Assembly: GCA_938024995.1 (NCBI GenBank)
Contig: CALJDU010000041.1
Span: forward strand, 1 to 64,000
From: an uncultured bacterium
GTDB taxonomy: Bacteria > Myxococcota_A > Polyangia > Polyangiales > Houyiibacteriaceae
Reading direction: 5' to 3'
DNA: 64,000 nt
Shown here: piece by piece, positions 1 to 64,000 of the stretch
Layout of the letters: each line of letters begins with the position of its first letter
How positions within the stretch are numbered: position 1 is the first letter of the stretch
Notes under the pieces: model-generated
The model's database searches: none
The model's input: only the letters and a program-made list of their open reading frames with translations
What the model was told of the DNA's origin: nothing
Made by a program: the position numbers and the translations under genes

Positions 1-2
1 GC

Positions 3-290
3 GGCCCTCCACAGCTCGGCGGCCCTCCACAGCTCGGCGGCCCTCCTCAGCTCGGCGGTCCTCCTCAGCTCGGCGGCCCGCCTCAGCTCGGCGGTCCTCC
101 TCAGAGAAGCGCCCCTCCTCAGCTTGGCGGTCCCCCGCAGCTCGGCGGTCCTCCTCAGCGTGGCGGTCCGCCTCAGCTCGGCGCGTCGACCCTGGGTGGT
201 CCTCCGCAGTTCGGCGCCCCTCCGCAGCACGGCGGCCCTCCTCCGCTGAACGGTCCCCCGCCTCTCAGTCGTCCGCCTCAGCAGGGTGCT
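3..290 (+). repeat. 18-bp coding tandem repeat (ggcggtcctcctcagctc; GGPPQL)
   Basis: Many near-identical 18-nt units visible from 1 to about 180, degenerating to about 290. Confidence 0.85.
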
Positions 291-656
291 CCGAGCTTCG
301 GCGCGCCGGCGTTCGGACAGTCACAAGGCGCTCCTCCACCGCTTCCCGGTCGTGGCGGAATGGCCGCCGGCGCGCGACCCACGCTCTACGTGATCTTCAA
401 TGGTCAAAAGATCCCCGTCTCCAAAGACGAGTTCGTTATCGGTCGCGGCTCCAAGACCGCCGACCTGCCGATCAAAGACGGCAACATCTCTCGACGACAT
501 GCCGCGGTGGTCTTTCAGGGCGGCGCCTTCTGGATGAAGGATCTCGGCAGCACCAACGGCGTCGAGTTCCACAGCCGACGCATCGACAGCAAACGCATCG
601 ACGAAGGCGACGTCTACCAAATCTGCGACTACGAGCTGCGGTTCACCTACCAGTAG
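3..656 (+). CDS. FHA-domain protein with N-terminal GGPPQL hexapeptide repeats (5'-truncated by window)
   Basis: Frame open from window start to TAG at 654-656; N-terminal (GGPPQL)n translated from nt 3, then FHA core GRGSKTADLPIKDGNISRRHA...GSTNG. Confidence 0.85.
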   Translation, partial: GPPQLGGPPQLGGPPQLGGPPQLGGPPQLGGPPQRSAPPQLGGPPQLGGPPQRGGPPQLGASTLGGPPQFGAPPQHGGPPPLNGPPPLSRPPQQGAPSFGAPAFGQSQGAPPPLPGRGGMAAGARPTLYVIFNGQKIPVSKDEFVIGRGSKTADLPIKDGNISRRHAAVVFQGGAFWMKDLGSTNGVEFHSRRIDSKRIDEGDVYQICDYELRFTYQ

Positions 657-677
657 CGCTGATGTCGCAACGAAAAA

Positions 678-703
678 GGGACGCCACGCGCGTCCCTTTT
701 TTG
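678..703 (+). terminator. Rho-independent terminator (possibly bidirectional)
   Basis: gggacgc-cacgc-gcgtccc stem followed by tttttt and preceded by aaaaa, just after the FHA stop codon. Confidence 0.85.
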
Positions 704-776
704 TTCCGTCTTCGGGATTCGCGCGGGTTAAGCGCCTCCGTGGCCGATTGCGAACGTCTCGCTCCACACCAACCGT

Positions 777-1214
777 ATGAGGGTGGGCGAGGCAAGAGCG
801 GACGAGGTGATCGATGACCTCCACGCGTGGTTCGCGACCCAAGACGCACGGATCCACATGATCACGTTTCCAAACGTGATCACGGACGAGAGCCTGGAGA
901 ACTACTTCAACGCGATCCATACGGTCTACCGTCGACTCTCACCGAGGCAGACCTTCATCATGGACATTCGTCAGCTAGCGCGTAACTCGGTCACCGCGGT
1001 GCAGCGCCGACGCTACGCCGAGTTTGAGCAGGAGGTCGAAGCGCTAGACCGCGAGTACATCGCCGGAGCCGCGATCATTGCGGGGAGCAGTCTTCAGCGT
1101 GGTCTCGTCACGGCGCTCTTCTGGCTCAAGCCGCCGGTCTACGCCTACTCGCTTTGTCGAACGAACGGGCGAGCGATGGAGTGGTGTCGCGCCCGCCTTT
1201 CCGACCCAACGTAG
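777..1214 (+). CDS. Conserved hypothetical protein (STAS-like myxobacterial family?)
   Basis: 145-aa ORF; clear paralogue of the interrupted gene at 1734-2278 (ITFPNVITDE.../VQRRRYAEFEQEVE/LQRGLVTALFWL). Confidence 0.7.
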   Translation: MRVGEARADEVIDDLHAWFATQDARIHMITFPNVITDESLENYFNAIHTVYRRLSPRQTFIMDIRQLARNSVTAVQRRRYAEFEQEVEALDREYIAGAAIIAGSSLQRGLVTALFWLKPPVYAYSLCRTNGRAMEWCRARLSDPT

Positions 1215-1327
1215 TCGCGGCAGCCGTTCATCCCGACTGCCGCAAACGGGCATGGGAGTTTCTACGATTTCATCGCCCTCGGTTCGTTCCTACTCAAGAA
1301 GTGTCAGCGCGAAGGACGCGTTGCGCT

Positions 1328-1353
1328 CACGGCGAACACGCTCGTTCGCCGTG
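1328..1353 (+). promoter_or_regulatory. Perfect 10-bp hairpin in 5' leader of small secreted protein
   Basis: cacggcgaac-acgctc-gttcgccgtg, about 20 nt upstream of ATG 1373. Confidence 0.5.
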
Positions 1354-1372
1354 CCAGAAACGGAAGTAGGAG

Positions 1373-1669
1373 ATGACAATGAAGACCTTCACCAAGTGGA
1401 TCGCCGCGTTTGCCATGATGTCCTCCGTGCTCGCGATCGCGGGCCCGGCCGAAGCGAAGTGCTTCGGGTTCCGCGACAACAACATTCGCGTATGCATCGA
1501 GGGTCACAACAACGCCGCGCGCAACCAAGCGACGCGCGTGTGCGAAGACGTCACCGGCAGCGACTGCCGCATCAGCGGTGACAGCGGCTCCACCTGCCAG
1601 CGGTCGAGCAACATCCGATGCTACGACGCCGACGGAGATGAGCAGCGCCGGATCGAGCTCGACGACTGA
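1373..1669 (+). CDS. Small secreted Cys-rich protein
   Basis: 98 aa; signal peptide (KTFTKWIAAFAMMSSVLAIAGPAEA) and six Cys in the mature part; GGAG ribosome-binding site before ATG. Confidence 0.7.
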   Translation: MTMKTFTKWIAAFAMMSSVLAIAGPAEAKCFGFRDNNIRVCIEGHNNAARNQATRVCEDVTGSDCRISGDSGSTCQRSSNIRCYDADGDEQRRIELDD

Positions 1670-1733
1670 ACCGCGGGGTTAACTTCGCGCCCAGCGGTTT
1701 GCGAGCGCCTCACCGAAATCCCATTTTGGTGGG

Positions 1734-2278
1734 GTGAGGCGTTCTCAACCAACGGCGCGCGTTGATGAACTCCACGACTGGTTTGAGACGCTTCATGAGC
1801 GCATCCATCTCGTGACGTTTCCCGGTGTGTTCTCGGACGAAGACATGGACCGATACTTCGACGCGGTCCGCGCGTCGTACACGTGCCTGCCGCTGAAGCT
1901 GACGTTCATCATCGATATTGGAAAGCGACGAAGGAGCGCTGAGCGGAGCGAACATGGGTGGGAGGCTCCAAATCATTTACTTATTTGGAGGGAGGGGCGG
2001 ACAGCCCCTCCAAGAATATTCGGATGCTCACGACGAGGTCACCGACACCTGTGCAGCGACGGCGTTTCGCGGAGTTCGAAAAGGAGGTTGAGGACCGCGA
2101 TCGGGAGTTCACCTCAGGAACCGCGATCATCGCCAAGAGCGGCCTTCAGCGAGGGCTCATCACCGCCATCTACTGGCTCGCGCCGCCGGTGTACCCGTAT
2201 CGCATCTGTCGTTCCGTGGCCGAAGCCGTCGACTGGTGCAAGGGTCAGCTCGATACCGTCGACGCGCGTGTCGCGTAA
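1734..2278 (+). pseudogene. Paralogue of 777-1214 interrupted by a 101-bp insertion
   Basis: N-terminal half in frame of 1734, C-terminal half in frame of 1958; removing 1920-2020 restores a continuous ~147-aa ORF aligned to the 145-aa paralogue. Confidence 0.85.
1920..2020 (-). mobile_element. Small non-autonomous hairpin element (MITE/REP-like) with 5-bp duplication
   Basis: Inserted relative to paralogue; 'atatt' at 1915-1919 and 2016-2020; hairpins ctccaaat/atttggag (1966-1990) and ggaggggc/gcccctcc (1991-2011); reverse strand shares cccaYNgttcgctYcgctc core with other intergenic copies. Confidence 0.75.
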
Positions 2279-2308
2279 GCGACCGTCTTTTCGTTTACGC
2301 TCGCGGGC

Positions 2309-3139
2309 ATGGAGACCGCGACCCTTCAGGCCAACGGCCGAACCTTCACCACGCTCGCGGACGGCGCCGAAGACGCGCCGCTGGTCGTCCTCGCGCACGG
2401 GTTCCCTGACGACGCGAACACCTGGAACGAGACCCGGGCGCACCTCGCCGCGCTTGGCTATCGCGCGGTCTCTCCCTTTATGCGTGGCTACGCGCCGAGC
2501 GACCTTGAGGGTCCGTATGACTCGGACGCGCTCGGCGCAGACATCGCGGGTTGGATCGAGGCGCTCGGGAGCGGACCCGCGATCGTGATCGGACACGACT
2601 GGGGCGCGTCAGCCTCCTACGCGGCGGCGGCGCAGCGACCCGATCTCGTTCGGCTCCTCATCACCCTCGCGATTCCGCACCCCGCCAGCATCAAGCCCTC
2701 GCTCTCGCTTGCGTGGGCCGTTCGGCACTTCGTCACCTTGCGGCTCCCCGGCGCCGCGAACCGGATCCGGCGCGGCGATCTCAAGCACATCGATGAGCTG
2801 TGGGATCGCTGGTCGCCCAAGTGGAACGTGCCCGCCGAAGAAACCGAGTCGGTGAAGCGGACGCTCCGCCACCCGGGGTCCCTCGAGGCCGCGATCGCCT
2901 ACTACCGGCACGCGGGTACGATCTCCGACTCGCACAAGAAGAAGGTCGAGGTCCCGACCGTCTCTTTCGCAGGTACCGACGACATCCTCCCGGTCAGCGC
3001 GCACGAAGCCGCCCGTTCCCGCTTCAACAACACCTACGAAGTCGTCACGCTCCCGGGCGGGCACTTTGTGCATCGCGAGCACCCCGATGCGTTCCACGAG
3101 AAGCTCACCGCGGTGCTCACGAAGCACGCGCCGGTCTAG
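2309..3139 (+). CDS. Alpha/beta hydrolase
   Basis: VVLAHGFPDD..., GHDWGAS nucleophile elbow, C-terminal GGHFVHREHP. Confidence 0.9.
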   Translation: METATLQANGRTFTTLADGAEDAPLVVLAHGFPDDANTWNETRAHLAALGYRAVSPFMRGYAPSDLEGPYDSDALGADIAGWIEALGSGPAIVIGHDWGASASYAAAAQRPDLVRLLITLAIPHPASIKPSLSLAWAVRHFVTLRLPGAANRIRRGDLKHIDELWDRWSPKWNVPAEETESVKRTLRHPGSLEAAIAYYRHAGTISDSHKKKVEVPTVSFAGTDDILPVSAHEAARSRFNNTYEVVTLPGGHFVHREHPDAFHEKLTAVLTKHAPV

Positions 3140-4113
3140 TTCACGCCGTGGTAGCTGTGCACCTGCTCGGCAAAGCCATGGCGCCACCCGGTGAACCAAA
3201 AGGGAACGCCCCACGGATCGCTCGTGAAGGTGCTCGGGAGCGGCTGTACCAGCTGCGCGTTGCGGTGGTTCACCCGACCGGCGTCTTCCGCGATGGTGTT
3301 CGTCTGCGGGGTAAACATCGCCACGGTCTCGTAGGACGACGTCCGATAGCTCACGAGCGACGCGCCAAAGAAGACGTCCATGTCCGAGATCTTCGCGCCT
3401 GCGCCCATCCCGTTGAGCGGACGCGTCCCGACCGGCGCCAGCGAGAGCGGGTTGTACCGATACTGCGTGGTCGTTGAGCACCCGACCGCGACGACTTCGT
3501 TGAGCCCGCGGTCATACGCGAGGCTCGCGTCGGTCGGCACCGATCCGCTGCAGTTCCCGCCGATCTGAGAGGTCGTCGCGGCGAGCGGAAACTCGACCCA
3601 GGACGCGCCGCCGGTCGAGCTCGCGAAGATCGACCAGCTCTCGTTGCCAGAGAGATCCTCAACCGCGACGAGCAAGTACAAGGCTTCGTTGGCGGCCACG
3701 GTGATGTCGGCGATGCGGTACGTCTTGTTGCTCGGGGTCCCGAAGTAGCCCGTGTTGACGTTGGTGCAATCACGCGCGTCGATGCGCACCACGAAGTTGT
3801 GAACCGGGTGCTCGTAGACGACCCACGCCGCGTCCGGGTTGTCGTAGGACGGCGCCATGTGGTCGACCTTGAAGAACTGCTCGGGGTAGTCGACGACGCC
3901 GAGGAGCGTGTTACCGGAGCGGCACTCGATCCGTCGGTCACCGCCGCCAAACTCGCGGACGTCCACGAGGTAGTTGAACCCTTCGTTCACCTTCGCGAAG
4001 CCGGGGTCGATGCTGTACGTGCCCGCGACGTAGTAGTGACCCTGCGCGACGAACGTACACGCAGACGCGACGACGAGACCCAAGGCCAGACACAACAAGT
4101 TCTTTCGATTCAT
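3136..4113 (-). CDS. Predicted secreted/lipoprotein, unknown function
   Basis: Signal with lipobox-like VVASAC; no recognised domain; start could be 4128. Confidence 0.65.
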   Translation of the reverse strand: MNRKNLLCLALGLVVASACTFVAQGHYYVAGTYSIDPGFAKVNEGFNYLVDVREFGGGDRRIECRSGNTLLGVVDYPEQFFKVDHMAPSYDNPDAAWVVYEHPVHNFVVRIDARDCTNVNTGYFGTPSNKTYRIADITVAANEALYLLVAVEDLSGNESWSIFASSTGGASWVEFPLAATTSQIGGNCSGSVPTDASLAYDRGLNEVVAVGCSTTTQYRYNPLSLAPVGTRPLNGMGAGAKISDMDVFFGASLVSYRTSSYETVAMFTPQTNTIAEDAGRVNHRNAQLVQPLPSTFTSDPWGVPFWFTGWRHGFAEQVHSYHGVN

Positions 4114-4242
4114 TTCTCGCTCCTTCATGTTGGAGCGACGAAGCTACGCGCCGAGCGCGCGTCACTGGCTGTTCTGAGCACGGCTCGAACACGGTTTGAA
4201 CAGACCCGCCGGGCGACCTCATTTCGACTGGTATGATCGGAC

Positions 4243-4977
4243 GTGGCTGCGCCAAAGAAACGTCTCGACGACCTGCTCGTGGAGCGCGAACTGGCCGAAT
4301 CGCGCCGCGCCGCAGAGGGGCTGATCCGCGCTGGGATCGTGTTCGTCGGCGAAGTGAAGATCGACAAGCCGGGAACACAAGTGCGTGAGGACGCCACGGT
4401 CACCGTTCGCAAAAAGCGTCCTTACGTCTCCCGCGGCGGGAAAAAGCTCGCAGGTGCGCTCGCGAGTTTTGGTCTGGATCCAACCGGGCTGGTCGCCGCG
4501 GACCTCGGCGCGTCGACCGGCGGCTTCACCGACTGCCTCCTGCAGCGCGGCGCGACCAAGGTCTTCGCGGTCGACGTCGGCTATGGGCTGCTCGACTACA
4601 AGCTCCGGGTCGATCCGCGCGTCGTCGTGATGGAGCGGACCAACGCGCGTAACCTGACCGCGGAGGCGCTTGGCGAAAAGGTCGACCTGGTCGTGATCGA
4701 CGCCTCGTTCATCGGCCTGCGCAAGCTGCTCCCCGCGACCGCCGCGATCACCAAAGAAGACGCGCGGGTCCTCGCGATGGTGAAGCCGCAGTTCGAAGTC
4801 GCGCGCGACGTCGCAGAGGGCGGCGTGGTGCGCGACGATGCGGTGCGACGCGAGACGATCGATCAGGTCGCACGTGAAGCGGCCAAGCTCGGCTTTCAGG
4901 AACGCGCGCGCGCCGACGCCGCGATCCGTGGGCCCAAGGGCAACCTCGAGGCGTTCCTTTTTCTCACGAGGGTCTGA
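4243..4977 (+). CDS. tlyA: TlyA-family rRNA (cytidine-2'-O)-methyltransferase
   Basis: S4 domain (KKRLDDLLVERELAESRRAAEGLIRAG) plus ADLGASTGGFTDCLLQRGA and KPQFEV motifs; GTG start. Confidence 0.93.
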   Translation: MAAPKKRLDDLLVERELAESRRAAEGLIRAGIVFVGEVKIDKPGTQVREDATVTVRKKRPYVSRGGKKLAGALASFGLDPTGLVAADLGASTGGFTDCLLQRGATKVFAVDVGYGLLDYKLRVDPRVVVMERTNARNLTAEALGEKVDLVVIDASFIGLRKLLPATAAITKEDARVLAMVKPQFEVARDVAEGGVVRDDAVRRETIDQVAREAAKLGFQERARADAAIRGPKGNLEAFLFLTRV

Positions 4978-4984
4978 GCCGCAG

Positions 4985-5110
4985 CTGAGTCGCAGACTCC
5001 TCGACCTTCGGTCGATTCATCCCACCGTTCGCTTCGCTCTGCGGCGCGCGGCAGGCCGCGATGCTCCCTCGGTTCGCGCTTCGTGCTCTCCTCGTCCGGA
5101 TCACCACTTG
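4985..5110 (+). repeat. Dispersed intergenic repeat, copy 1
   Basis: ccttcggtcgattcatcccaccgttcgcttcgctctgcgg...gatgctccctcggttcgcgcttcgtgctc; closely matches copy at 14826-14920. Confidence 0.65.
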
Positions 5111-5114
5111 CTGC

Positions 5115-5723
5115 TCACGCGCTGAGAGCGAGCGCGGTCTCGGGGGCGGCCTGCGGATCGAGCGCGAGGTGCAGCTTGAGCAAGCGCAGGTCGCTCACGT
5201 CGTCGACGTCGTACCAAGGCGGCAGCAGGACCGCGTTTGCGTTCTTCGCGCGCGTCTGCGCAAGCGCGGTCGATGTTCCCCAGGTCATGCCGCTGAGATC
5301 AAAGCGCGCGCTCCCTCCGATCAGGAAGTAGCCGCCATCCGCGCTCGGCCCGAGCACCTGCGCTTCGCGCGCGCGCGTCTTCGCCAACCACAGCAGCGAG
5401 ACCGGGAGCGTCGGTGAGTCCGAACCGATGATGAGCCCGTGACCTGCCTTCCCGATCATGCTCGTGAGCGCGTGGTCCATCCGCGCGCCGAGATCGTCTC
5501 CGACTTGCGCCGTCCGCGGGACATCCGCGAACGCGAGCGTCTCGTGCGAAGGATCGCCTGCGACGTGGAGCGTGACGTCGAACGCATCGCGCGTCCGCGT
5601 GATCAGGTCTTTTAGAAACGCGACGTGAAGCGCGGCCGCCTGCCGCTCACCAATGGAACGCGCGAGTCGCGTCTTGGTCGCGCCCGGGATCGGGGGACGC
5701 GTGAAGATCGCGAGCGGGGTCAC
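5115..5723 (-). CDS. DUF2064 / TIGR04282-type glycosyltransferase
   Basis: MTPLAIFTRPPIPGATKTRLA, GSDSPTLP, GPSADGGYFLIG motifs. Confidence 0.85.
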   Translation of the reverse strand: MTPLAIFTRPPIPGATKTRLARSIGERQAAALHVAFLKDLITRTRDAFDVTLHVAGDPSHETLAFADVPRTAQVGDDLGARMDHALTSMIGKAGHGLIIGSDSPTLPVSLLWLAKTRAREAQVLGPSADGGYFLIGGSARFDLSGMTWGTSTALAQTRAKNANAVLLPPWYDVDDVSDLRLLKLHLALDPQAAPETALALSA

Positions 5724-6430
5724 GGCCGCCTGTCCTCACCCTCGCTCTCGAGATCGCTCAGTACGTGCCTCCCGAGCAGCCACAAGATCTTGGCGCTCGC
5801 GCCGAGCGTTCCGCGGACCGTCCCGCTCACTTTGGAAACGCCGATGCGTTCCCGATAACGCACGGGCACCTCGGCGTACGCGATATCGAGCTGCGCGGCT
5901 TTGATCTGCATCTCGACCGTCCAGCCCCAGTTCCGGTCCGCCATCCCGAGCGACATGAGCGCGTCGTAGGTGATCGCGCGGAAGGGCCCGAGGTCCGTGT
6001 AGCTCACGCCGTAGAGCCCGCGCAGCGCGATGCAGGCGACGCGGTTCCCGACGCGTTGTTGTGGCGTGAGACCCGCGCGCTGTTTGTCCCGCGAACCGAT
6101 CACGAGCTGCGCGTTCCCGTCCTTGATCGGCTGGAGCAAGAGCGGGAGCTCCTCGGGGTAATCGCTGTGATCGCCATCCAGAAAGACAACCACGTCGGGC
6201 GGATCGGCTTCGAGCTCTCGCATCGCGCGAAGACACGCCGCGCCGTAGCCCTTCTCGTGCTCGGTCACGACCTTGGCGCCTTCTTCGCGCGCGACGTCGG
6301 CGGTGCGATCCGTCGAGCCGTTGTCCGCCACGATGATGTCGCGAACGAGCTCATGTGGGATCTCCCGCAACACGTGCGGGAGCGCTTCCTCTTCGTTGAG
6401 CGCGGGAATGATGACGTCGACGATCACCGC
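5720..6430 (-). CDS. Family 2 glycosyltransferase
   Basis: VDVIIPALNEEEALPHVLREIP...ADNGSTDRTADVA...DGDHSDYPE; overlaps 5115-5723 by 4 nt. ORF opens to 6559; start is approximate. Confidence 0.85.
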   Translation of the reverse strand, partial: AVIVDVIIPALNEEEALPHVLREIPHELVRDIIVADNGSTDRTADVAREEGAKVVTEHEKGYGAACLRAMRELEADPPDVVVFLDGDHSDYPEELPLLLQPIKDGNAQLVIGSRDKQRAGLTPQQRVGNRVACIALRGLYGVSYTDLGPFRAITYDALMSLGMADRNWGWTVEMQIKAAQLDIAYAEVPVRYRERIGVSKVSGTVRGTLGASAKILWLLGRHVLSDLESEGEDRRP

Positions 6431-6573
6431 TGGTGGGTAGCACAGGCCGTGGACGGCTGGGGCCACGAAGCGATGGTCGTTACTGCGCGATGGGTCGCTG
6501 CGCGGCGTCCCGCTACCATGTCCGGGATTGTGTCCGGGCGTGTTGGCTCGCTCGTCCACACCTTCCCGTTGTT

Positions 6574-7158
6574 ATGGAAACGAACAACCCAACCCGCTCC
6601 AATTCCCCGTACTTGGTCATCGACCTAGAGGCGACCTGTGACGATCACGATTGGAACATCAACGACGGCGAGATCATCGAGATCGGCGCGGTGCTGGTGC
6701 ATCCCGAGACCTTCCTGCCGATGAGCGAATTCCAGACCTTCGTGCGCCCGGTCGTGAAGCCCACGCTACGTCCGTTCTGTACGAAGCTGACCACGATCAC
6801 GCAGGCAGACGTCGATACCGCGCCCTACTTTCCGGAGGCAATCACCTCGCTCGCGCTCTGGCTGGACGAAACGCTCGGACATCGCGAGGTGCTCTTCGCG
6901 TCCTGGGGTGCGTACGACCGAAACCAGTTCTCGCGCGATCGCAAACGACACAAAGTGAAGCTGCCATGGCCGAGCGACCACTTGAACATCAAGACCGCGT
7001 TCGCGAAGGCGGTGGGTCAACGCTCAATGGGCATGGCGCGCGCGCTCAAGCTCACCGGGCTCAAGCTCGACGGGACCCATCACCGCGGGATCGATGACGC
7101 GCGCAATATCGCGAAACTGCTCCCGTACGTATTCGGCGCGCTCCCGCTCAACAAGTAA
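6574..7158 (+). CDS. 3'-5' exonuclease, DEDDh/ERI1-like
   Basis: VIDLEATCDD...EIIEIGAV, final HHRGIDDARNIAKL. Confidence 0.88.
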   Translation: METNNPTRSNSPYLVIDLEATCDDHDWNINDGEIIEIGAVLVHPETFLPMSEFQTFVRPVVKPTLRPFCTKLTTITQADVDTAPYFPEAITSLALWLDETLGHREVLFASWGAYDRNQFSRDRKRHKVKLPWPSDHLNIKTAFAKAVGQRSMGMARALKLTGLKLDGTHHRGIDDARNIAKLLPYVFGALPLNK

Positions 7159-7174
7159 GGTACGTCTCCCAGCG

Positions 7175-7993
7175 CTACATACAGCGGGGGTCGGTGGCCG
7201 CCGCTTCGCCGTTGCAGCTGTAGAGGTTGCTGAGCTTGACCGAACCTTCGATCAGCGGCGCGAGGTCTGCGCCGAGCGGAGTCGTGGTGACGTATCGATC
7301 CATAAATCGTTTGACTGAGATCTTGTCCAAGGAGGGGTACCAGCTGACCTCCGTCACGTGCGTGAACGAGTGCTGACGGACGGTCGCTTTGACGTCGAGT
7401 TGGCTCGCCTCGGGGTGTGCTTCGCGGAGCCGCAGGAGCTGCCGCGCGACGTGAGCGCTCTGCGGCTGACTCTCTTCCAACAAGGGAGACTCCGGGTTCA
7501 TGGTCCATCCCACGCGCGCACGGGTCAGCCCGGTCGGGACGACCCCGAGATCAATCATCGGGACGCCGCTTCGTTCATTGATCGTGATCGGCGCGTTCTC
7601 ATAGTGCGCGACCATGAGCGCGTGAACCTGGTTGCGCGCTTCTTCGGTCTCCAACTGAGCCGACCGGTAGCGCGAGACGTTGTGAAAGATGAACCGCTTG
7701 AGGGCGCGTTGGCGATCGGGGAGCTCGCCACGGTTTCGCTCAATCGCGTCGTCGATCACGGCCTCCACGAACTCCGGATCACGAATGCAGTACTCCGCGC
7801 GATCGTAGAAACAGAGATCGGGATCGTCGAGCATCGCTGCGCGATAGGTTCCGCGCGGGTCGTCCGCGGGCGGATCGGGCGTCTTGCTACACGCGCTCAA
7901 CGCCAAAGCGACGCTGGCGCCCATCGACAAAAGCGTGACTCCGAACACGCGGCCGTTACCGGACCCGACCTTCCAGAACGCTGCATGTCCCAT
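7175..7993 (-). CDS. Predicted lipoprotein, unknown function
   Basis: Signal/lipobox VALALSAC; otherwise unrecognised. Confidence 0.65.
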   Translation of the reverse strand: MGHAAFWKVGSGNGRVFGVTLLSMGASVALALSACSKTPDPPADDPRGTYRAAMLDDPDLCFYDRAEYCIRDPEFVEAVIDDAIERNRGELPDRQRALKRFIFHNVSRYRSAQLETEEARNQVHALMVAHYENAPITINERSGVPMIDLGVVPTGLTRARVGWTMNPESPLLEESQPQSAHVARQLLRLREAHPEASQLDVKATVRQHSFTHVTEVSWYPSLDKISVKRFMDRYVTTTPLGADLAPLIEGSVKLSNLYSCNGEAAATDPRCM

Positions 7994-8015
7994 AGTTCAA
8001 CGTTACCTTCGAGGC

Positions 8016-8981
8016 GTGGTTGTGAACAGGGATCGATCCGGGGAGCACGATCCCGGACACCCATTTGATTGGGGCGACTTCGTCACGTGGTTGACGGAGA
8101 CGCACGGCTCGCTCGCGGCCATCGCGGATCTCCTAGCGCGTGATCGCGGTTACGCGGAAGACACCGAGACGATAGCTCGTGCGCTGAGGCGACTGCGCAA
8201 GAAACGCGGCGGCGACGGAGGCGTCTGGGGACGGCGCGCGCTCACCCGCTTTGGGCTCTCTTCCGCGGTCGAGTCACGGCTCCGTTTCTTCGCGCACTAT
8301 CACAGTCGCTTTACCGATCTGCCCGTGCCGCTCGCGGACGACCTCTTGCGGTTCTGGGATCGTCCCCCGATCGCGAATACGAACGCGCGCGTGTTCCTGC
8401 TGCTGGGGCGGGCGACCACGACCCTTCGGCGCGGGGAAGATCCACGCGACCTCCTCGATCAAATCACGCGGGTCACCTCGTGCCCGCCCGAAGCGATCGC
8501 CGAGCACGCGCTGATCGAGGCCTACGTTGTCAGCCGGTCCGACGAAGACGCGACCGCGCGCTGGCTCGATAAGGCCGCGGACGCGATCCAGGCGACCTCT
8601 CCATCTCCCGATCGCGACTGCCTCCACGCGCGGCTCATCGACCAGCGCGCCTACCCGCTCAACCGCGTGGCGCGCGATCACGAAGGCGCGAAGAAGCTCT
8701 ACGAGGAGATCCCAGACGACGCCGCGCCCTTTGCGCTCACCCGGAAACACAACGGGCTCGGTTGGACCTTGTACAAGCTCGGAGAACGCGAGCACGCCGA
8801 AGAGCACGCGCGGCGCTCCCTCGCGATCGCGGGGGACGCCGGGTCGCGAAGGCTCCGCGCGATGGCGCTGCGGCTCCTCGCGCGGGTGACGAAAGACGAT
8901 CGCTATCTCAAGCGCGCACAGGCGATCGCGAACGCGCTCGAAGACACCGCGCTCGCGCGACAGCTGAGTTCGCGTTCCTAG
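8016..8981 (+). CDS. TPR-like repeat protein, unknown
   Basis: Helical C-terminal repeats (NGLGWTLYKLGEREHAEEHARRSLAIAGDAG); GTG start chosen downstream of opposing gene. Confidence 0.6.
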   Translation: MVVNRDRSGEHDPGHPFDWGDFVTWLTETHGSLAAIADLLARDRGYAEDTETIARALRRLRKKRGGDGGVWGRRALTRFGLSSAVESRLRFFAHYHSRFTDLPVPLADDLLRFWDRPPIANTNARVFLLLGRATTTLRRGEDPRDLLDQITRVTSCPPEAIAEHALIEAYVVSRSDEDATARWLDKAADAIQATSPSPDRDCLHARLIDQRAYPLNRVARDHEGAKKLYEEIPDDAAPFALTRKHNGLGWTLYKLGEREHAEEHARRSLAIAGDAGSRRLRAMALRLLARVTKDDRYLKRAQAIANALEDTALARQLSSRS

Positions 8982-9772
8982 GCCAGCTTTGTTTTCACCG
9001 CGCCGTCGCGGCCCGTGATCGCGTCGATCTCATCGCTCGCCCACGGTCCCACCGCGACCGTCGTGTGCGTGGGCACGCCGCCGAACTCGGTCTTGCCCGA
9101 GTCTTTGATCAGCGCCGTCGGGATGCCGCGCTCACGCGCGAGCTCGTGAACGCGCTGGAGCGCTTCTTCGTCATCGACGGAGAGCACCACTTTCGCGAAG
9201 CGCCGCCGGATCCACTCCGCGACCGGACCGCGTAGCGGGAGCGTCATGGTCTCTTCGTCGTGCTCATCGTCGCGTTGCTCAAGCAAGAAGACCGCGCGCA
9301 GCGAGGCGTGCGCGACCTGCGCCGCGATCTTCCCTTTGCGCATCTTGAGGTCGCGCCGGTAGACGATGACCTGCTTGACGCTGGTGCGGGTATAGATCGA
9401 GCGCGTCTCCCACGGACCGTCTTCGTCTTCCCCGCTTTGCGTGATTTGAAGCTCGTCGTCGTCGAAGCGGTGCACCGCGCGATGGACGATCTCGTCGCCG
9501 GCTCGGATCTCGGTGGTCAGCTCGCCGTCCACCAGCTCGCTCCGCGCGTGTACCTCTTCAGCGCCGAGCGCGTGCCAGCTACCGTCGTGGGACGTCCGAA
9601 ACGACATCTCGTGAACGGCGCCTTCGTGGTCGGTGAAGTGCTCGTGAAAAGAGAGCGTGTCACCGACGCGCCGCAACGTGTGGACCCCACGGGTGGGGCG
9701 GGAGAGCTCTCCATACTCGCCTCGTTCTGGGTCGAGCACGAACACGCCGAGGAAGTCATCGAGGGAGTTCAT
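8978..9772 (-). CDS. Peptidyl-tRNA hydrolase PTH2-type domain with N-terminal beta-rich domain
   Basis: KQVIVYRRDLKMRKGKIAAQVAHASLRAVFL...VLSVDDEEALQRVHELARERGIPTALIKDSGKTEFGGVPTHTTVAVGP is typical PTH2; ~130-aa N-terminal extension. Confidence 0.85.
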   Translation of the reverse strand: MNSLDDFLGVFVLDPERGEYGELSRPTRGVHTLRRVGDTLSFHEHFTDHEGAVHEMSFRTSHDGSWHALGAEEVHARSELVDGELTTEIRAGDEIVHRAVHRFDDDELQITQSGEDEDGPWETRSIYTRTSVKQVIVYRRDLKMRKGKIAAQVAHASLRAVFLLEQRDDEHDEETMTLPLRGPVAEWIRRRFAKVVLSVDDEEALQRVHELARERGIPTALIKDSGKTEFGGVPTHTTVAVGPWASDEIDAITGRDGAVKTKLA

Positions 9773-9872
9773 GGGGACACCGTACCAAGGGGCGATTCGC
9801 GGTGACGCGCTGTTGACACACTGCGTCAAGAACCCTACTTGAGAGCCAGCGTTCATCAACCAAGGAGGCGTG

Positions 9873-11180
9873 ATGACCAGCACGCAGAAGCTCGGCAGCA
9901 AAGGGAAGCGCGTCGCCATCGTCGCGGGCCTTCGAACCCCGTTCGCGAAACAACTGACCGCGTATCGCGCCATGAGCGCGCTCGACCTCGGCAAGCTCGT
10001 CACGGCGGAGCTGCTCTCACGCGTGGCGCTCGATCCGCACGAGGTTGAGCAAGTCGTCTACGGCCAGGTCGTGCCGTCGGTCAACGCTCCGAACATCGCG
10101 CGCGAGATCGTGCTCGGGACCGGCATGCCGAAGAACATCCCGGCGCACTCGGTGAGCCAGGCGTGCGTCACGAGCATGCAGGCGACCACCGCGGTGGCGG
10201 AAGCGATCGCGGCGGGCACCATCACGTGCGGCATCGCGGGGGGCGCGGACAGCAGCAGCGACGTCCCGATCACGGTCAGCAAGCGCTTGGCCGACGCGCT
10301 CATCAAGGCGAGCAAAGCGAAGACGCTGCAGCAGCGCCTCGCGATCTTCAGCGACATCCGGCCCAAGGATCTCGTCCCGGTTCCGCCGTCCCCGAAGGAG
10401 CCCTCGACGGGTCTCACGATGGGCCAATCGGCCGAGAAGATGGCGAAGGAAAACGGCATCACGCGGGAAGCGCAGGACAAGTTCGCGCACCGTTCCCACG
10501 CGAATGCGCTCAAGGCCTGGAACGAGGGCAAGCTCGACGATGAGGTGATGGAGGTCTTCGCGCCGCCCTACAAGGAGAGCATCCGCCGCGACAACCTCGT
10601 GCGCGAGGGTGAGCTCGCGGGCTACGCCAAGCTCCGCCCCGCCTTCGACCGCAAGCACGGAACGATCACCGCGGCGTCATCCTCGCCACTGACGGACGGC
10701 GCGAGCGCCCTTCTCATCATGCGCGAGGACAAGGCCAAGGCGCTCGGCTACAAGGTGCTTGGGTACATCAAGAGCTACGCCTTCGCTGCCCTCGATCCCA
10801 ACGAGCAGATGCTCATGGGCCCGGCCTACGCGACGCCGCTCGCGCTCGATCGCGCCGGCGTCACGCTCAAGGACATGGACCTCGTCGACATGCATGAGGC
10901 GTTCGCGGCGCAGGTCCTCAGCAACACCCAAGCGATCGAGAGCGACACGTTCGCGAAAGAGAAGCTCGGCCGCAGCGAAAAAATCGGCACCATCGACTGG
11001 GACACGTTCAACCCGATCGGCGGCTCGATCTCGTTTGGGCACCCCTTCGCGGCGACCGGTGGTCGTCAGATCACGCAGACGCTCCGCGAGCTCAAGCGGC
11101 GCAACGGAAAACTCGCGCTCATCACCGCGTGCGCCCAAGGCGGCATCGGCGGAGCCATGGTCCTGGAGGCGGCAAAGTGA
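9873..11180 (+). CDS. fadI: Acetyl-CoA acyltransferase (thiolase)
   Basis: Thiolase motifs [34 protein letters not shown]; directly followed by fadJ-like gene. Confidence 0.93.
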
Positions 11181-13414
11181 CAAAAGCCAACAACACAGCA
11201 GCCACGAACAATGTGGGTGAGGCCCTCTCGATCGAGAAGCGCGGCGACGTCGCGATCTTGTGGATGGACGTTCCCGGCGAGCCGGTGAACACCTTGAACG
11301 CGCGCTTCGCGACCGATTTCGCGGAAGCGTTCGGCGCGCTCGAGGCGGACACCGAGATCAAAGCGGTCGTGTTCGCGTCCGCCAAGAAGAGCGGCTTCAT
11401 CGCGGGCGCCGACGTGAAGATGCTCGACGCCGCGACCAGCAAGAGCGACGCGGTCAAGATGAGCCGCGACGGCCAACAGGCGATGGACCGCATCGAGCGC
11501 TTCAAAAAGCCCGTCGTCGCCGCGATTCACGGCCCCTGCCTCGGCGGTGGTCTAGAGGTCGCGCTCGCGTGTCACGGACGCGTCGCGAGCGAGAGCAAGA
11601 AGACCAAGCTCGGGCTCCCCGAGTGTCAGCTGGGGTTGCTCCCGGGCGCGGGCGGCACTCAGCGCTTGCCGCGCTTGATCGGCGTGCAAGGCGCGCTCGA
11701 CCTCATGCTGACGGGCAAGCAGGTGAACGCCCGCAAGGCCAAGAAGCTCGAGCTGGTCGACGAGGTCGTGCCCGAAGCGATCTTGGTCGACGTCGCGATC
11801 ACGCACGCGCGCAAGCTGGTCTCGGAGGGCCATCCCAAGCAGGCTCCGAGCTTCTTCGACAAGCTGCAGGAGACCTTCAGCGACACCGATGAGCTGACCA
11901 ACGCGGCGCTCACCGGCAACCCGCTCGGCCGCAAGGTGCTCTTCGATCAGGCGCGCAGCGCGCTTCACAAAAAGACCCGCGGTCTCTACCCGGCGCAGGA
12001 TCGCATCCTCGACGTCGTGAAGGTCGGACTCGAGCGCGGGTTCCGCGAAGGGCTCGAAGCCGAGGCCAAGCACTTCGGCGAGCTCGTGATGAGCGAGGAG
12101 AGCAAAGCGCTCCGGAGCATCTTCTTCGCGACCACCGCGATGAAGAAGGACAACGGCGTCGACGACAAGAACGTCGAGGCGCGCGAGGTGCGCAAGGTCG
12201 GTATGCTCGGCGCGGGCTTGATGGGCGCGGGCATCGCTTACATCACGTCGTCGCGCGCGAAGACCCGCGTTCGCCTCAAGGACCGCGACAGCAAGGGCGT
12301 GCTCAGCGGCCTCCGCTACGTGCGCGACATCGTCGACAAGGGCGTGAAGCGCCGCAAGGTGACCAAGCAGGCGGCCGAAGACCTGATGCTGCGCATCGGC
12401 GGCACCACGGACTACTCCGGCTTCGGCGACGCGGATGTCGTCATCGAGGCGGTCTTCGAGGACCTCGACCTCAAGCACCGCGTCCTCAAAGAGACCGAGG
12501 CCGCGACCAGCGACGAGACGATCTTCGCCTCGAACACCTCGTCCATCCCCATCACGAAGATCGCGGAGGCGAGCGCGCACCCCGAGACCGTCATCGGGAT
12601 GCACTACTTCTCGCCGGTTCACAAGATGCCGCTGCTCGAGATCATCACCACCGACATGACCTCCCCGTGGGTCACCGCGACCTGCGTCGCGCTCGGCAAA
12701 GCGCAGGGCAAGACCGTCATCGTCGTTCGTGATGGCGTCGGCTTCTACACGACGCGCATCCTCGCGCCGATGATGAACGAGGCCGCGCACATTCTCGCAG
12801 AGGGCGTCGCGATCGATCGCATCGACGAAGCGCTCATGGACTTCGGCTTCCCGGTCGGACCGATGAAGCTCACCGACGAGGTCGGCATCGATGTCGGCCA
12901 GAAGGTCGGTAAGATCATGCTCGAGGCGTTCGGCGATCGCATGTCGCCGCCCGCGGGCATGGAGAAGCTCGTCGCCGATGACCGCAAGGGCCGCAAGAAC
13001 GGTCGCGGCTTCTACAAGTACGACGGCGACAAGAGCCAAGGCGTCGATGAGAGCATCTATGAGGTGCTCGGCGTGAAGCCGACCAACACTACGCTCAGCA
13101 ACGACGAGATCGCGTGGCGCTGCACCTTGCAGATGGTGAACGAGGCGGCGCTCTGCTTCGGCGAGGGCATCCTCCGCTCGGCACGTGACGGCGACATCGG
13201 CGCCATCTTCGGGCTCGGGTTCCCGCCCTTCCGCGGTGGACCTTTCCGCTTTGTCGATCACTACGGCGCCAAGGACATCGTCCGCCGGATGCGAAACTTC
13301 GAGGAGCGCTACGGAGCGCGCTTCGCGCCCGCGCCGATCTTGGTCGGGCTGGCGGAAGCGGGCGGCTCGTTCCACGGGAAAGACGCCGTGTCGCCTGGAA
13401 CGCATCGCGCGTAA
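11177..13414 (+). CDS. fadJ: Enoyl-CoA hydratase / 3-hydroxyacyl-CoA dehydrogenase fusion
   Basis: Crotonase half ([19 protein letters not shown]) and HAD half ([16 protein letters not shown]); 4-nt GTGA overlap with fadI. Confidence 0.93.
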
Positions 13415-13442
13415 CGCTCTGCTCGCGACGAGCTCGCTGGGA

Positions 13443-14168
13443 CTACACGAGGCCGGTGAGATCAAGCGACGAGAGCCAACGCTCATGCGCGCCTCGAAGG
13501 GGCGCGCTGAGCGGAAGCTCGCGTGCGCGCTGCAACGCGTAACGCTCGGCCACCGCGTAGCTTGAGTCCGGCGCGTTCATCACCAGCTCTTCATGAAGCG
13601 TGATCGCTGCGGGCGTGTCTTCGTCGAGCCCCAAAAACCCTGCCCAACCGACATAGATAACGTGAGGGTACCCGCGGCCCCGCGGCCCCAAAGAGCGCAC
13701 CGCGTGAACCGGCCGGAGGTTCACCTTCTCGAACTCGCGAAGGAGACGGCGCACCTCGTCCAGCCTCGGCGTCTCCGGCGCAGGGGGCATCCCCGCGATC
13801 GCTTCGGCAAAAGGGTCTGCGCAGCGACGAAGCGCGATGTCGAAGAGCTCCAGCCCAACGGGGTCGACCCCACGAAGCGGTTGCGGCAGCTTCGCGGACG
13901 TAAACGGGGCGGACCGAAAGGACGCCACGCTCGGCGCGGCGTGCACCAAAGCGTGCAGCGGAACGCTCGCTGAGGTCAGCCGCGCCGAGATGAGCTCGGC
14001 GTCTTCTTCCAGCGCCCGATACGCGTCAGGCGGCAGCGCGCTCGCGCACCAGTGCTGGTACGCGCGATGGTTCAGGTTCCCCGGTTCGCTCAATTGGAGA
14101 AACGCGAGGCCGTGAAACACCAGCCGCGGGAACTCCAGTTCGGGTGCGTCCAAGGTCAACGCGCCCAC
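13443..14168 (-). CDS. Conserved hypothetical
   Basis: 241-aa ORF with consistent coding bias; no recognised domain. Confidence 0.55.
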   Translation of the reverse strand: MGALTLDAPELEFPRLVFHGLAFLQLSEPGNLNHRAYQHWCASALPPDAYRALEEDAELISARLTSASVPLHALVHAAPSVASFRSAPFTSAKLPQPLRGVDPVGLELFDIALRRCADPFAEAIAGMPPAPETPRLDEVRRLLREFEKVNLRPVHAVRSLGPRGRGYPHVIYVGWAGFLGLDEDTPAAITLHEELVMNAPDSSYAVAERYALQRARELPLSAPLRGAHERWLSSLDLTGLV

Positions 14169-14172
14169 CTTA

Positions 14173-14772
14173 TCAGGGCGTGACCGCGAGCCCTCGCGCG
14201 CCCGAATCGAACACGCTGAGCCGCGTCGACATCCCCAGCTCGAGAACTCGCGTGGCGCGAAGAAAGCCGTCAGGGGCCGCGAGACGAACGCGTGGGGGAC
14301 AGGACTTCACGGTGGGCCAGAGCATTCGCCGCGATGAGTCGCCGAACGCGCGGTCCATCAAGGCCAACTCGTCGCGCGCTATGTCGGGGTCGGTCACGCG
14401 ACCCAAGTGAAGAAGACCGTCCACTTCAGGATCGTCAGGGTCGAGCAGGAAGCCCGCAGAGGCCCCCGCGAGCATCAGCGCGAGCGCGCGCTCCACTGGA
14501 GGGAGCGTCGCCCAGGTGGAGTGCGCAGCGGCGCTCGGGAGGCGTGCGACCATCGCTCCCGCGACCATCTCGAGCATGGGGGCCGGCGCGTGGTTTTGGT
14601 GGGCGAGCCAGATCGCCGCGGTTCCCCCCAGAGACTCCGTGGGCACCGAGAATCCATCCGCGACCATCATCGCGAAGATTCGTTCAACCGTGAGCTGTCG
14701 CTCGAGCCTCCGCTGACCCGCAACGCGAGCTTGGTAGAGGGCACGAGAGACAACGTCGTTCATCTGTTCCAT
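14173..14772 (-). CDS. Conserved hypothetical
   Basis: 199-aa ORF immediately upstream of previous gene on the same strand. Confidence 0.55.
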   Translation of the reverse strand: MEQMNDVVSRALYQARVAGQRRLERQLTVERIFAMMVADGFSVPTESLGGTAAIWLAHQNHAPAPMLEMVAGAMVARLPSAAAHSTWATLPPVERALALMLAGASAGFLLDPDDPEVDGLLHLGRVTDPDIARDELALMDRAFGDSSRRMLWPTVKSCPPRVRLAAPDGFLRATRVLELGMSTRLSVFDSGARGLAVTP

Positions 14773-14819
14773 GACGACATCACAACATGCGGGTGTGACA
14801 CTTTGCTCCTGGGGTCATG

Positions 14820-14965
14820 TTCGAAGACCCCCTCGCCTTTGGCGATTCCCCCAAACGTTCGCTTCGCTCATCGCTTCGCTTGCGGCGCGATGCTTCCTTC
14901 GGTTCGCGCTTCGCGCTCCCTATCCGCATCGCTGCGCGCTCAGAGGGGGCGTTGCCCCCTTTCCT
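14820..14965 (+). repeat. Dispersed intergenic repeat, copy 2
   Basis: ctttggcgattcccccaaacgttcgcttcgctcatcgcttcgcttgcggcgcgatgcttccttcggttcgcgcttcgcgctc plus gggggc-gtt-gccccc hairpin at 14946-14960. Confidence 0.65.
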
Positions 14966-15112
14966 CTACGAGAGAGGATGCACCCCCAGGATTTACCTGC
15001 GGTGCTTCTTTCTGGATCTCATCAGAGACTCCAGGCCAACCAGCGGTGCTCTCCGTCCCTGGACTCGTTTCCGAAGCCCCTTCAGGATCATCTACGCCTT
15101 GAGCGTTTCGCT

Positions 15113-16267
15113 CTACGAGATCGCGTAGCGCTGGGGATCGAAGCCGAGCTGATCGATCCAAGTGTCGACCTGATCGCGACCGGTCTGGAGCGCGCCGGCG
15201 ACCGCGTCGAGGTCGCCGCGATGCAAGATGAGCGCGGATAAGATCCGGCGCTGGAAGGCGTTTCGCTCTTCGACGTCACGTCGCAAGTAGACACCGCTCG
15301 AGGGACGGCGCGCGTGGTCCATCCCGATCTCGAAGGAACCGTCGATCTTCGCGTTCATGACCGCGTTCGACACGGTCGTTCGAAGCTCACGCAAGTTCTG
15401 CGGCCAGTCGTGACAGAGGAAGCGCTCCATCAGGTCACACGAAATCGGCGGCGCATCTTCGCCTGCGAAGTGTGAAACGAACGCGGGCACATCGTAGAGG
15501 CGCTCCCGCAACGCCGGGACCTCAAGAACGATCGGGGTCAACCACTCCGCCAGCTCTCCATGGAACTCGTCTTCCGGGAGCGTCCGAATGTCGGACTGGC
15601 TCGTCGCGATGATCTGCGTCTTGGTCTTCGCGACCGACGCTAGGAAGCGCTCGTGAATCTCTCGCGGCAGCAGGTCGACGTGCTCCAAGATCAGTACGTC
15701 CGCCTTGGTCAATCGACGCGCACCGCCGAAGAGCACTTCAAGGGAATCACGACCGCTCAACGCGCCGCACAAGAACGACTCCACGCGCTCGGCCTTGCGC
15801 CGCTTCGCGATCTGCTGCGCGGCGAAGGTCGCGCCCGCTCCACGTTCACCGATGACGGTCGCGGCGCGCTTTCCAACGAGCTTGCTCCCGCGTTCGAGCG
15901 CGCGACTCCCGATGCCAACGAAGCGACCAGTGGGGTCTTCCATCTCGAGCGGGCCGGAGTGAACCATCAACAAGGTCTCGCCCAAGCGGATCACGTCGCC
16001 GCGATGGATCGGCGCGCGTGACACTTGAGCACCGTTGACGTCCACGCCGTTGCGGCTGCCGGTGTCTTCGATCGTCGCGCCTTTCCAGGAGACACGGACG
16101 ACGGCATGGACACGCGAAATCTTGACGTCGTCGACACGCACATCACACGTCTCGTCACGCCCGATCGTCATCCCGTCGCGCATCCCAAGATCGCAAACGG
16201 GACGACGCAACTCGTCGTGCACCCGCAGGAGCGTGAGCGGGCTCGGAGTCCATTCGAAGGTACCCAT
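15113..16267 (-). CDS. FHA protein with degenerate sigma54-activator AAA+ domain and Fis-type HTH
   Basis: FHA (GRDETCDVRVDDVKISRVHAVV...TGSRNGVDV), pseudo-Walker A GERGAGATFAA, missing GAFTGA loop, LRERLYDVP and DWPQNLRELRTTV motifs, C-terminal Fis-like helix set. Confidence 0.8.
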   Translation of the reverse strand: MGTFEWTPSPLTLLRVHDELRRPVCDLGMRDGMTIGRDETCDVRVDDVKISRVHAVVRVSWKGATIEDTGSRNGVDVNGAQVSRAPIHRGDVIRLGETLLMVHSGPLEMEDPTGRFVGIGSRALERGSKLVGKRAATVIGERGAGATFAAQQIAKRRKAERVESFLCGALSGRDSLEVLFGGARRLTKADVLILEHVDLLPREIHERFLASVAKTKTQIIATSQSDIRTLPEDEFHGELAEWLTPIVLEVPALRERLYDVPAFVSHFAGEDAPPISCDLMERFLCHDWPQNLRELRTTVSNAVMNAKIDGSFEIGMDHARRPSSGVYLRRDVEERNAFQRRILSALILHRGDLDAVAGALQTGRDQVDTWIDQLGFDPQRYAIS

Positions 16268-16296
16268 GCGGCTTCATTTCTAGCCGAAAAGGTGGA

Positions 16297-16316
16297 CGGT
16301 TGGCGTCCCCCAACCG
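16297..16316 (-). promoter_or_regulatory. Inverted repeat upstream of FHA gene
   Basis: cggttgg-cgtccc-ccaaccg about 30 nt upstream of the 16267 start on the minus strand. Confidence 0.4.
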
Positions 16317-16485
16317 TGAAAAATCCCACGTGAAACAGCTTACGAAGCGCCTGTGAGTCGAACCGCTGATCGAATCACAAGGTGTTCGTGAGGCCGCTCG
16401 CAGAAACCGGCACACCACGGCACGGGATCGAGCGGTTACGTCAGTGTTCTGGCGGCGCGCCCACTGAATCGCCGAAAAAGGAGCG

Positions 16486-16501
16486 TGGCACGCCGTGTGC
16501 T
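16486..16501 (+). promoter_or_regulatory. Candidate sigma54 (-24/-12) promoter
   Basis: TGGCACGccgtGTGCT: GG and GC separated by 10 nt, one mismatch to TGGCACG-N4-TTGCW; about 25 nt upstream of ATG 16526. Confidence 0.55.
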
Positions 16502-16525
16502 CTTTCCACCCACGAGGTTATGGGA

Positions 16526-17401
16526 ATGGCACACGACGACTTTGATGAACACTACTCCGACTACCGCGCGACGGGTGGACGGCTCGGGAAGATCCACGCC
16601 GACTTCACCGGGGTCGACGACTTTGACTGGGCGCGTCTAGCCAACGAAGAGCACGCGCCGCGGGAGCGCGAACGAGGTCGGCGTTCATTCATTCTTCGCG
16701 CGCTCGATGAGCAGCGCTCGCTCCTCGCGTTTAGCGAACTGTTGGCCGAGCTCGCGGAACAGCGCGCGCCGATCGATGTGATCGGCTCGCTCTCGCGCGT
16801 CGTGCGGGATGAGGCGCGACACGTCGATCTCTGTGGCCGCGTGGTCGACTCCTTGGGCGGCTTTGGTAAAAACCCGCCGAGCGCCAACTGGGTCCGCAGC
16901 GACAAGCGTCTCCCGCTCCGCCGCCGCGTGCTTAAGACGATCGTCGGTTCGCTCTGCGTCGGCGAGACCATCAGCGTCTCCATGATCCGCGGCGTTCGAG
17001 ACAACGCGACCGACGAGACGGTGCACGCGGTGCTCACCAAGATGCTGAGCGATGAGTCGTTCCACTCTCGCTTCGGTTGGTGGTGGCTTGAGCAAGCCGA
17101 CGTCACCGACGAAGAGCGCGCCTGGGTCAACCGCTACCTGACGAAGTTGCTCCCGGCCGTCGAGCGCGGGGTCCGCCCGAGCGCCGAGAAGCTCGCGCGC
17201 AACCAGGACGCCTACGTCTACAGCCCGTTCGGGTCGATGAAGTTTAAGGAGCGCGAAGCGGCGTTCCTCTGGGCGATGCACGACCGCGTGATCCCGAGCT
17301 TCGACAAGCTCGGTTTCAACGCGAGCGCGATCTGGAAGCAGCACGAAGCCAAGCAACAAGAAGCCAAGCACGAGGTCGCGACGCAGGAGGTGGCGGCGTG
17401 A
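16526..17401 (+). CDS. Ferritin-like diiron protein
   Basis: Ligand set E (LDEQRS), DEARH, GETIS, DESFH in four predicted helices; alternative ATG 16520. Confidence 0.7.
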   Translation: MAHDDFDEHYSDYRATGGRLGKIHADFTGVDDFDWARLANEEHAPRERERGRRSFILRALDEQRSLLAFSELLAELAEQRAPIDVIGSLSRVVRDEARHVDLCGRVVDSLGGFGKNPPSANWVRSDKRLPLRRRVLKTIVGSLCVGETISVSMIRGVRDNATDETVHAVLTKMLSDESFHSRFGWWWLEQADVTDEERAWVNRYLTKLLPAVERGVRPSAEKLARNQDAYVYSPFGSMKFKEREAAFLWAMHDRVIPSFDKLGFNASAIWKQHEAKQQEAKHEVATQEVAA

Positions 17402-18036
17402 AGAAGAACCAACTTGTGCTGTTCGTCCTCAGCGCCATCGCGCTGGGAGGGTGCGCTGCAGGCGGGTCCGCGATGTCGATCACGATGCTGTTGACCGCGC
17501 TCTCGTTGACGATGGCGATCGGCTGCGGCCAGGTCCATGACGCCGACGAAGACGGAGACGGCTTCGGCAGCACGATCGACTGTGACGACCGCAACCCAGC
17601 GATTCATCCTGAAGCGACCGAGCCGACCTGCCCTGACGGCGTCGACCAGAACTGCGACGGCATCGATGGCGACGGACTCTGCAACCCCGCGCCCGATGAC
17701 GAAGACGGCGATGGGTACACCTTCGACGACTGCGACGACGAAGACGCCTCGATCTTCCCTGGGGCAGATGACTTCTGCGGCGACGGGGTCGACCAGAACT
17801 GTGACGGCGTCGACGGGCTCCCCGAGACCTGCATCGACGAGGACGGAGACGGCTACCCCGCGGACGTCGATTGCAACGACGACGACCCGACCATTCACCC
17901 CGGCGCAACCGAAACCGAGTGTCCCGACGGCATCGATAGTGACTGCGACGGCGAGGACAACTGGGGCGCGTGCAACGGGATGCTCGACATCGAGGACATC
18001 GTCCTCGGCGAGTTCGACGAGGAGCGCTTCGTATGA
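17398..18036 (+). CDS. MopE-type repeat lipoprotein (3 repeats)
   Basis: GTG start overlapping previous stop; LGGC lipobox; DEDGDGFGSTIDCDDRNPAIHPEATEPTCPDGVDQNCDG repeats. Confidence 0.85.
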   Translation: MKKNQLVLFVLSAIALGGCAAGGSAMSITMLLTALSLTMAIGCGQVHDADEDGDGFGSTIDCDDRNPAIHPEATEPTCPDGVDQNCDGIDGDGLCNPAPDDEDGDGYTFDDCDDEDASIFPGADDFCGDGVDQNCDGVDGLPETCIDEDGDGYPADVDCNDDDPTIHPGATETECPDGIDSDCDGEDNWGACNGMLDIEDIVLGEFDEERFV

Positions 18037-19127
18037 GCACCGAACGAGCCAACCAAACCGCGAAGACAGACAACCGAGGAAGAGTGAACGTGAACGAAAA
18101 AAGGCAGACCGTACGAAAGCTGGCCCGGCGTGGGTGTGAGAGCGCGGTGTTCTTTGGCGCGATCGTCGCGCTGGGCGGCTGCGCAGCGGGAGCCGGAGGA
18201 GCCGCGACGCTCACCATGCTCGGGACCGCGTTGACCTTGATGATGGCGATCGCTGGCTGCACGACCACGCACGGTCCGGACAACGACGGTGACGGGTTCG
18301 GCGCCGAGATCGATTGCGACGACGACGACCCAAGCATTCATCCCGAGGCCACCGAAGAGTTTTGCCCGGACGGAGTCGATAGCAACTGCGATGGCGAAGA
18401 CACCGACGGACCGGTCGCGTGCAACCCGTTCGAAGACGATTTTGACGGCGACGGCTTCTTCACGGGCGACGACTGCGACGACTCAAACGCGGACATCTAC
18501 CCTGGCGCACCGGAGGACGCCTGCCCCGACGGAGTCGACCAGAACTGCGACGGCATCGATGGCGACGCGGACATCATCTGCAACCCCGCGCCCGACGACC
18601 TCGACGGCGATGGTTTCCCGGCTCCAGTGGATTGCGACGACACCGACCCCGACATTCATCCAGAGGCCACCGAGCCGGACTGCCCTGATGGGATCGACCA
18701 AAACTGCGACGGCGAAGACGGACTGGGGCTCGCGTGCAACCCAATCCCTGACGACCTCGACGGCGATGGCTGGCCCGCTTCGGAAGACTGCGATGACACC
18801 GATCCCGCGGTCTACCCGGGCGCCGCGGAGACGAGCTGCCCCGACGGCATCGACAGCAACTGCGACGGTCGCGACTACACGCGCGAAGACATCACGGATC
18901 CGCTCTGCAACCCGGCGCCGGATGGTGACGACGACGGTTGGGGCGCAGGAGAAGACTGTGACGACACCCGCTCTGACATTCACCCGAGCGCGCAGGAGTA
19001 CTGCGACGACGGAGTGGACAGCGACTGTGACGGCGATTTCGACGACGACGACTGCTTGTTCATCAACGGGATGATGGACGCCGACGACATCGCGATGGAG
19101 CCCGGCGAAGACACGAAGCTCGCGTAG
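18033..19127 (+). CDS. MopE-type repeat lipoprotein (5 repeats)
   Basis: ATGA overlap with previous gene; LGGCAAGAGGAATLTML signal paralogous to previous gene; five DxDGDG...CDD...CPDGxDxNCDG repeats. Confidence 0.85.
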   Translation: MSTERANQTAKTDNRGRVNVNEKRQTVRKLARRGCESAVFFGAIVALGGCAAGAGGAATLTMLGTALTLMMAIAGCTTTHGPDNDGDGFGAEIDCDDDDPSIHPEATEEFCPDGVDSNCDGEDTDGPVACNPFEDDFDGDGFFTGDDCDDSNADIYPGAPEDACPDGVDQNCDGIDGDADIICNPAPDDLDGDGFPAPVDCDDTDPDIHPEATEPDCPDGIDQNCDGEDGLGLACNPIPDDLDGDGWPASEDCDDTDPAVYPGAAETSCPDGIDSNCDGRDYTREDITDPLCNPAPDGDDDGWGAGEDCDDTRSDIHPSAQEYCDDGVDSDCDGDFDDDDCLFINGMMDADDIAMEPGEDTKLA

Positions 19128-19238
19128 CCCCACGGCGCCGCGATCCACGGACGCGGCGCCGAGCAAACTCCGATCGGGCAACCGATCACTTGAGACCTTT
19201 ACTTAGACTGCTTGCTCATTCTTCAACCCCACCTCCGA

Positions 19239-19263
19239 AGCCACCCGATGGTCGGGTGGTTTC
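19239..19263 (+). terminator. Rho-independent-like terminator
   Basis: ccacccga-tgg-tcgggtgg perfect 8-bp stem followed by short T run. Confidence 0.6.
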
Positions 19264-19345
19264 ACTAATTCAAGGTCGCGATTCACCCCAAAAACGTTCG
19301 GGTCCCCGTTTGCGTGTGGGTCTCGCGGTTGGTACCCCGCTCGCG

Positions 19346-20371
19346 ATGAGTTCTCTTGGACCGACCCCCACGATGGCGCACGGCATTACGCTCGAGCACC
19401 ACATCTTGCGCCGCCAGCGCGCTGTTCCCGAAGCGACCGGCGAGCTCACTCGCTTGTTCCACCAGCTCTCGCTCGCGTCGAAGATCATCGCGAGCAAGGT
19501 GGGCAAGGCGGGCCTCGCCAACGTGCTGGGTTTGACCGGCGACGTGAACGTGCAGGGCGAAGAGGTTCAGAAGCTCGATATCTTCGCGAACAACACCATC
19601 GTGAGCTGCGTCGAAGCCAGCGGCACGGTCTGCGTGATGGGCAGCGAAGAGGTCGAAGAGCCGATCGCGATCTCGCCGCACCACCCGAAGGGGAAGTACG
19701 TGCTCCAGTTCGATCCGCTGGACGGCTCTGGCAACATCGACATCAACGCCTCCATCGGGACCATCTTCTCGATTCACCAACGCAAGACCGAGGGGACCGG
19801 TCCGGGCAACCTTGGGGACTGCTTGCAGCCAGGTCGCGACCTCGTCGCGGCGGGCTACATCATTTACGGCTCGTCCAACATGCTCGTCTACTCGACCGGC
19901 GACGGCGTCCACGGCTTTACCCTCGACCCCGCGATCGGCGAGTTCTTCCTCTCGCACGAGAACATCGTGATCCCCGAACGCGGCGACACGTATTCGATCA
20001 ATGAGGGCAATTATCATCGCTGGAGCGAACCGACGCAGCGATGGGTCGACTGGATCAAGCGCCCCGGCGCCGACGACAAGAAGGCCTACCGCCTCCGGTA
20101 CATCGGCGCGATGGTCGCGGACTTCCACCGCACTCTCTTGACCGGCGGGATCTTCGTCTATCCCGGCGACAGCAAGAACACGAACGGGAAGCTGCGCCTG
20201 CTCTACGAAGCATCGCCGCTCAGCTTCGTGGTGGAGGCGGCGGGTGGACGCGCGAGCTCGGGCGAGGAGCGCATCTTGGACATCGAACCAACCGCGCTTC
20301 ACCAACGCACGCCGCTGTTCATCGGGAGCAAGGGCGATGTGGACGACGCGGTCGCGAAGATCTTCGGCTGA
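19346..20371 (+). CDS. fbp: Fructose-1,6-bisphosphatase class 1
   Basis: GEEVQKLDIFAN, FDPLDGSGNIDINASIGTIFSI, GGIFVYPGD motifs. Confidence 0.95.
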   Translation: MSSLGPTPTMAHGITLEHHILRRQRAVPEATGELTRLFHQLSLASKIIASKVGKAGLANVLGLTGDVNVQGEEVQKLDIFANNTIVSCVEASGTVCVMGSEEVEEPIAISPHHPKGKYVLQFDPLDGSGNIDINASIGTIFSIHQRKTEGTGPGNLGDCLQPGRDLVAAGYIIYGSSNMLVYSTGDGVHGFTLDPAIGEFFLSHENIVIPERGDTYSINEGNYHRWSEPTQRWVDWIKRPGADDKKAYRLRYIGAMVADFHRTLLTGGIFVYPGDSKNTNGKLRLLYEASPLSFVVEAAGGRASSGEERILDIEPTALHQRTPLFIGSKGDVDDAVAKIFG

Positions 20372-20589
20372 GGGTGATGGATCTCTCGGTCGGCGGGATC
20401 GACACGATCGCCGCACGATCTCACCCCTCTTAGCGTCTCCGCGTGAGCAAACACGTGGCTTGTGTGCAGGGGTGCGCGACGCCCATCATGGGAATCTTTA
20501 CTTTCTTGCCTCGGCTCCCTTGCGCTCGACTGAAACAAGGTCCAAAAGTTGGCTTCGGGTCTTCAAACAGGCCTGTGTTATTTCGATCG

Positions 20590-20606
20590 GGCGACTGGAA
20601 GTCGCC
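20590..20606 (+). promoter_or_regulatory. Hairpin in leader of RRM protein gene
   Basis: ggcgact-gga-agtcgcc 22 nt before ATG 20628. Confidence 0.45.
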
Positions 20607-20627
20607 GCAAGTAGAGAGAGTTCAATC

Positions 20628-20882
20628 ATGAAGAAGCTTTTTGTCGGTGGTCTTAGCTGGGATACGGATGACCATGGTCTCCGCGCAGCGTTCGAGTCTT
20701 TTGGGGACGTCACCGACGCCAAGGTCATCACGGATCGCGAGACCGGCCGCAGCCGCGGTTTTGGTTTCGTGACGTTCGCCGACGCGGCCTCCGCGTCCAC
20801 GGCGCGTGACGAGATGGACGGCAACACGCTCGACGGCCGCAAGGTCAACGTCGACATCGCGCAGGATCGCCGCCGGCGCTAA
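20628..20882 (+). CDS. RRM-type RNA-binding protein
   Basis: KKLFVGGLSWDT (RNP2) and RSRGFGFVTF (RNP1). Confidence 0.93.
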   Translation: MKKLFVGGLSWDTDDHGLRAAFESFGDVTDAKVITDRETGRSRGFGFVTFADAASASTARDEMDGNTLDGRKVNVDIAQDRRRR

Positions 20883-20890
20883 GCGCCGCA

Positions 20891-20950
20891 GACGGTTCGC
20901 CGTCTACAGCGCAATCGAGCGCGGCCGAAAGGTCGCGCTCTTTGTTTTTA
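20891..20950 (+). terminator. Tandem hairpins ending in Rho-independent terminator
   Basis: agacgg-ttcg-ccgtct (20891-20906) then gagcgcg...cgcgctc (20918-20942) followed by tttgttttt. Confidence 0.85.
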
Positions 20951-21014
20951 ACCACCGTCGCTTTTGCCATCGTCCGGTTTTGCCATCGTCACCGCAGCGA
21001 GCGCGTAACCCGAC

Positions 21015-22265
21015 TCAATCGTTTTTGTTCCGGAGCTCCGCCAGCACTTCTCGAGCGCGCGAAAGCGTGATCACGCCTTCCGCGAAGATCACCTCCGCGA
21101 CCGCGTCCACGTGCTCCTTGGCGCCCGCCGCGACCGCGACGCTGCGCGCGTGCAGCCGCATGTGCCCGCGCTGAATCCCTTCGCCCGCCAGCGCTCTCAG
21201 GGCGGCCAAGTTGGACGCCACGCCCGCGGCGCCGCAAAGCATCGCGAGGTCGCGTGAACCGCGTACCTGAGCCACGTTCAGCGCGAAGCGGGCACCGGGA
21301 TGGACACGGCTGAATCCTGAAACGGTCCCGAGCGCCATCGGCATCTCGAGCGAGCCCACCAGAGCATCTTCTTCGTTTCGCCAAACACAGATCGGCGCGT
21401 AGCGTTCACCTCGCGCCGCGAAGGCGTGGGCTCCCGCTTCGACCGCGCGGAAGTCGTTTCCGCTCGCGAGCACGACCGCGTCGACCCCGTTCATGATGCC
21501 CTTGTTGTGCGTCGCGGCGCGGTAGGGATCGCGTTCCGCGAAACGCGACGCGCGGACGATTGCGCGAGCGAGCGGTTCGTCGATCGCGCTCCGAGGGACG
21601 CGGACGCGGACGCGGACCAAGCGCTGATCCGCGAGGTTGCTCAAGATCCGCAGACCCATGGTCCCGCGGGCGAGCCCCGCGATCGTCGGCGCGATCGCTT
21701 CCGCCATCGTGTTGACCATGTTGGCGCCCATCGCGTCCGCGCAGTCCGCGTGGAGGTGGACGACCATCATGCCCTCGCCCAAGTCGCGCACGCGAAGCGC
21801 TGTCGCGCCCCCGCCATACTGCGCGAGCTCTGGAACCCGCGCGTTGGCCTGCGCCAAGAGGGTGTCGGCGCGCGCCATGATCGCGACGCGCGCCGCTCCC
21901 GCGTCGGGCACCTCGTCGAGCTGGATCTGGGCGATCATGATCGACTCGTCCGCCTCGCACACGAACCCGCCTCCGGCCCGCGCGAGCTTGGCCGCGTGCG
22001 ATGCGGCGGCCACCACCGATGGCTCCTCGACGCACATCGGGATCAATCGATCCTCACCGTTGATGACGAAGTTCGTCGCGATCGAGAGCGGGAACGCGAA
22101 GGTCGCGACGACGTTCTCGATTAGTTGGTCCGCGCGCTCCACGGTGAGCCCGCCATCACGAAGGAGCTCGAAGACGTCGTCGGGAAGGTCCCTCGCCGCC
22201 GACACGAGCGCGCGGCGCTCTTCGATCGAGAGATGATGAAACCCTGGGAAGCGCGAGCCCTTCAC
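21015..22265 (-). CDS. mvaA: HMG-CoA reductase, class II-like
   Basis: MKGSRFPGFHHLSIEERRALV, ENVVATFAFPLSIATNFVING, GMMVVHLHADCADAMGANMVNTM, THNKGIMNG motifs. Confidence 0.93.
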   Translation of the reverse strand: MKGSRFPGFHHLSIEERRALVSAARDLPDDVFELLRDGGLTVERADQLIENVVATFAFPLSIATNFVINGEDRLIPMCVEEPSVVAAASHAAKLARAGGGFVCEADESIMIAQIQLDEVPDAGAARVAIMARADTLLAQANARVPELAQYGGGATALRVRDLGEGMMVVHLHADCADAMGANMVNTMAEAIAPTIAGLARGTMGLRILSNLADQRLVRVRVRVPRSAIDEPLARAIVRASRFAERDPYRAATHNKGIMNGVDAVVLASGNDFRAVEAGAHAFAARGERYAPICVWRNEEDALVGSLEMPMALGTVSGFSRVHPGARFALNVAQVRGSRDLAMLCGAAGVASNLAALRALAGEGIQRGHMRLHARSVAVAAGAKEHVDAVAEVIFAEGVITLSRAREVLAELRNKND

Positions 22266-23224
22266 AGCGTCGCGAGACCCGGCCCACCGAGCGGGAGCTC
22301 CACAATGGTCATCCCGGTCTGGGTCGCCGCGTTCGCGAACGCATCCGCGGCTTCCGCCCCTTGGAAGAACGCGATCGCGACGTCTCCTCCGCCGGCGCCG
22401 GACGGCTTGGCCCCGCCCTCGAAGGTCGAGGCGAGCGCGGCGATCTGCGAGAGGCTCTCGTGCGCGATGCCCGCGCCCGACTCTTTTCCGAGCCGGTACA
22501 TCCCGTCGCCATAGTCCGCGGCGAGCTCGACGATCCTCGCACAGTCACCGTCCGAGAACGCGGCCGCGAAACGGTTCGCGCGCCCGATCAGATCGTCCAT
22601 GACCTTGTCGTACGCCTTCGGCAGGCGCTGCTGGAACGCGCGGACAACCTTGACCAAATCGCTGGTGCGCGACTCGACGCCGGTCCAAATGATCTTCGCG
22701 GCCAGTCCCTCGGGCCACGTGAGGTTCTTCGCGCCCTCGGGCTGCAAGCGGCGATAGGAGATGAACCCGCCGAGCACCGAAGCGGCGACGTCTGCCCCGC
22801 TGCCTTGAGGCGCGATCTCGCAGTGTCCCTCGAGCGCGTCCGCGAGCACGCGGCGACGAATGTTGTCCTCGTTGATGTCGAGACCGAAGTGACGGTAGAC
22901 CGCGCCGGCGGCGCACGCGGCGGCCGCGGCAGACGAGCCGACGCCGAGCTTCAGGTCGCCACGACGGAGCTTGCGAACGTCGATGTTGAGCTCCGCGGAG
23001 ATCCGCCCCAGCCGACGCTCTGCAGCCGCTCGGGCCGCGGCCGCTTCCGGCATCTTGCGAACTCGGGTCGTCATCTCCGCGTCTTCGCGAACGAAGGTCG
23101 CGGTCGCGCGGGCCTGGACCGCGGCGACGATCGAGATCGCACCGTCGAGCACCGCGTACTCCCCCGAGAGCATCATCTTTCCTGGCGCGCTGACCCCGCC
23201 TGGCAGTTGTTGGCCGAACCTCAC
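22262..23224 (-). CDS. GHMP kinase, probable phosphomevalonate kinase
   Basis: SAPGKMMLSGEYAVLDG, KLGVGSSAAAAA, KPSGAGGGDVAIAF; located in mevalonate operon. Confidence 0.82.
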   Translation of the reverse strand: MRFGQQLPGGVSAPGKMMLSGEYAVLDGAISIVAAVQARATATFVREDAEMTTRVRKMPEAAAARAAAERRLGRISAELNIDVRKLRRGDLKLGVGSSAAAAACAAGAVYRHFGLDINEDNIRRRVLADALEGHCEIAPQGSGADVAASVLGGFISYRRLQPEGAKNLTWPEGLAAKIIWTGVESRTSDLVKVVRAFQQRLPKAYDKVMDDLIGRANRFAAAFSDGDCARIVELAADYGDGMYRLGKESGAGIAHESLSQIAALASTFEGGAKPSGAGGGDVAIAFFQGAEAADAFANAATQTGMTIVELPLGGPGLATL

Positions 23225-24198
23225 CGAAACACCTCGATCCCGTCCCCGAGCTTCATCGACAAGACGTTGGTCACGCCAGCCGCCTTACGCAAGGCGCGCT
23301 TCACTTTCCCCACACTCTCCGCCTCACAGACGGCCTTCACGTGCGGGCCCGCGTCCATCGTCGCCCACACCGAGGTGCCCTTGTCGCGGAGCCCACGCAC
23401 GACGTGCAGCGCGGCGAGCGTCGGCGGCTGCCAGTAGAGGATCCCGGGCGCCGCGCTCATCGCGCAGGCGTGAAACGAAAACGTGCTCTGCTCCATCGCT
23501 TGCCCGAGCTTGTCGAGGTCCCGCGCTTTGATCGCGCGCCGAACCTTCGCGTTCAGTTTCGGCGCGCGTTCCACCCACGCGTCGTAAAGCGGTGAGGTCT
23601 TTCGCGAGCGCTCCATGCCCTCCGTGGAGCCGACCTTCTTTCGCCCGGTCGCCGTGACCGCGACCACCAAGCGGAGGTCCCAATGCGACGAGGGGGCGAT
23701 GGGCTTCGCGGCGCAGCGCGGGTTCCCAGGCTTGCCCGCGGGAAGCTCGACGAAGCCACCGTAGATGGAGCGCGCTGCCGAGGCGCTGGACTGACGCGCT
23801 TCGCGGCTCAGCCGCTTGTCGTTCCAGGCCAGACCCGCCGCTGCCGACGCGGACGCTGCCAGGGCCGCGAAGCCAGACGCGCTCGAGGCGAGCCCCGCCG
23901 CGGTTGGGAATCGGTTCTCGGTCACGACGCGCGCACGGGTCTCGATCCCTGCGGCGGCGCGAACGCGGTCGAGGAGCTCCACCACGCGACCGATCTCTTT
24001 GGGCTTCGCGGTGCGACCGTCGAGCGAGACGCGATCACGGCGGAGCTTGGGCTCAAAGGCAACCGTGGTCTCCGTCACGAGCCCGTCGAGCGTCATGGAG
24101 ATGCTCGGGACCGCAGGGAGGTTGAGCGGGATGTCGCTCTTGCCCCAGTACTTGGCGAGCGCGATGTTGGCGCGAGCGATCGCGCGAGCTTCAGTCAT
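23221..24198 (-). CDS. mvaD: Diphosphomevalonate decarboxylase
   Basis: ANIALAKYWGKSDIPLNLPAVPSISMTLDGL, TAAGLASSASGFAALA motifs. Confidence 0.93.
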   Translation of the reverse strand: MTEARAIARANIALAKYWGKSDIPLNLPAVPSISMTLDGLVTETTVAFEPKLRRDRVSLDGRTAKPKEIGRVVELLDRVRAAAGIETRARVVTENRFPTAAGLASSASGFAALAASASAAAGLAWNDKRLSREARQSSASAARSIYGGFVELPAGKPGNPRCAAKPIAPSSHWDLRLVVAVTATGRKKVGSTEGMERSRKTSPLYDAWVERAPKLNAKVRRAIKARDLDKLGQAMEQSTFSFHACAMSAAPGILYWQPPTLAALHVVRGLRDKGTSVWATMDAGPHVKAVCEAESVGKVKRALRKAAGVTNVLSMKLGDGIEVFR

Positions 24199-24212
24199 GG
24201 CCTCTTCATTCC

Positions 24213-24257
24213 GGACGCGAGCATTGTGGACGCGAGCATTGTGGACGCGAGCATTCG
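24213..24257 (-). repeat. 15-bp tandem repeat x3 between mvk and mvaD
   Basis: ggacgcgagcattgt at 24213-24227, 24228-24242 and (last two nt differ) 24243-24257. Confidence 0.9.
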
Positions 24258-24259
24258 TT

Positions 24260-25159
24260 TCAGGCGCGAACGCCAGCGTCAGTGACGAACGCTTCGCTCG
24301 CCGTCTCTTGTACCGCGGACAGGACCGCTTCGGCGCGCGCATCATCGACGAGCGCGATCATGCAGCCGCCGCCGCCCGCGCCCGTGATCTTGGCGCCATA
24401 CGCGCCCGCTGCTCGTGCACCCCGACACATCTTCTCGAGCGTCTCGGTGGAGAGCATCAAAGAAGCCAAGAGCGCCTGGTTGAGGTCCATCAGTTGGCCG
24501 AGCGCGCGCAGGTCACCTGCTTCGACCGCGAGCTTCGCGTTGTTCACGAGCGCGGTGATACCGTCGAACACTTGCTCCACGCGCGCGGTGTCCTTTTGGT
24601 GCTGACGCGCGACCATCTCGACCATCTCTTTGGTGCTTGAGCTCTCGCCACAGTGACCAATGACGAGCTTGATCGGAGGAGCGTGCACCGGGACGAGCGG
24701 TTGATGACGTCGGTAAAGCGCGATGCCTCCGGCGGCCGCCATCGTGTTGTCGACGCCAGACGGGTTCCCGTGAAAGACGCGCTCCCAATCCAGCGAAGGC
24801 TCCGCGCGTTCATGTGGCGCCCGGTCCACGCCATGAAGAACGTCGAGCGCGTGCAACACAGCGACGCCGAGCGAGGCAGAGCACCCAAGCCCCGCACCTC
24901 CGGGGAGGCCCACTTCGGCGTGCACATGAACCGGTCGGTCGGGGTACTTGGCGAGCGCGACCGCGAACGCGCGGGCGAGCGGTTCGCCTTGGTCATCGGG
25001 CGCGAAGGACACGTCCCAGGGCGTCACGCTCAAGCGCGAGCTCGCGGCGTCGGTTGCGGTAGCCTCGACCCCGCGGCTCAACCCGGCGGCGAGCGCTGGG
25101 CGGTCATAGACCACCGCGTGCTCACCGAGCAGGATCACCTTGCCGCCAGCGAAGGGCAC
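24260..25159 (-). CDS. mvk: Mevalonate kinase
   Basis: GKVILLGEHAVVYDRPALAAGL, GLGCSASLGVA, KITGAGGGGCMIAL; GTG start inferred because the ORF extension overlaps the upstream gene. Confidence 0.9.
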   Translation of the reverse strand: MPFAGGKVILLGEHAVVYDRPALAAGLSRGVEATATDAASSRLSVTPWDVSFAPDDQGEPLARAFAVALAKYPDRPVHVHAEVGLPGGAGLGCSASLGVAVLHALDVLHGVDRAPHERAEPSLDWERVFHGNPSGVDNTMAAAGGIALYRRHQPLVPVHAPPIKLVIGHCGESSSTKEMVEMVARQHQKDTARVEQVFDGITALVNNAKLAVEAGDLRALGQLMDLNQALLASLMLSTETLEKMCRGARAAGAYGAKITGAGGGGCMIALVDDARAEAVLSAVQETASEAFVTDAGVRA

Positions 25160-25160
25160 G

Positions 25161-26195
25161 TCACACAGTGCGTATCGCGAGCTTGTGGGCGATGTCTTTG
25201 AGTCGTCGCACGCCGCCCGCGTGCAGGGGAGAACCATCGAGCGGGGCGAGCGCTTCTTCAAGCCTCGCCTTCACGCGGGACTCCACGCGGGCTTTCGCGC
25301 CACAGTCGATCACCAGCTGGGTCGCCGCCTGCACGTCCGCATCGGAAGGGTCCGGCGACTCGAGGACCTTCTTCAGGATCTCGCGCTCGGCCGCCGCGAC
25401 GGTGCGCTCCACCTCGGAAACGAGCGAGTTGCGCTTGCCGTGGCGGAGGTCGTCCCCCGGCTTCCCGGTCGACTCCATCGCGCCGAACGTGCCCAAGAGA
25501 TCGTCGGCCATCTGAAACGCTTCCCCGATCGGGTTCGCGAACGCCGTCAAGGCGTCAAGCTGTGCATCGGTCGCGTCGCCGAGGAGCGCGCCGATCAAGA
25601 TCGGTCCGCGGACGGTGTACGAGGTCGTCTTGAGGTCGTGCATCCGCGACACATCTGCGTTGGCGGTGAGATCGAGGTGCTGACCGAAGAAGACTTCCTT
25701 GTGTACCCGGATGAACTCCGCGAGCCCGCGCTTGAGACGCTCTGCGGGGAACGGCGCCTCAAGCATCAGCTCCCACGCGTAGGTCGACGCAAGGTCACCC
25801 GCCAGCACCGAGAGCGCCGCGGCGTCATGCTTGCTGTGGCTCCGCTCGTAGAGAATGTGGACCGCGGGACCGCCGCGCCGCTCGTCGTCTTGGTCCATCC
25901 AGTCGTCGTGAATGAGCAGGTAGCTCTGCAAGAGCTCAAGCGCGGCGCCGGCGGCGATGGTGTCGTCGAGAGAGCGCTCCGGCGCGACGCTCGCGAACCC
26001 CGCGGCCAACACGATCGGGCGCAGGCGTTTGCCGCCGCGCATCGTGAGCGAGTCGATGCCCTCGACGAGCTCCAACGAGTCTGCAGAGGTGTCGCGCGCG
26101 TGCCGGATCTGCGCGTCCAGATATCGTCGAAGCTTCGCGTCAACGTTCGCGCGGTGCGCTTTGATCCACTCGTCGGTGTTGTCGATCGTCTCCAT
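25161..26195 (-). CDS. Polyprenyl (FPP/GGPP-type) diphosphate synthase
   Basis: GGKRLRP, LIHDDWMDQDDERRGGPAVH first Asp-rich motif, GEAFQMADDLLG second region. Confidence 0.92.
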   Translation of the reverse strand: METIDNTDEWIKAHRANVDAKLRRYLDAQIRHARDTSADSLELVEGIDSLTMRGGKRLRPIVLAAGFASVAPERSLDDTIAAGAALELLQSYLLIHDDWMDQDDERRGGPAVHILYERSHSKHDAAALSVLAGDLASTYAWELMLEAPFPAERLKRGLAEFIRVHKEVFFGQHLDLTANADVSRMHDLKTTSYTVRGPILIGALLGDATDAQLDALTAFANPIGEAFQMADDLLGTFGAMESTGKPGDDLRHGKRNSLVSEVERTVAAAEREILKKVLESPDPSDADVQAATQLVIDCGAKARVESRVKARLEEALAPLDGSPLHAGGVRRLKDIAHKLAIRTV

Positions 26196-26288
26196 CACAA
26201 GGGCTCTAGGCGGAGCCGTGGCTGATCGCAAGAGAGGAATGAACGTGGCTTGCGCGATGTCTCAATCCATGGCCTGTTCCGCATCAAC

Positions 26289-27338
26289 ATGGCCGCCGAC
26301 ATCAAGCAACGCAAAGCAGATCACCTTGACCTCTGCGCGACCGACGCCGTCGCGTTTCGCTCAAAAACGACGCTGCTGGAGCACGTTCGACTGATCCATC
26401 AGTCGCTCCCCGATCTCGATCTCGATTCGATGGATCTCTCTGTCGAACTCTTGGGGAGGAAACTTCGAGCGCCGATCGTGATCGCCGGGATGACGGGCGG
26501 ACACGACCGTGCCGCCGACGTGAACCACACCCTCGCGTCCATCGCGAACGAGCGCGGCTACGGCTTCGGCCTGGGCAGTCAACGCGCGATGCAGAAGAAG
26601 CCGGAGACGGCGTGGACCTATCAGGTTCGCGAGAAGGCACCGGACGTCCTGTTGCTCGGCAACGTGGGCGTCGTCCAGGCCCGCGAGATGGATCCGGAGC
26701 TCATCAAGAAGATGCTCGCGGACGTCGGCGCGGACGCGCTCTGCATTCACATGAACCCCGCGATGGAGCTCGTGCAGCCCGAAGGCGATCGTGACTTCCG
26801 CGACGGCACCGAGACCATCGCGCGCTTGGTCAAAGAGCTGCCCGTTCCCATCGTTGGAAAAGAGACGGGCAACGGCATCTCACCGCAGACGGCGAAGAAG
26901 CTCTACGACGCGGGCGTGCGCACGGTCGACACGAGCGGCGCCGGCGGTACCAGCTGGGTCGGCGTGGAGACGCTCCGCGCGGAAGGCCAGAAGCGAGAGC
27001 TCGGCGAGCTGCTCTGGGACTGGGGTGTCCCGACCGCTGCGAGCGTGCACTTCGTCGCGAAGCAAGGCATGGCCGCGATCGCGACCGGCGGGATGCGAAC
27101 GGGCTACGACGTCGCGCGCGCGATCGCCCTTGGCGCTTCCGCAGGCGGCTTCGCCCGGCACGTCTTCATGGCGTTCATGAACGGCGGTCGCAAAGGCGCG
27201 GAGGACTTCCTCGACCAGGTCGAGAACGAGATCCGCGCGGTCATGCTCCTCGCGGGCTGCGGCACGGTCGCGGATCTGCAGAAGGCGCCACGCTTCATCA
27301 CAGGCGAGCTGCGCGACTGGATGCAGCTCACGGCCTAA
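26289..27338 (+). CDS. fni: Type 2 isopentenyl-diphosphate delta-isomerase
   Basis: IKQRKADHL, APIVIAGMTGGH, GSQRAMQ, VDTSGAGGTSW, ATGGMRTGYDVARAIALGA. Confidence 0.93.
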   Translation: MAADIKQRKADHLDLCATDAVAFRSKTTLLEHVRLIHQSLPDLDLDSMDLSVELLGRKLRAPIVIAGMTGGHDRAADVNHTLASIANERGYGFGLGSQRAMQKKPETAWTYQVREKAPDVLLLGNVGVVQAREMDPELIKKMLADVGADALCIHMNPAMELVQPEGDRDFRDGTETIARLVKELPVPIVGKETGNGISPQTAKKLYDAGVRTVDTSGAGGTSWVGVETLRAEGQKRELGELLWDWGVPTAASVHFVAKQGMAAIATGGMRTGYDVARAIALGASAGGFARHVFMAFMNGGRKGAEDFLDQVENEIRAVMLLAGCGTVADLQKAPRFITGELRDWMQLTA

Positions 27339-27355
27339 CGCGCGCGAGGAGACCG

Positions 27356-27805
27356 ATGCGAGACGAGATCACCGTCGTTCGCGTGAGCGCCTCGGACGTC
27401 CGGCCGCTTCGCGCAGAGGTCCTCCGCAAAGGGCTCCCGCTCAGCGAGTCGGTCTACCCCACCGACGACGAAGAGTTCACGACCCACCTCGCGGTGAAAG
27501 TGGACGGCGTCATCGTCGCGGTCGGGACGATGTTTCCCGAGCCGCGTACCACCGGCGCACGCGAACAACGCATCCGCGGGATGGCGGTCGAAGCGAGCGC
27601 GCGCTCACGCGGCTACGGCGGGGCGATCCTCTCGGCGTTCCACAAGATCGCGCTCCGCGATGGAACAGACGTCATCTGGTGCAACGCACGAGCGCGCGCC
27701 GTTCCGTTCTACTCGCGCCACCATTACTTCGTTGAAGGCGAGCCTTTCGAGCTCCCAAACATCGGACGCCACTTTGTGATGTCGCGGCGCGTTCGCAAGA
27801 GCTGA
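27356..27805 (+). CDS. GNAT-family N-acetyltransferase
   Basis: RIRGMAVEASARSRGYGGAILSAFHKIA acetyl-CoA binding motif. Confidence 0.85.
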   Translation: MRDEITVVRVSASDVRPLRAEVLRKGLPLSESVYPTDDEEFTTHLAVKVDGVIVAVGTMFPEPRTTGAREQRIRGMAVEASARSRGYGGAILSAFHKIALRDGTDVIWCNARARAVPFYSRHHYFVEGEPFELPNIGRHFVMSRRVRKS

Positions 27806-27844
27806 TGCCGTCGGAGGTCTGGCTGACGTCTTCGAGCAGAACAC

Positions 27845-28732
27845 TCAGTCCGAGGGGATCGCTCTGAGCGCGATCATCACCTCGGGCAGCTTCTTGGCCG
27901 CGACGCTCACGCGAGTCGGCATCCCGCCCGTGAGACCAAGCGCCGCGATCAGATCGACGCCGCTGTCGAAGCGGGCTGCGACCGTGACCGTGGACTCGTC
28001 GTGCACCAAAGAGATCCGCGCGAGCTCTTGGCCCATCAAGAGGAGCGCGGTCTTGTCGTAGCGATGCTCGCGCACCCGCGCGTCACACACCGCGATGTCA
28101 TCATCGACGACGTAACGCGAAGCCAGGCGACGGCTCTCGCTCTCCATTGCGCCAAACTCGTCCGACGCGCTCTCGAACACGCGGAGCAGCTCGCGATCCT
28201 GAGCGCCGTCGACGAGGTAGCGAACCATCAAGCCGCGCATCCCGTCATCACGCCAACGGCCACGGAGCGCCCGATCGAGGATCGAACCGCGCGGGCTGGG
28301 ACGGCCGAGACGCGTATCGATCGCGTAGGCATCCGCATCCGCGCCCTCGTAGGGCTCGAGCCCGCCGCGGATGAACTTGGCCGCCGCGCACAGACCATCA
28401 AAGTCCACGTGGCAGCACACCGTGTCGACCACCCCCGCCGCGGCGACGCGCTCTTCGGTCACCATCTCTGGACACGCGCCGTGCTCTTGCTTGGTCGCGA
28501 GGATGAAGCGCGGGTCATCGGCGTAGTCGACGTGCCGCTCGTGATCGTGGTGATCGATCCACATCGCGAGGCGATCACCAAGGTGACGAATGAACGGCAG
28601 GGTGGTCTTCTCGAAGCTCGCGCCACCCGCGTTGGTCGCGAACGCGATGTCGAGAACCGCGACGCGTCCCTGTAGAGACGACGCCTTGGGGAGTTTTCGA
28701 GGGGTGCCGTACGCGATGTTAGGAAAGGACAT
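27845..28732 (-). CDS. DHH-like phosphoesterase family protein
   Basis: MWIDHHDHE and HVDFDGLCAAAKF motifs. Confidence 0.6.
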   Translation of the reverse strand: MSFPNIAYGTPRKLPKASSLQGRVAVLDIAFATNAGGASFEKTTLPFIRHLGDRLAMWIDHHDHERHVDYADDPRFILATKQEHGACPEMVTEERVAAAGVVDTVCCHVDFDGLCAAAKFIRGGLEPYEGADADAYAIDTRLGRPSPRGSILDRALRGRWRDDGMRGLMVRYLVDGAQDRELLRVFESASDEFGAMESESRRLASRYVVDDDIAVCDARVREHRYDKTALLLMGQELARISLVHDESTVTVAARFDSGVDLIAALGLTGGMPTRVSVAAKKLPEVMIALRAIPSD

Positions 28733-29207
28733 CCCGCGCAGGATGAGGATCGTCGCCCGTCATGGCAACCGCTCCGCTCGGTGTGGCCAAGTTTGCGAGC
28801 AGAAAGAGGACGAACACCTTAAGGAGCATCCAGCCGATCTCGAGCTCGGCGTTGTGCTCGTTGAGCTGGTGCCCAACGAAGACAAAGCTGAGCGACAGGA
28901 GCACCTCGTAGATCGCCGCGAAGATGAGGGCGCCGCGGATCCTGCGCGTCGCTTTCGGGGTCGCTTCTTGGATGATGTCGATGGCCGTGATCGCGACGAG
29001 CACAGCGATCGCGACACCAACCACCTCGGCCCATTGCGAGACCACATGCCACTGCACAGGGGTTGTCGTGAGGTGCAGTGCTTCGTCATCCAAGACGTTC
29101 TCAATCAGTAGCGACTTCACGAGCTCAATGCTCGCGAGCAGACCCGTCGCCAACCCACCCACCGCGTAAAGCAGCGAGGCTCCCCCTATCCAACGACCTT
29201 GACTCAC
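28719..29207 (-). CDS. Small integral membrane protein, unknown
   Basis: Four hydrophobic segments in 162 aa. Confidence 0.6.
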   Translation of the reverse strand: MSQGRWIGGASLLYAVGGLATGLLASIELVKSLLIENVLDDEALHLTTTPVQWHVVSQWAEVVGVAIAVLVAITAIDIIQEATPKATRRIRGALIFAAIYEVLLSLSFVFVGHQLNEHNAELEIGWMLLKVFVLFLLANLATPSGAVAMTGDDPHPARDVLS

Positions 29208-29271
29208 CCATGTTGGTTACCTAATTGGGTGACCTTAATCAAGGTACCTATGACAATAATGTCCGTCGCGG

Positions 29272-29871
29272 TCAGTAGGTTTCTGCGATGGACTCAAGCG
29301 CTTGGTGTGTAGGAGGCGCCATGGGAGGAACAATCGGCACACCAAGACACGCACTGGCAATGTCGTGTGCCTCCTGCTCTGCGTCCGCCCAGAGCTCGCT
29401 CAAGCTCTCGAGAAGAGGCGTGGGCTTCTTTTTCCATGCTGAAAAACACGCCTCAAACGACTTCGGGAGGTGTCCGCGGCTCATCAAGTCGTAGATCGCG
29501 AACGTGACCTGGGCGCCCAAGAGCGACAGATCGCGAGGCTGCTCAAGAACAAACGCGGCGATGTCTTCGAGCATCTGGAGGTGTTCGTCGGACTTCAAAT
29601 CAAGCGCGCCCAAAATGTGGACCTCGGTCAAGAAGACTTCCCACGCGAATGGCCACTCGGTTGTCCCGTCTTCATCCACAAACGCGCGAACGCGGTCCAC
29701 GTCGATCGCGAACGCCGCGAGGTGGACGTATGGGATTCCGTGTTGGGCCGCGAGGGCGGGGTCCATGATCGTCGGCCCGAGGCTTGGGGTCAGGTCCTCG
29801 TCCCCCGCGTCCGCCTCTTGATTCACGATCGGCAATGAGCGCTTGTCCGTCACGCCTTCCTTATGAAGCAA
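29272..29871 (-). CDS. Hypothetical protein
   Basis: 199-aa ORF with coherent composition; unrecognised. Confidence 0.5.
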   Translation of the reverse strand: MLHKEGVTDKRSLPIVNQEADAGDEDLTPSLGPTIMDPALAAQHGIPYVHLAAFAIDVDRVRAFVDEDGTTEWPFAWEVFLTEVHILGALDLKSDEHLQMLEDIAAFVLEQPRDLSLLGAQVTFAIYDLMSRGHLPKSFEACFSAWKKKPTPLLESLSELWADAEQEAHDIASACLGVPIVPPMAPPTHQALESIAETY

Positions 29872-30017
29872 AGCGTTCCCATAATCGAGCGCTCGATGAC
29901 TGTTCCCCCAGCGCTCGACGTCTCTGTCTATGTGCCCCTCCCCGCGAGGCGAGCGCCAACCCGATCCGTTCGGCCCTGCGCGGTCGCGATGTGGTGGAGC
30001 AGAGGTTGGTGAACGGG

Positions 30018-30716
30018 ATGAAAGACGCGCTACGGTCGCTCGGGCTCAGCGAGGGCGACGTTGTCATGATCCACGCGAGCATGCGCGCGGTGGGAGGCGA
30101 GGCGGACGCGTTGCTCGATTCGATCCTGCACGTGATCGGCCCTTCCGGAACCGCGGTCATGCTCTTGGGGGCAGACCCGGACGAGCCCTTCGATCGCTTG
30201 GAGACCGAGGTTGACGTCGAGGACATGGGCGTGCTCGCGGAGGTCTTTCGAGTTCGCGCCGGCGACAACGTGAGCGACCACCCGGCCGCGCGCTTCGCCG
30301 CGATCGGACCGCTGGCCGACGCGCTCGTCCGCGATCCTCCGCTTCATCATTACTACGGCCCTCGTTCGTTCTTGGAGCGGCTCCTCGCGGGTCACGTGCA
30401 GGTGCTTCGACTGGGCGCGAACATCGACACCATCACCTTGATTCACCACGCGGAGTACCTCGCAGACGTCGCGGACAAGCGGGAGGTCACGCGACGCTAT
30501 GAGCGCGCGGCGGGAGGACCGGTCGACATCACGAGCCTCGACGACACCGACGGCATCAAGTCCTGGGCGGGCGGGGACTACTTCACGGTGTTGACGCAGG
30601 ACTACCTCGCGACGAACCGCGCGCGCGTCGGCTCGGTGGGCGGCTGCCGCGCGGAGCTCATCGACGGCGCGGACCTCATCGCGTTCGCGGTGGACTGGCT
30701 TTCCCGCGAGCTGTAG
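30018..30716 (+). CDS. AAC(3)-family aminoglycoside N-acetyltransferase-like protein
   Basis: DVVMIHASMRAVG, SDHPAARFAAIGPLA, GANIDTITLIHHAEYLA motifs; ORF opens upstream to 29784. Confidence 0.85.
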   Translation: MKDALRSLGLSEGDVVMIHASMRAVGGEADALLDSILHVIGPSGTAVMLLGADPDEPFDRLETEVDVEDMGVLAEVFRVRAGDNVSDHPAARFAAIGPLADALVRDPPLHHYYGPRSFLERLLAGHVQVLRLGANIDTITLIHHAEYLADVADKREVTRRYERAAGGPVDITSLDDTDGIKSWAGGDYFTVLTQDYLATNRARVGSVGGCRAELIDGADLIAFAVDWLSREL

Positions 30717-30742
30717 CCGCGCCCAAGTGGTACACCCAGCGC

Positions 30743-31777
30743 GTGGACCGCGACGCGCTCTTGCGATGGTACGACGAGCACAAGCGCGACCTGCCGTGGC
30801 GGCGGACGCGCGACCCGTACGCGATCTGGGTCTCGGAGATCATGTGTCAGCAGACCCGGGTCGAGACCGTCATCCCGTACTATGAGAAGTTCCTCTCGCG
30901 CTTCCCAACGCCCGCCGCGCTCGCGAGCGCGCCCGAAGACGACGTGATGGCGATGTGGAGCGGGCTTGGCTACTACCGCCGCGCACGTCTCCTTCAGAAA
31001 GGCGCACGCGAAGTCGTGGCGTCGTACGGCGGCCAGGTGCCCCGTGACCGTGACGCGCGGCTCAAGCTCCCCGGTGTTGGCCGCTACACCGCGGGCGCGA
31101 TCGGCAGTATCGCTTGGTCCGAAGAGGAGCCGGTCGTCGATGGAAACGTCATGCGGGTGTTCGCGCGTCACTTTGGGATCGACAGTCCGCTCGGCGCGAA
31201 AGAGACCGACGCGCGGATGTGGCGCGAAGCCGAAGCGCTCGTGCGAGGCCCGCGGCCCGGCGACCTCAATCAGTCGATCATGGAGCTCGGCGCGAGAGTG
31301 TGCCGGCCCCGCAGCCCGACCTGTTTGGTTTGCCCGATCGCCCACGGCTGCGTCGCCAAAGCAGAAGGTCGACAAGCGCAGCTCCCCGTTCCGAAAGTGA
31401 AGAAGGCGCCGCGCCGCGTGACGCTCGCGACCGTCGTCGCCACGCGAGACAAGCGACGCGAGATCTTACTTGTGAAACAAGAGCGCGCGCTCTTTGGCGG
31501 GCTCTACATGACACCGGCGCTTGAGGTAAAAGGCGCCGCGCCATCGGAAGCGCACGGACGCGCGGCCCTCGCGCCCTTTGGCTCAGGCCGGATCGTGTCG
31601 ACCGGCAAGGTCGAGCACATCCTCAGTCATCGCGTGATGGAGGTCACCGTGTTCCTCGCGACGCACGGTCGCGCAAAGACGAACTCACTCGGCCGCTTCG
31701 TCGCGCTCGATGCGCTCCACACGATCGGGGTCGCTTCGCTGACGAAGAAGATCCTCCGCTCCGTCGACCTGCTCTGA
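30743..31777 (+). CDS. mutY: A/G-specific adenine glycosylase
   Basis: LPWRRTRDPYAIWVSEIMCQQTRVETVIPYY, LPGVGRYTAGAIGS, C-x6-C-x2-C-x5-C FeS loop. Confidence 0.95.
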   Translation: MDRDALLRWYDEHKRDLPWRRTRDPYAIWVSEIMCQQTRVETVIPYYEKFLSRFPTPAALASAPEDDVMAMWSGLGYYRRARLLQKGAREVVASYGGQVPRDRDARLKLPGVGRYTAGAIGSIAWSEEEPVVDGNVMRVFARHFGIDSPLGAKETDARMWREAEALVRGPRPGDLNQSIMELGARVCRPRSPTCLVCPIAHGCVAKAEGRQAQLPVPKVKKAPRRVTLATVVATRDKRREILLVKQERALFGGLYMTPALEVKGAAPSEAHGRAALAPFGSGRIVSTGKVEHILSHRVMEVTVFLATHGRAKTNSLGRFVALDALHTIGVASLTKKILRSVDLL

Positions 31778-32278
31778 GCGCGGCCACGCGAGCCTGACGG
31801 TAACCGCCACCGCGCTCAGACCGATCATCACCAGACCGGTCGCGCGCACGGCGAAGACAACGGTCGCGCCCGGTCGCGGATCGAACATCTGAACGCCGAG
31901 GACGTTGTGGTAGGCGCAGTAGGCGAGCGCCGAGAGCGTCGTCACCGCGCCAACTGAGAAGCCCATGACGAGGAGCGAGTCGCGAAGACGTCCGCGCGTG
32001 AGGTGCGGGAAGAGCCACGCCAACCACCCTGCGCCGAGACCCAACCAGCTCGCCGCGCGACGAAGCTGGGCGAGCGGCTCTGGGAGACGATCGACGCGCA
32101 GGGGCGCGCCCGGCGCTTGTTCCGCGAGCACCTCAAGCGCTCCCGCCGCCAAGCCGATCAAGATCGCGCTCATCGCGAGGAGCGCGAGGCGTCGCTGGTC
32201 ACGGCCGAGGTTCTTCGCGCGCACGCGGTGACGTAGCGTGGAACCGGATCGCCCCGCAAGGTCGCGACGACGGAACAT
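31685..32278 (-). CDS. Membrane protein, unknown
   Basis: Multiple hydrophobic segments; convergent overlap with mutY 3' end. Confidence 0.55.
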   Translation of the reverse strand: MFRRRDLAGRSGSTLRHRVRAKNLGRDQRRLALLAMSAILIGLAAGALEVLAEQAPGAPLRVDRLPEPLAQLRRAASWLGLGAGWLAWLFPHLTRGRLRDSLLVMGFSVGAVTTLSALAYCAYHNVLGVQMFDPRPGATVVFAVRATGLVMIGLSAVAVTVRLAWPRSEQVDGAEDLLRQRSDPDRVERIERDEAAE

Positions 32279-32281
32279 GGC

Positions 32282-33121
32282 TCACGCGGGAAAGCGGCCG
32301 TCCAGGATCGCCAAGAACACGTCGGGCTCAGGGCGCACCCGATAGTTGTCGGTCTCGTCGGTAAAGAGCACGACGCCTTCTTCGTTGGTGACCACGATCG
32401 TCGGCATCACAGTGTCGCTGTCGTAGCCCGCCGCCTGCAGGCCCAGCGGGAGACCCCCTGGGTCGGCGATGCCGAGCTGCTCCGCGACCGCGTTTCCCTC
32501 GTCCACAAGGAACGTCATCGGCGCATCGAAGCGTCGCGCGAGGAAGGCGGTATGACTGGCGGGCTGCGGGGAGACCAAGACCATCTTCGCGCCGCGCGTC
32601 TCGATCTCTTGATACAGCTTCGCGATCTCGCGGATCTGCGCCATGCAGAGCGGGCACCAGTTGCCGCGGAAGAAGAGGTAGATGACCTTATGTCCGCGGA
32701 AGTCGTCGCTCTTGACCGTGTTCCCTTCGGCGTCGGCGAACGAGACGCTTGGGAGCCTCTTTCCTGGACGGAGCGTTTCCGCGGGAAGACGACCAAAGCG
32801 CGAGTACCAAAACACGTAGACGAGATCGAGCGAGAGCACAGGTCCGGCCATCCACAAGGGAGTCGGGTCGGTCTGGATGGACGCGCTCGCGAGCGCGACG
32901 CCGACGCCGGACATCAACAAGAGCGGCCACGCGCGATCACTCGTCCGCGCGCGCAGCGGCACCATGACCGCGGCGAAGTAGACGAATAGGCTCAACCCCG
33001 CGAGGAGCGCGCCGCCGTACGCGAGCGGTGACCCGCCGCCCGAGAGCGCGCGGAAGGCAACGAACGAGATGAGCCCGTGCGCGACGATGAACGGGAAGAT
33101 GAAGAGGGCTTTAGCGCTCAT
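32282..33121 (-). CDS. Membrane-anchored peroxiredoxin/thioredoxin-fold protein
   Basis: N-terminal TM helices then VIYLFFRGNWCPLCMAQIREIAKLYQEI redoxin motif. Confidence 0.85.
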   Translation of the reverse strand: MSAKALFIFPFIVAHGLISFVAFRALSGGGSPLAYGGALLAGLSLFVYFAAVMVPLRARTSDRAWPLLLMSGVGVALASASIQTDPTPLWMAGPVLSLDLVYVFWYSRFGRLPAETLRPGKRLPSVSFADAEGNTVKSDDFRGHKVIYLFFRGNWCPLCMAQIREIAKLYQEIETRGAKMVLVSPQPASHTAFLARRFDAPMTFLVDEGNAVAEQLGIADPGGLPLGLQAAGYDSDTVMPTIVVTNEEGVVLFTDETDNYRVRPEPDVFLAILDGRFPA

Positions 33122-33189
33122 GCGTCAGGCGTACGCACGGGGGGAACCCCCGTTACTCTTTCTCTGCCCGAGCGTCCCGTTGTGGCTCG

Positions 33190-33726
33190 CTAGAGGGTGT
33201 CGTCGATCGCGACGCAGAACTTGGCCTCGCGGCTGCCTTCGTCGAGATCGGTGACGCGCGCGATCGGCTCTTCGTCTTCACGGAGCAAGGCGTCGTCCGC
33301 GGCGAGGCAGCGGTACCCATCACCGGTGCGGCAATCACTGTCGCTCTCGCAGCGCTTCATGCACCACGCGAGGGCGGTGCGGCGCGGATCAAATCGCCAC
33401 TCCACGCAGAGCGCGCTGTCCGGACACGTGTCCGGATCGCAGCCGAGCACGGAACAGTAACCGTTGGGCTGCGCGGTATCGCAAACACGCTCGCCGTTCA
33501 CGGAGCAGTCGATGGACGTCTCGCAGTCGTCCCCGACGGCGGGCGCGCAACCCACTGAGGTGAGACCCACCACCACAAAGAGCGACGCCGCCAATGCTTT
33601 CGTGAAAGAACGAAAGGCAGCGGAAAATCGGCGAGTCGTGGTCTCGGTCGGCATCGGGCGGGGACCATAGGCGATGCCAAGCGCACGCGCTACTGTCCCG
33701 TCGTGAGGCGCCTCAGGCGCCAACAT
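33190..33726 (-). CDS. Cys-rich predicted lipoprotein
   Basis: Hydrophobic signal ending VGLTSVGC then Cys-rich region. Confidence 0.6.
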   Translation of the reverse strand: MLAPEAPHDGTVARALGIAYGPRPMPTETTTRRFSAAFRSFTKALAASLFVVVGLTSVGCAPAVGDDCETSIDCSVNGERVCDTAQPNGYCSVLGCDPDTCPDSALCVEWRFDPRRTALAWCMKRCESDSDCRTGDGYRCLAADDALLREDEEPIARVTDLDEGSREAKFCVAIDDTL

Positions 33727-33749
33727 CCCCGGGATCGGATGACTCCGTC

Positions 33750-36026
33750 ATGACTTTGACCAAACCGCGCCAGCGCTACGCACCGCTCCTCGTCGCGCTC
33801 ACGCTCTTGGCAACCACGCTCTTGGGAACCGCGCTCTTGGGAACGCTCTGGGCGGCGCCCGGAGAAGCACAGGAGCCCGCGAGCGCGCTCGACCAGGCCG
33901 CCGCGGCGCTCAAGCGAGGTCAGGTCGACACCGCGCTCTCCTTGCTCACCAACGTACCGGAAAGCGAGCGTGACTCCGCGACCCGCTACTTGCTCGGTCG
34001 CCTCCAATATCGCGCGGGACGACTTCGACAAGCCGCGGAGACCCTCCACACCGACCTCTCTTCACTTCCCGAGCGCGTGCAAGACGACGCGCGTTTTCGG
34101 CGCGGTGCATCGCTCGCGGTGACCGAGGGTTGCTCCACCGCGCGTGAGGTCCTGCGGACCACCGGCGGACGACACGGAGCACTGGCGCGCGCGCTCTCGG
34201 CGCAGTGCGCCCTCGCCTTGGGCGACTACGCGGTCGCGATCCGAGAGCTCCGCGCGGTGATTCGCGACAACGCGAACGCGGTCGACACGTTCGCCGCGCG
34301 TCTGCAGTTGGCCGAGGCGCTCTCGCGTTCGGGGGCCCGGACGGAAGCGAAGCGCACCCTGCGTGAACTCTTGGTGCAGCGACCCGCCCATCCCGACGCC
34401 CCCTTCGCGCTGGCGCAGCTGGAGCGACTTGGGGAAGAGGTCAACTTCCGCGCGGGAGAGCGACTCTCTCGCGCGGCTGCGCTCTCTCGCGCGCACCGCC
34501 ACGAAGAAGCGATCAACGAGCTGAGTCACGTTCGCCCGCGAAGCCGCGGAGAGCGCGCGCGGATGCTTCACGTGCGCGGGATGGCGCTCTACCGATTGCG
34601 TACGCGATACGCGGAGGCCGCCGAGGTGCTCGAGCGCGCCTCGAAGATCCCGAGCGCGACGCAGATCGAAGACCAGTTTCACGCCGCGCGTGCGCAGTCC
34701 CGGGCGGATCATGATCGGGAAGCGATCGCGAGCTATCGCGTCTTTGTCGCGCAGCACGCTTCCCATGAGCTCGCGCAGAAAGCGGAGTACCTGGCGGCCT
34801 GGCTCGAGCTTCGGTTGGGCGACGCGGCCGGTGAACGAAACATGCGCCGCTTCCTCTCGGGCCCGAGGGGTCGCGGAAGTTCCGCGCGAGACGCGGTGTG
34901 GCACCTCGCGCTGCGCGCCTACGAGACCGGCCGGTTCACCCGGGCCGCGCGCCTCTTTGATCGCTACGCGCGGCCCACCGGGCGCGGATTGATCGAGGGG
35001 AAGTTCTCGTACTGGCTAGGACGCGCGCGGGAGGGCGCGGGCGAGCGAGATCGGGCGATCGCCGCGTACCGGCAAGCGCTGCATGTGGAGCCGCTTCATT
35101 GGTACGCGCAGTGGGCACGGAAGCGACTGCTCGCGCTCGGCGAAGAACCCGGTTCGCTCTTCCCGCCCGGCGAGGACGCGCCCGCCGCGGAACCACTCGC
35201 GCCGCCGACGCTCCCCGATGCCGCGGTGCTCTACGCGCGTCTCGGTTTGCTCGAAGACGCCGCGCTGGAGCTTCGCCGGAACGAGAGCGCGCTTCGAAGC
35301 CGCGCGCCGGAGGGTCGCGAGACCGAGAGCTTGGTCGCCGCCTACCTCCAGCTCGGACTGCCTTCGCGCGCCTATCGCATCGCGAACACCCAACGCGAGC
35401 TGCTCCGACAAGCCCCGGTCGGCGCAGCCCGATGGGCCTGGGAAGGCGCGTATCCGTCGCCGTGGCGTGAAACGATCGAGCGACACGCAGCCGCGCAAGG
35501 CATTGATCCCGCGTACGTCTACGCAACGATGCGCCAGGAGAGCGCCTACAACCCTGGCGCGGTGAGCCACGCCGACGCGATCGGTCTCCTCCAGATGTTG
35601 CCGAGCTCGGCCGAGCGGATCGCGACGCGGATCGGAATCGACTACTCGCGCGACCTGCTCTTCGACCCATCGTGGAACGTCCGCATCGCGACGCATGAGA
35701 TGCGCGGGACGCTGAACGAGTTCGACGGAGACCTCCCGCTGACGATCGCGGCGTACAACGCGGGGGACTCGCGGGTGCGGCGCTGGCTACGAGAGACCGG
35801 TCCGATCGATCTGGATCTCTTCGTGGAGAAGATCCCGTTCGACGAGACCCGTGGTTACGTCCGGCGCGTCATGAGTCACTTCGCGAGGTACCGCGTGCTG
35901 CGCGATCCGGAGTCGCCCTTCGTTGCGCTCGCCGATCGAGTCCCCGTGACCGAAGCCGCGCCGACCGCGCCGACCGCGCCGAGCACGCCGAACACCGCAC
36001 CCGCCGCGCCTCCCGCCACGCCCTAG
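33750..36026 (+). CDS. TPR-containing SLT lytic transglycosylase
   Basis: TPR-like N-terminus; SLT core YVYATMRQESAYNPGAVSHADAIGLLQMLPSSAERIA ... LTIAAYNAGDSRVRRW. Confidence 0.92.
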   Translation: MTLTKPRQRYAPLLVALTLLATTLLGTALLGTLWAAPGEAQEPASALDQAAAALKRGQVDTALSLLTNVPESERDSATRYLLGRLQYRAGRLRQAAETLHTDLSSLPERVQDDARFRRGASLAVTEGCSTAREVLRTTGGRHGALARALSAQCALALGDYAVAIRELRAVIRDNANAVDTFAARLQLAEALSRSGARTEAKRTLRELLVQRPAHPDAPFALAQLERLGEEVNFRAGERLSRAAALSRAHRHEEAINELSHVRPRSRGERARMLHVRGMALYRLRTRYAEAAEVLERASKIPSATQIEDQFHAARAQSRADHDREAIASYRVFVAQHASHELAQKAEYLAAWLELRLGDAAGERNMRRFLSGPRGRGSSARDAVWHLALRAYETGRFTRAARLFDRYARPTGRGLIEGKFSYWLGRAREGAGERDRAIAAYRQALHVEPLHWYAQWARKRLLALGEEPGSLFPPGEDAPAAEPLAPPTLPDAAVLYARLGLLEDAALELRRNESALRSRAPEGRETESLVAAYLQLGLPSRAYRIANTQRELLRQAPVGAARWAWEGAYPSPWRETIERHAAAQGIDPAYVYATMRQESAYNPGAVSHADAIGLLQMLPSSAERIATRIGIDYSRDLLFDPSWNVRIATHEMRGTLNEFDGDLPLTIAAYNAGDSRVRRWLRETGPIDLDLFVEKIPFDETRGYVRRVMSHFARYRVLRDPESPFVALADRVPVTEAAPTAPTAPSTPNTAPAAPPATP

Positions 36027-36928
36027 CGCGCGTAGACCTCGACCCGATTGCGCCCGCGCGTCTTCGCCAAGTAGAGCGCGCGATCCGCAGCCGACACCAG
36101 CTCCTGCGGCGAGCCGATCGAGTTGTCTGGCATCACCGCGATGCCGACGCTGGTCGTCACGCGTAAGCGACGGCCTTCAAACTCAAACGGAAAGGTCTCC
36201 ATCCAGCGGCGCAAGCGCTCCGCGAACTCGTGCGCTCCACCAACGTCGATCCCGCGGCTCAAGATCAAAAACTCCTCGCCGCCGTAGCGCGCGAAGGTGT
36301 CCTCGCGCCGCACGCTGTCGAGGACGCCGCGCGAGATCGTCTTGAGCACGTAGTCGCCGGCGAGGTGACCGTAGGTGTCGTTGACCTGCTTAAAGTGGTC
36401 GAGGTCAAACATGATCAACGTGAGCGGCTCGTCATGTCGCGAGGCGTAGGCGTACTCCCGACCGAGCCGCTCAAGGAAGTAGCGACGGTTGTACGCCGCG
36501 GTGAGCGGATCGCGGAGCGCCGAGTCGAAGATGCTTCGCTGGAACTGCTGCTCGATCACGTCGTGGAAGCTGAACTTGAAGACCGAGGTCGTCCCGATGT
36601 GAACGCGATCTCCGTCCACCAGCGTGTGTCGTTCTTTGGTCTCGGTCCCGTTGATGTGGGTGCCGTTGGCGGAGCCGAGGTCCTCGATGACGACGTTCGG
36701 ACCCTCAAGCGAGAACCGCGCGTGTTCACGAGAGACCTCGGGGTCGGTCAGCGAGAAGGTCGCCGCGCGGCCTCGCCCCACAACGCCCCCCTCTTTGATC
36801 TTAAAGGTGACACCGACGTCTGGACCCGCGATGACGAACACATACGCCTCGCGCGGTCCGCTTCGCTCGTACGCCGCGCGCATGCGCTCGCGGTCGCCGA
36901 TCAGCGTGGGGACGTCGTCTTGTTCCAC
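36023..36928 (-). CDS. FHA-GGDEF diguanylate cyclase
   Basis: FHA GRGRAATFSLTDPEVSREHARF...GSANGTHING; GGDEF variant RYGGEEFLIL. Confidence 0.94.
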   Translation of the reverse strand: MEQDDVPTLIGDRERMRAAYERSGPREAYVFVIAGPDVGVTFKIKEGGVVGRGRAATFSLTDPEVSREHARFSLEGPNVVIEDLGSANGTHINGTETKERHTLVDGDRVHIGTTSVFKFSFHDVIEQQFQRSIFDSALRDPLTAAYNRRYFLERLGREYAYASRHDEPLTLIMFDLDHFKQVNDTYGHLAGDYVLKTISRGVLDSVRREDTFARYGGEEFLILSRGIDVGGAHEFAERLRRWMETFPFEFEGRRLRVTTSVGIAVMPDNSIGSPQELVSAADRALYLAKTRGRNRVEVYAR

Positions 36929-36987
36929 GCGGCGAGCCTACCCTCTTTTGCGTCCCACCCCGAACGCGCTCACTCAGGGTGCGCCGA

Positions 36988-38166
36988 TCACTCGAACGGG
37001 TCGCTGTGCCGCGGGTCGTTCAGGAACTCGTCGTCGGTGAGCGCGCGGAGAAACGCGAGGACGTCTGCACGGTCTTGTTCAGTGAGCACGAATCCGTCGA
37101 CGAAGGTGCTCTTGTTGGGGCTCGCGCGCCCATCGCCGATCTCGGGGCCTTCGGTCACGTTGCGCCCGCCCGCGGCGTAGTGGTCGATCACCTCTTCAAG
37201 CGTCTCGATCGAGCCGTCGTGCATATACGGCGCGGTGACCGCGATGTTGCGGAGGGTCGGCGCTTTGAAGCGCCCCTGATCGGCGCGCTCGCCCGTGAAC
37301 TCGTAGAGGCCTTGCTCGCCCGCGGGATACGCGCCGCGCCCGTCGACGTTGTAGAGGCCGTTGTTGTTGAAGGCGGCCTGGTCGAAGACGTTGTTCTCGT
37401 GGTCGACCGCGCTCGCGAAGTTGAAACCACCGTGACAGTGAAAGCAGTCGAGCGTCTCGCCGTTGAAGAGCGCCAAGCCGCGCTTCTCGCTCTCTGTCAA
37501 CGCGTCCGCGTCGCCTTGGAGGAACTGGTCGTAGCGTGAGGTCGCGCTGATCAAGCTGCGCTGGAACGAGGCGAGCGCGCGCGTCACGTTCGCGACCGAG
37601 ACAGGATCGGCATCGTCCGGGAACGCCTCTGGAAACAGGAGACCGTAGCCCGCGTCCGCGCGCAGCCTCCGGAGCAGCTCGTCTTCTTCGCCCGCCATGC
37701 CGAGCTCCACCGGTTCCTCGCCGAACATGGGGACGAGCGCTTGCTCCTCCAAGCGTCGCAAAATCGGGTTGGCCCAGGTCAGGGTCGCGGCATAGGCGAT
37801 GTTCGCGAGCCCCATCGAACTGCGCGGGTGAACCGCGCCGGTCGAGCCCAGCCCGCGCGGCAGGCCATCGGTAAACGCGAGCGACTGCTCGTGACAGCTG
37901 CCGCAGCTCTGGGTCTCGTTGAGCGAGAGGCGAGTGTCGTAAAAGAGATGACGGCCGAGCTCGACCTTGGCCTCGGTCATCGGGTTGTCGTCGGGAACGC
38001 GCGGTGAGGGGAAGTGCGCGGGGAGCCCAAAGTCATATGTGTCTTCGGGCTGGCAGCCGGACGCGAAGCTCAGCGCGACAACGAGAACCAGGACGCGCGA
38101 AACAAAGAAGCGCACGCTTCGGAAATGGAAGCGCGCGCTTTTCTGCTTTCTAACCGAGCGGATCAC
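36988..38166 (-). CDS. Di-heme cytochrome c peroxidase-like protein (MbnH/MauG-like)
   Basis: Two CxxCH motifs (CGSCH, CFHCH), LGRHLFYDTRLS; paired with MbnP-like gene. Confidence 0.88.
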   Translation of the reverse strand: MIRSVRKQKSARFHFRSVRFFVSRVLVLVVALSFASGCQPEDTYDFGLPAHFPSPRVPDDNPMTEAKVELGRHLFYDTRLSLNETQSCGSCHEQSLAFTDGLPRGLGSTGAVHPRSSMGLANIAYAATLTWANPILRRLEEQALVPMFGEEPVELGMAGEEDELLRRLRADAGYGLLFPEAFPDDADPVSVANVTRALASFQRSLISATSRYDQFLQGDADALTESEKRGLALFNGETLDCFHCHGGFNFASAVDHENNVFDQAAFNNNGLYNVDGRGAYPAGEQGLYEFTGERADQGRFKAPTLRNIAVTAPYMHDGSIETLEEVIDHYAAGGRNVTEGPEIGDGRASPNKSTFVDGFVLTEQDRADVLAFLRALTDDEFLNDPRHSDPFE

Positions 38167-38984
38167 TCTGCGGAGAAGACGGTGGACTCTCCCGCGGAAG
38201 CGCCACCGAAAGGAAGCCCGAGGTTGGTGAAGTACGGCGCGCAGTCAGCGTCGACCGGCGCGGACATGCATCCGGGCGGGGTCTCCATCATGTTGCTCTC
38301 GAGGTCGATGTTCGCGAGGAGCTCACGCACGTTCAAGACGACTCGCTGACCGACCTGGTAGTCGATCTCCACGACGGGGCGGTTCTGGTTGGAGCACGCG
38401 GTCACGCCGCCGGTGACGTCACCGTCGCAGCCGGTCGAACCGAGGTGAAAGCGCCACGCCGGGAGACCCGCGGTCGAGCCCTCAGCGCGCAGGAACTTGT
38501 AGCCGCCTTGCCAGTTCCAGAACATCGAGGTGAGGTTGAGCGGCGCCTGCGCGAGGGCCGCGTCTTGGTGGTTGGCGTCAAAGGGAACGCCGAGCGTGAA
38601 GCGAAGACCGGTCACGTCCGAGGTGTCCGCGATGCCCGTGATCTGGAAGTTGGTCTCTGGGCTCCCCGCGTCCGCGCAGGTCCCGCTGCCGTCCTCGAAG
38701 TCGAGGAGCGCGACGGTGCCGTCTTGCCACATACCGTCGTTGTCCAGCTCGACCGCGGTGTAGGTCCCGTCGGACTTCCGAAGCTCGACACCATGTATGT
38801 AGACGCGCAGACCGCTCGCGGTGAAGGTCGAGTCGCTGGAGCCGACTCCGTTGTATTCCGCGCCGCACACGTACGGCGCGTCGGGCCCGAAGGTGGCCGC
38901 GAACTGTACCGAAAGGGGTTCGACGTCATCGCCTCCGCAGCTCGCGAGGATGCTAACGATAGCGAGTAAGCTCAACTTCTTCAT
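38163..38984 (-). CDS. MbnP-like (AZL_007950 family) copper-associated lipoprotein
   Basis: Lipobox LASC; hallmark LTSMFWNWQGGYKFLR; 4-nt overlap with the di-heme gene. Confidence 0.85.
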   Translation of the reverse strand: MKKLSLLAIVSILASCGGDDVEPLSVQFAATFGPDAPYVCGAEYNGVGSSDSTFTASGLRVYIHGVELRKSDGTYTAVELDNDGMWQDGTVALLDFEDGSGTCADAGSPETNFQITGIADTSDVTGLRFTLGVPFDANHQDAALAQAPLNLTSMFWNWQGGYKFLRAEGSTAGLPAWRFHLGSTGCDGDVTGGVTACSNQNRPVVEIDYQVGQRVVLNVRELLANIDLESNMMETPPGCMSAPVDADCAPYFTNLGLPFGGASAGESTVFSAE

Positions 38985-39080
38985 AGGTCTCCAGGGTCTC
39001 CTTCACCGAGGTTGAGTCCAGTACCAGACTCGGTCAAACGCTCAGACGTGGCCAACTGCATCCATAGCGAGAACTTCTAA

Positions 39081-39182
39081 CGAAACAATGACGCGCATCT
39101 CGCGAACCCATCTCGCGAACCCATCTCGCGAACTAAAAGATGACGCGAACCAAACGATGACGCGAACCAAACGATGACGCGT
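39081..39182 (-). repeat. Tandem/iteron-like repeats, 14- and 17-bp units sharing ttcgcg
   Basis: catctcgcgaaccc repeated about 3x followed by aaacgatgacgcgaacc repeated about 3x, between dnaK and mbnP-like gene. Confidence 0.85.
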
Positions 39183-39192
39183 CGGCGGAGGC

Positions 39193-41046
39193 TTACGCGT
39201 CGTCCGCGGGAGCTTCCGCGTCTTCTGCCTCGTCGTCTGTGCCGTACATCGACTCCGCGATCTTGTATGCGCTGAGCTCCAGCTCTTGGAGCGCGTCACG
39301 AATCCCGACGATGTCGCCGCCTTCGTCAAGCAGCTGCCGGAGCGCGGCGATGTCGGTCTTCACCTCTTCGAGCACGACCTCATCCACCAGGTCCGCGTAC
39401 TCCTCCACCGCGCGCTCGCTCGTATAGAGGAGGCCGTCAGCGGTGTTACGGAGCTCGGCGAACTCGCGCCGCTTGGCGTCGGTGTCCTTGTACTGGTCCG
39501 CGCTCTTGATGATCTCCTCGACCTGTTCTTCGGTCAGACCGCTGCCCGCGACGACGCGGATGTTCTGTTCCTTCTGAGAACCCAGGTCGCGCGCCGTGAC
39601 GTCCATGATGCCGTTGGCGTCGATCGCGAAGGTCACCTCGATCTCGGGGACCCCACGCGGTGCGGGAGGAATCGGCGCGAGCTCAAACTTCGCGAGCGAG
39701 CGGTTGTCCTCGGCCATCTCGCGCTCGCCTTGGAGCACGTGAATGGGGACGAAGGGCTGGTTGTCGAGACTCGTCGTGAAGATGTTGCTCGCGCTCGTCG
39801 GGATCGTCGTGTTCCGCGGAATGATGGTCGTGAACACGCCGCCGCCGGTCTCGACACCCAGGCTGAGCGGCGTGACATCGAGCAGGAGGATCTCTTCGAC
39901 CTCACCGCTGAGCGCCGCGCCCTGAAGCGCCGCGCCGACCGCGACCACCTCGTCGGGATTCACACCCTTGTGCGGGTCGCGACCGAAGTACTCGGCGACT
40001 CGTTTTTGGATGAGCGGCATCCGGGTCTGACCACCGACGAGGAGCACCTCATCAATTTCTTCCTTTTTCACGCCCGCATCGGTCATCGCTTGGCGACACG
40101 GCTCGAGCGTGCGGTCGATCAGCGGCGAGACCAAGATCTCCAGTTCGCTCCGCTTGATGGTCTCTTCGACGTGCTTCGGCTCGCCCTTGACCTGCGCAAT
40201 GAACGGGAGGTTCACCTCGGTCTGGAGCGACGTCGAGAGCTCGTGCTTCGCCTTCTCGGCTTGTTCCTTGAGCCGCTGAAGCGCGACCTTGTCGTCCATC
40301 AAGTTCACGCCGTTCTTCTCTTCGAAGCGACGCGCGAGCTCAGTGACCAAGAGGTTGTCGAAGTCCTCTCCGCCGAGGTGGGTGTCGCCCGAGGTCGACT
40401 TGACGCTGAAGACGCCGTTGCGCAGCTCCAAGATCGAGATATCGAACGTGCCGCCGCCAAGGTCATAGACCGCGACCGTCTTCTTGCCTTCCTTGACGTG
40501 ATCAAAGCCGTACGCGACCGCCGCAGCGGTCGGCTCGTTGATGATTCGCTTGACCTCGAGGCCCGCGATCTTACCGGCCGCTTTGGTGGCCGCGCGCTGA
40601 GCGTCGTCGAAGTAGGCCGGAACCGTGACGACCGCCTCGGTCACCTCTTCGCCAAAGTACGACTCCGCGACTTCTTTCATCGCGGTCAAAATGATCGCGC
40701 TGATCTCGGGCGGTGAGAAGTCTTTGCCTCCGACCGAGACCCAGGCGTCACCGTTCGTGTTCTGAATGACCTTGTACGGGACCTGGTCCTTGTGACGCTC
40801 AACATCATCCGCGTCGAAGGGCTGACCCATCAAGCGCTTGACGGCAAAGATCGTGTTCGTCGGGTTGGTGACGGCCTGACGCTTCGCGACGCTCCCCACC
40901 TGGCGTGAGCCGTCCTTGGTAAACGCGACGACGGAAGGTGTGGTGCGACTGCCTTCCGCGTTCGGGATCACCGTGGGCTCACCATCATCAACGAAGGCGA
41001 CGCATGAGTTGGTGGTCCCGAGGTCAATGCCGATGACCTTGCTCAT
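39193..41046 (-). CDS. dnaK: Chaperone DnaK
   Basis: MSKVIGIDLGTTNSCVAF, IINEPTAAAVAYG, YDLGGGTFDISILE. Confidence 0.97.
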   Translation of the reverse strand: MSKVIGIDLGTTNSCVAFVDDGEPTVIPNAEGSRTTPSVVAFTKDGSRQVGSVAKRQAVTNPTNTIFAVKRLMGQPFDADDVERHKDQVPYKVIQNTNGDAWVSVGGKDFSPPEISAIILTAMKEVAESYFGEEVTEAVVTVPAYFDDAQRAATKAAGKIAGLEVKRIINEPTAAAVAYGFDHVKEGKKTVAVYDLGGGTFDISILELRNGVFSVKSTSGDTHLGGEDFDNLLVTELARRFEEKNGVNLMDDKVALQRLKEQAEKAKHELSTSLQTEVNLPFIAQVKGEPKHVEETIKRSELEILVSPLIDRTLEPCRQAMTDAGVKKEEIDEVLLVGGQTRMPLIQKRVAEYFGRDPHKGVNPDEVVAVGAALQGAALSGEVEEILLLDVTPLSLGVETGGGVFTTIIPRNTTIPTSASNIFTTSLDNQPFVPIHVLQGEREMAEDNRSLAKFELAPIPPAPRGVPEIEVTFAIDANGIMDVTARDLGSQKEQNIRVVAGSGLTEEQVEEIIKSADQYKDTDAKRREFAELRNTADGLLYTSERAVEEYADLVDEVVLEEVKTDIAALRQLLDEGGDIVGIRDALQELELSAYKIAESMYGTDDEAEDAEAPADDA

Positions 41047-41049
41047 GCC

Positions 41050-41712
41050 CTACTCTTCACTCTGCGACGCGTCTGCTTCGCTAGCGGTCTCTGCCTCTTC
41101 AGTCGCGGGGGCAGCCATCGCGACCACGACCATCGCGGCGCGCAGCAAGCGCCCCTCAACGGTGTAACCCGACTGAACCTCGCTCATGATGGTACCGGGA
41201 GGGTGATCGTTGGTCGGCGTCTGCTGAATCGCGTCGTGAACGTTGGGATCGAATGCTTGCCCAACACCGGGCACACGCTCCAGACCAAAGCGACTCGCGA
41301 TGTCATCGAAACCGCGGACGACCATGTGCACGCCTTCCACAACAGCCTGCACATCAGTCGCGGTGCTCGACGCCGCGAGCGCGCGGTGAAGGTTGTCGAT
41401 GAGCGGGAGGAACTCACGGATGGTGTTGTCCCGGGTCCGTCGCTTCTCTTCCTCGAGGTCCCGTCGCGCGCGCTTACGGTAGTTGTCGAAGTCGGCCGCT
41501 TTCCGGAGGAGCTGATCCCGGTACTTGTCGCGTTCTTCCTGAAGCGCGAGTTCGGTGTCCGTTGGCGGCGGGGGCGGGGGCGCGGTGGAGGCGTCGATGA
41601 ACACGACGTCGTCCGCGCCTTCGGCGGCCGGCGGAGCGGCGCTTGTTGGTTCAGAAGGAGTGGACTCTTCCACGCTCGCCTCAGCTGACTCGTTGACTTC
41701 AGGCTCGTTCAT
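41050..41712 (-). CDS. grpE: Nucleotide exchange factor GrpE
   Basis: RKAADFDNYRKRARRDLEEE, VEGVHMVVRGF...HDAIQQTPTNDHPPGTIMSEVQSGYTVEGRLLRAAMVVV. Confidence 0.95.
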   Translation of the reverse strand: MNEPEVNESAEASVEESTPSEPTSAAPPAAEGADDVVFIDASTAPPPPPPTDTELALQEERDKYRDQLLRKAADFDNYRKRARRDLEEEKRRTRDNTIREFLPLIDNLHRALAASSTATDVQAVVEGVHMVVRGFDDIASRFGLERVPGVGQAFDPNVHDAIQQTPTNDHPPGTIMSEVQSGYTVEGRLLRAAMVVVAMAAPATEEAETASEADASQSEE

Positions 41713-41848
41713 GTGACTGGTGAGGGTATACCATTCGGCTCGGCGACGGGAGCTTCTGGATCGGTTTCAACCATCTAAGGTGACCCCAAAAGGCGGCGGT
41801 TGCGCCGAGGTCAGGGACTCAGCGCTCCTTCGCTCTTCATCGAACGGC

Positions 41849-42898
41849 TTAGGTGTCTTCGTCGACGCTGCCGCCACCCAAAAGATCGCTCATCACTTTC
41901 GCGGTGAAGCCCACGAGCGGGACCACTTTCGCGTAGTCCATCCGCGCGGGACCGATCACGCCCAGGGTGCCCGCGGCCGCCCCGGTCTTGGTGTACGTGC
42001 TCGAGATGACGCTGATGTCCTGAACATCTGCGATCCCGGTTTCCGAGCCGATGACGACACGGACGCCCCCTGCCGCGATTGTGTGATCGAGAAGATCCAA
42101 CAGCTCTTCTCGTTGCTCGAACGCGCGAAGGTAGCTCCGCACCTTTTCCACATCCACGAACTCGGGCCGATCAAAGAGCCGACCTTGCCCTTCAATCACC
42201 ACCGCGCCGTCTTCGGTCGGTGAGGTCGCCGCAACATCGAGGAGACGCTTCGCTTGTCGCCGGATACGTTGGTACTCGCCCGCCTCCGACTTCATCTCTT
42301 CGGCGAGCACGTTCCGGATCTCGATCAACGTCCGGCCATCAATCATCTCGGCCAGGAAGTTGTTGAGCTCTTCAAGCGCGGCCGGCTCCACCGCGTCGAC
42401 CGTGATGACGCGGTTCTGCACGGCGCCCGAACGCGTCACCAAGACGACCAAGAGCTGATCGTCACGGAGCGGCATGAAGCGCAGCTGCAGGAGCTGTTCG
42501 TCTTCTGGCTTCGGCGCGGTGACCACGGTCGCGGCGCCCGTCAGCGAGCTCAACAGCTTGCCGGCTTCACGCATGATGTCGTGACCACTGGTGAGGTTCT
42601 GCAGACGCGCCACAACCGCGCTGCGATCTTCAGCGGACACGTCGCGCATCTGCACCAACGCGTCGACGAAGATCCGAAAGCCCTGATCCGTCGGCACGCG
42701 CCCCGCGCTGGTGTGCGGCTGCGCGAGGAAGCCGCTGTCGGTGAGATCCGCGAGCACGTTTCGAATGCTCGCTGGCGAGAGGTTCAGCCCATAACGCTTG
42801 GAGAGCTTGCGCGACCCCACGGGCTCGCCCGTCGCGATGTACTCCGTGATCGCGGCGTACAAGATCCGGCGCGCACGAAAAGTGATCTCTACAGCCAC
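41849..42898 (-). CDS. hrcA: Heat-inducible transcription repressor HrcA
   Basis: ILYAAITEYIATGEPVGSRKLSKRYGLNLSPASIRNVLADL; C-terminal GVIGPARMDYAKVVPLVGFTAKVMSDLL. Confidence 0.96.
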   Translation of the reverse strand: MAVEITFRARRILYAAITEYIATGEPVGSRKLSKRYGLNLSPASIRNVLADLTDSGFLAQPHTSAGRVPTDQGFRIFVDALVQMRDVSAEDRSAVVARLQNLTSGHDIMREAGKLLSSLTGAATVVTAPKPEDEQLLQLRFMPLRDDQLLVVLVTRSGAVQNRVITVDAVEPAALEELNNFLAEMIDGRTLIEIRNVLAEEMKSEAGEYQRIRRQAKRLLDVAATSPTEDGAVVIEGQGRLFDRPEFVDVEKVRSYLRAFEQREELLDLLDHTIAAGGVRVVIGSETGIADVQDISVISSTYTKTGAAAGTLGVIGPARMDYAKVVPLVGFTAKVMSDLLGGGSVDEDT

Positions 42899-42915
42899 GA
42901 TAACAACCCGAATTC

Positions 42916-42944
42916 AGGCTAGTTTTCCCCCCGCGCGCGGTCAA
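42916..42944 (-). promoter_or_regulatory. Candidate promoter of hrcA
   Basis: Minus-strand TTGACC-N17-TAGCCT, preceded by palindrome AACCGG-AC-CCGGTT (42948-42961). Confidence 0.35.
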
Positions 42945-43037
42945 GGGAACCGGACCCGGTTGGCGCCTCTCGCGTAACAGAAAAGAACGTCGAATTCTGG
43001 CTCTGTCGGTGTGAAAGACCGACGATGAGCCTTCGTC

Positions 43038-43325
43038 GTGCGCGTTCCCCACACATACGTCTGGTTGCTGCCGTTTAGCCTGCTGGTGCTCGCGATCGTC
43101 GCGGTGCCGTTGCTGATCTTGGACGACGCTGGGCTCCCGCGCTACCGCGCCCTCCAACGTGAGGTGGAAGAGATCGACGTGCAGAACGCCGAGATCCGCG
43201 AAGAGGTGTATCGCCTGCAGCGTCAGGTCGACGCGCTCAAGACCAATCCGGACGCGATTGAACGGATCGCGCGGGACGAGCTCGGGATGGTTCGCGCGGG
43301 CGAGATCATCTTCCAGTTCGACTGA
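43038..43325 (+). CDS. FtsB/DivIC septum formation initiator-like protein
   Basis: TM helix followed by coiled coil and DAIERIARDELGMVRAGEIIFQF. Confidence 0.85.
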   Translation: MRVPHTYVWLLPFSLLVLAIVAVPLLILDDAGLPRYRALQREVEEIDVQNAEIREEVYRLQRQVDALKTNPDAIERIARDELGMVRAGEIIFQFD

Positions 43326-43392
43326 CGAGGTCGAAGACGAACCTCGGGCACGGCTCGGCACTGCTTCGCGCCCAACGTGGTACATCGGCGCG

Positions 43393-44259
43393 ATGAAGCT
43401 CGAGCTGAAGAAGATCGTGACGCACCCTGGCGGCGCGCACAAAGATGACCTCCTCGGGGTCGCCGTGCTGATCGCGCTCTCCGGGGCGGAGGTGATCCGG
43501 CGCGACCCCACCGAGGAAGAGCTGCGCGATCCGGCGATCGCGGTCGTCGACATCGGCGGCGTCCACGATCCGGAGACGCACTGTTTCGATCACCATCACT
43601 TCCCGCGTGAGCATCCGCCGACCTGCGCCTTGAGCTTGGTGCTCGATCACCTCGGGCTCTATGAAGACGCCAAGCAGTTCTGCGAGTGGCTCGAGCCGGC
43701 CGAGTGGTTCGACTCGCGCGGACCGAAGAAGACCGCGGAGCATCTGGGGGTCGCGCGTTCGGCGATCCCGAAGCTCCTCTCGCCGCTCGACATCACCGCG
43801 CTGCGACGCTTCGCGAGCAAGAGCGAGCTCAAGCCCGGTGACACGCTCTACGAGTTCATGCGCTTCGCGGGCCAAGACCTTCTCGACTACCTGCGGGTCG
43901 CGCGGGAACGCTTGGACGCGATCGCGGCGCAGGTCTCACACGTCGACGTCGACGGCGGCGCGCTTGAGGTCATCTTCCTCCCCCGCACCGATCCGATCAT
44001 GGACGAGCCGAGCAACGCGGTGAAAGCCTACGTACGCACGCTCTCTTCCGATCGCGTCGCGGCGATCATCTACCCGGACCGCCGCGGAGACGGCTACGGG
44101 ATCGCGCGCTACGAAGACCATCCGCGGCTCGACTTCTCCCGAACGAACGACGAGCCCGACGTGCACTTCGCGCACAAGAGCGGCTTCATGTGCAAGACCA
44201 GCGCGACCGAGCTCCCGCGGCTGCTCGCGTTGGTCGAGCAAGCCTTGAGTCCTGCCTGA
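43393..44259 (+). CDS. MYG1-family (UPF0160, DHH-related) metal-dependent hydrolase
   Basis: VTHPGGAHKDDLLGVAVL, VVDIGGVHDPETHCFDHHH, FAHKSGFM. Confidence 0.8.
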   Translation: MKLELKKIVTHPGGAHKDDLLGVAVLIALSGAEVIRRDPTEEELRDPAIAVVDIGGVHDPETHCFDHHHFPREHPPTCALSLVLDHLGLYEDAKQFCEWLEPAEWFDSRGPKKTAEHLGVARSAIPKLLSPLDITALRRFASKSELKPGDTLYEFMRFAGQDLLDYLRVARERLDAIAAQVSHVDVDGGALEVIFLPRTDPIMDEPSNAVKAYVRTLSSDRVAAIIYPDRRGDGYGIARYEDHPRLDFSRTNDEPDVHFAHKSGFMCKTSATELPRLLALVEQALSPA

Positions 44260-44342
44260 GAGAGAGCGGTCCTTCCAAGAACGCACGACGTCAGACGTCG
44301 TGAACACGATCGGAAAGACTCGCCTTCCGCGCCTGCATCAGC

Positions 44343-45392
44343 TCACTCTCGCGTCAGACACAGCGCGCGGCTCTGCCAGTGCACCCCGCCTCGGACGTCA
44401 CGCATCACGAAGAAGAAGTTCACGACTTGGCCGCCCGCCGGGATCTCCTCGACTTCGGGGAGCACCCAGTTCACGTCCGCGGCGCCGCCGTCTTCATCTT
44501 CATCAATGAAGATAAACTGAGATGAGAACACGCCATGTGTCGAGTAGACCGAGATGCGCATGGTCTCTTGTCGCTCCACGGTCTCTGGAGGATCGCCCAC
44601 CTCGGTCATGAACGTCTCGCGGCTGTCTGGTGTCGCGTTGACCACGATCTCGATCTCTTCGTCGGTGCCTCCTGTGTGGACCACATTCGGCAGGGTCGGG
44701 TTCTCCGCACACGTGGTCGGTAGCGCGGGCGCCGCGTCGACCCACGGGACATCGTTGATGGCGACCTCTTGGATCTCCGGGTGGGCGTTCTGGCGACCCA
44801 GATCGAGCGCGACCGTGAGGATCGCGATACGTCCGCGTCCCTCGCCCGCGCATGGGTTGCCGCTCTCAAAGACCCCCTCCAGATCGGTCGAGATGCGCCC
44901 GCCAAAACAGAACGCGCCAAACATCAGGACCTGGTCCTGACCGTCGTCGAGCTCGGTCGGGATGGTGAGCGGGAGCTCGATCTCTCCGTTGGCGGGAACG
45001 GTAGGAGGGTTGATCCCGAACGCGAACGGTTCGCCTTCGCATTGACCTGGACCGAACGCGGTCCCCGCCGGGATGCACGCGAAGTACGCGCTCCCGATCG
45101 GTTCGATCGCGTCGGGACTCGCGACCAACCACCGCGTGGTCACCGCGTCTCCCGGCTGCGGCCAGGACTGCGTCGCGTCTGCGTCCACCTCTGCGCGGAC
45201 GCCAAGGATTCGCGTCTTGTCGATCAGCGAGCCGGGGTCGACCGTGTCTCCGCAGCCGACGCACACCAGCGCCAGCACCACAATCGAAAGCAGAGACTTC
45301 CTTCCGCACAAGCGCTCAGGTGCGGGTTCCGGAGCGACACGGAGAACTCGTGGCGATGGCGCCGACGGTGCGGAACACAAGATGCGGCTCAC
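44343..45392 (-). CDS. Predicted lipoprotein encoded with TonB-dependent receptor
   Basis: LALVCVGCG lipobox; start overlaps receptor stop by 4 nt. Confidence 0.65.
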   Translation of the reverse strand: MSRILCSAPSAPSPRVLRVAPEPAPERLCGRKSLLSIVVLALVCVGCGDTVDPGSLIDKTRILGVRAEVDADATQSWPQPGDAVTTRWLVASPDAIEPIGSAYFACIPAGTAFGPGQCEGEPFAFGINPPTVPANGEIELPLTIPTELDDGQDQVLMFGAFCFGGRISTDLEGVFESGNPCAGEGRGRIAILTVALDLGRQNAHPEIQEVAINDVPWVDAAPALPTTCAENPTLPNVVHTGGTDEEIEIVVNATPDSRETFMTEVGDPPETVERQETMRISVYSTHGVFSSQFIFIDEDEDGGAADVNWVLPEVEEIPAGGQVVNFFFVMRDVRGGVHWQSRALCLTRE

Positions 45393-48079
45393 AATTCACC
45401 TCGGATCCCGATCGCGGGAATGATGGGCAAGCCCGGGACCGGGACGCTCTCGCTGTAGTCGTAGTTGTAGAGGATGGCTTCCTGGTTCGCGCGGTTGTAG
45501 ACGTTCTGGATGTCCAAGAAGAAGGCCAGCTTCCAGGCATCGAACTGCCAGGTCTTCTGAACGCGCAGGTCCAACCGGTTGAAGAGCGGGTTGCGGATAC
45601 TGTTCACCGCGCCGTTGAACGGGAAGAAGGTCCCGTCGTTCGCGTTGAGCAAGCCGCCCGTAACAGGCGTGGTCGGGTTGCCCGAGACGAGTCGCAATGT
45701 ACCGCCCACTTCCCAACCGCGCGGGAGCTTGTAGACCATCGCCAGCGTAAAGATGTGCGTCTGGTCGAAGTCGAAGAGGCGGAACTCTTGCCCGGGCAGG
45801 TCGCGGCGTTCGCTCCGCGACACGGTGTAGCTGAGGTAGCCGAAGAAGTTGCGACCGACGGGGTCGATCTTGCCGCTGATCTCCGCGCCGTAGATCCGCC
45901 CGATGCCTTGGTTGGTGAAGACCGGATCGATCCCGCCCGGCGTGCCGACGACGCGGTCCCAGAGGTACTTGTAGAAGCCGTCCACCCCGAAGCGGATTCC
46001 GTCGGCGACCTGCCAGTCGAACCCGATCGTGCTGTGCACCGAATGGATGGGGGTGAGGTTGGGGTTACCAAGCCCTTCGGCGCTCTCTTGGAACTCCGGC
46101 GGCTGACTGTATTGGCCGAGGCCGAACTTGAGCCGGAAGTCGTCGGTCACGTTCCACAAGACGCTGAGGCGCGGGTTGATCGTGAACGCCTCGATCTCGC
46201 GGTAGTAGTCGAGCCGCACGCCGCCGATGATCTTGACGCCACCGTGCGCGGCCACTTCGGCTTCCACGTACGCGGAGGGGCGGTAGGCGCGGTCTGTCGC
46301 GCTGAAGTATGTGAGCTCTTCGGCGGACAGCGGACCGTCGTCGGGCGTGCCTTCCTGTTGCCTCACGGGAGGACCGACGAAGTCCAAGGTGAAGGGCGTG
46401 TACTGAATGTCCATGCCCATGCGGAGCTTGATGCGCTCGTGCACCTGGCCGTTCACTTCCGCGCGTCCCTGGAACTGCACGAAGAGCGCGTCGAACCCGA
46501 GCTCGTCGCCGAGCCCAAACTCGAGCTGAATGGGCCCGCCGCTCAGCTCAAGGTTCATGTCCCACTGCGCGTTGATCTGTCGCTTCCAGGCGAGCTGGAA
46601 GATGTTGAAGCGCGTCGTGATCCCGAGGTCGCCTTGGATGCCCGGGTCGTCCCCGAGCGCGTCATCGATCACGATCTCGAAGCGGTCTTGGCTGCCGTAG
46701 AAGTTGAAGCGAACGCGGTCGCGGTCGGTGGGCGTCCAGGTCGTGAAGAGCTGGTAGTCGTAGTAGGCGGGCGCCGCGGTGATGGTGAAGAGGTCCGCGG
46801 GGATGACCTGCGAAAACACCACGTCGATCAAGCTGCGGCGCACGCCCATCGCCATGCTGAAGTTCTCGGTGACGGGGAACTCCGCCATCAGCGACATGTC
46901 GATCACGCCAAACTCGGCGACGCCGTGAAAACCGTCCGTCGCGGGGTCTCGGGTGATGACCTCCAGGATGCCGCCGATCTTCCGGCCGTAGCGCGCGCTG
47001 AAGTTACCGGGCACGAAGTCGATCTGCTGGAGCAAGCGCGAGTTGATGAAGCTGGTCAGACCACCGAAGTGATAGAGCAGCGGCACCGGCGTGCTGTCCA
47101 AGAAGACCTGGCTGTCGTTGGGCGCGCTGCCTCGAATGATGACCGCGCCACCACCAAAGGGAGGACGCGCGACGCCGGGGAGAAGCTCGACCGCGCGCAA
47201 GGCGTCGCCGCGGGTGCCCGGGATCCGTGTCAGCTCTTCGCGACGGATCACGCGGCGGGTCACTTCGCGGGGGGGCGGATCGATCACCGCCGTCGCGCCG
47301 AACACGTCCTCGTCATCACCGGCGTCGAGGATGGTCATTCGGTAGACCACCGCGGTCACCTCGTTCTCCGACACCTCTTCGTTCTGTGTTTGCTCGCCGT
47401 GCTCTTCGGTCACGACGCGGAGCGAGTAGGTCCCGGGCGGCAGATCGGTGAAAGAAAACGCGCCGTCTTCCCCCGTCACCGCGCGCTGGGCCACGCTCTC
47501 ATCGGGCGACGTCACGATCACCTCGGCGCCTTCGATCGCGACATCTCCGTCGACGTCGAGGACGCGACCTTCGAGCGCGCCGGGATCCGGCACCTCGGGC
47601 TCATCGGGCGGCGGCGGATCGGGCTCCGCGATCGTCATCTCGAAGACGTAGCGATAGCGGATCCGCGCGGGGATGGGCTCGCCATCACTCGTCGCGGGCG
47701 AGAAGCGGAACTGGCGACCTGCCGCGAGGGCGGCCTCGTCAAAACCATTGCCGACCGGCGCGGCGACAGAGGCCTCCGAGACGTTGCCCTCGATGTCGAT
47801 CGTGAGGATCAGGTCGACCGTCGCGGTCAGACCCTCGGCGGCAGCTTCCGCGGGGTACTCCGCTTCCACGAAGTCGGTGAGGACGGGCGCGACGAGAACA
47901 GGCGCCTGCTCTTCCTCGCCTTCCTCGGGTGACGCATCCCCTCCTGCGGCGCCATCTTGCGGCGCTTCCTCATCACCTGACTGCGCAGCCTCATCACCTG
48001 ACTGCGCAGCGGCAGGCGAGGCGAGGAAGAGCCCCACGAAAAAAAGAGAAACCAATGGCAGTCGCACGGCGCTGAGCAT
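45389..48079 (-). CDS. TonB-dependent receptor with N-terminal TonB-C-terminal-like domain and CarboxypepD_reg-like domain
   Basis: VLTDFVEAEYPAEAAAEGLTATVDLILTIDIEGNVSEASVAAPVGNGFDEAALAAGRQFRFSPA (TonB CTD-like), GRVLDVDGDVAIEGAEV (CNA-B-like), plug VIIRGSAPNDSQVFLDSTPVPLLYHFGG, barrel. ORF opens to 48142. Confidence 0.88.
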   Translation of the reverse strand: MLSAVRLPLVSLFFVGLFLASPAAAQSGDEAAQSGDEEAPQDGAAGGDASPEEGEEEQAPVLVAPVLTDFVEAEYPAEAAAEGLTATVDLILTIDIEGNVSEASVAAPVGNGFDEAALAAGRQFRFSPATSDGEPIPARIRYRYVFEMTIAEPDPPPPDEPEVPDPGALEGRVLDVDGDVAIEGAEVIVTSPDESVAQRAVTGEDGAFSFTDLPPGTYSLRVVTEEHGEQTQNEEVSENEVTAVVYRMTILDAGDDEDVFGATAVIDPPPREVTRRVIRREELTRIPGTRGDALRAVELLPGVARPPFGGGAVIIRGSAPNDSQVFLDSTPVPLLYHFGGLTSFINSRLLQQIDFVPGNFSARYGRKIGGILEVITRDPATDGFHGVAEFGVIDMSLMAEFPVTENFSMAMGVRRSLIDVVFSQVIPADLFTITAAPAYYDYQLFTTWTPTDRDRVRFNFYGSQDRFEIVIDDALGDDPGIQGDLGITTRFNIFQLAWKRQINAQWDMNLELSGGPIQLEFGLGDELGFDALFVQFQGRAEVNGQVHERIKLRMGMDIQYTPFTLDFVGPPVRQQEGTPDDGPLSAEELTYFSATDRAYRPSAYVEAEVAAHGGVKIIGGVRLDYYREIEAFTINPRLSVLWNVTDDFRLKFGLGQYSQPPEFQESAEGLGNPNLTPIHSVHSTIGFDWQVADGIRFGVDGFYKYLWDRVVGTPGGIDPVFTNQGIGRIYGAEISGKIDPVGRNFFGYLSYTVSRSERRDLPGQEFRLFDFDQTHIFTLAMVYKLPRGWEVGGTLRLVSGNPTTPVTGGLLNANDGTFFPFNGAVNSIRNPLFNRLDLRVQKTWQFDAWKLAFFLDIQNVYNRANQEAILYNYDYSESVPVPGLPIIPAIGIRGEL

Positions 48080-48164
48080 AGGGGGGTTCGTGCTGCGCAA
48101 AAAGTGAAGAAATGTGTCCGTCGGAACTTCGGTCTCACCCATCGAAAGCGTTTAGGCTGACCGG

Positions 48165-50576
48165 GTGAAGCCGAAGACCGCCATCACGAGCGCCTTCCTC
48201 ACGTTCGGCATCTGGTGCGTGACGTGCGCGCTGCCGTTCCCTCTCAACGCGCAAGAGGAGCCCAGCGAGCGCGCCGACAACACGCGTGACCCCCAAACCG
48301 AGCGATCGGCAGACCCGGACCCCGACGCACCGGTCTTGACCGCGCCTTCGATCCTCTCGCTGGATGAGATCTCGTTGGGTGACGACGAAGAGGCCCCGGA
48401 GTCGGTGACGGTACGGATCACGATCGATGTCGAGGGACGCGCGACGGTCGACACCTGTGACGCGGGCGCCTTCTGTACACGCGTAGAGGAAGTGATCACG
48501 CGCGCGCGCTTTGCTCCCGCGACGCGGGACGGAGAACCGATCCCCGCGCGGATCCAAGTTCGCTTGACGACCGCACGAGAGGAACCCGAAGACGAGCCTG
48601 TCGACGAGACCCCAGCCGAATCGACGACGGCCCCGAGCACGGACCCGAGCGGAGAAGCGAGCGGAGAAGCGGCCCCATCAAGCGGCGCCACGGCGGTCGA
48701 ACCATCACAAGAAGAAGAGGAGATCGTCTACGGCGCCGAGGCCACCGTGGAGCAGATCGCGGGCCGACCCAGGCGCCTCGAGCTCGCGGAGATGCGCAGC
48801 CTACCCGGCGCGAGCGGGGATCCCTTCCGCGCCATCGAGATCATGCCCGGTGTGCTTCAAGCCATCAGCGGCCTGCCCTTCGTTTACGTTCGCGGCGCGC
48901 CCCCTTCGGGTACCACCTATCACTACGACGGCGTCCAGCTGCCCGCGCTCTATCACTTGTCGTTCGGACCCGCGGTCGTGCACCCGACCATGGTCGGCCC
49001 CATTCAGCTTCACTCCGGCGTCGCGCCCGCGCGGTATGGACGCGCGATCGGCGGCGTGGTCGTCGGCGAAGGTCCCGAGCGCCCTGACGAGCTGACCGGC
49101 GAAGTGGAGCTGCGCGCGATCGACATTCAAGGCGCGGTCCACACGCCGCTCGGTGACGGCAGCCTCTCGGTCGCGGGGCGCTACGGTTACCCCGGCTTGC
49201 TCCTCAGCTTGGTCGTCCCCGAGCTCGACCTCGCCTACTGGGACTACCAGCTCCGCTTTGATCAAAACGTCGGCCGCGGCGCGCGCCTCGAGCTCGTCGC
49301 GCTCGGCTCGTTTGATCGCTTCGGGGTGAACCAAGAAGACGACGACGAGGGCATCGATGGCGGGACCGCGCTGACGCTTCAGTTCCATCGCTTTGAAGCG
49401 CGCGTGGTTCAGGACTACGCCCGTGGTGAGTTTGGCGCGGCGCTTCGCGCGGGCACTCAGGAGTCCACGCTCGGCGAGTTTCTCACGCTCCGCCTCGCCA
49501 CCATCGCGCCGCGCGTTCACGTGACCTATCGGCGAGGCAAGTGGTCACTTCGCGCAGGCGCCGACTTCGAAGCGAGCGCGGGCGTGGTCGACGATGTCTT
49601 CGGGGTGTTCTCGAGCGATGGACGCGAGCTTGACGGGCGCTACGACCAATCCGTCGCGGGCGTTTACTTGGAGACCGCGTACCGCAGCGCGCGCTTCGAC
49701 GTCGAGCTCGGGGCGCGTGGCGACGTCTACATCGCCAAGGACAACAGCGGTGAGCTGATCGAAGGCTCGATGGATCCGCGCTTGCGCTTCGCGTATCGGC
49801 CGCTCGAGAACCTCACCCTCCACGCCGCCGCGGGAATGGCGCATCAGCCCGCGGTCGCGCCCATCCCGCTGCCCGGTCTCTCCCAGATCCTCGTCAGCCC
49901 GGGTCTGCAGCGCGCGTTTCAAATGGAGATCGGCGCGGAGCTCGAGGTCGCGACCCTCACGATGTCGGCGCAAGGGTTTGTGCACCGAATGCACAACGTG
50001 CTCGCGCCCGACCTGGTGCTCACGCAGCCGTGCCCCTTCGTCTTGCCGGGCTGCGACGAGCTCACGGTCAGGCGCGATCGCTTGTGGTCGTACGGGATGG
50101 AGTTCTTTCTCAAGCGCGATCCCAGCGAGGTCGTCAGCGGGTTCCTCAGCTACACGATCGCGCGCGCGACCATCGACGAACGCGAAGGCACCTACACCTC
50201 GACGCCCAACTTCGATGTGCGCCATGTGCTCAACGCGGTGCTGCAGGTCCAGGTACAGAGCGGATGGTTTATTGGCGGACGCGCGCTGGTGCAGTCCGGC
50301 GCGCCGGCGGTCGCCGGTTTCGTCGTGAATGATCCCGCGGGCGAATCGGTCACCCGTGCCGAAGCGAGGCTGCCGCTCTTCTATCGCTTCGACGTGAGCG
50401 CCGGAAAAGTATGGAGACCGAAGTGGGGCGAGCTGAGGCTCACGCTCGAGATGCTTAACGTGACGCTGAGGCGGCAACCCAACCAGCTCAACTGCCGGCT
50501 CGGACAGGCCGAGTGCGAAGTAAACTTCCTGCCCGCGGTCTACCTACCGAACCTCAGCTTAAGAGCGAGCTTCTAG
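48165..50576 (+). CDS. TonB-dependent receptor-like protein with degenerate N-terminal TonB-CTD-like domain
   Basis: VTVRITIDVEGRATVDTCDAGAFCTRVEEVITRARFAPATRDGEPIPARIQVRL; plug VYVRGAPPSGTTYHYDGVQLPALYHL; C-terminal LPNLSLRASF. Confidence 0.82.
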   Translation: MKPKTAITSAFLTFGIWCVTCALPFPLNAQEEPSERADNTRDPQTERSADPDPDAPVLTAPSILSLDEISLGDDEEAPESVTVRITIDVEGRATVDTCDAGAFCTRVEEVITRARFAPATRDGEPIPARIQVRLTTAREEPEDEPVDETPAESTTAPSTDPSGEASGEAAPSSGATAVEPSQEEEEIVYGAEATVEQIAGRPRRLELAEMRSLPGASGDPFRAIEIMPGVLQAISGLPFVYVRGAPPSGTTYHYDGVQLPALYHLSFGPAVVHPTMVGPIQLHSGVAPARYGRAIGGVVVGEGPERPDELTGEVELRAIDIQGAVHTPLGDGSLSVAGRYGYPGLLLSLVVPELDLAYWDYQLRFDQNVGRGARLELVALGSFDRFGVNQEDDDEGIDGGTALTLQFHRFEARVVQDYARGEFGAALRAGTQESTLGEFLTLRLATIAPRVHVTYRRGKWSLRAGADFEASAGVVDDVFGVFSSDGRELDGRYDQSVAGVYLETAYRSARFDVELGARGDVYIAKDNSGELIEGSMDPRLRFAYRPLENLTLHAAAGMAHQPAVAPIPLPGLSQILVSPGLQRAFQMEIGAELEVATLTMSAQGFVHRMHNVLAPDLVLTQPCPFVLPGCDELTVRRDRLWSYGMEFFLKRDPSEVVSGFLSYTIARATIDEREGTYTSTPNFDVRHVLNAVLQVQVQSGWFIGGRALVQSGAPAVAGFVVNDPAGESVTRAEARLPLFYRFDVSAGKVWRPKWGELRLTLEMLNVTLRRQPNQLNCRLGQAECEVNFLPAVYLPNLSLRASF

Positions 50577-50579
50577 CTG

Positions 50580-50700
50580 TGCTTGTTGGGGGCGATTCGC
50601 GCCCCCTGCCTTCGGCATTCACCCCATCGTTCGCTTCGCTCAGCGCTACCGCAGACGACGAGATGCGAATCCGTTCGGTTCGTGGTGCGGACGAATGCGT
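50580..50700 (+). repeat. Dispersed intergenic repeat, copy 3
   Basis: gggggcg-attcg-cgccccc hairpin then ccttcggcattcaccccatcgttcgcttcgctcagcgct...ccgttcggttcgtggtgcgg. Confidence 0.65.
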
Positions 50701-50722
50701 GAAGAGCGCGAATAGCCCTCTT

Positions 50723-51277
50723 CTACTCGCGGATGCCGCTGACCAGACCGTTCGTGAAGTAGACCTCGAACTGGTTGAAGCGCGTGCGCCAGAAGCGCCA
50801 GACGTCCTGGTCGAGTGTCGGGGTTCGGTGCGAGGGAGGGTAACCCACCGCGATCAAGACGCCGGCCTTCGACATGCCGTTGTACACCTGACCGTTTTGA
50901 ATTCCGGAGAGGTCGGCTTGGGACATCTGCGCGATGTCCGGACATGAGGTCCCGAAGACGCGCTGGAGGTGCGTGTCGATGATCTCGCGATCCGCGCGGT
51001 GGACCTCGTAGCGCATGCGCTGTCCTGTCGTGAGGTTCGTAAACGCGATCCGGCGACCCCGAACGCGATCGATCTGCACCGGGGTGCACACCGGCATGAG
51101 GCTCTGGTTTTGGTACCCGATCGACGAGACCAAACGACCCTGCTGCACGCGAAGATTGATCATCGTGTAGGTCGGAGCGGTCGAGTTCTCGACGACATAG
51201 CGACCACCACCACAAGCGCTCAGCGGGAGGAGCGAGAGCGCGAGGACCCAGAGAAGAAACGGAAAGCGAATACGCAT
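50723..51277 (-). CDS. Predicted lipoprotein, BamE/SmpA-like C-terminal part
   Basis: LPLSAC lipobox; GMSKAGVLIAVGYPPSHRTPTLDQDVWRFWRTRFNQFEVYFTNGLV. Confidence 0.65.
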   Translation of the reverse strand: MRIRFPFLLWVLALSLLPLSACGGGRYVVENSTAPTYTMINLRVQQGRLVSSIGYQNQSLMPVCTPVQIDRVRGRRIAFTNLTTGQRMRYEVHRADREIIDTHLQRVFGTSCPDIAQMSQADLSGIQNGQVYNGMSKAGVLIAVGYPPSHRTPTLDQDVWRFWRTRFNQFEVYFTNGLVSGIRE

Positions 51278-51435
51278 GGCGCCCAGGAGGTAGCACGCGA
51301 CGTGCCATGGAAAAACTCCGGGCTCCTGAGCCGCGAGCGTGAGTTTGCTGCGAACTCGCGTTCACGCAGTGTGCCGCATTTGTGTCGCGTCCGATCCCGC
51401 TTCCCCGCCCTTTCGTTTCATGCGATCAATCCCAT

Positions 51436-52893
51436 GTGAACGAGCTCCTTCCCATCTTCGGCCTCCTCGCGGTCATCACGCTCGTCATCGCTCGCCTCCC
51501 CAAGATTGCTCTTGGGCACAGCAAGGCGTTCAAAGCGAGGCGAGTACGTAACTGGCTTCCGCTCGGCCTCACGTACGCCTTCCTCTACATGGGGCGCTAC
51601 AACATCAAGGTCAGTCAGCACGCCTTCGGCGACATGGAGTTCGCGGGTTCGCCGCTGATGACCAATGCCGACTTCGCGACCATCTTCTTCTGGGGAACGC
51701 TGACCTACGGCAGCTCGTTTGTGCTCAACGGTCCGCTCACCGATCGCATCGGCGGCAAGCTCGCGATCTTGATCGGCGCGGGGGGCTCGGCGATCGCGAA
51801 CGGCGCGATGGCGTTCGTGACGTGGTCCATTCTCCACGACGGCCCCAGTCACGAAACGTTCGCGGGCAACCTGACGACTGTGTTCAGTGCCCTCTACGCG
51901 ATCAACATGTACTTCCAGAGCTTCGGCGCGGTCTCGATCGTCAAGGTCAACGCGCCCTGGTTCCATGTGAACGAGCGTGGCGTGTTCGGCGCCATCTTCG
52001 GCATCTTGATCTCGCTCGGCGTCTACTTCGCGTTCGACTGGGGCTACTACATCATCGAGCACTTCGATCTCGAGATGGTGTTCCTGATCCCGACCGTCTT
52101 GCTCGCCATCTTCTGGTGCCTTGATCTCGCGTTCGTGAAGAACACGCCCGGTGAAGCCGGCTTTGATGACTTCGACACCGCGGACGCCTCCTCCGGCGAC
52201 GATGGACCGCGGGCGAGCGTCATCGAGGTCTTCAAGAAGATGTTCAGCAACCCGGTCATCATCACGATCGCGCTGGTCGAGTTCTGCAGCGGCTTCCTCC
52301 GCCAAGCGATCATGCAGTGGTTCCGTACCTTCGCGAAGCAGACCAACGATGTGCTGCACCTCAAGGACAGCTTCGTTTACGACAACTGGGGAATGCTTCT
52401 GTGCTGCGCTGGGATCATGGGCGGCGTGTTCGCCGGCGTGATCTCGGACCGCATCTTCAACTCACGCCGCGGCCCGGTCGCGACCATCCTTTACGCGCTC
52501 ATGCTGGTCGGCGCGATCGTCCTCGTCTTCGTCTACCAGACCCCGTTCGTTGGCTGGCTCGTGGTGCTCATGTCGCTCTGCATCATCGGCGTCCACGGCA
52601 TGCTGAGCGGCACCGCGAGCATGGACTTCGGCGGCAAGAAGAACGTCGGCGTCGCGGTTGGCATTATCGACGGCTTTGTCTACGCAGGCACCGCGGCGAT
52701 GTCGATCCTCTACGGCGTGCTCTTGCCCAATGACGCCACCGCCGAAGCGGGAGACCCTGCCTCGTGGATCGCGTGGCCCATCTCGATGGTCCCCGTCGCC
52801 TTGATCGGGATGCTCCTCGCGACGCGGGTCTGGAACGCCAAGCCCAAGCCCAAGGCTGCGCCGAAGAACGCGGGCGAACCCGAGACCTTCTAA
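51436..52893 (+). CDS. MFS transporter, organophosphate:phosphate antiporter (GlpT/UhpT-like)
   Basis: YAFLYMGRYNIKVSQ signature; 12-TM-like hydrophobicity; ORF opens to 51382. Confidence 0.88.
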   Translation: MNELLPIFGLLAVITLVIARLPKIALGHSKAFKARRVRNWLPLGLTYAFLYMGRYNIKVSQHAFGDMEFAGSPLMTNADFATIFFWGTLTYGSSFVLNGPLTDRIGGKLAILIGAGGSAIANGAMAFVTWSILHDGPSHETFAGNLTTVFSALYAINMYFQSFGAVSIVKVNAPWFHVNERGVFGAIFGILISLGVYFAFDWGYYIIEHFDLEMVFLIPTVLLAIFWCLDLAFVKNTPGEAGFDDFDTADASSGDDGPRASVIEVFKKMFSNPVIITIALVEFCSGFLRQAIMQWFRTFAKQTNDVLHLKDSFVYDNWGMLLCCAGIMGGVFAGVISDRIFNSRRGPVATILYALMLVGAIVLVFVYQTPFVGWLVVLMSLCIIGVHGMLSGTASMDFGGKKNVGVAVGIIDGFVYAGTAAMSILYGVLLPNDATAEAGDPASWIAWPISMVPVALIGMLLATRVWNAKPKPKAAPKNAGEPETF

Positions 52894-52897
52894 GACC

Positions 52898-53260
52898 GTG
52901 CAAGAGATCGGCGTCGTGACCGCGATCATCGCGCTCCTGCTCTTTGTGGTGTTCTTGGCGAGCGCCCCAGGCGACCAGCTGATCTTGATGGGGCAGAGCG
53001 GAATGCTGACCCTGGGCGCGGTTGGGGTCGGTCTTGAAGTCGTCTACTTCGCGCTGCTCGGAGCTGCGCTTCACAGAAGAAAGGTGGCGCCAAAGGGCTG
53101 GTATTGGCGGAGCTTTGCGCACCACCATCTCCTGTCGAAATCGGAGCGTAGGGTGATCATGCCCTTCTTCGTGTTGGGTGCGATCGCGTTCTTGCTCATT
53201 GTCCTGTTCATCATCGTGACCGTCGCGGGCGTCGTTTCGCTCTTCGTACAGATGCGCTGA
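52898..53260 (+). CDS. Small membrane protein
   Basis: 120 aa, hydrophobic segments; GTG start 2 nt after MFS stop region. Confidence 0.6.
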   Translation: MQEIGVVTAIIALLLFVVFLASAPGDQLILMGQSGMLTLGAVGVGLEVVYFALLGAALHRRKVAPKGWYWRSFAHHHLLSKSERRVIMPFFVLGAIAFLLIVLFIIVTVAGVVSLFVQMR

Positions 53261-53342
53261 GCGGTTTTCCGCCTCAAACAGGTGGTCCTGGAATACTCTG
53301 TCCAACGTCCAACAGTCACTTGGCAGTTGGGTCGACAGTTCC

Positions 53343-55328
53343 ATGACGAACAATTTTCACGACCCTGCATTCGTCGGCCGTGCGGCGGAGCTCGATGCGT
53401 TGCTTCAGCTCAAGACATCCCCTGGGGTTGTGTGGGTCTCTGGCGTGGGCGGCGTCGGAAAGTCTTCCCTCACGCGCCAGTACACGGAATCCATCCGCGC
53501 CAGCGGCGCGCGCGTGTGTTGGGTCGCGTGCGAGTCGGTCAACCCATCGCTCGCGTCGGTCCGTGAGCTGCTCTCCACATCGCTTGAGCTCATCGGCGTT
53601 AAGAGCTTGGCCGACTTCGGGGACCCCAACGACCTCCTCGTGATCGACGGTGCCGAGACGATCGCGGACGTCTTAGAGTGGCTCTTCGGAAGCGCGATCC
53701 CGGTCGCGAAACCCTCGCTCTCGATCATCATCTCCAGCCGGATGGCGCCGCCCGCGAAGATGCTCAGCATCGGCCTTCGGCACATCGCGCTCCCCGCCTT
53801 CACGCTCGCCGAGACCCGCGCGCAGCTCCGCGCGCTTGGCGTGAACAAGAACCTCGAAGAACAAGCGCGAGACCTCCACGCCATCACGGATGGGCACCCG
53901 CTCGCGAACGCACTGGCGGCTCGAGGCGGCGCGATCGACCTCAGCGCGACCACGCGCGCGCTCGACACGTTGGCGGGTCAGTTCGTCTCGCGTCTGGACG
54001 CGTCGGAGCGCGCGCTTTGTGAACTCTTATCGCTTCAGCGATCCCTTGATGTCGCGATCTGTTCGGACCTCATCTCGAACGCGCCCGCGCTGATCGAGAA
54101 GCTGGAGCGCTTTTCCTTTTTCCATCGCGTCGGCTCGCGCCTCTCCCTTCATACGACCGTCCGTGACGCGCTCTACACGCGTTTTTCGGCGCTGCATCCG
54201 GGTCGGCTCCGCGAGATGTCGCGCACGGTCATTCGCGCGCTCTTCCGCGCCTCGCGGTCGGACTTCCCGTCGCTCTACTCCACGCTGATGAGCGCGTTCT
54301 TTTGTGTCCGCGCGGACGAGTCGGTGAACCAACTGCTCCCGCTGCGCTACCTCGCGCAGGTCTCTCCGCACGAGCTGACGGATGACCTGAAGGGCGTGGT
54401 GGCCGACGCGGTTCGCCGACACGAAGGAGAGGCCGCCGCGAACGCATTTCTGCAAGGCTACGCGCGCGGAGACATCTTCGGCTCGGTTGTGCGTGACGCG
54501 CGCGACGAGGTCATCGCCGTGCAATGCTGCATCAACAACCTGCACGCCCTGAAGCGCCTCGCGGACATCGACGACATCGCCGCGCACATGGTCAAGACGG
54601 TCGAGCTCTCCGGACTGCAGCACGAACCCTTGCTGCTCCCGCGGTACTTCTTCGCCGTCGACACCTACCAAGACTTCTCGCCCGCCATGGGCTGCGCCAT
54701 GCTGCTCAATGGCTTCGCCCACGCCACCGTTCACCCGCACCCGACCCACATCATCTTCTCGATGAGCCCGCCCGCGATCTGGCGCGACCTCGGTGAGCAG
54801 ATGGACGTGGACGCGGTGCCAGGGGCGGAGCGTGAAATCGGCGGCCGACCGCGCCAAGGCTTCATCGCGGAGGCCGCGCTCCACTTCGGCTCGACCGGCA
54901 CGCTCCACGAGATTTACGAGCAAGGGGCGCTCTTCCTCACGGACCTATTGGACGACAACCCAAGTCCGTCCGCGCAAACAAAGGTCTACAGCAACAAAGA
55001 GTGGGTCGACGCCCTCCGTTCCGCGATGCGGCTCCGCGACCGCCCGCTTCAGCTCACTGGGCACGCGCTTCTCAGCATGTGCCAGGTCGGTCATCGCGAC
55101 GCGCTCTTCGAGCTCCTTGAGCGAGCGTGCGGGCGGCTCGAGGAAGGCGCCGACTACGCGGACGCGATCGCGACCTTCCGCGTCACGTTCTTAGGGGAAG
55201 GCATGAAGCAAGAAGCGGCCGCGGCTGAACTTGGACTCGCATACGGGACCTACCGCTACCGGCTTCGTCGCGGCATCGAACTGGTCGCGGAGCAGCTGCG
55301 TCGGAGCGCCGCCCAGAGCGCATCCTGA
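53343..55328 (+). CDS. STAND-type NTPase with C-terminal sigma-region-4/HTH-like module
   Basis: FVGRAAELDAL, Walker A VSGVGGVGKSSL, Walker B DLLVIDGAE, ISSRMAPP; C-terminal MKQEAAAAELGLAYGTYRYRLRRGIELVAEQL. Confidence 0.85.
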   Translation: MTNNFHDPAFVGRAAELDALLQLKTSPGVVWVSGVGGVGKSSLTRQYTESIRASGARVCWVACESVNPSLASVRELLSTSLELIGVKSLADFGDPNDLLVIDGAETIADVLEWLFGSAIPVAKPSLSIIISSRMAPPAKMLSIGLRHIALPAFTLAETRAQLRALGVNKNLEEQARDLHAITDGHPLANALAARGGAIDLSATTRALDTLAGQFVSRLDASERALCELLSLQRSLDVAICSDLISNAPALIEKLERFSFFHRVGSRLSLHTTVRDALYTRFSALHPGRLREMSRTVIRALFRASRSDFPSLYSTLMSAFFCVRADESVNQLLPLRYLAQVSPHELTDDLKGVVADAVRRHEGEAAANAFLQGYARGDIFGSVVRDARDEVIAVQCCINNLHALKRLADIDDIAAHMVKTVELSGLQHEPLLLPRYFFAVDTYQDFSPAMGCAMLLNGFAHATVHPHPTHIIFSMSPPAIWRDLGEQMDVDAVPGAEREIGGRPRQGFIAEAALHFGSTGTLHEIYEQGALFLTDLLDDNPSPSAQTKVYSNKEWVDALRSAMRLRDRPLQLTGHALLSMCQVGHRDALFELLERACGRLEEGADYADAIATFRVTFLGEGMKQEAAAAELGLAYGTYRYRLRRGIELVAEQLRRSAAQSAS

Positions 55329-57283
55329 TGAGCGCGCTCCGCGAAAGCCCGTTCTTCGTGGGGCGCGCAGAAGAGCGCCGCGCTCTGATCCAGGCGAGAG
55401 GGAACGTTGCCTGGATCTCGGGGGTTGGCGGCATCGGCAAGACGACGCTCGTTCGCGCGCACACCGACGGTATCCGCGCGGAGGGCGGCCGCATCTGTTG
55501 GCTCCCCTGTGAGTCGATCAACCCCTCGCTCGCGTCGGTCCATGAGCTTCTCCAGTCCTCGCTCCAGCTGGTCGGCGTCGACCAGCTCTCCGCGTTCGGT
55601 GAGCCCGGCGACGTGTTGGTCATCGACGGCGCGGAGTCGCTCGGGGAAGCGCTCGAGTGGCTGTTCAGCAGCGCGCTCCCGATCGCGCAACGCGCCCTCT
55701 CCATCATCGTGACCAGTCGCATGACGCCGCCCACGAAGCTCCTGGGATCGACGCTCTCCCACATTTCGCTGCGCCCGTTCACGCTCGCGGAGACCCAAGC
55801 GCATCTCCACGCGCTCGGCGCGACCGGCGACGCAGACGCGCTTCACGCGATCACCAAAGGGCACCCTCTCGCGAACGCCTTAGCGGTCCGCGAGGGCGAG
55901 ATCGACGTGGACTCGACCAACCGCGCGCTCGACGAGCTCGCCGGCCACTTCGTCTCGCGCCTCGACGTCGCGGAGCGCTCGCTCTGCGAGCTCCTCTCCC
56001 TGCAACGGTCACTCGACGTGGCGATCTGCTCTGAGATGCTCCCGGGCGCTCCCGCCGTGATCGAAAAGCTGGAACGCTTTTCCTTTTTTCATCGCGATCG
56101 TTCGCGGCTGCGGCTTCACAGCACCATTCGAGACGCGCTCTACACCCGCTTCCGCGCGCTCCACCCAACGCGCGCGAGAGACACCGCGCGCGACCTGATC
56201 ACGTTGCTCATCCGCAGAGCGAAGCACGACCCGGAGTCGCTCTACAAGACGTTGATGGACGCCTTCTTCTGCGTGCGCGGCGACGAAGCGTTGGGACGCT
56301 TTCTCTCGCTGCAGTATCTCGCGAAGGCCTCACCGAGAGAGCTGACGACCGACACGCTCGAGGTGGTCGCGGAAGCGATCGCGCGTCACGAAGGTGCTCC
56401 CGCGGCGGAGGCCTTCGTCGAAGCGTTTCACCGGGGAGACGTGTTTGGGCTGGTGCTCCACGACGCCAACGACGAAGTCGTCGCGGTCGAGGCGGTGGTC
56501 GATAACCTACGCGCGCTCCGGCGGATCGCGGACACCGATGAGATCGCCGGACACATGGTCGAGACGGTCGAGCGAGCAGGTCTCGAGGACGAGGTGCTCT
56601 TGCTCCCGCGCTACTTCTTCGCGCTCGACACCTATCAGGACCTGAGCGCCGCGATGGGGTGCGCCATGCTCCTGCCGGCGATTGGTCACGCCAACATTCA
56701 GCCGTCTCCCTCCCGGGTGGTCTTCTCGATGAGCCCACCGCCGCCCTATCGCGCGATGGGAGCGCGCATGAACATTCACGTCGTCCCAGACACCGAGCGA
56801 TCGGTCCGCGGCGTCCAGCGCGAAGGGTTCGTCGCGGAGTACTCACCGCTCCACGCCAACCAGAGCTCGGGGGAAGAGGTTGTGGAGTACCGCGCGCTCT
56901 TCCTCTGTGGGCTCGTCGAGCCGCCCGGTCGCGCCGAAGCGAAGCAAAACCTTACGGACCGCGACTGGATCGAGGCCGTGCGCGCCGCGATGCGGGTGCG
57001 CGGACGCCCGCTCAAGCTCAAGAAGCAGCCCCTCCTCGCGATGTGCGGCGTGGAGGATGGCGAGGCGCTCTTCGAACGGCTCACGGCGGCCTGTGACCAC
57101 CTCGCGGATGGCGTCGACTACGCGGACGCGATCGCGGCGTTCCGCCTGACCTTCTTGGACGGTGGGATGAAGCAGGAGGCCGCCGCGGCCGAGCTTGGGC
57201 TGGCGTACGGGACCTACCGCTATCGCCTGCGCCGCGGCATCGAGCTCGTCGCGGAACAGCTCGCGAACTCGCTCAACGCGTGA
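55328..57283 (+). CDS. Paralogous STAND-type NTPase with identical C-terminal HTH-like module
   Basis: FVGRAEERRALIQ, Walker A ISGVGGIGKTTL, VLVIDGAESL, C-terminal MKQEAAAAELGLAYGTYRYRLRRGIELVAEQL; start overlaps preceding stop. Confidence 0.85.
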   Translation: MSALRESPFFVGRAEERRALIQARGNVAWISGVGGIGKTTLVRAHTDGIRAEGGRICWLPCESINPSLASVHELLQSSLQLVGVDQLSAFGEPGDVLVIDGAESLGEALEWLFSSALPIAQRALSIIVTSRMTPPTKLLGSTLSHISLRPFTLAETQAHLHALGATGDADALHAITKGHPLANALAVREGEIDVDSTNRALDELAGHFVSRLDVAERSLCELLSLQRSLDVAICSEMLPGAPAVIEKLERFSFFHRDRSRLRLHSTIRDALYTRFRALHPTRARDTARDLITLLIRRAKHDPESLYKTLMDAFFCVRGDEALGRFLSLQYLAKASPRELTTDTLEVVAEAIARHEGAPAAEAFVEAFHRGDVFGLVLHDANDEVVAVEAVVDNLRALRRIADTDEIAGHMVETVERAGLEDEVLLLPRYFFALDTYQDLSAAMGCAMLLPAIGHANIQPSPSRVVFSMSPPPPYRAMGARMNIHVVPDTERSVRGVQREGFVAEYSPLHANQSSGEEVVEYRALFLCGLVEPPGRAEAKQNLTDRDWIEAVRAAMRVRGRPLKLKKQPLLAMCGVEDGEALFERLTAACDHLADGVDYADAIAAFRLTFLDGGMKQEAAAAELGLAYGTYRYRLRRGIELVAEQLANSLNA

Positions 57284-59552
57284 ACATGTGGAAGCGGCCG
57301 TTCTTGGTCATCACCGCGACCCGCGTTCCGTCGCGGGAGAGCTCGATCGCGGTCACGTCCGGCGTGAGCGCCACCTCCGCCAGGAGCTCAAACGAACGAA
57401 GCTCGCGGAGCTCGACCCAGGTCTTGTCGCCGCGCTTGTCGGCGCGCGCGAAGCGGTCTGTCTTGATGTCGAAGGCGCACCTCGGGTTGGTCCCGAGCTC
57501 GTGCTCGAACACCACATCGCCCGAGCTCAACGACATCCCGCGGATGAAGCGCATGACGTGCTTCGTGTCGCCCTCGGTGGGCGCGTACATCCTCGCGACG
57601 AGGAGATCGTCCACCATTTGCGGGCTCCAGATCACGTTGCCCAGCTCAAAGCGCTCGAGCACCTCGCCGGTCGCGTACTGGTACCGCGCGAGCTGTCCGT
57701 GCTTTTGACCCGTCGCGGCGATGAGCCCGTTCGTGGTCGGGAACACGGAAGAGAACCCGTACCCGTACTTCGCGTCCGGCCCCTTCGCCGTCGCGATCGA
57801 GAAGCAGTGCTTCATCGTGTTGACGTCCCAGCACTGTAGGTGACTCCGCGCGTCCACCCACGACTGCCCCTTCTTCGGCTTCTCGCCGGCGGCTGGGAAG
57901 TAGCCTTTGCTGATCACGTACGCGCCATCGGGCGAAAGCCACAGGTCGCTGTTCTGCTTCGTGGCGCCATCGAAGAGCGTCATCTCTTTTGTGATCAGGT
58001 CGACCATCGCGAGGTCTATGGAGCGCAGCGCGACGACGACGCGCTCCTCGTTCAGCGGCAGGAGGCCGTTCACGACGCGCGCGATCCCGCTCTCTTCTTT
58101 TGGGAGCACGAACTCCGCGAGGTGCTCGCCATCGACCGTGGAGAAGAGCGACATCGTGCAGCCGTGGTCACCGTGCCCGACCACCAAGCGATCTCCAGAC
58201 GGCGTGAACGCAAAGGGTTGGGAGTTCGCGATGAGGTGCTTCGCGCAGACCGCGGTCCGTCGCCCGTCGCGATCAAAGACGTGGGTCACGGAGTTGGAGT
58301 CCGCCGCGGCGAAGAGCTCCTTGGCTGTCGTCGAGCGCTTGAGGTTGTACATGGCGAGCGCCGAGCCCTCGAAGGCGTCCTGCTCAGGATCGATGCGGCG
58401 CACCTCGATCGCGCCCTTCTCTCCGCCCACGATGAGCTCACCGGTGAGCGCGCGGGCGATGGAGCGCGCGCCTCGCTCGGGAGCGGGCAGCACGAGGATC
58501 TCTTCTTTGGTCTCGAGCGAAAACACGCGCACGTCATGGCTCGCAGCGATGAGGTACCCCTCGCTCGCGATGATCTGATTCACCGGCCACGCGAAGTCGA
58601 TGGTGTGCGTCTCCGCGCGGGTCTCGATGTCCCAAAAGATGATCTCCTTGGCCGCCGTGATGAGCTGCCCTCCCGCGAAGATCATGGTCTCCGGGCAGTT
58701 CTTTCGGTGGCCCTTGCCGCTCGAGTTCGTCCCGCCGATGTAGAGCGAGCCGATGTTCACGACGTGCCCGCCTCCATCATAGAAGTCCTCCAGGCGCTCG
58801 CCGCTCTCGACGTCCCACGCGTAGAGGCAGTTGTCGGTGGACGCGGTGACCGCCATCTTTCCGTCGGGCGAGATCGCGACGGAGTGAATGGAGTTCTTGT
58901 GACCCGCGAGCTCCTTCGCTTCGCCGCCGTTCAGGTCAAAGATGCGGACCATCTTGTCTTGGCAAACCGTGACGAGCTTGTCGCCATGGATCGCGACCTC
59001 GCGGATGTAGTGCCCGTGCCCGCCGAACTCGTGGACCATCGCCATGGTCTCGGTGTCGTAGACACGCGCGAAGCGATCATCGCCCGCGGTCGCGAGCCAC
59101 TTGCCGCTCGGGTCCAAGATCATGTTGTTGACCGGGCCCTGATGGTCCGTGATCCGCGCCAGCTCTTCCCACGTGTCGAGCGCCCAGACGCGCATCGTTC
59201 CGTCTTCGGAGGAAGACACCATGTTCCCGTTCGGCAGGACGATGACGGAGTGAACGAGCTTCGTGTGACCCGAGAGCGTGAGCCGTAGCGAAGACGACGC
59301 CGGCTCAAAGCTGGGCTGAAGCGGGACGAGGCAGCGCGGTTGCTTCAGCCGCTTCGCTTCGATCGCGTAGGGGTGATCCGCCGGGAAGCGCCCGAGGATC
59401 TGCGCGGCGAGCTGGTCGGGTGACTCCGCGAGGACGCCCAAGCTTGAGTCGAGGCTCTCCGCGAGGGTGGGATCCACATCAGGCGCGGTCAGCGCGTCGA
59501 GCGCAGCGTCGATTCCTTGGTCACGGAGCAAGCGATCCAGCGCGGAGAGGTT
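57273..59552 (-). CDS. WD40 repeat protein
   Basis: Repeated blades e.g. LSGHTKLVHSVIVLPNGNMVSSSEDGTMRVWALDTWEELARI; AGHKNSIHSVAISPDGKMAVTASTDNCLYAWDVESGE; 3' end overlaps STAND gene by 11 nt. Confidence 0.9.
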   Translation of the reverse strand, partial: NLSALDRLLRDQGIDAALDALTAPDVDPTLAESLDSSLGVLAESPDQLAAQILGRFPADHPYAIEAKRLKQPRCLVPLQPSFEPASSSLRLTLSGHTKLVHSVIVLPNGNMVSSSEDGTMRVWALDTWEELARITDHQGPVNNMILDPSGKWLATAGDDRFARVYDTETMAMVHEFGGHGHYIREVAIHGDKLVTVCQDKMVRIFDLNGGEAKELAGHKNSIHSVAISPDGKMAVTASTDNCLYAWDVESGERLEDFYDGGGHVVNIGSLYIGGTNSSGKGHRKNCPETMIFAGGQLITAAKEIIFWDIETRAETHTIDFAWPVNQIIASEGYLIAASHDVRVFSLETKEEILVLPAPERGARSIARALTGELIVGGEKGAIEVRRIDPEQDAFEGSALAMYNLKRSTTAKELFAAADSNSVTHVFDRDGRRTAVCAKHLIANSQPFAFTPSGDRLVVGHGDHGCTMSLFSTVDGEHLAEFVLPKEESGIARVVNGLLPLNEERVVVALRSIDLAMVDLITKEMTLFDGATKQNSDLWLSPDGAYVISKGYFPAAGEKPKKGQSWVDARSHLQCWDVNTMKHCFSIATAKGPDAKYGYGFSSVFPTTNGLIAATGQKHGQLARYQYATGEVLERFELGNVIWSPQMVDDLLVARMYAPTEGDTKHVMRFIRGMSLSSGDVVFEHELGTNPRCAFDIKTDRFARADKRGDKTWVELRELRSFELLAEVALTPDVTAIELSRDGTRVAVMTKNGRFHMFTR

Positions 59553-59603
59553 CATGCCGGGAGTGTACGAAACCACGCGCCGGGATTCTTCCCCCGCGCG
59601 TGC

Positions 59604-61238
59604 TCAAAAGGAGCAGCCCATCGTCTCCGGGTCGCAGGAGCCGGGAATGATCATCGCTCCCGGGTCGGCCGAGTCGAACGGCTGCGGAGGACACGCGCGG
59701 CCCCCTTCGCAGGAGCAGGCCGCGACCGGGACGCACGGGATGTCTTCGGGCGGGATGTCGGCGCAGAACTGCTTCGCTTCGCCTTCCGGACATGTGTTGA
59801 AGAGGTCGCAACACTCGTAGATGGGGTCGGGGTCGGGCGGCAGGACGCAGAGCGCGTCGACGGTCCCCGTCATCGAGTAGACGTTGAGCGGAGGTGTGCT
59901 TCGCGCGAGCTCGGCGCTGGCGACGCTGATGTTGACAAACCCGCGCTCGATCTCGACGGCCGCGGAGATCGTTCCCGTCAGGCCGACGTCAATGGTGTCG
60001 CTATAGGCGCAGTCCTCGGAGACGTACTCCAGCTCGCGGGTCGCGTCGGCGGTGACCCCGATCGTCGGGCCGGCCGCGCCGTAGATCTTGACCTCGTCCT
60101 CGATCCCGATGGAGGCGCCGAACGAGAAGGTCACGTCGTCGCCCGCCTCGAAGCGCCCCAGCGTGGCCATGGAGGAGCGCCGCGGATCCCAAATCGCGCT
60201 CCATCCATCGGCTTCTGCGAACGTCGCGCCTGCCGACACTCCGAAGACCATCGAGGCGGTTTGCTCGAACGTATCGATGCTCGCGGACACGCCGGCCTGC
60301 ACGTTCAAGACAGGGGTGAGCTTGTGGACGAGCGTGACCGGGACTGGGATCGGCCCGACCGCGACGACGAAGCTCTGGGTAAACGACTTGCTCGGGACCG
60401 CGCTGCCGAAGATCGCCGAAAGCAGGCTGAACATGCACGCGCCCGACACGCTCACACCGCCTCCGATTTGGTAGCCGACCTCGATCTCACCACCGAGCTG
60501 GAACTCTGCCGCGACCAAGCGCGGGAGGAGACCGCTGCGACGAATGTCGACCTCGAAGATAAACTCGGGACGCATCGCGAAGATCGGCGTGATACGGATC
60601 TCGTCACTGAAGCCTGCGCCGCAACCGACCAACTCGTCGACGGTGACGGTCGGGATGAAGCTCACTGATCCGCCAAGCGGTGCGCGCGAACCCGCGGTGT
60701 CATCATCAACATCGACCCAGGCGTCTGACTCCGGTTCCGACGTCACGCGGAACCGCCCCTCGGCGAACACGTCTTGGATCTCTGCGGGGGTCGTCGTCAC
60801 GGTGAGCGTGGTCCCGCTCAGCGCGGCCGTGACCACCTTGCGCATATAGCCTTCGCCCGTACCGCCCACGATCACGTGACCGGTCATGATCGGGATCGTC
60901 GGCGCCGCGGAGTACTCAAGCACCACGCGGTCGTCCTCGATCTCCGCGCTGACATAGTTGGGATCGTTCTCGGGGATCCGCGCTTCGTCAGTCAGCTCAA
61001 GCGGTCGCACAATCTCCACGAAGTCCGGCACGACAATCGGACCCGCATCAGGCGCATCCGTAGACACGTCAGTCGCCACATCTGTTGAGACGTCGGACGA
61101 GACATCGACAGCGGTGTCTTCGGTCCCGGTGTCGGTCGAGGTGTCCTCGCCCGCGTCGGCCACGCTGTCATCGTCCCCACAATGAAACGAGAGAGAGACC
61201 AGGAGGACCAGCGCGATGCGCTTTACAACATTCATCAA
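59604..61238 (-). CDS. Large predicted lipoprotein with Thr/Asp-rich linker
   Basis: LVLLVSLSFHC signal, then DTSTDTGTEDTAVDVSSDVSTDVATDVSTDAPDAG low complexity and long beta-rich region. Confidence 0.65.
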   Translation of the reverse strand: MMNVVKRIALVLLVSLSFHCGDDDSVADAGEDTSTDTGTEDTAVDVSSDVSTDVATDVSTDAPDAGPIVVPDFVEIVRPLELTDEARIPENDPNYVSAEIEDDRVVLEYSAAPTIPIMTGHVIVGGTGEGYMRKVVTAALSGTTLTVTTTPAEIQDVFAEGRFRVTSEPESDAWVDVDDDTAGSRAPLGGSVSFIPTVTVDELVGCGAGFSDEIRITPIFAMRPEFIFEVDIRRSGLLPRLVAAEFQLGGEIEVGYQIGGGVSVSGACMFSLLSAIFGSAVPSKSFTQSFVVAVGPIPVPVTLVHKLTPVLNVQAGVSASIDTFEQTASMVFGVSAGATFAEADGWSAIWDPRRSSMATLGRFEAGDDVTFSFGASIGIEDEVKIYGAAGPTIGVTADATRELEYVSEDCAYSDTIDVGLTGTISAAVEIERGFVNISVASAELARSTPPLNVYSMTGTVDALCVLPPDPDPIYECCDLFNTCPEGEAKQFCADIPPEDIPCVPVAACSCEGGRACPPQPFDSADPGAMIIPGSCDPETMGCSF

Positions 61239-61671
61239 GAGCGAGGGTACGAAGAAGGTCTCGCGGCCTCTACGCAGGAGAGTTTTCCTCGTGATTTCAA
61301 CAAATTACAGATGCGATCCACCGTGAGGGGTGGCGATGGCGGGATCGCAGCCATATGCTGATGATGTGGCGTGTTTTTGCGCGCCATAGCAAACGGTTCT
61401 CAAGTTGGGCGTACGCCCCGCAATGATGCGAAACCAGATCGCAGACCCATTCAAAGTACAGCTCCCGCGCCACGGCGCGCTTGGCCGTGCTCTCGGTCTT
61501 GCCAAGCTGGAACTCGAGGCCCGAACTTTGACGGCGACTTCCATCGTCATCAACACACGAACGTCTCTGCTGAGGTCTGGTCCATGATGATCAGAGACCC
61601 CGAGATGCCGGCGCAAAGCCTGAGGAGTGCAAACACATGAATGGTCTATGTAAGAACGAGCTCTCTCCGGG

Positions 61672-61731
61672 GGTGAACAGCTAGTTCACCACTTCGCGAG
61701 GTTGTTTGAACAAACGAACTCCTCGTGAAGT
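61672..61731. other. Two adjacent hairpins in non-coding region
   Basis: ggtgaac-agcta-gttcacc (61672-61690) followed by imperfect acttcgcgagg...cctcgtgaagt (61691-61731). Confidence 0.6.
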
Positions 61732-61835
61732 AGCTCCCTAAGCGCAGAGGACAAAATCTGCCTGAGAGCTCTTCGATGAGACGGTGATCGCAATCCTGCG
61801 GTCGCCGTTTCTTAATTCTGGCCTCCTTGCTGGCG

Positions 61836-62797
61836 CTACTTCGTGACGTCAAGTCGGACGCGGTCTGTCTTTCGCAACTCGTAGCGGCGCTCGGCATACG
61901 CGACGTCCTCGACCCACAAGCGCGACGCGCGGCGCTCGATGAACGGCCTAAGGAGTCGCCCGGCGCGACGCGCGACGAAGAAGCCTGGCCGATCACTGGT
62001 CGCGAGCGTCGCCTCCGTGACCAGCGTGCGCCCATCCGCGATCGGCGTCGCGTGCGTCTCCACCACGGAACCGGTTCCGTCACCGCCCACGATCGTCATC
62101 ACGATCGAGCGACGAGTGGGCGCGCGGAACGTGCAGTCCACCTCGACACAGAGCGGACCGGTCACGCGATAGGCGACGCGCAAGGTGATCGCCTCCTCGC
62201 TGACCTCGAGCGCGGAGAGCTTCGCGAAACTGTGTGGGTGATAGTGCACGCCGTGCCAAGGATCGAGACGGTTCGCGACGACGTCTTCGGGTTCGCAGCG
62301 CGCCTCCATCGCGATGACCGCGGCGACGAAGCGTGAAGGCCGCGGCGCGAGGATGGGGCGATCGGTCGGCTCTTCCGCGAGCGGTCCTTCGGTGCGCAGT
62401 CGCGCCCACACCAACACTCCGTCGTCAAACGTCCGCGCGGGCTTCCACGCCCCGCGCGGTTCCGGCCCGAGCGCGAGCCCGTGCCAGGGACAGACAATGG
62501 CCGCGCCGTTCACGCGACCTTCGCAGAGCTCGGCGCCCATGTGCGGACAGTCGTTCGGCGCCACGTAAGCGCTACCGTCTTCCCCGCGCCAGGCCACCCA
62601 GTCGCGGCCGTCCACCGCGACCTTCTTCGGGCGCGAGGTGATGTCTCGCGACGCTCCGATCACGACCCAGCCCCCCGCTGTGCGTGCCATCGCGGCCTCC
62701 GTCGCGCGCTCGATAAAGCGCGGGTTGGCCTGTTGCCAGTCGGGGAGCGTGGAGTGAATTTGCGCGGGCTTGAGTTTGCGGCCGATTCGGAACACGA
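61836..62797 (-). CDS. Rieske [2Fe-2S] domain protein (DUF5914-like oxygenase-related)
   Basis: CPHMGAELCEGRVNGAAIVCPWHG Rieske ligands; start approximate (ORF opens to 62888). Confidence 0.82.
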
Positions 62798-62886
62798 GGC
62801 GCGTTATGCAAGGCGGGCCCCAGAAGCGCAACGCGGAGCCTCGCGCATTGGCGTGATCCACAGGTTCTTGGGTACGGTCTCCTGGC

Positions 62887-64000
62887 ATGAAGCGAGATCT
62901 CAGCGGCCTCCTCGACGCGCTCGATCAGGCGGACACCGTGAAGGTCGAAGGTCGCGTGCGATCACTCGTCGGCCTATCGATCCGCGCGGCCATTCCGGGC
63001 GTTCGACTGGGTGAGGTCGTCGAGATCGTCCGGCGCGAGGGCGAACCGATCGCCGCGGAGGTCGTCGGTTTCGTGGAAGACGACGCGACGTTGATGCCGC
63101 TCGGGAGCGCGGAAGGGATCGGCGCGGACGACCCTGTGCGCGCCACGGGCGCTCCTTTTCGGATCGCGTGCGACGAGTCCGTTCTCGGCCGCGTCCTCGA
63201 CGGCCTGGGCCGCCCGATCGATGGCGGTCCCCCGCTCACCGCGCCTCCTTTCGATGTCATGCGTTCTCCGCCCAACCCGATGACCCGGGCGCGCATCGCG
63301 AAGCCCATGTCGGTCGGGGTCCGCACGATCGACGCGCTCCTCACGGTGGGTCACGGACAGCGGGTGGGCCTCTTCGCGGGAAGCGGCGTCGGCAAGAGCA
63401 CGCTGCTCGGACAGATCGCGCGCCAAGCAGACGCGGACGTCTTCGTCATTTGCTTGATCGGCGAGCGAGGGCGCGAGGTCCGTGAGTTCCTCGAGGACGC
63501 GCTCGGCGAAGGAAGAGATCGCGGCGTCGTGGTGTGCGCGACGAGCGACGCGCCGGCCTTGATTCGTCTCAAGAGCGCGTTTACCGCGACCGCGATCGCG
63601 GAGTGGTTTCGGGACCAAGGGAAGAACGTCCTCTTGATGATGGACAGCGTCACGCGCTTCGCTCGGGCTGGACGCGAAGTGGGCCTGGCCGCGGGTGAAC
63701 CTCCTGCGCGGCGCGGCTACCCTCCGAGTGTCTTCGCGTCTCTGCCTATGTTGCTGGAGCGAAGCGGCGCGGCGGCGCGCGGATCGATCACCGCGTTCTA
63801 CACGGTGCTGGTCGAGGGCGGCGACATGGAGGAGCCCATCGCCGATGAGGTCCGCGGCATATTGGACGGACACGTGATCCTCGACCGCGCGCTCGGGGCG
63901 CGAGGCCGCTGGCCCGCGATCGATGTCCTCGCGAGCTTGTCGCGCGTCATGCCGATGGTCACGAGCGACGCGCACCGCGAAGCGGCGCAGAAGCTCCGCG
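62887..64000 (+). CDS. FliI/SctN-family export ATPase (3'-truncated by window)
   Basis: Manual translation from ATG 62887 is open to window end: [79 protein letters not shown]. Not in supplied ORF list because no stop in window. Confidence 0.93.

What the first reader, a model, noticed from the sequence alone, without database searches (positions are those of the whole stretch)
1915..2020. 101-bp hairpin element inserted in a duplicated gene with a 5-bp target duplication; exact excision restores the frame
The paralogue at 777-1214 reads ...FIMDIRQLARNSVTAVQRRR. The copy at 1734 reads ...FIIDI, then 101 foreign nt (1920-2020), then IRMLTTRSPTPVQRRR in another frame. 'atatt' flanks both sides (1915-1919, 2016-2020). 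The insert carries two 8-bp perfect hairpins and no ORF, as expected for a MITE-like, trans-mobilised element. It also supplies an in-frame ATG (1954) to the downstream half, so a chimeric product is possible.
Basis: seen in the sequence. Interest (0 to 1): 0.72.

Follow-up and report, generated by a model that had tools for sequence, protein, structure and literature searches.

The report
Hairpin jumping repeat in myxobacterial gene
A 101-letter piece of DNA with two hairpins has jumped into and broken a duplicated gene; it is one of about 75 related copies in this genome and belongs to a hairpin-repeat class that occurs across the myxobacteria and is not in the RNA-family library, but what moves it is not yet known.

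Summary
The insert is real and mobile. The genome holds 75 related copies; 30 young ones, mostly 94-100% identical to this one, are 101-102 bp and bounded by TA on both sides (29/30 left, 29/30 right; TA is 1.1% of dinucleotides). Removing the insert but one target copy restores the frame here and in two other genes (an ABC1/UbiB-type kinase, a vWA-like lipoprotein). The duplicated target is TA (at most ATA), not 5-bp ATATT: some copies have ATAT left but ATAA or ATAG right. The claimed in-frame ATG (1954) is out of frame; the in-frame start is GTG 1958. The two hairpins are the core of a repeat class in Myxococcota (own and related genera, Sandaracinaceae, Kofleriaceae, Nannocystaceae) with strong compensatory base changes and no Rfam match. 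A second family (B, >50 copies) and a third (C) share the TA boundaries and terminal motifs, so one machinery probably moves all three in trans. No autonomous copy was found. Candidate enzymes: HUH/Y1 RAYT-like proteins (seven loci here, not flanked by this repeat), or a TA-targeting IS630-type transposase (one gene, different ends). Defining features of REP/REPtron elements and IS630 MITEs are each partly unmet.

The parts
777..1214 (+). intact paralogue of the interrupted gene (145 aa, hypothetical; no significant Pfam match)
1734..1919 (+). 5' part of the interrupted second copy
   Evidence: 47% identity to paralogue residues 12-64
1916..1917 (+). left TA of the target (within ATATT)
   Evidence: TA in 29/30 young copies
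1918..2016 (+). family-A element body TTGGAAAG...CCAAGAA (99 nt; net insertion 101 with one TA)
   Evidence: 52 BLAST matches in own genome; 75 by covariance model
1966..1990 (+). hairpin 1: CTCCAAAT, 9-nt loop, ATTTGGAG
   Evidence: compensatory changes at 3 pairs within genome, 6 of 8 pairs across genera
1991..2011 (+). hairpin 2: GGAGGGGC, GGACA loop, GCCCCTCC
   Evidence: compensatory changes across genera
2017..2018 (+). right TA
   Evidence: TA in 29/30 young copies
2018..2278 (+). 3' part of the interrupted gene, other frame; GTG 1958 inside the element is its in-frame start
   Evidence: 59% identity to paralogue residues 64-141; ORF 1958-2278

Best explanation
1918-2016 is a non-autonomous mobile DNA element (family A). 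It inserted at a TA, mostly in an ATAT context, leaving TA on both sides, and so turned one copy of a duplicated gene into a probable pseudogene (insertion shown; loss of function inferred). Adjacent and tandem copies share one TA boundary, so the ends of existing copies serve as new targets, which builds the composite arrays seen (pattern shown, process inferred). Families A, B and C share terminal motifs (TA then TYG at the left, CARAGAA then TA at the right), so one enzyme acting in trans probably moves all three (inferred). The conserved double hairpin near the right end is the likely recognition feature (inferred). The most likely enzyme is of the HUH/Y1 single-strand type, related to TnpA-REP/RAYT proteins, with TA as the cleavage dinucleotide where known TnpA-REP enzymes use CT or CA (inferred, about 45%). 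The class also occurs in other Myxococcota, where the hairpin core is followed by an A-rich stretch and then CT or CA in many copies.
For: Copies. TA on both sides and variable next base. Frame restoration in three genes: the window gene; an ABC1 kinase gene at C53 whose two halves match PF03109 positions 63-126 and 131-239; a vWA-like lipoprotein gene at C53, which reads VAIGSPPW when one TA is left. Uninterrupted homologues. Pre-insertion sites for family B inside repeat F: CTCAAAAA-TA-CTCGG and GCCCG-TA-TCGCG without B, the same sequences split by B elsewhere. Shared boundary in tandem and mixed arrays. Structure kept by compensatory change. Spread in Myxococcota. RAYT-like genes: seven loci in own genome, 48 of 58 genomes searched. 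A is asymmetric with no long terminal inverted repeat. Published TnpA-REP enzymes cleave at CT, or CT and CA, beside the hairpin (PMC8266576).
Against: No RAYT or IS630 locus of the own genome carries the core, and of 45 RAYT/IS630 loci tested in all genomes only one IS630 locus does. RAYT-like genes also occur in genomes without the core. No strand bias relative to contig GC skew (A 16:12, B 14:15, weak test), though single-strand transposons usually show one. The GTAG tag of REPs is not present as such. TA flanking both sides is also what IS630/Tc1-type transposition leaves.
Confidence: 0.72

Rival explanations
1. Strict MITE of the IS630/Tc1-mariner type: a DDE transposase in trans cuts the ends and inserts at TA with a 2-bp duplication.
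For: TA on both sides; one IS630-type (DDE_3) gene in the genome, E 2.6e-24, itself bounded by C-TA-G; in G011 and G026 the core sits in units bounded by CTAG or GTAC; in G026 the core lies directly beside the only IS630-type gene.
Against: The own IS630 ends (TA then GTGC...CGGAAGTTCG) do not match A, B or C. A lacks terminal inverted repeats. G003, with 62 copies, has no DDE_3 match. Young copy L029 has CG left and TA right, unlike a fresh duplication.
Confidence: 0.3
2. The double hairpin is a functional RNA or DNA structure kept by host selection (for example tRNA-operon processing or transcription control) and copied by recombination rather than transposition.
For: Strong compensatory changes across genera; many older copies between tRNA genes of a 30-tRNA array, and one beside a tRNA array in G005.
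Against: Young copies disrupt genes exactly at TA with frame restoration; copies in the tRNA array occur in both orientations; the other loci scanned have no tRNA nearby; no Rfam match.
Confidence: 0.15
3. Assembly artefact or chance resemblance.
For: Draft genome, 119 contigs, several ends inside such repeats.
Against: Window copy lies inside a contig; distinct unique flanks at about 30 places; homologous repeats in independently assembled genomes.
Confidence: 0.02

Closest known systems
REP/BIME elements and REPINs with TnpA-REP (RAYT) transposases
   Same: Short hairpin repeats without ORF, many copies, mostly between genes, tandem and mosaic arrays; HUH relatives in the genome; in many relatives of the class CT or CA follows the structure, as at TnpA-REP cleavage sites (PMC8266576, PMC3116915).
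   Different: No GTAG/CGTC tag at the hairpin foot, no RAYT gene flanked by the repeat, insertions at TA, length about 100 bp with two unlike adjacent hairpins.
IS630/Tc1-mariner MITE-like repeats (Correia, RUP, ERIC types; from general knowledge)
   Same: Non-autonomous, about 100 bp, TA flanks on both sides, can disrupt genes.
   Different: No long terminal inverted repeat in A, asymmetric ends, no autonomous element with matching ends.
IS200/IS605-derived palindrome-associated elements (from general knowledge)
   Same: Hairpins near the ends, preferred short target, no ORF.
   Different: No IS200/IS605 element with such ends found; no strand bias seen; target is only TA/ATAT.

Membership tests
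REP/BIME (REPtron) elements | GTAG or CGTC tetranucleotide at the foot of the hairpin | tested here: not met
   Four bases before the conserved GGGAGG in 123 copies: TCGT 39, CGTT 17, TCGC 11, CGTC 8; no GTAG among those listed. Some older own copies and some relatives do have GTAG a few bases further upstream, so this is a weak lead only
REP/BIME (REPtron) elements | RAYT gene flanked by the same repeat | tested here: not met
   Core model finds nothing in any RAYT locus among 45 RAYT/IS630 loci; its one hit is an IS630 locus
REP/BIME (REPtron) elements | HUH/Y1 TnpA-REP-type transposase in the genome | tested here: inconclusive
   Seven loci at E 1e-5 to 1e-7, all below the NF047646 cut-off; HUH and tyrosine motifs present
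REP/BIME (REPtron) elements | hairpin structure kept by compensatory change | tested here: met
IS630/Tc1 MITE | TA target duplicated on insertion | tested here: met
   pre-insertion sites; an element-borne right TA cannot be told from a true duplication
IS630/Tc1 MITE | terminal inverted repeats | tested here: not met
   A: TTGGAAAGCG vs TTCTTGGAGG; B has a 10-bp repeat offset by 4 nt
IS630/Tc1 MITE | autonomous transposon with the same ends | tested here: not met
   the only DDE_3 gene has other ends; no pair of A or B ends around a gene-length insert was seen
IS200/IS605 derivative | IS200-type transposase (PF01797) over cut-off in the genome | tested here: not met
   only sub-threshold matches, E 3e-4
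Any described RNA family | Rfam match | tested here: not met

The most novel reading that the evidence does not exclude
A phylum-wide class of multi-hairpin mobile repeats of Myxococcota is moved by a HUH-type enzyme, and in this lineage its cleavage and target dinucleotide has switched from CT/CA to TA, a natural retargeting that started fresh bursts of at least three element families sharing one machinery.
Probability: 0.22. Interest if true: 0.72.

Novelty: new variant of a known kind. Interest (0 to 1): 0.47.

Why it matters
It gives a clear case of a recent bacterial mini-element with pre-insertion sites and frame-restoring insertions, in a phylum for which the searches made here found no description of such repeats. 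The hairpin core is conserved by compensatory change across many myxobacteria, so it is a general feature of these genomes, including their tRNA arrays. Because A, B and C share ends, the missing mobiliser becomes a well-posed question, and how REP-like repeats move at all is a long-standing open problem.

Tried and rejected
IS200-type transposase as mobiliser: no PF01797 match over cut-off in own genome. RAYT genes as linked partner: none carries the core. Own IS630 as partner: ends differ. De novo repeat listing for a longer autonomous copy in about 2 Mb of the genome: none seen. Strand bias against GC skew: none, low power. First named-genome scan with the own-genome sequence pattern: no match; a pattern drawn from relatives gave at least 120 stretches. 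Viral contigs and plasmids: no match. GTAG as a general tag: rejected after the phylum-wide count. G011 units begin CTAGT and some carry GAAGTTCGTT at the same offset as the own IS630 left end; GAAGTTCG is common (143 in 2 Mb) and G011 units also have other ends, so this is kept only as a lead.

Full report
Observation. The window carries a duplicated gene: an intact copy at 777-1214 and a second copy at 1734-2278 that changes frame in the middle. The two parts of the second copy match the paralogue end to end (residues 12-64, 47%; 64-141, 59%), and between them lies the foreign DNA. Homologues of the protein occur at many places in own and related genomes; those that span the site align across it in one open frame, while only the window copy is split. 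The sequence details hold: ATATT on both sides, two perfect 8-bp hairpins, no ORF of its own. The DNA strand folds better than all 200 shuffles. Two details do not hold: ATG 1954 is out of frame with the downstream half (GTG 1958 is in frame), and the duplication is shorter than five bases.

Copies. BLAST finds 52 matches in the own genome and a covariance model built from 27 copies finds 75. Thirty young copies have both ends readable. Left of the body TTGGAAAG... stands TA in 29 of 30 (each time ATA), right of ...AGAA stands TA in 29 of 30, followed by T in 26, A in 2 and G in 1. TA makes up 1.1% of dinucleotides, and ATAT occurs about once per 4 kb. So the element inserts at TA, strongly preferring ATAT, and the repeated part is TA or ATA.

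Insertion proof. Three genes are interrupted in a way that leaving one TA resolves: the window gene; an ABC1-type kinase gene at C53:38110 whose halves match PF03109 at 63-126 and 131-239 (this gene also shows a frame break further upstream); and a vWA-like lipoprotein gene at C53:70307. For family B, a second repeat family found next to A (more than 50 copies), pre-insertion sites exist inside another repeat, F: CTCAAAAA-TA-CTCGG and GCCCG-TA-TCGCG occur without B and, elsewhere, split by B. Some B copies differ from TA on one side, and one insertion into F (L082) does not fit a simple TA duplication without a small further change. A third family, C, has the same outer pattern. When A, B and C touch each other or stand in tandem they share one boundary, so ends of existing copies are reused as targets.

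The wider class. Within the genome, older copies differ in hairpin 1 by matched changes on both sides. In other genera the model finds 62 copies in G003, 23 in G016, 22 in G026, 14 in G011, 4 each in G025 and G049 and one in G035, and none in 47 of 58 genomes, which serve as negative controls. Across genera 9 of 15 pairs show changes on both sides; the covariation score is 0.39 against 0.105 for shuffles and at most 0.08 for slid structures (that alignment was fitted to the structure, which flatters it). No Rfam family matches. In many relatives the core is followed by an A-rich stretch and CT or CA, where the young families here have TA.

What moves it. No autonomous copy with these ends was seen. 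Candidates in the genome are seven loci of RAYT-like HUH proteins in two groups (331 aa and about 550 aa), below the family cut-off but with HUH and tyrosine motifs, and one IS630-type DDE gene. The RAYT-like genes have their own flanking palindromes and none carries the core; the IS630 ends differ from A, B and C. In G026 the core lies directly beside the only IS630-type gene. The asymmetric ends of A, the hairpins near its right end, the CT/CA pattern in relatives and the absence of IS630 from G003 favour a HUH enzyme; the TA flanks favour IS630. I put these at about 45% and 30%. No strand bias was found.

Comparison with the known. It works like REP/BIME/REPIN repeats or MITEs but meets only part of either definition: no GTAG tag and no linked RAYT, no terminal inverted repeats and no autonomous partner. 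Paper searches found no description of these repeats in myxobacteria; the library held is not complete.

Limits. The genome is a 94% complete draft and a mobiliser could be missing. About 2 Mb was read directly; the rest was searched by query. No close sister strain was available, so empty sites at orthologous loci could not be shown; only one genome of the genus is held.

Noticed in passing
window 45302-45380: Diverged copy of the second repeat family (B, 89% over 79 bp) at the start of a predicted lipoprotein gene on the minus strand.
   Followed up: partly
L041 (G000:C6:125700-135200): Array of 30 tRNA genes with about a dozen older double-hairpin repeats between them, in both orientations.
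   Followed up: partly
L095, L097, L098, L099 and L096, L100, L101, L102: Two groups of long RAYT-like HUH proteins with their own flanking palindromes (GAGTACTACGTACTC; GACTTCGTCTC), missed by Pfam Y1_Tnp at its cut-off.
   Followed up: partly
L253 (G000:C24, about 1033-2560 in locus): IS630-type element inserted at C-TA-G next to GTACCTAGTAC-type palindromic repeats.
   Followed up: partly
L040 (G000:C12:10395-10461): Family-A copy cut off in the loop of hairpin 1 after 67 bases at 100% identity, probably inside a coding region.
   Followed up: no
L010 and L013: Two family-A insertions each lie at the 3' end of an exonuclease III-like gene; at L010 the element appears to supply the new stop codon.
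   Followed up: no
window 1-300: Tandem coding repeats (PPQLGG-like) upstream of an FHA-like domain protein ending at 656.
   Followed up: no
window 1373-1669: Small secreted-looking protein (98 aa, signal peptide, cysteines) between the two paralogues.
   Followed up: no
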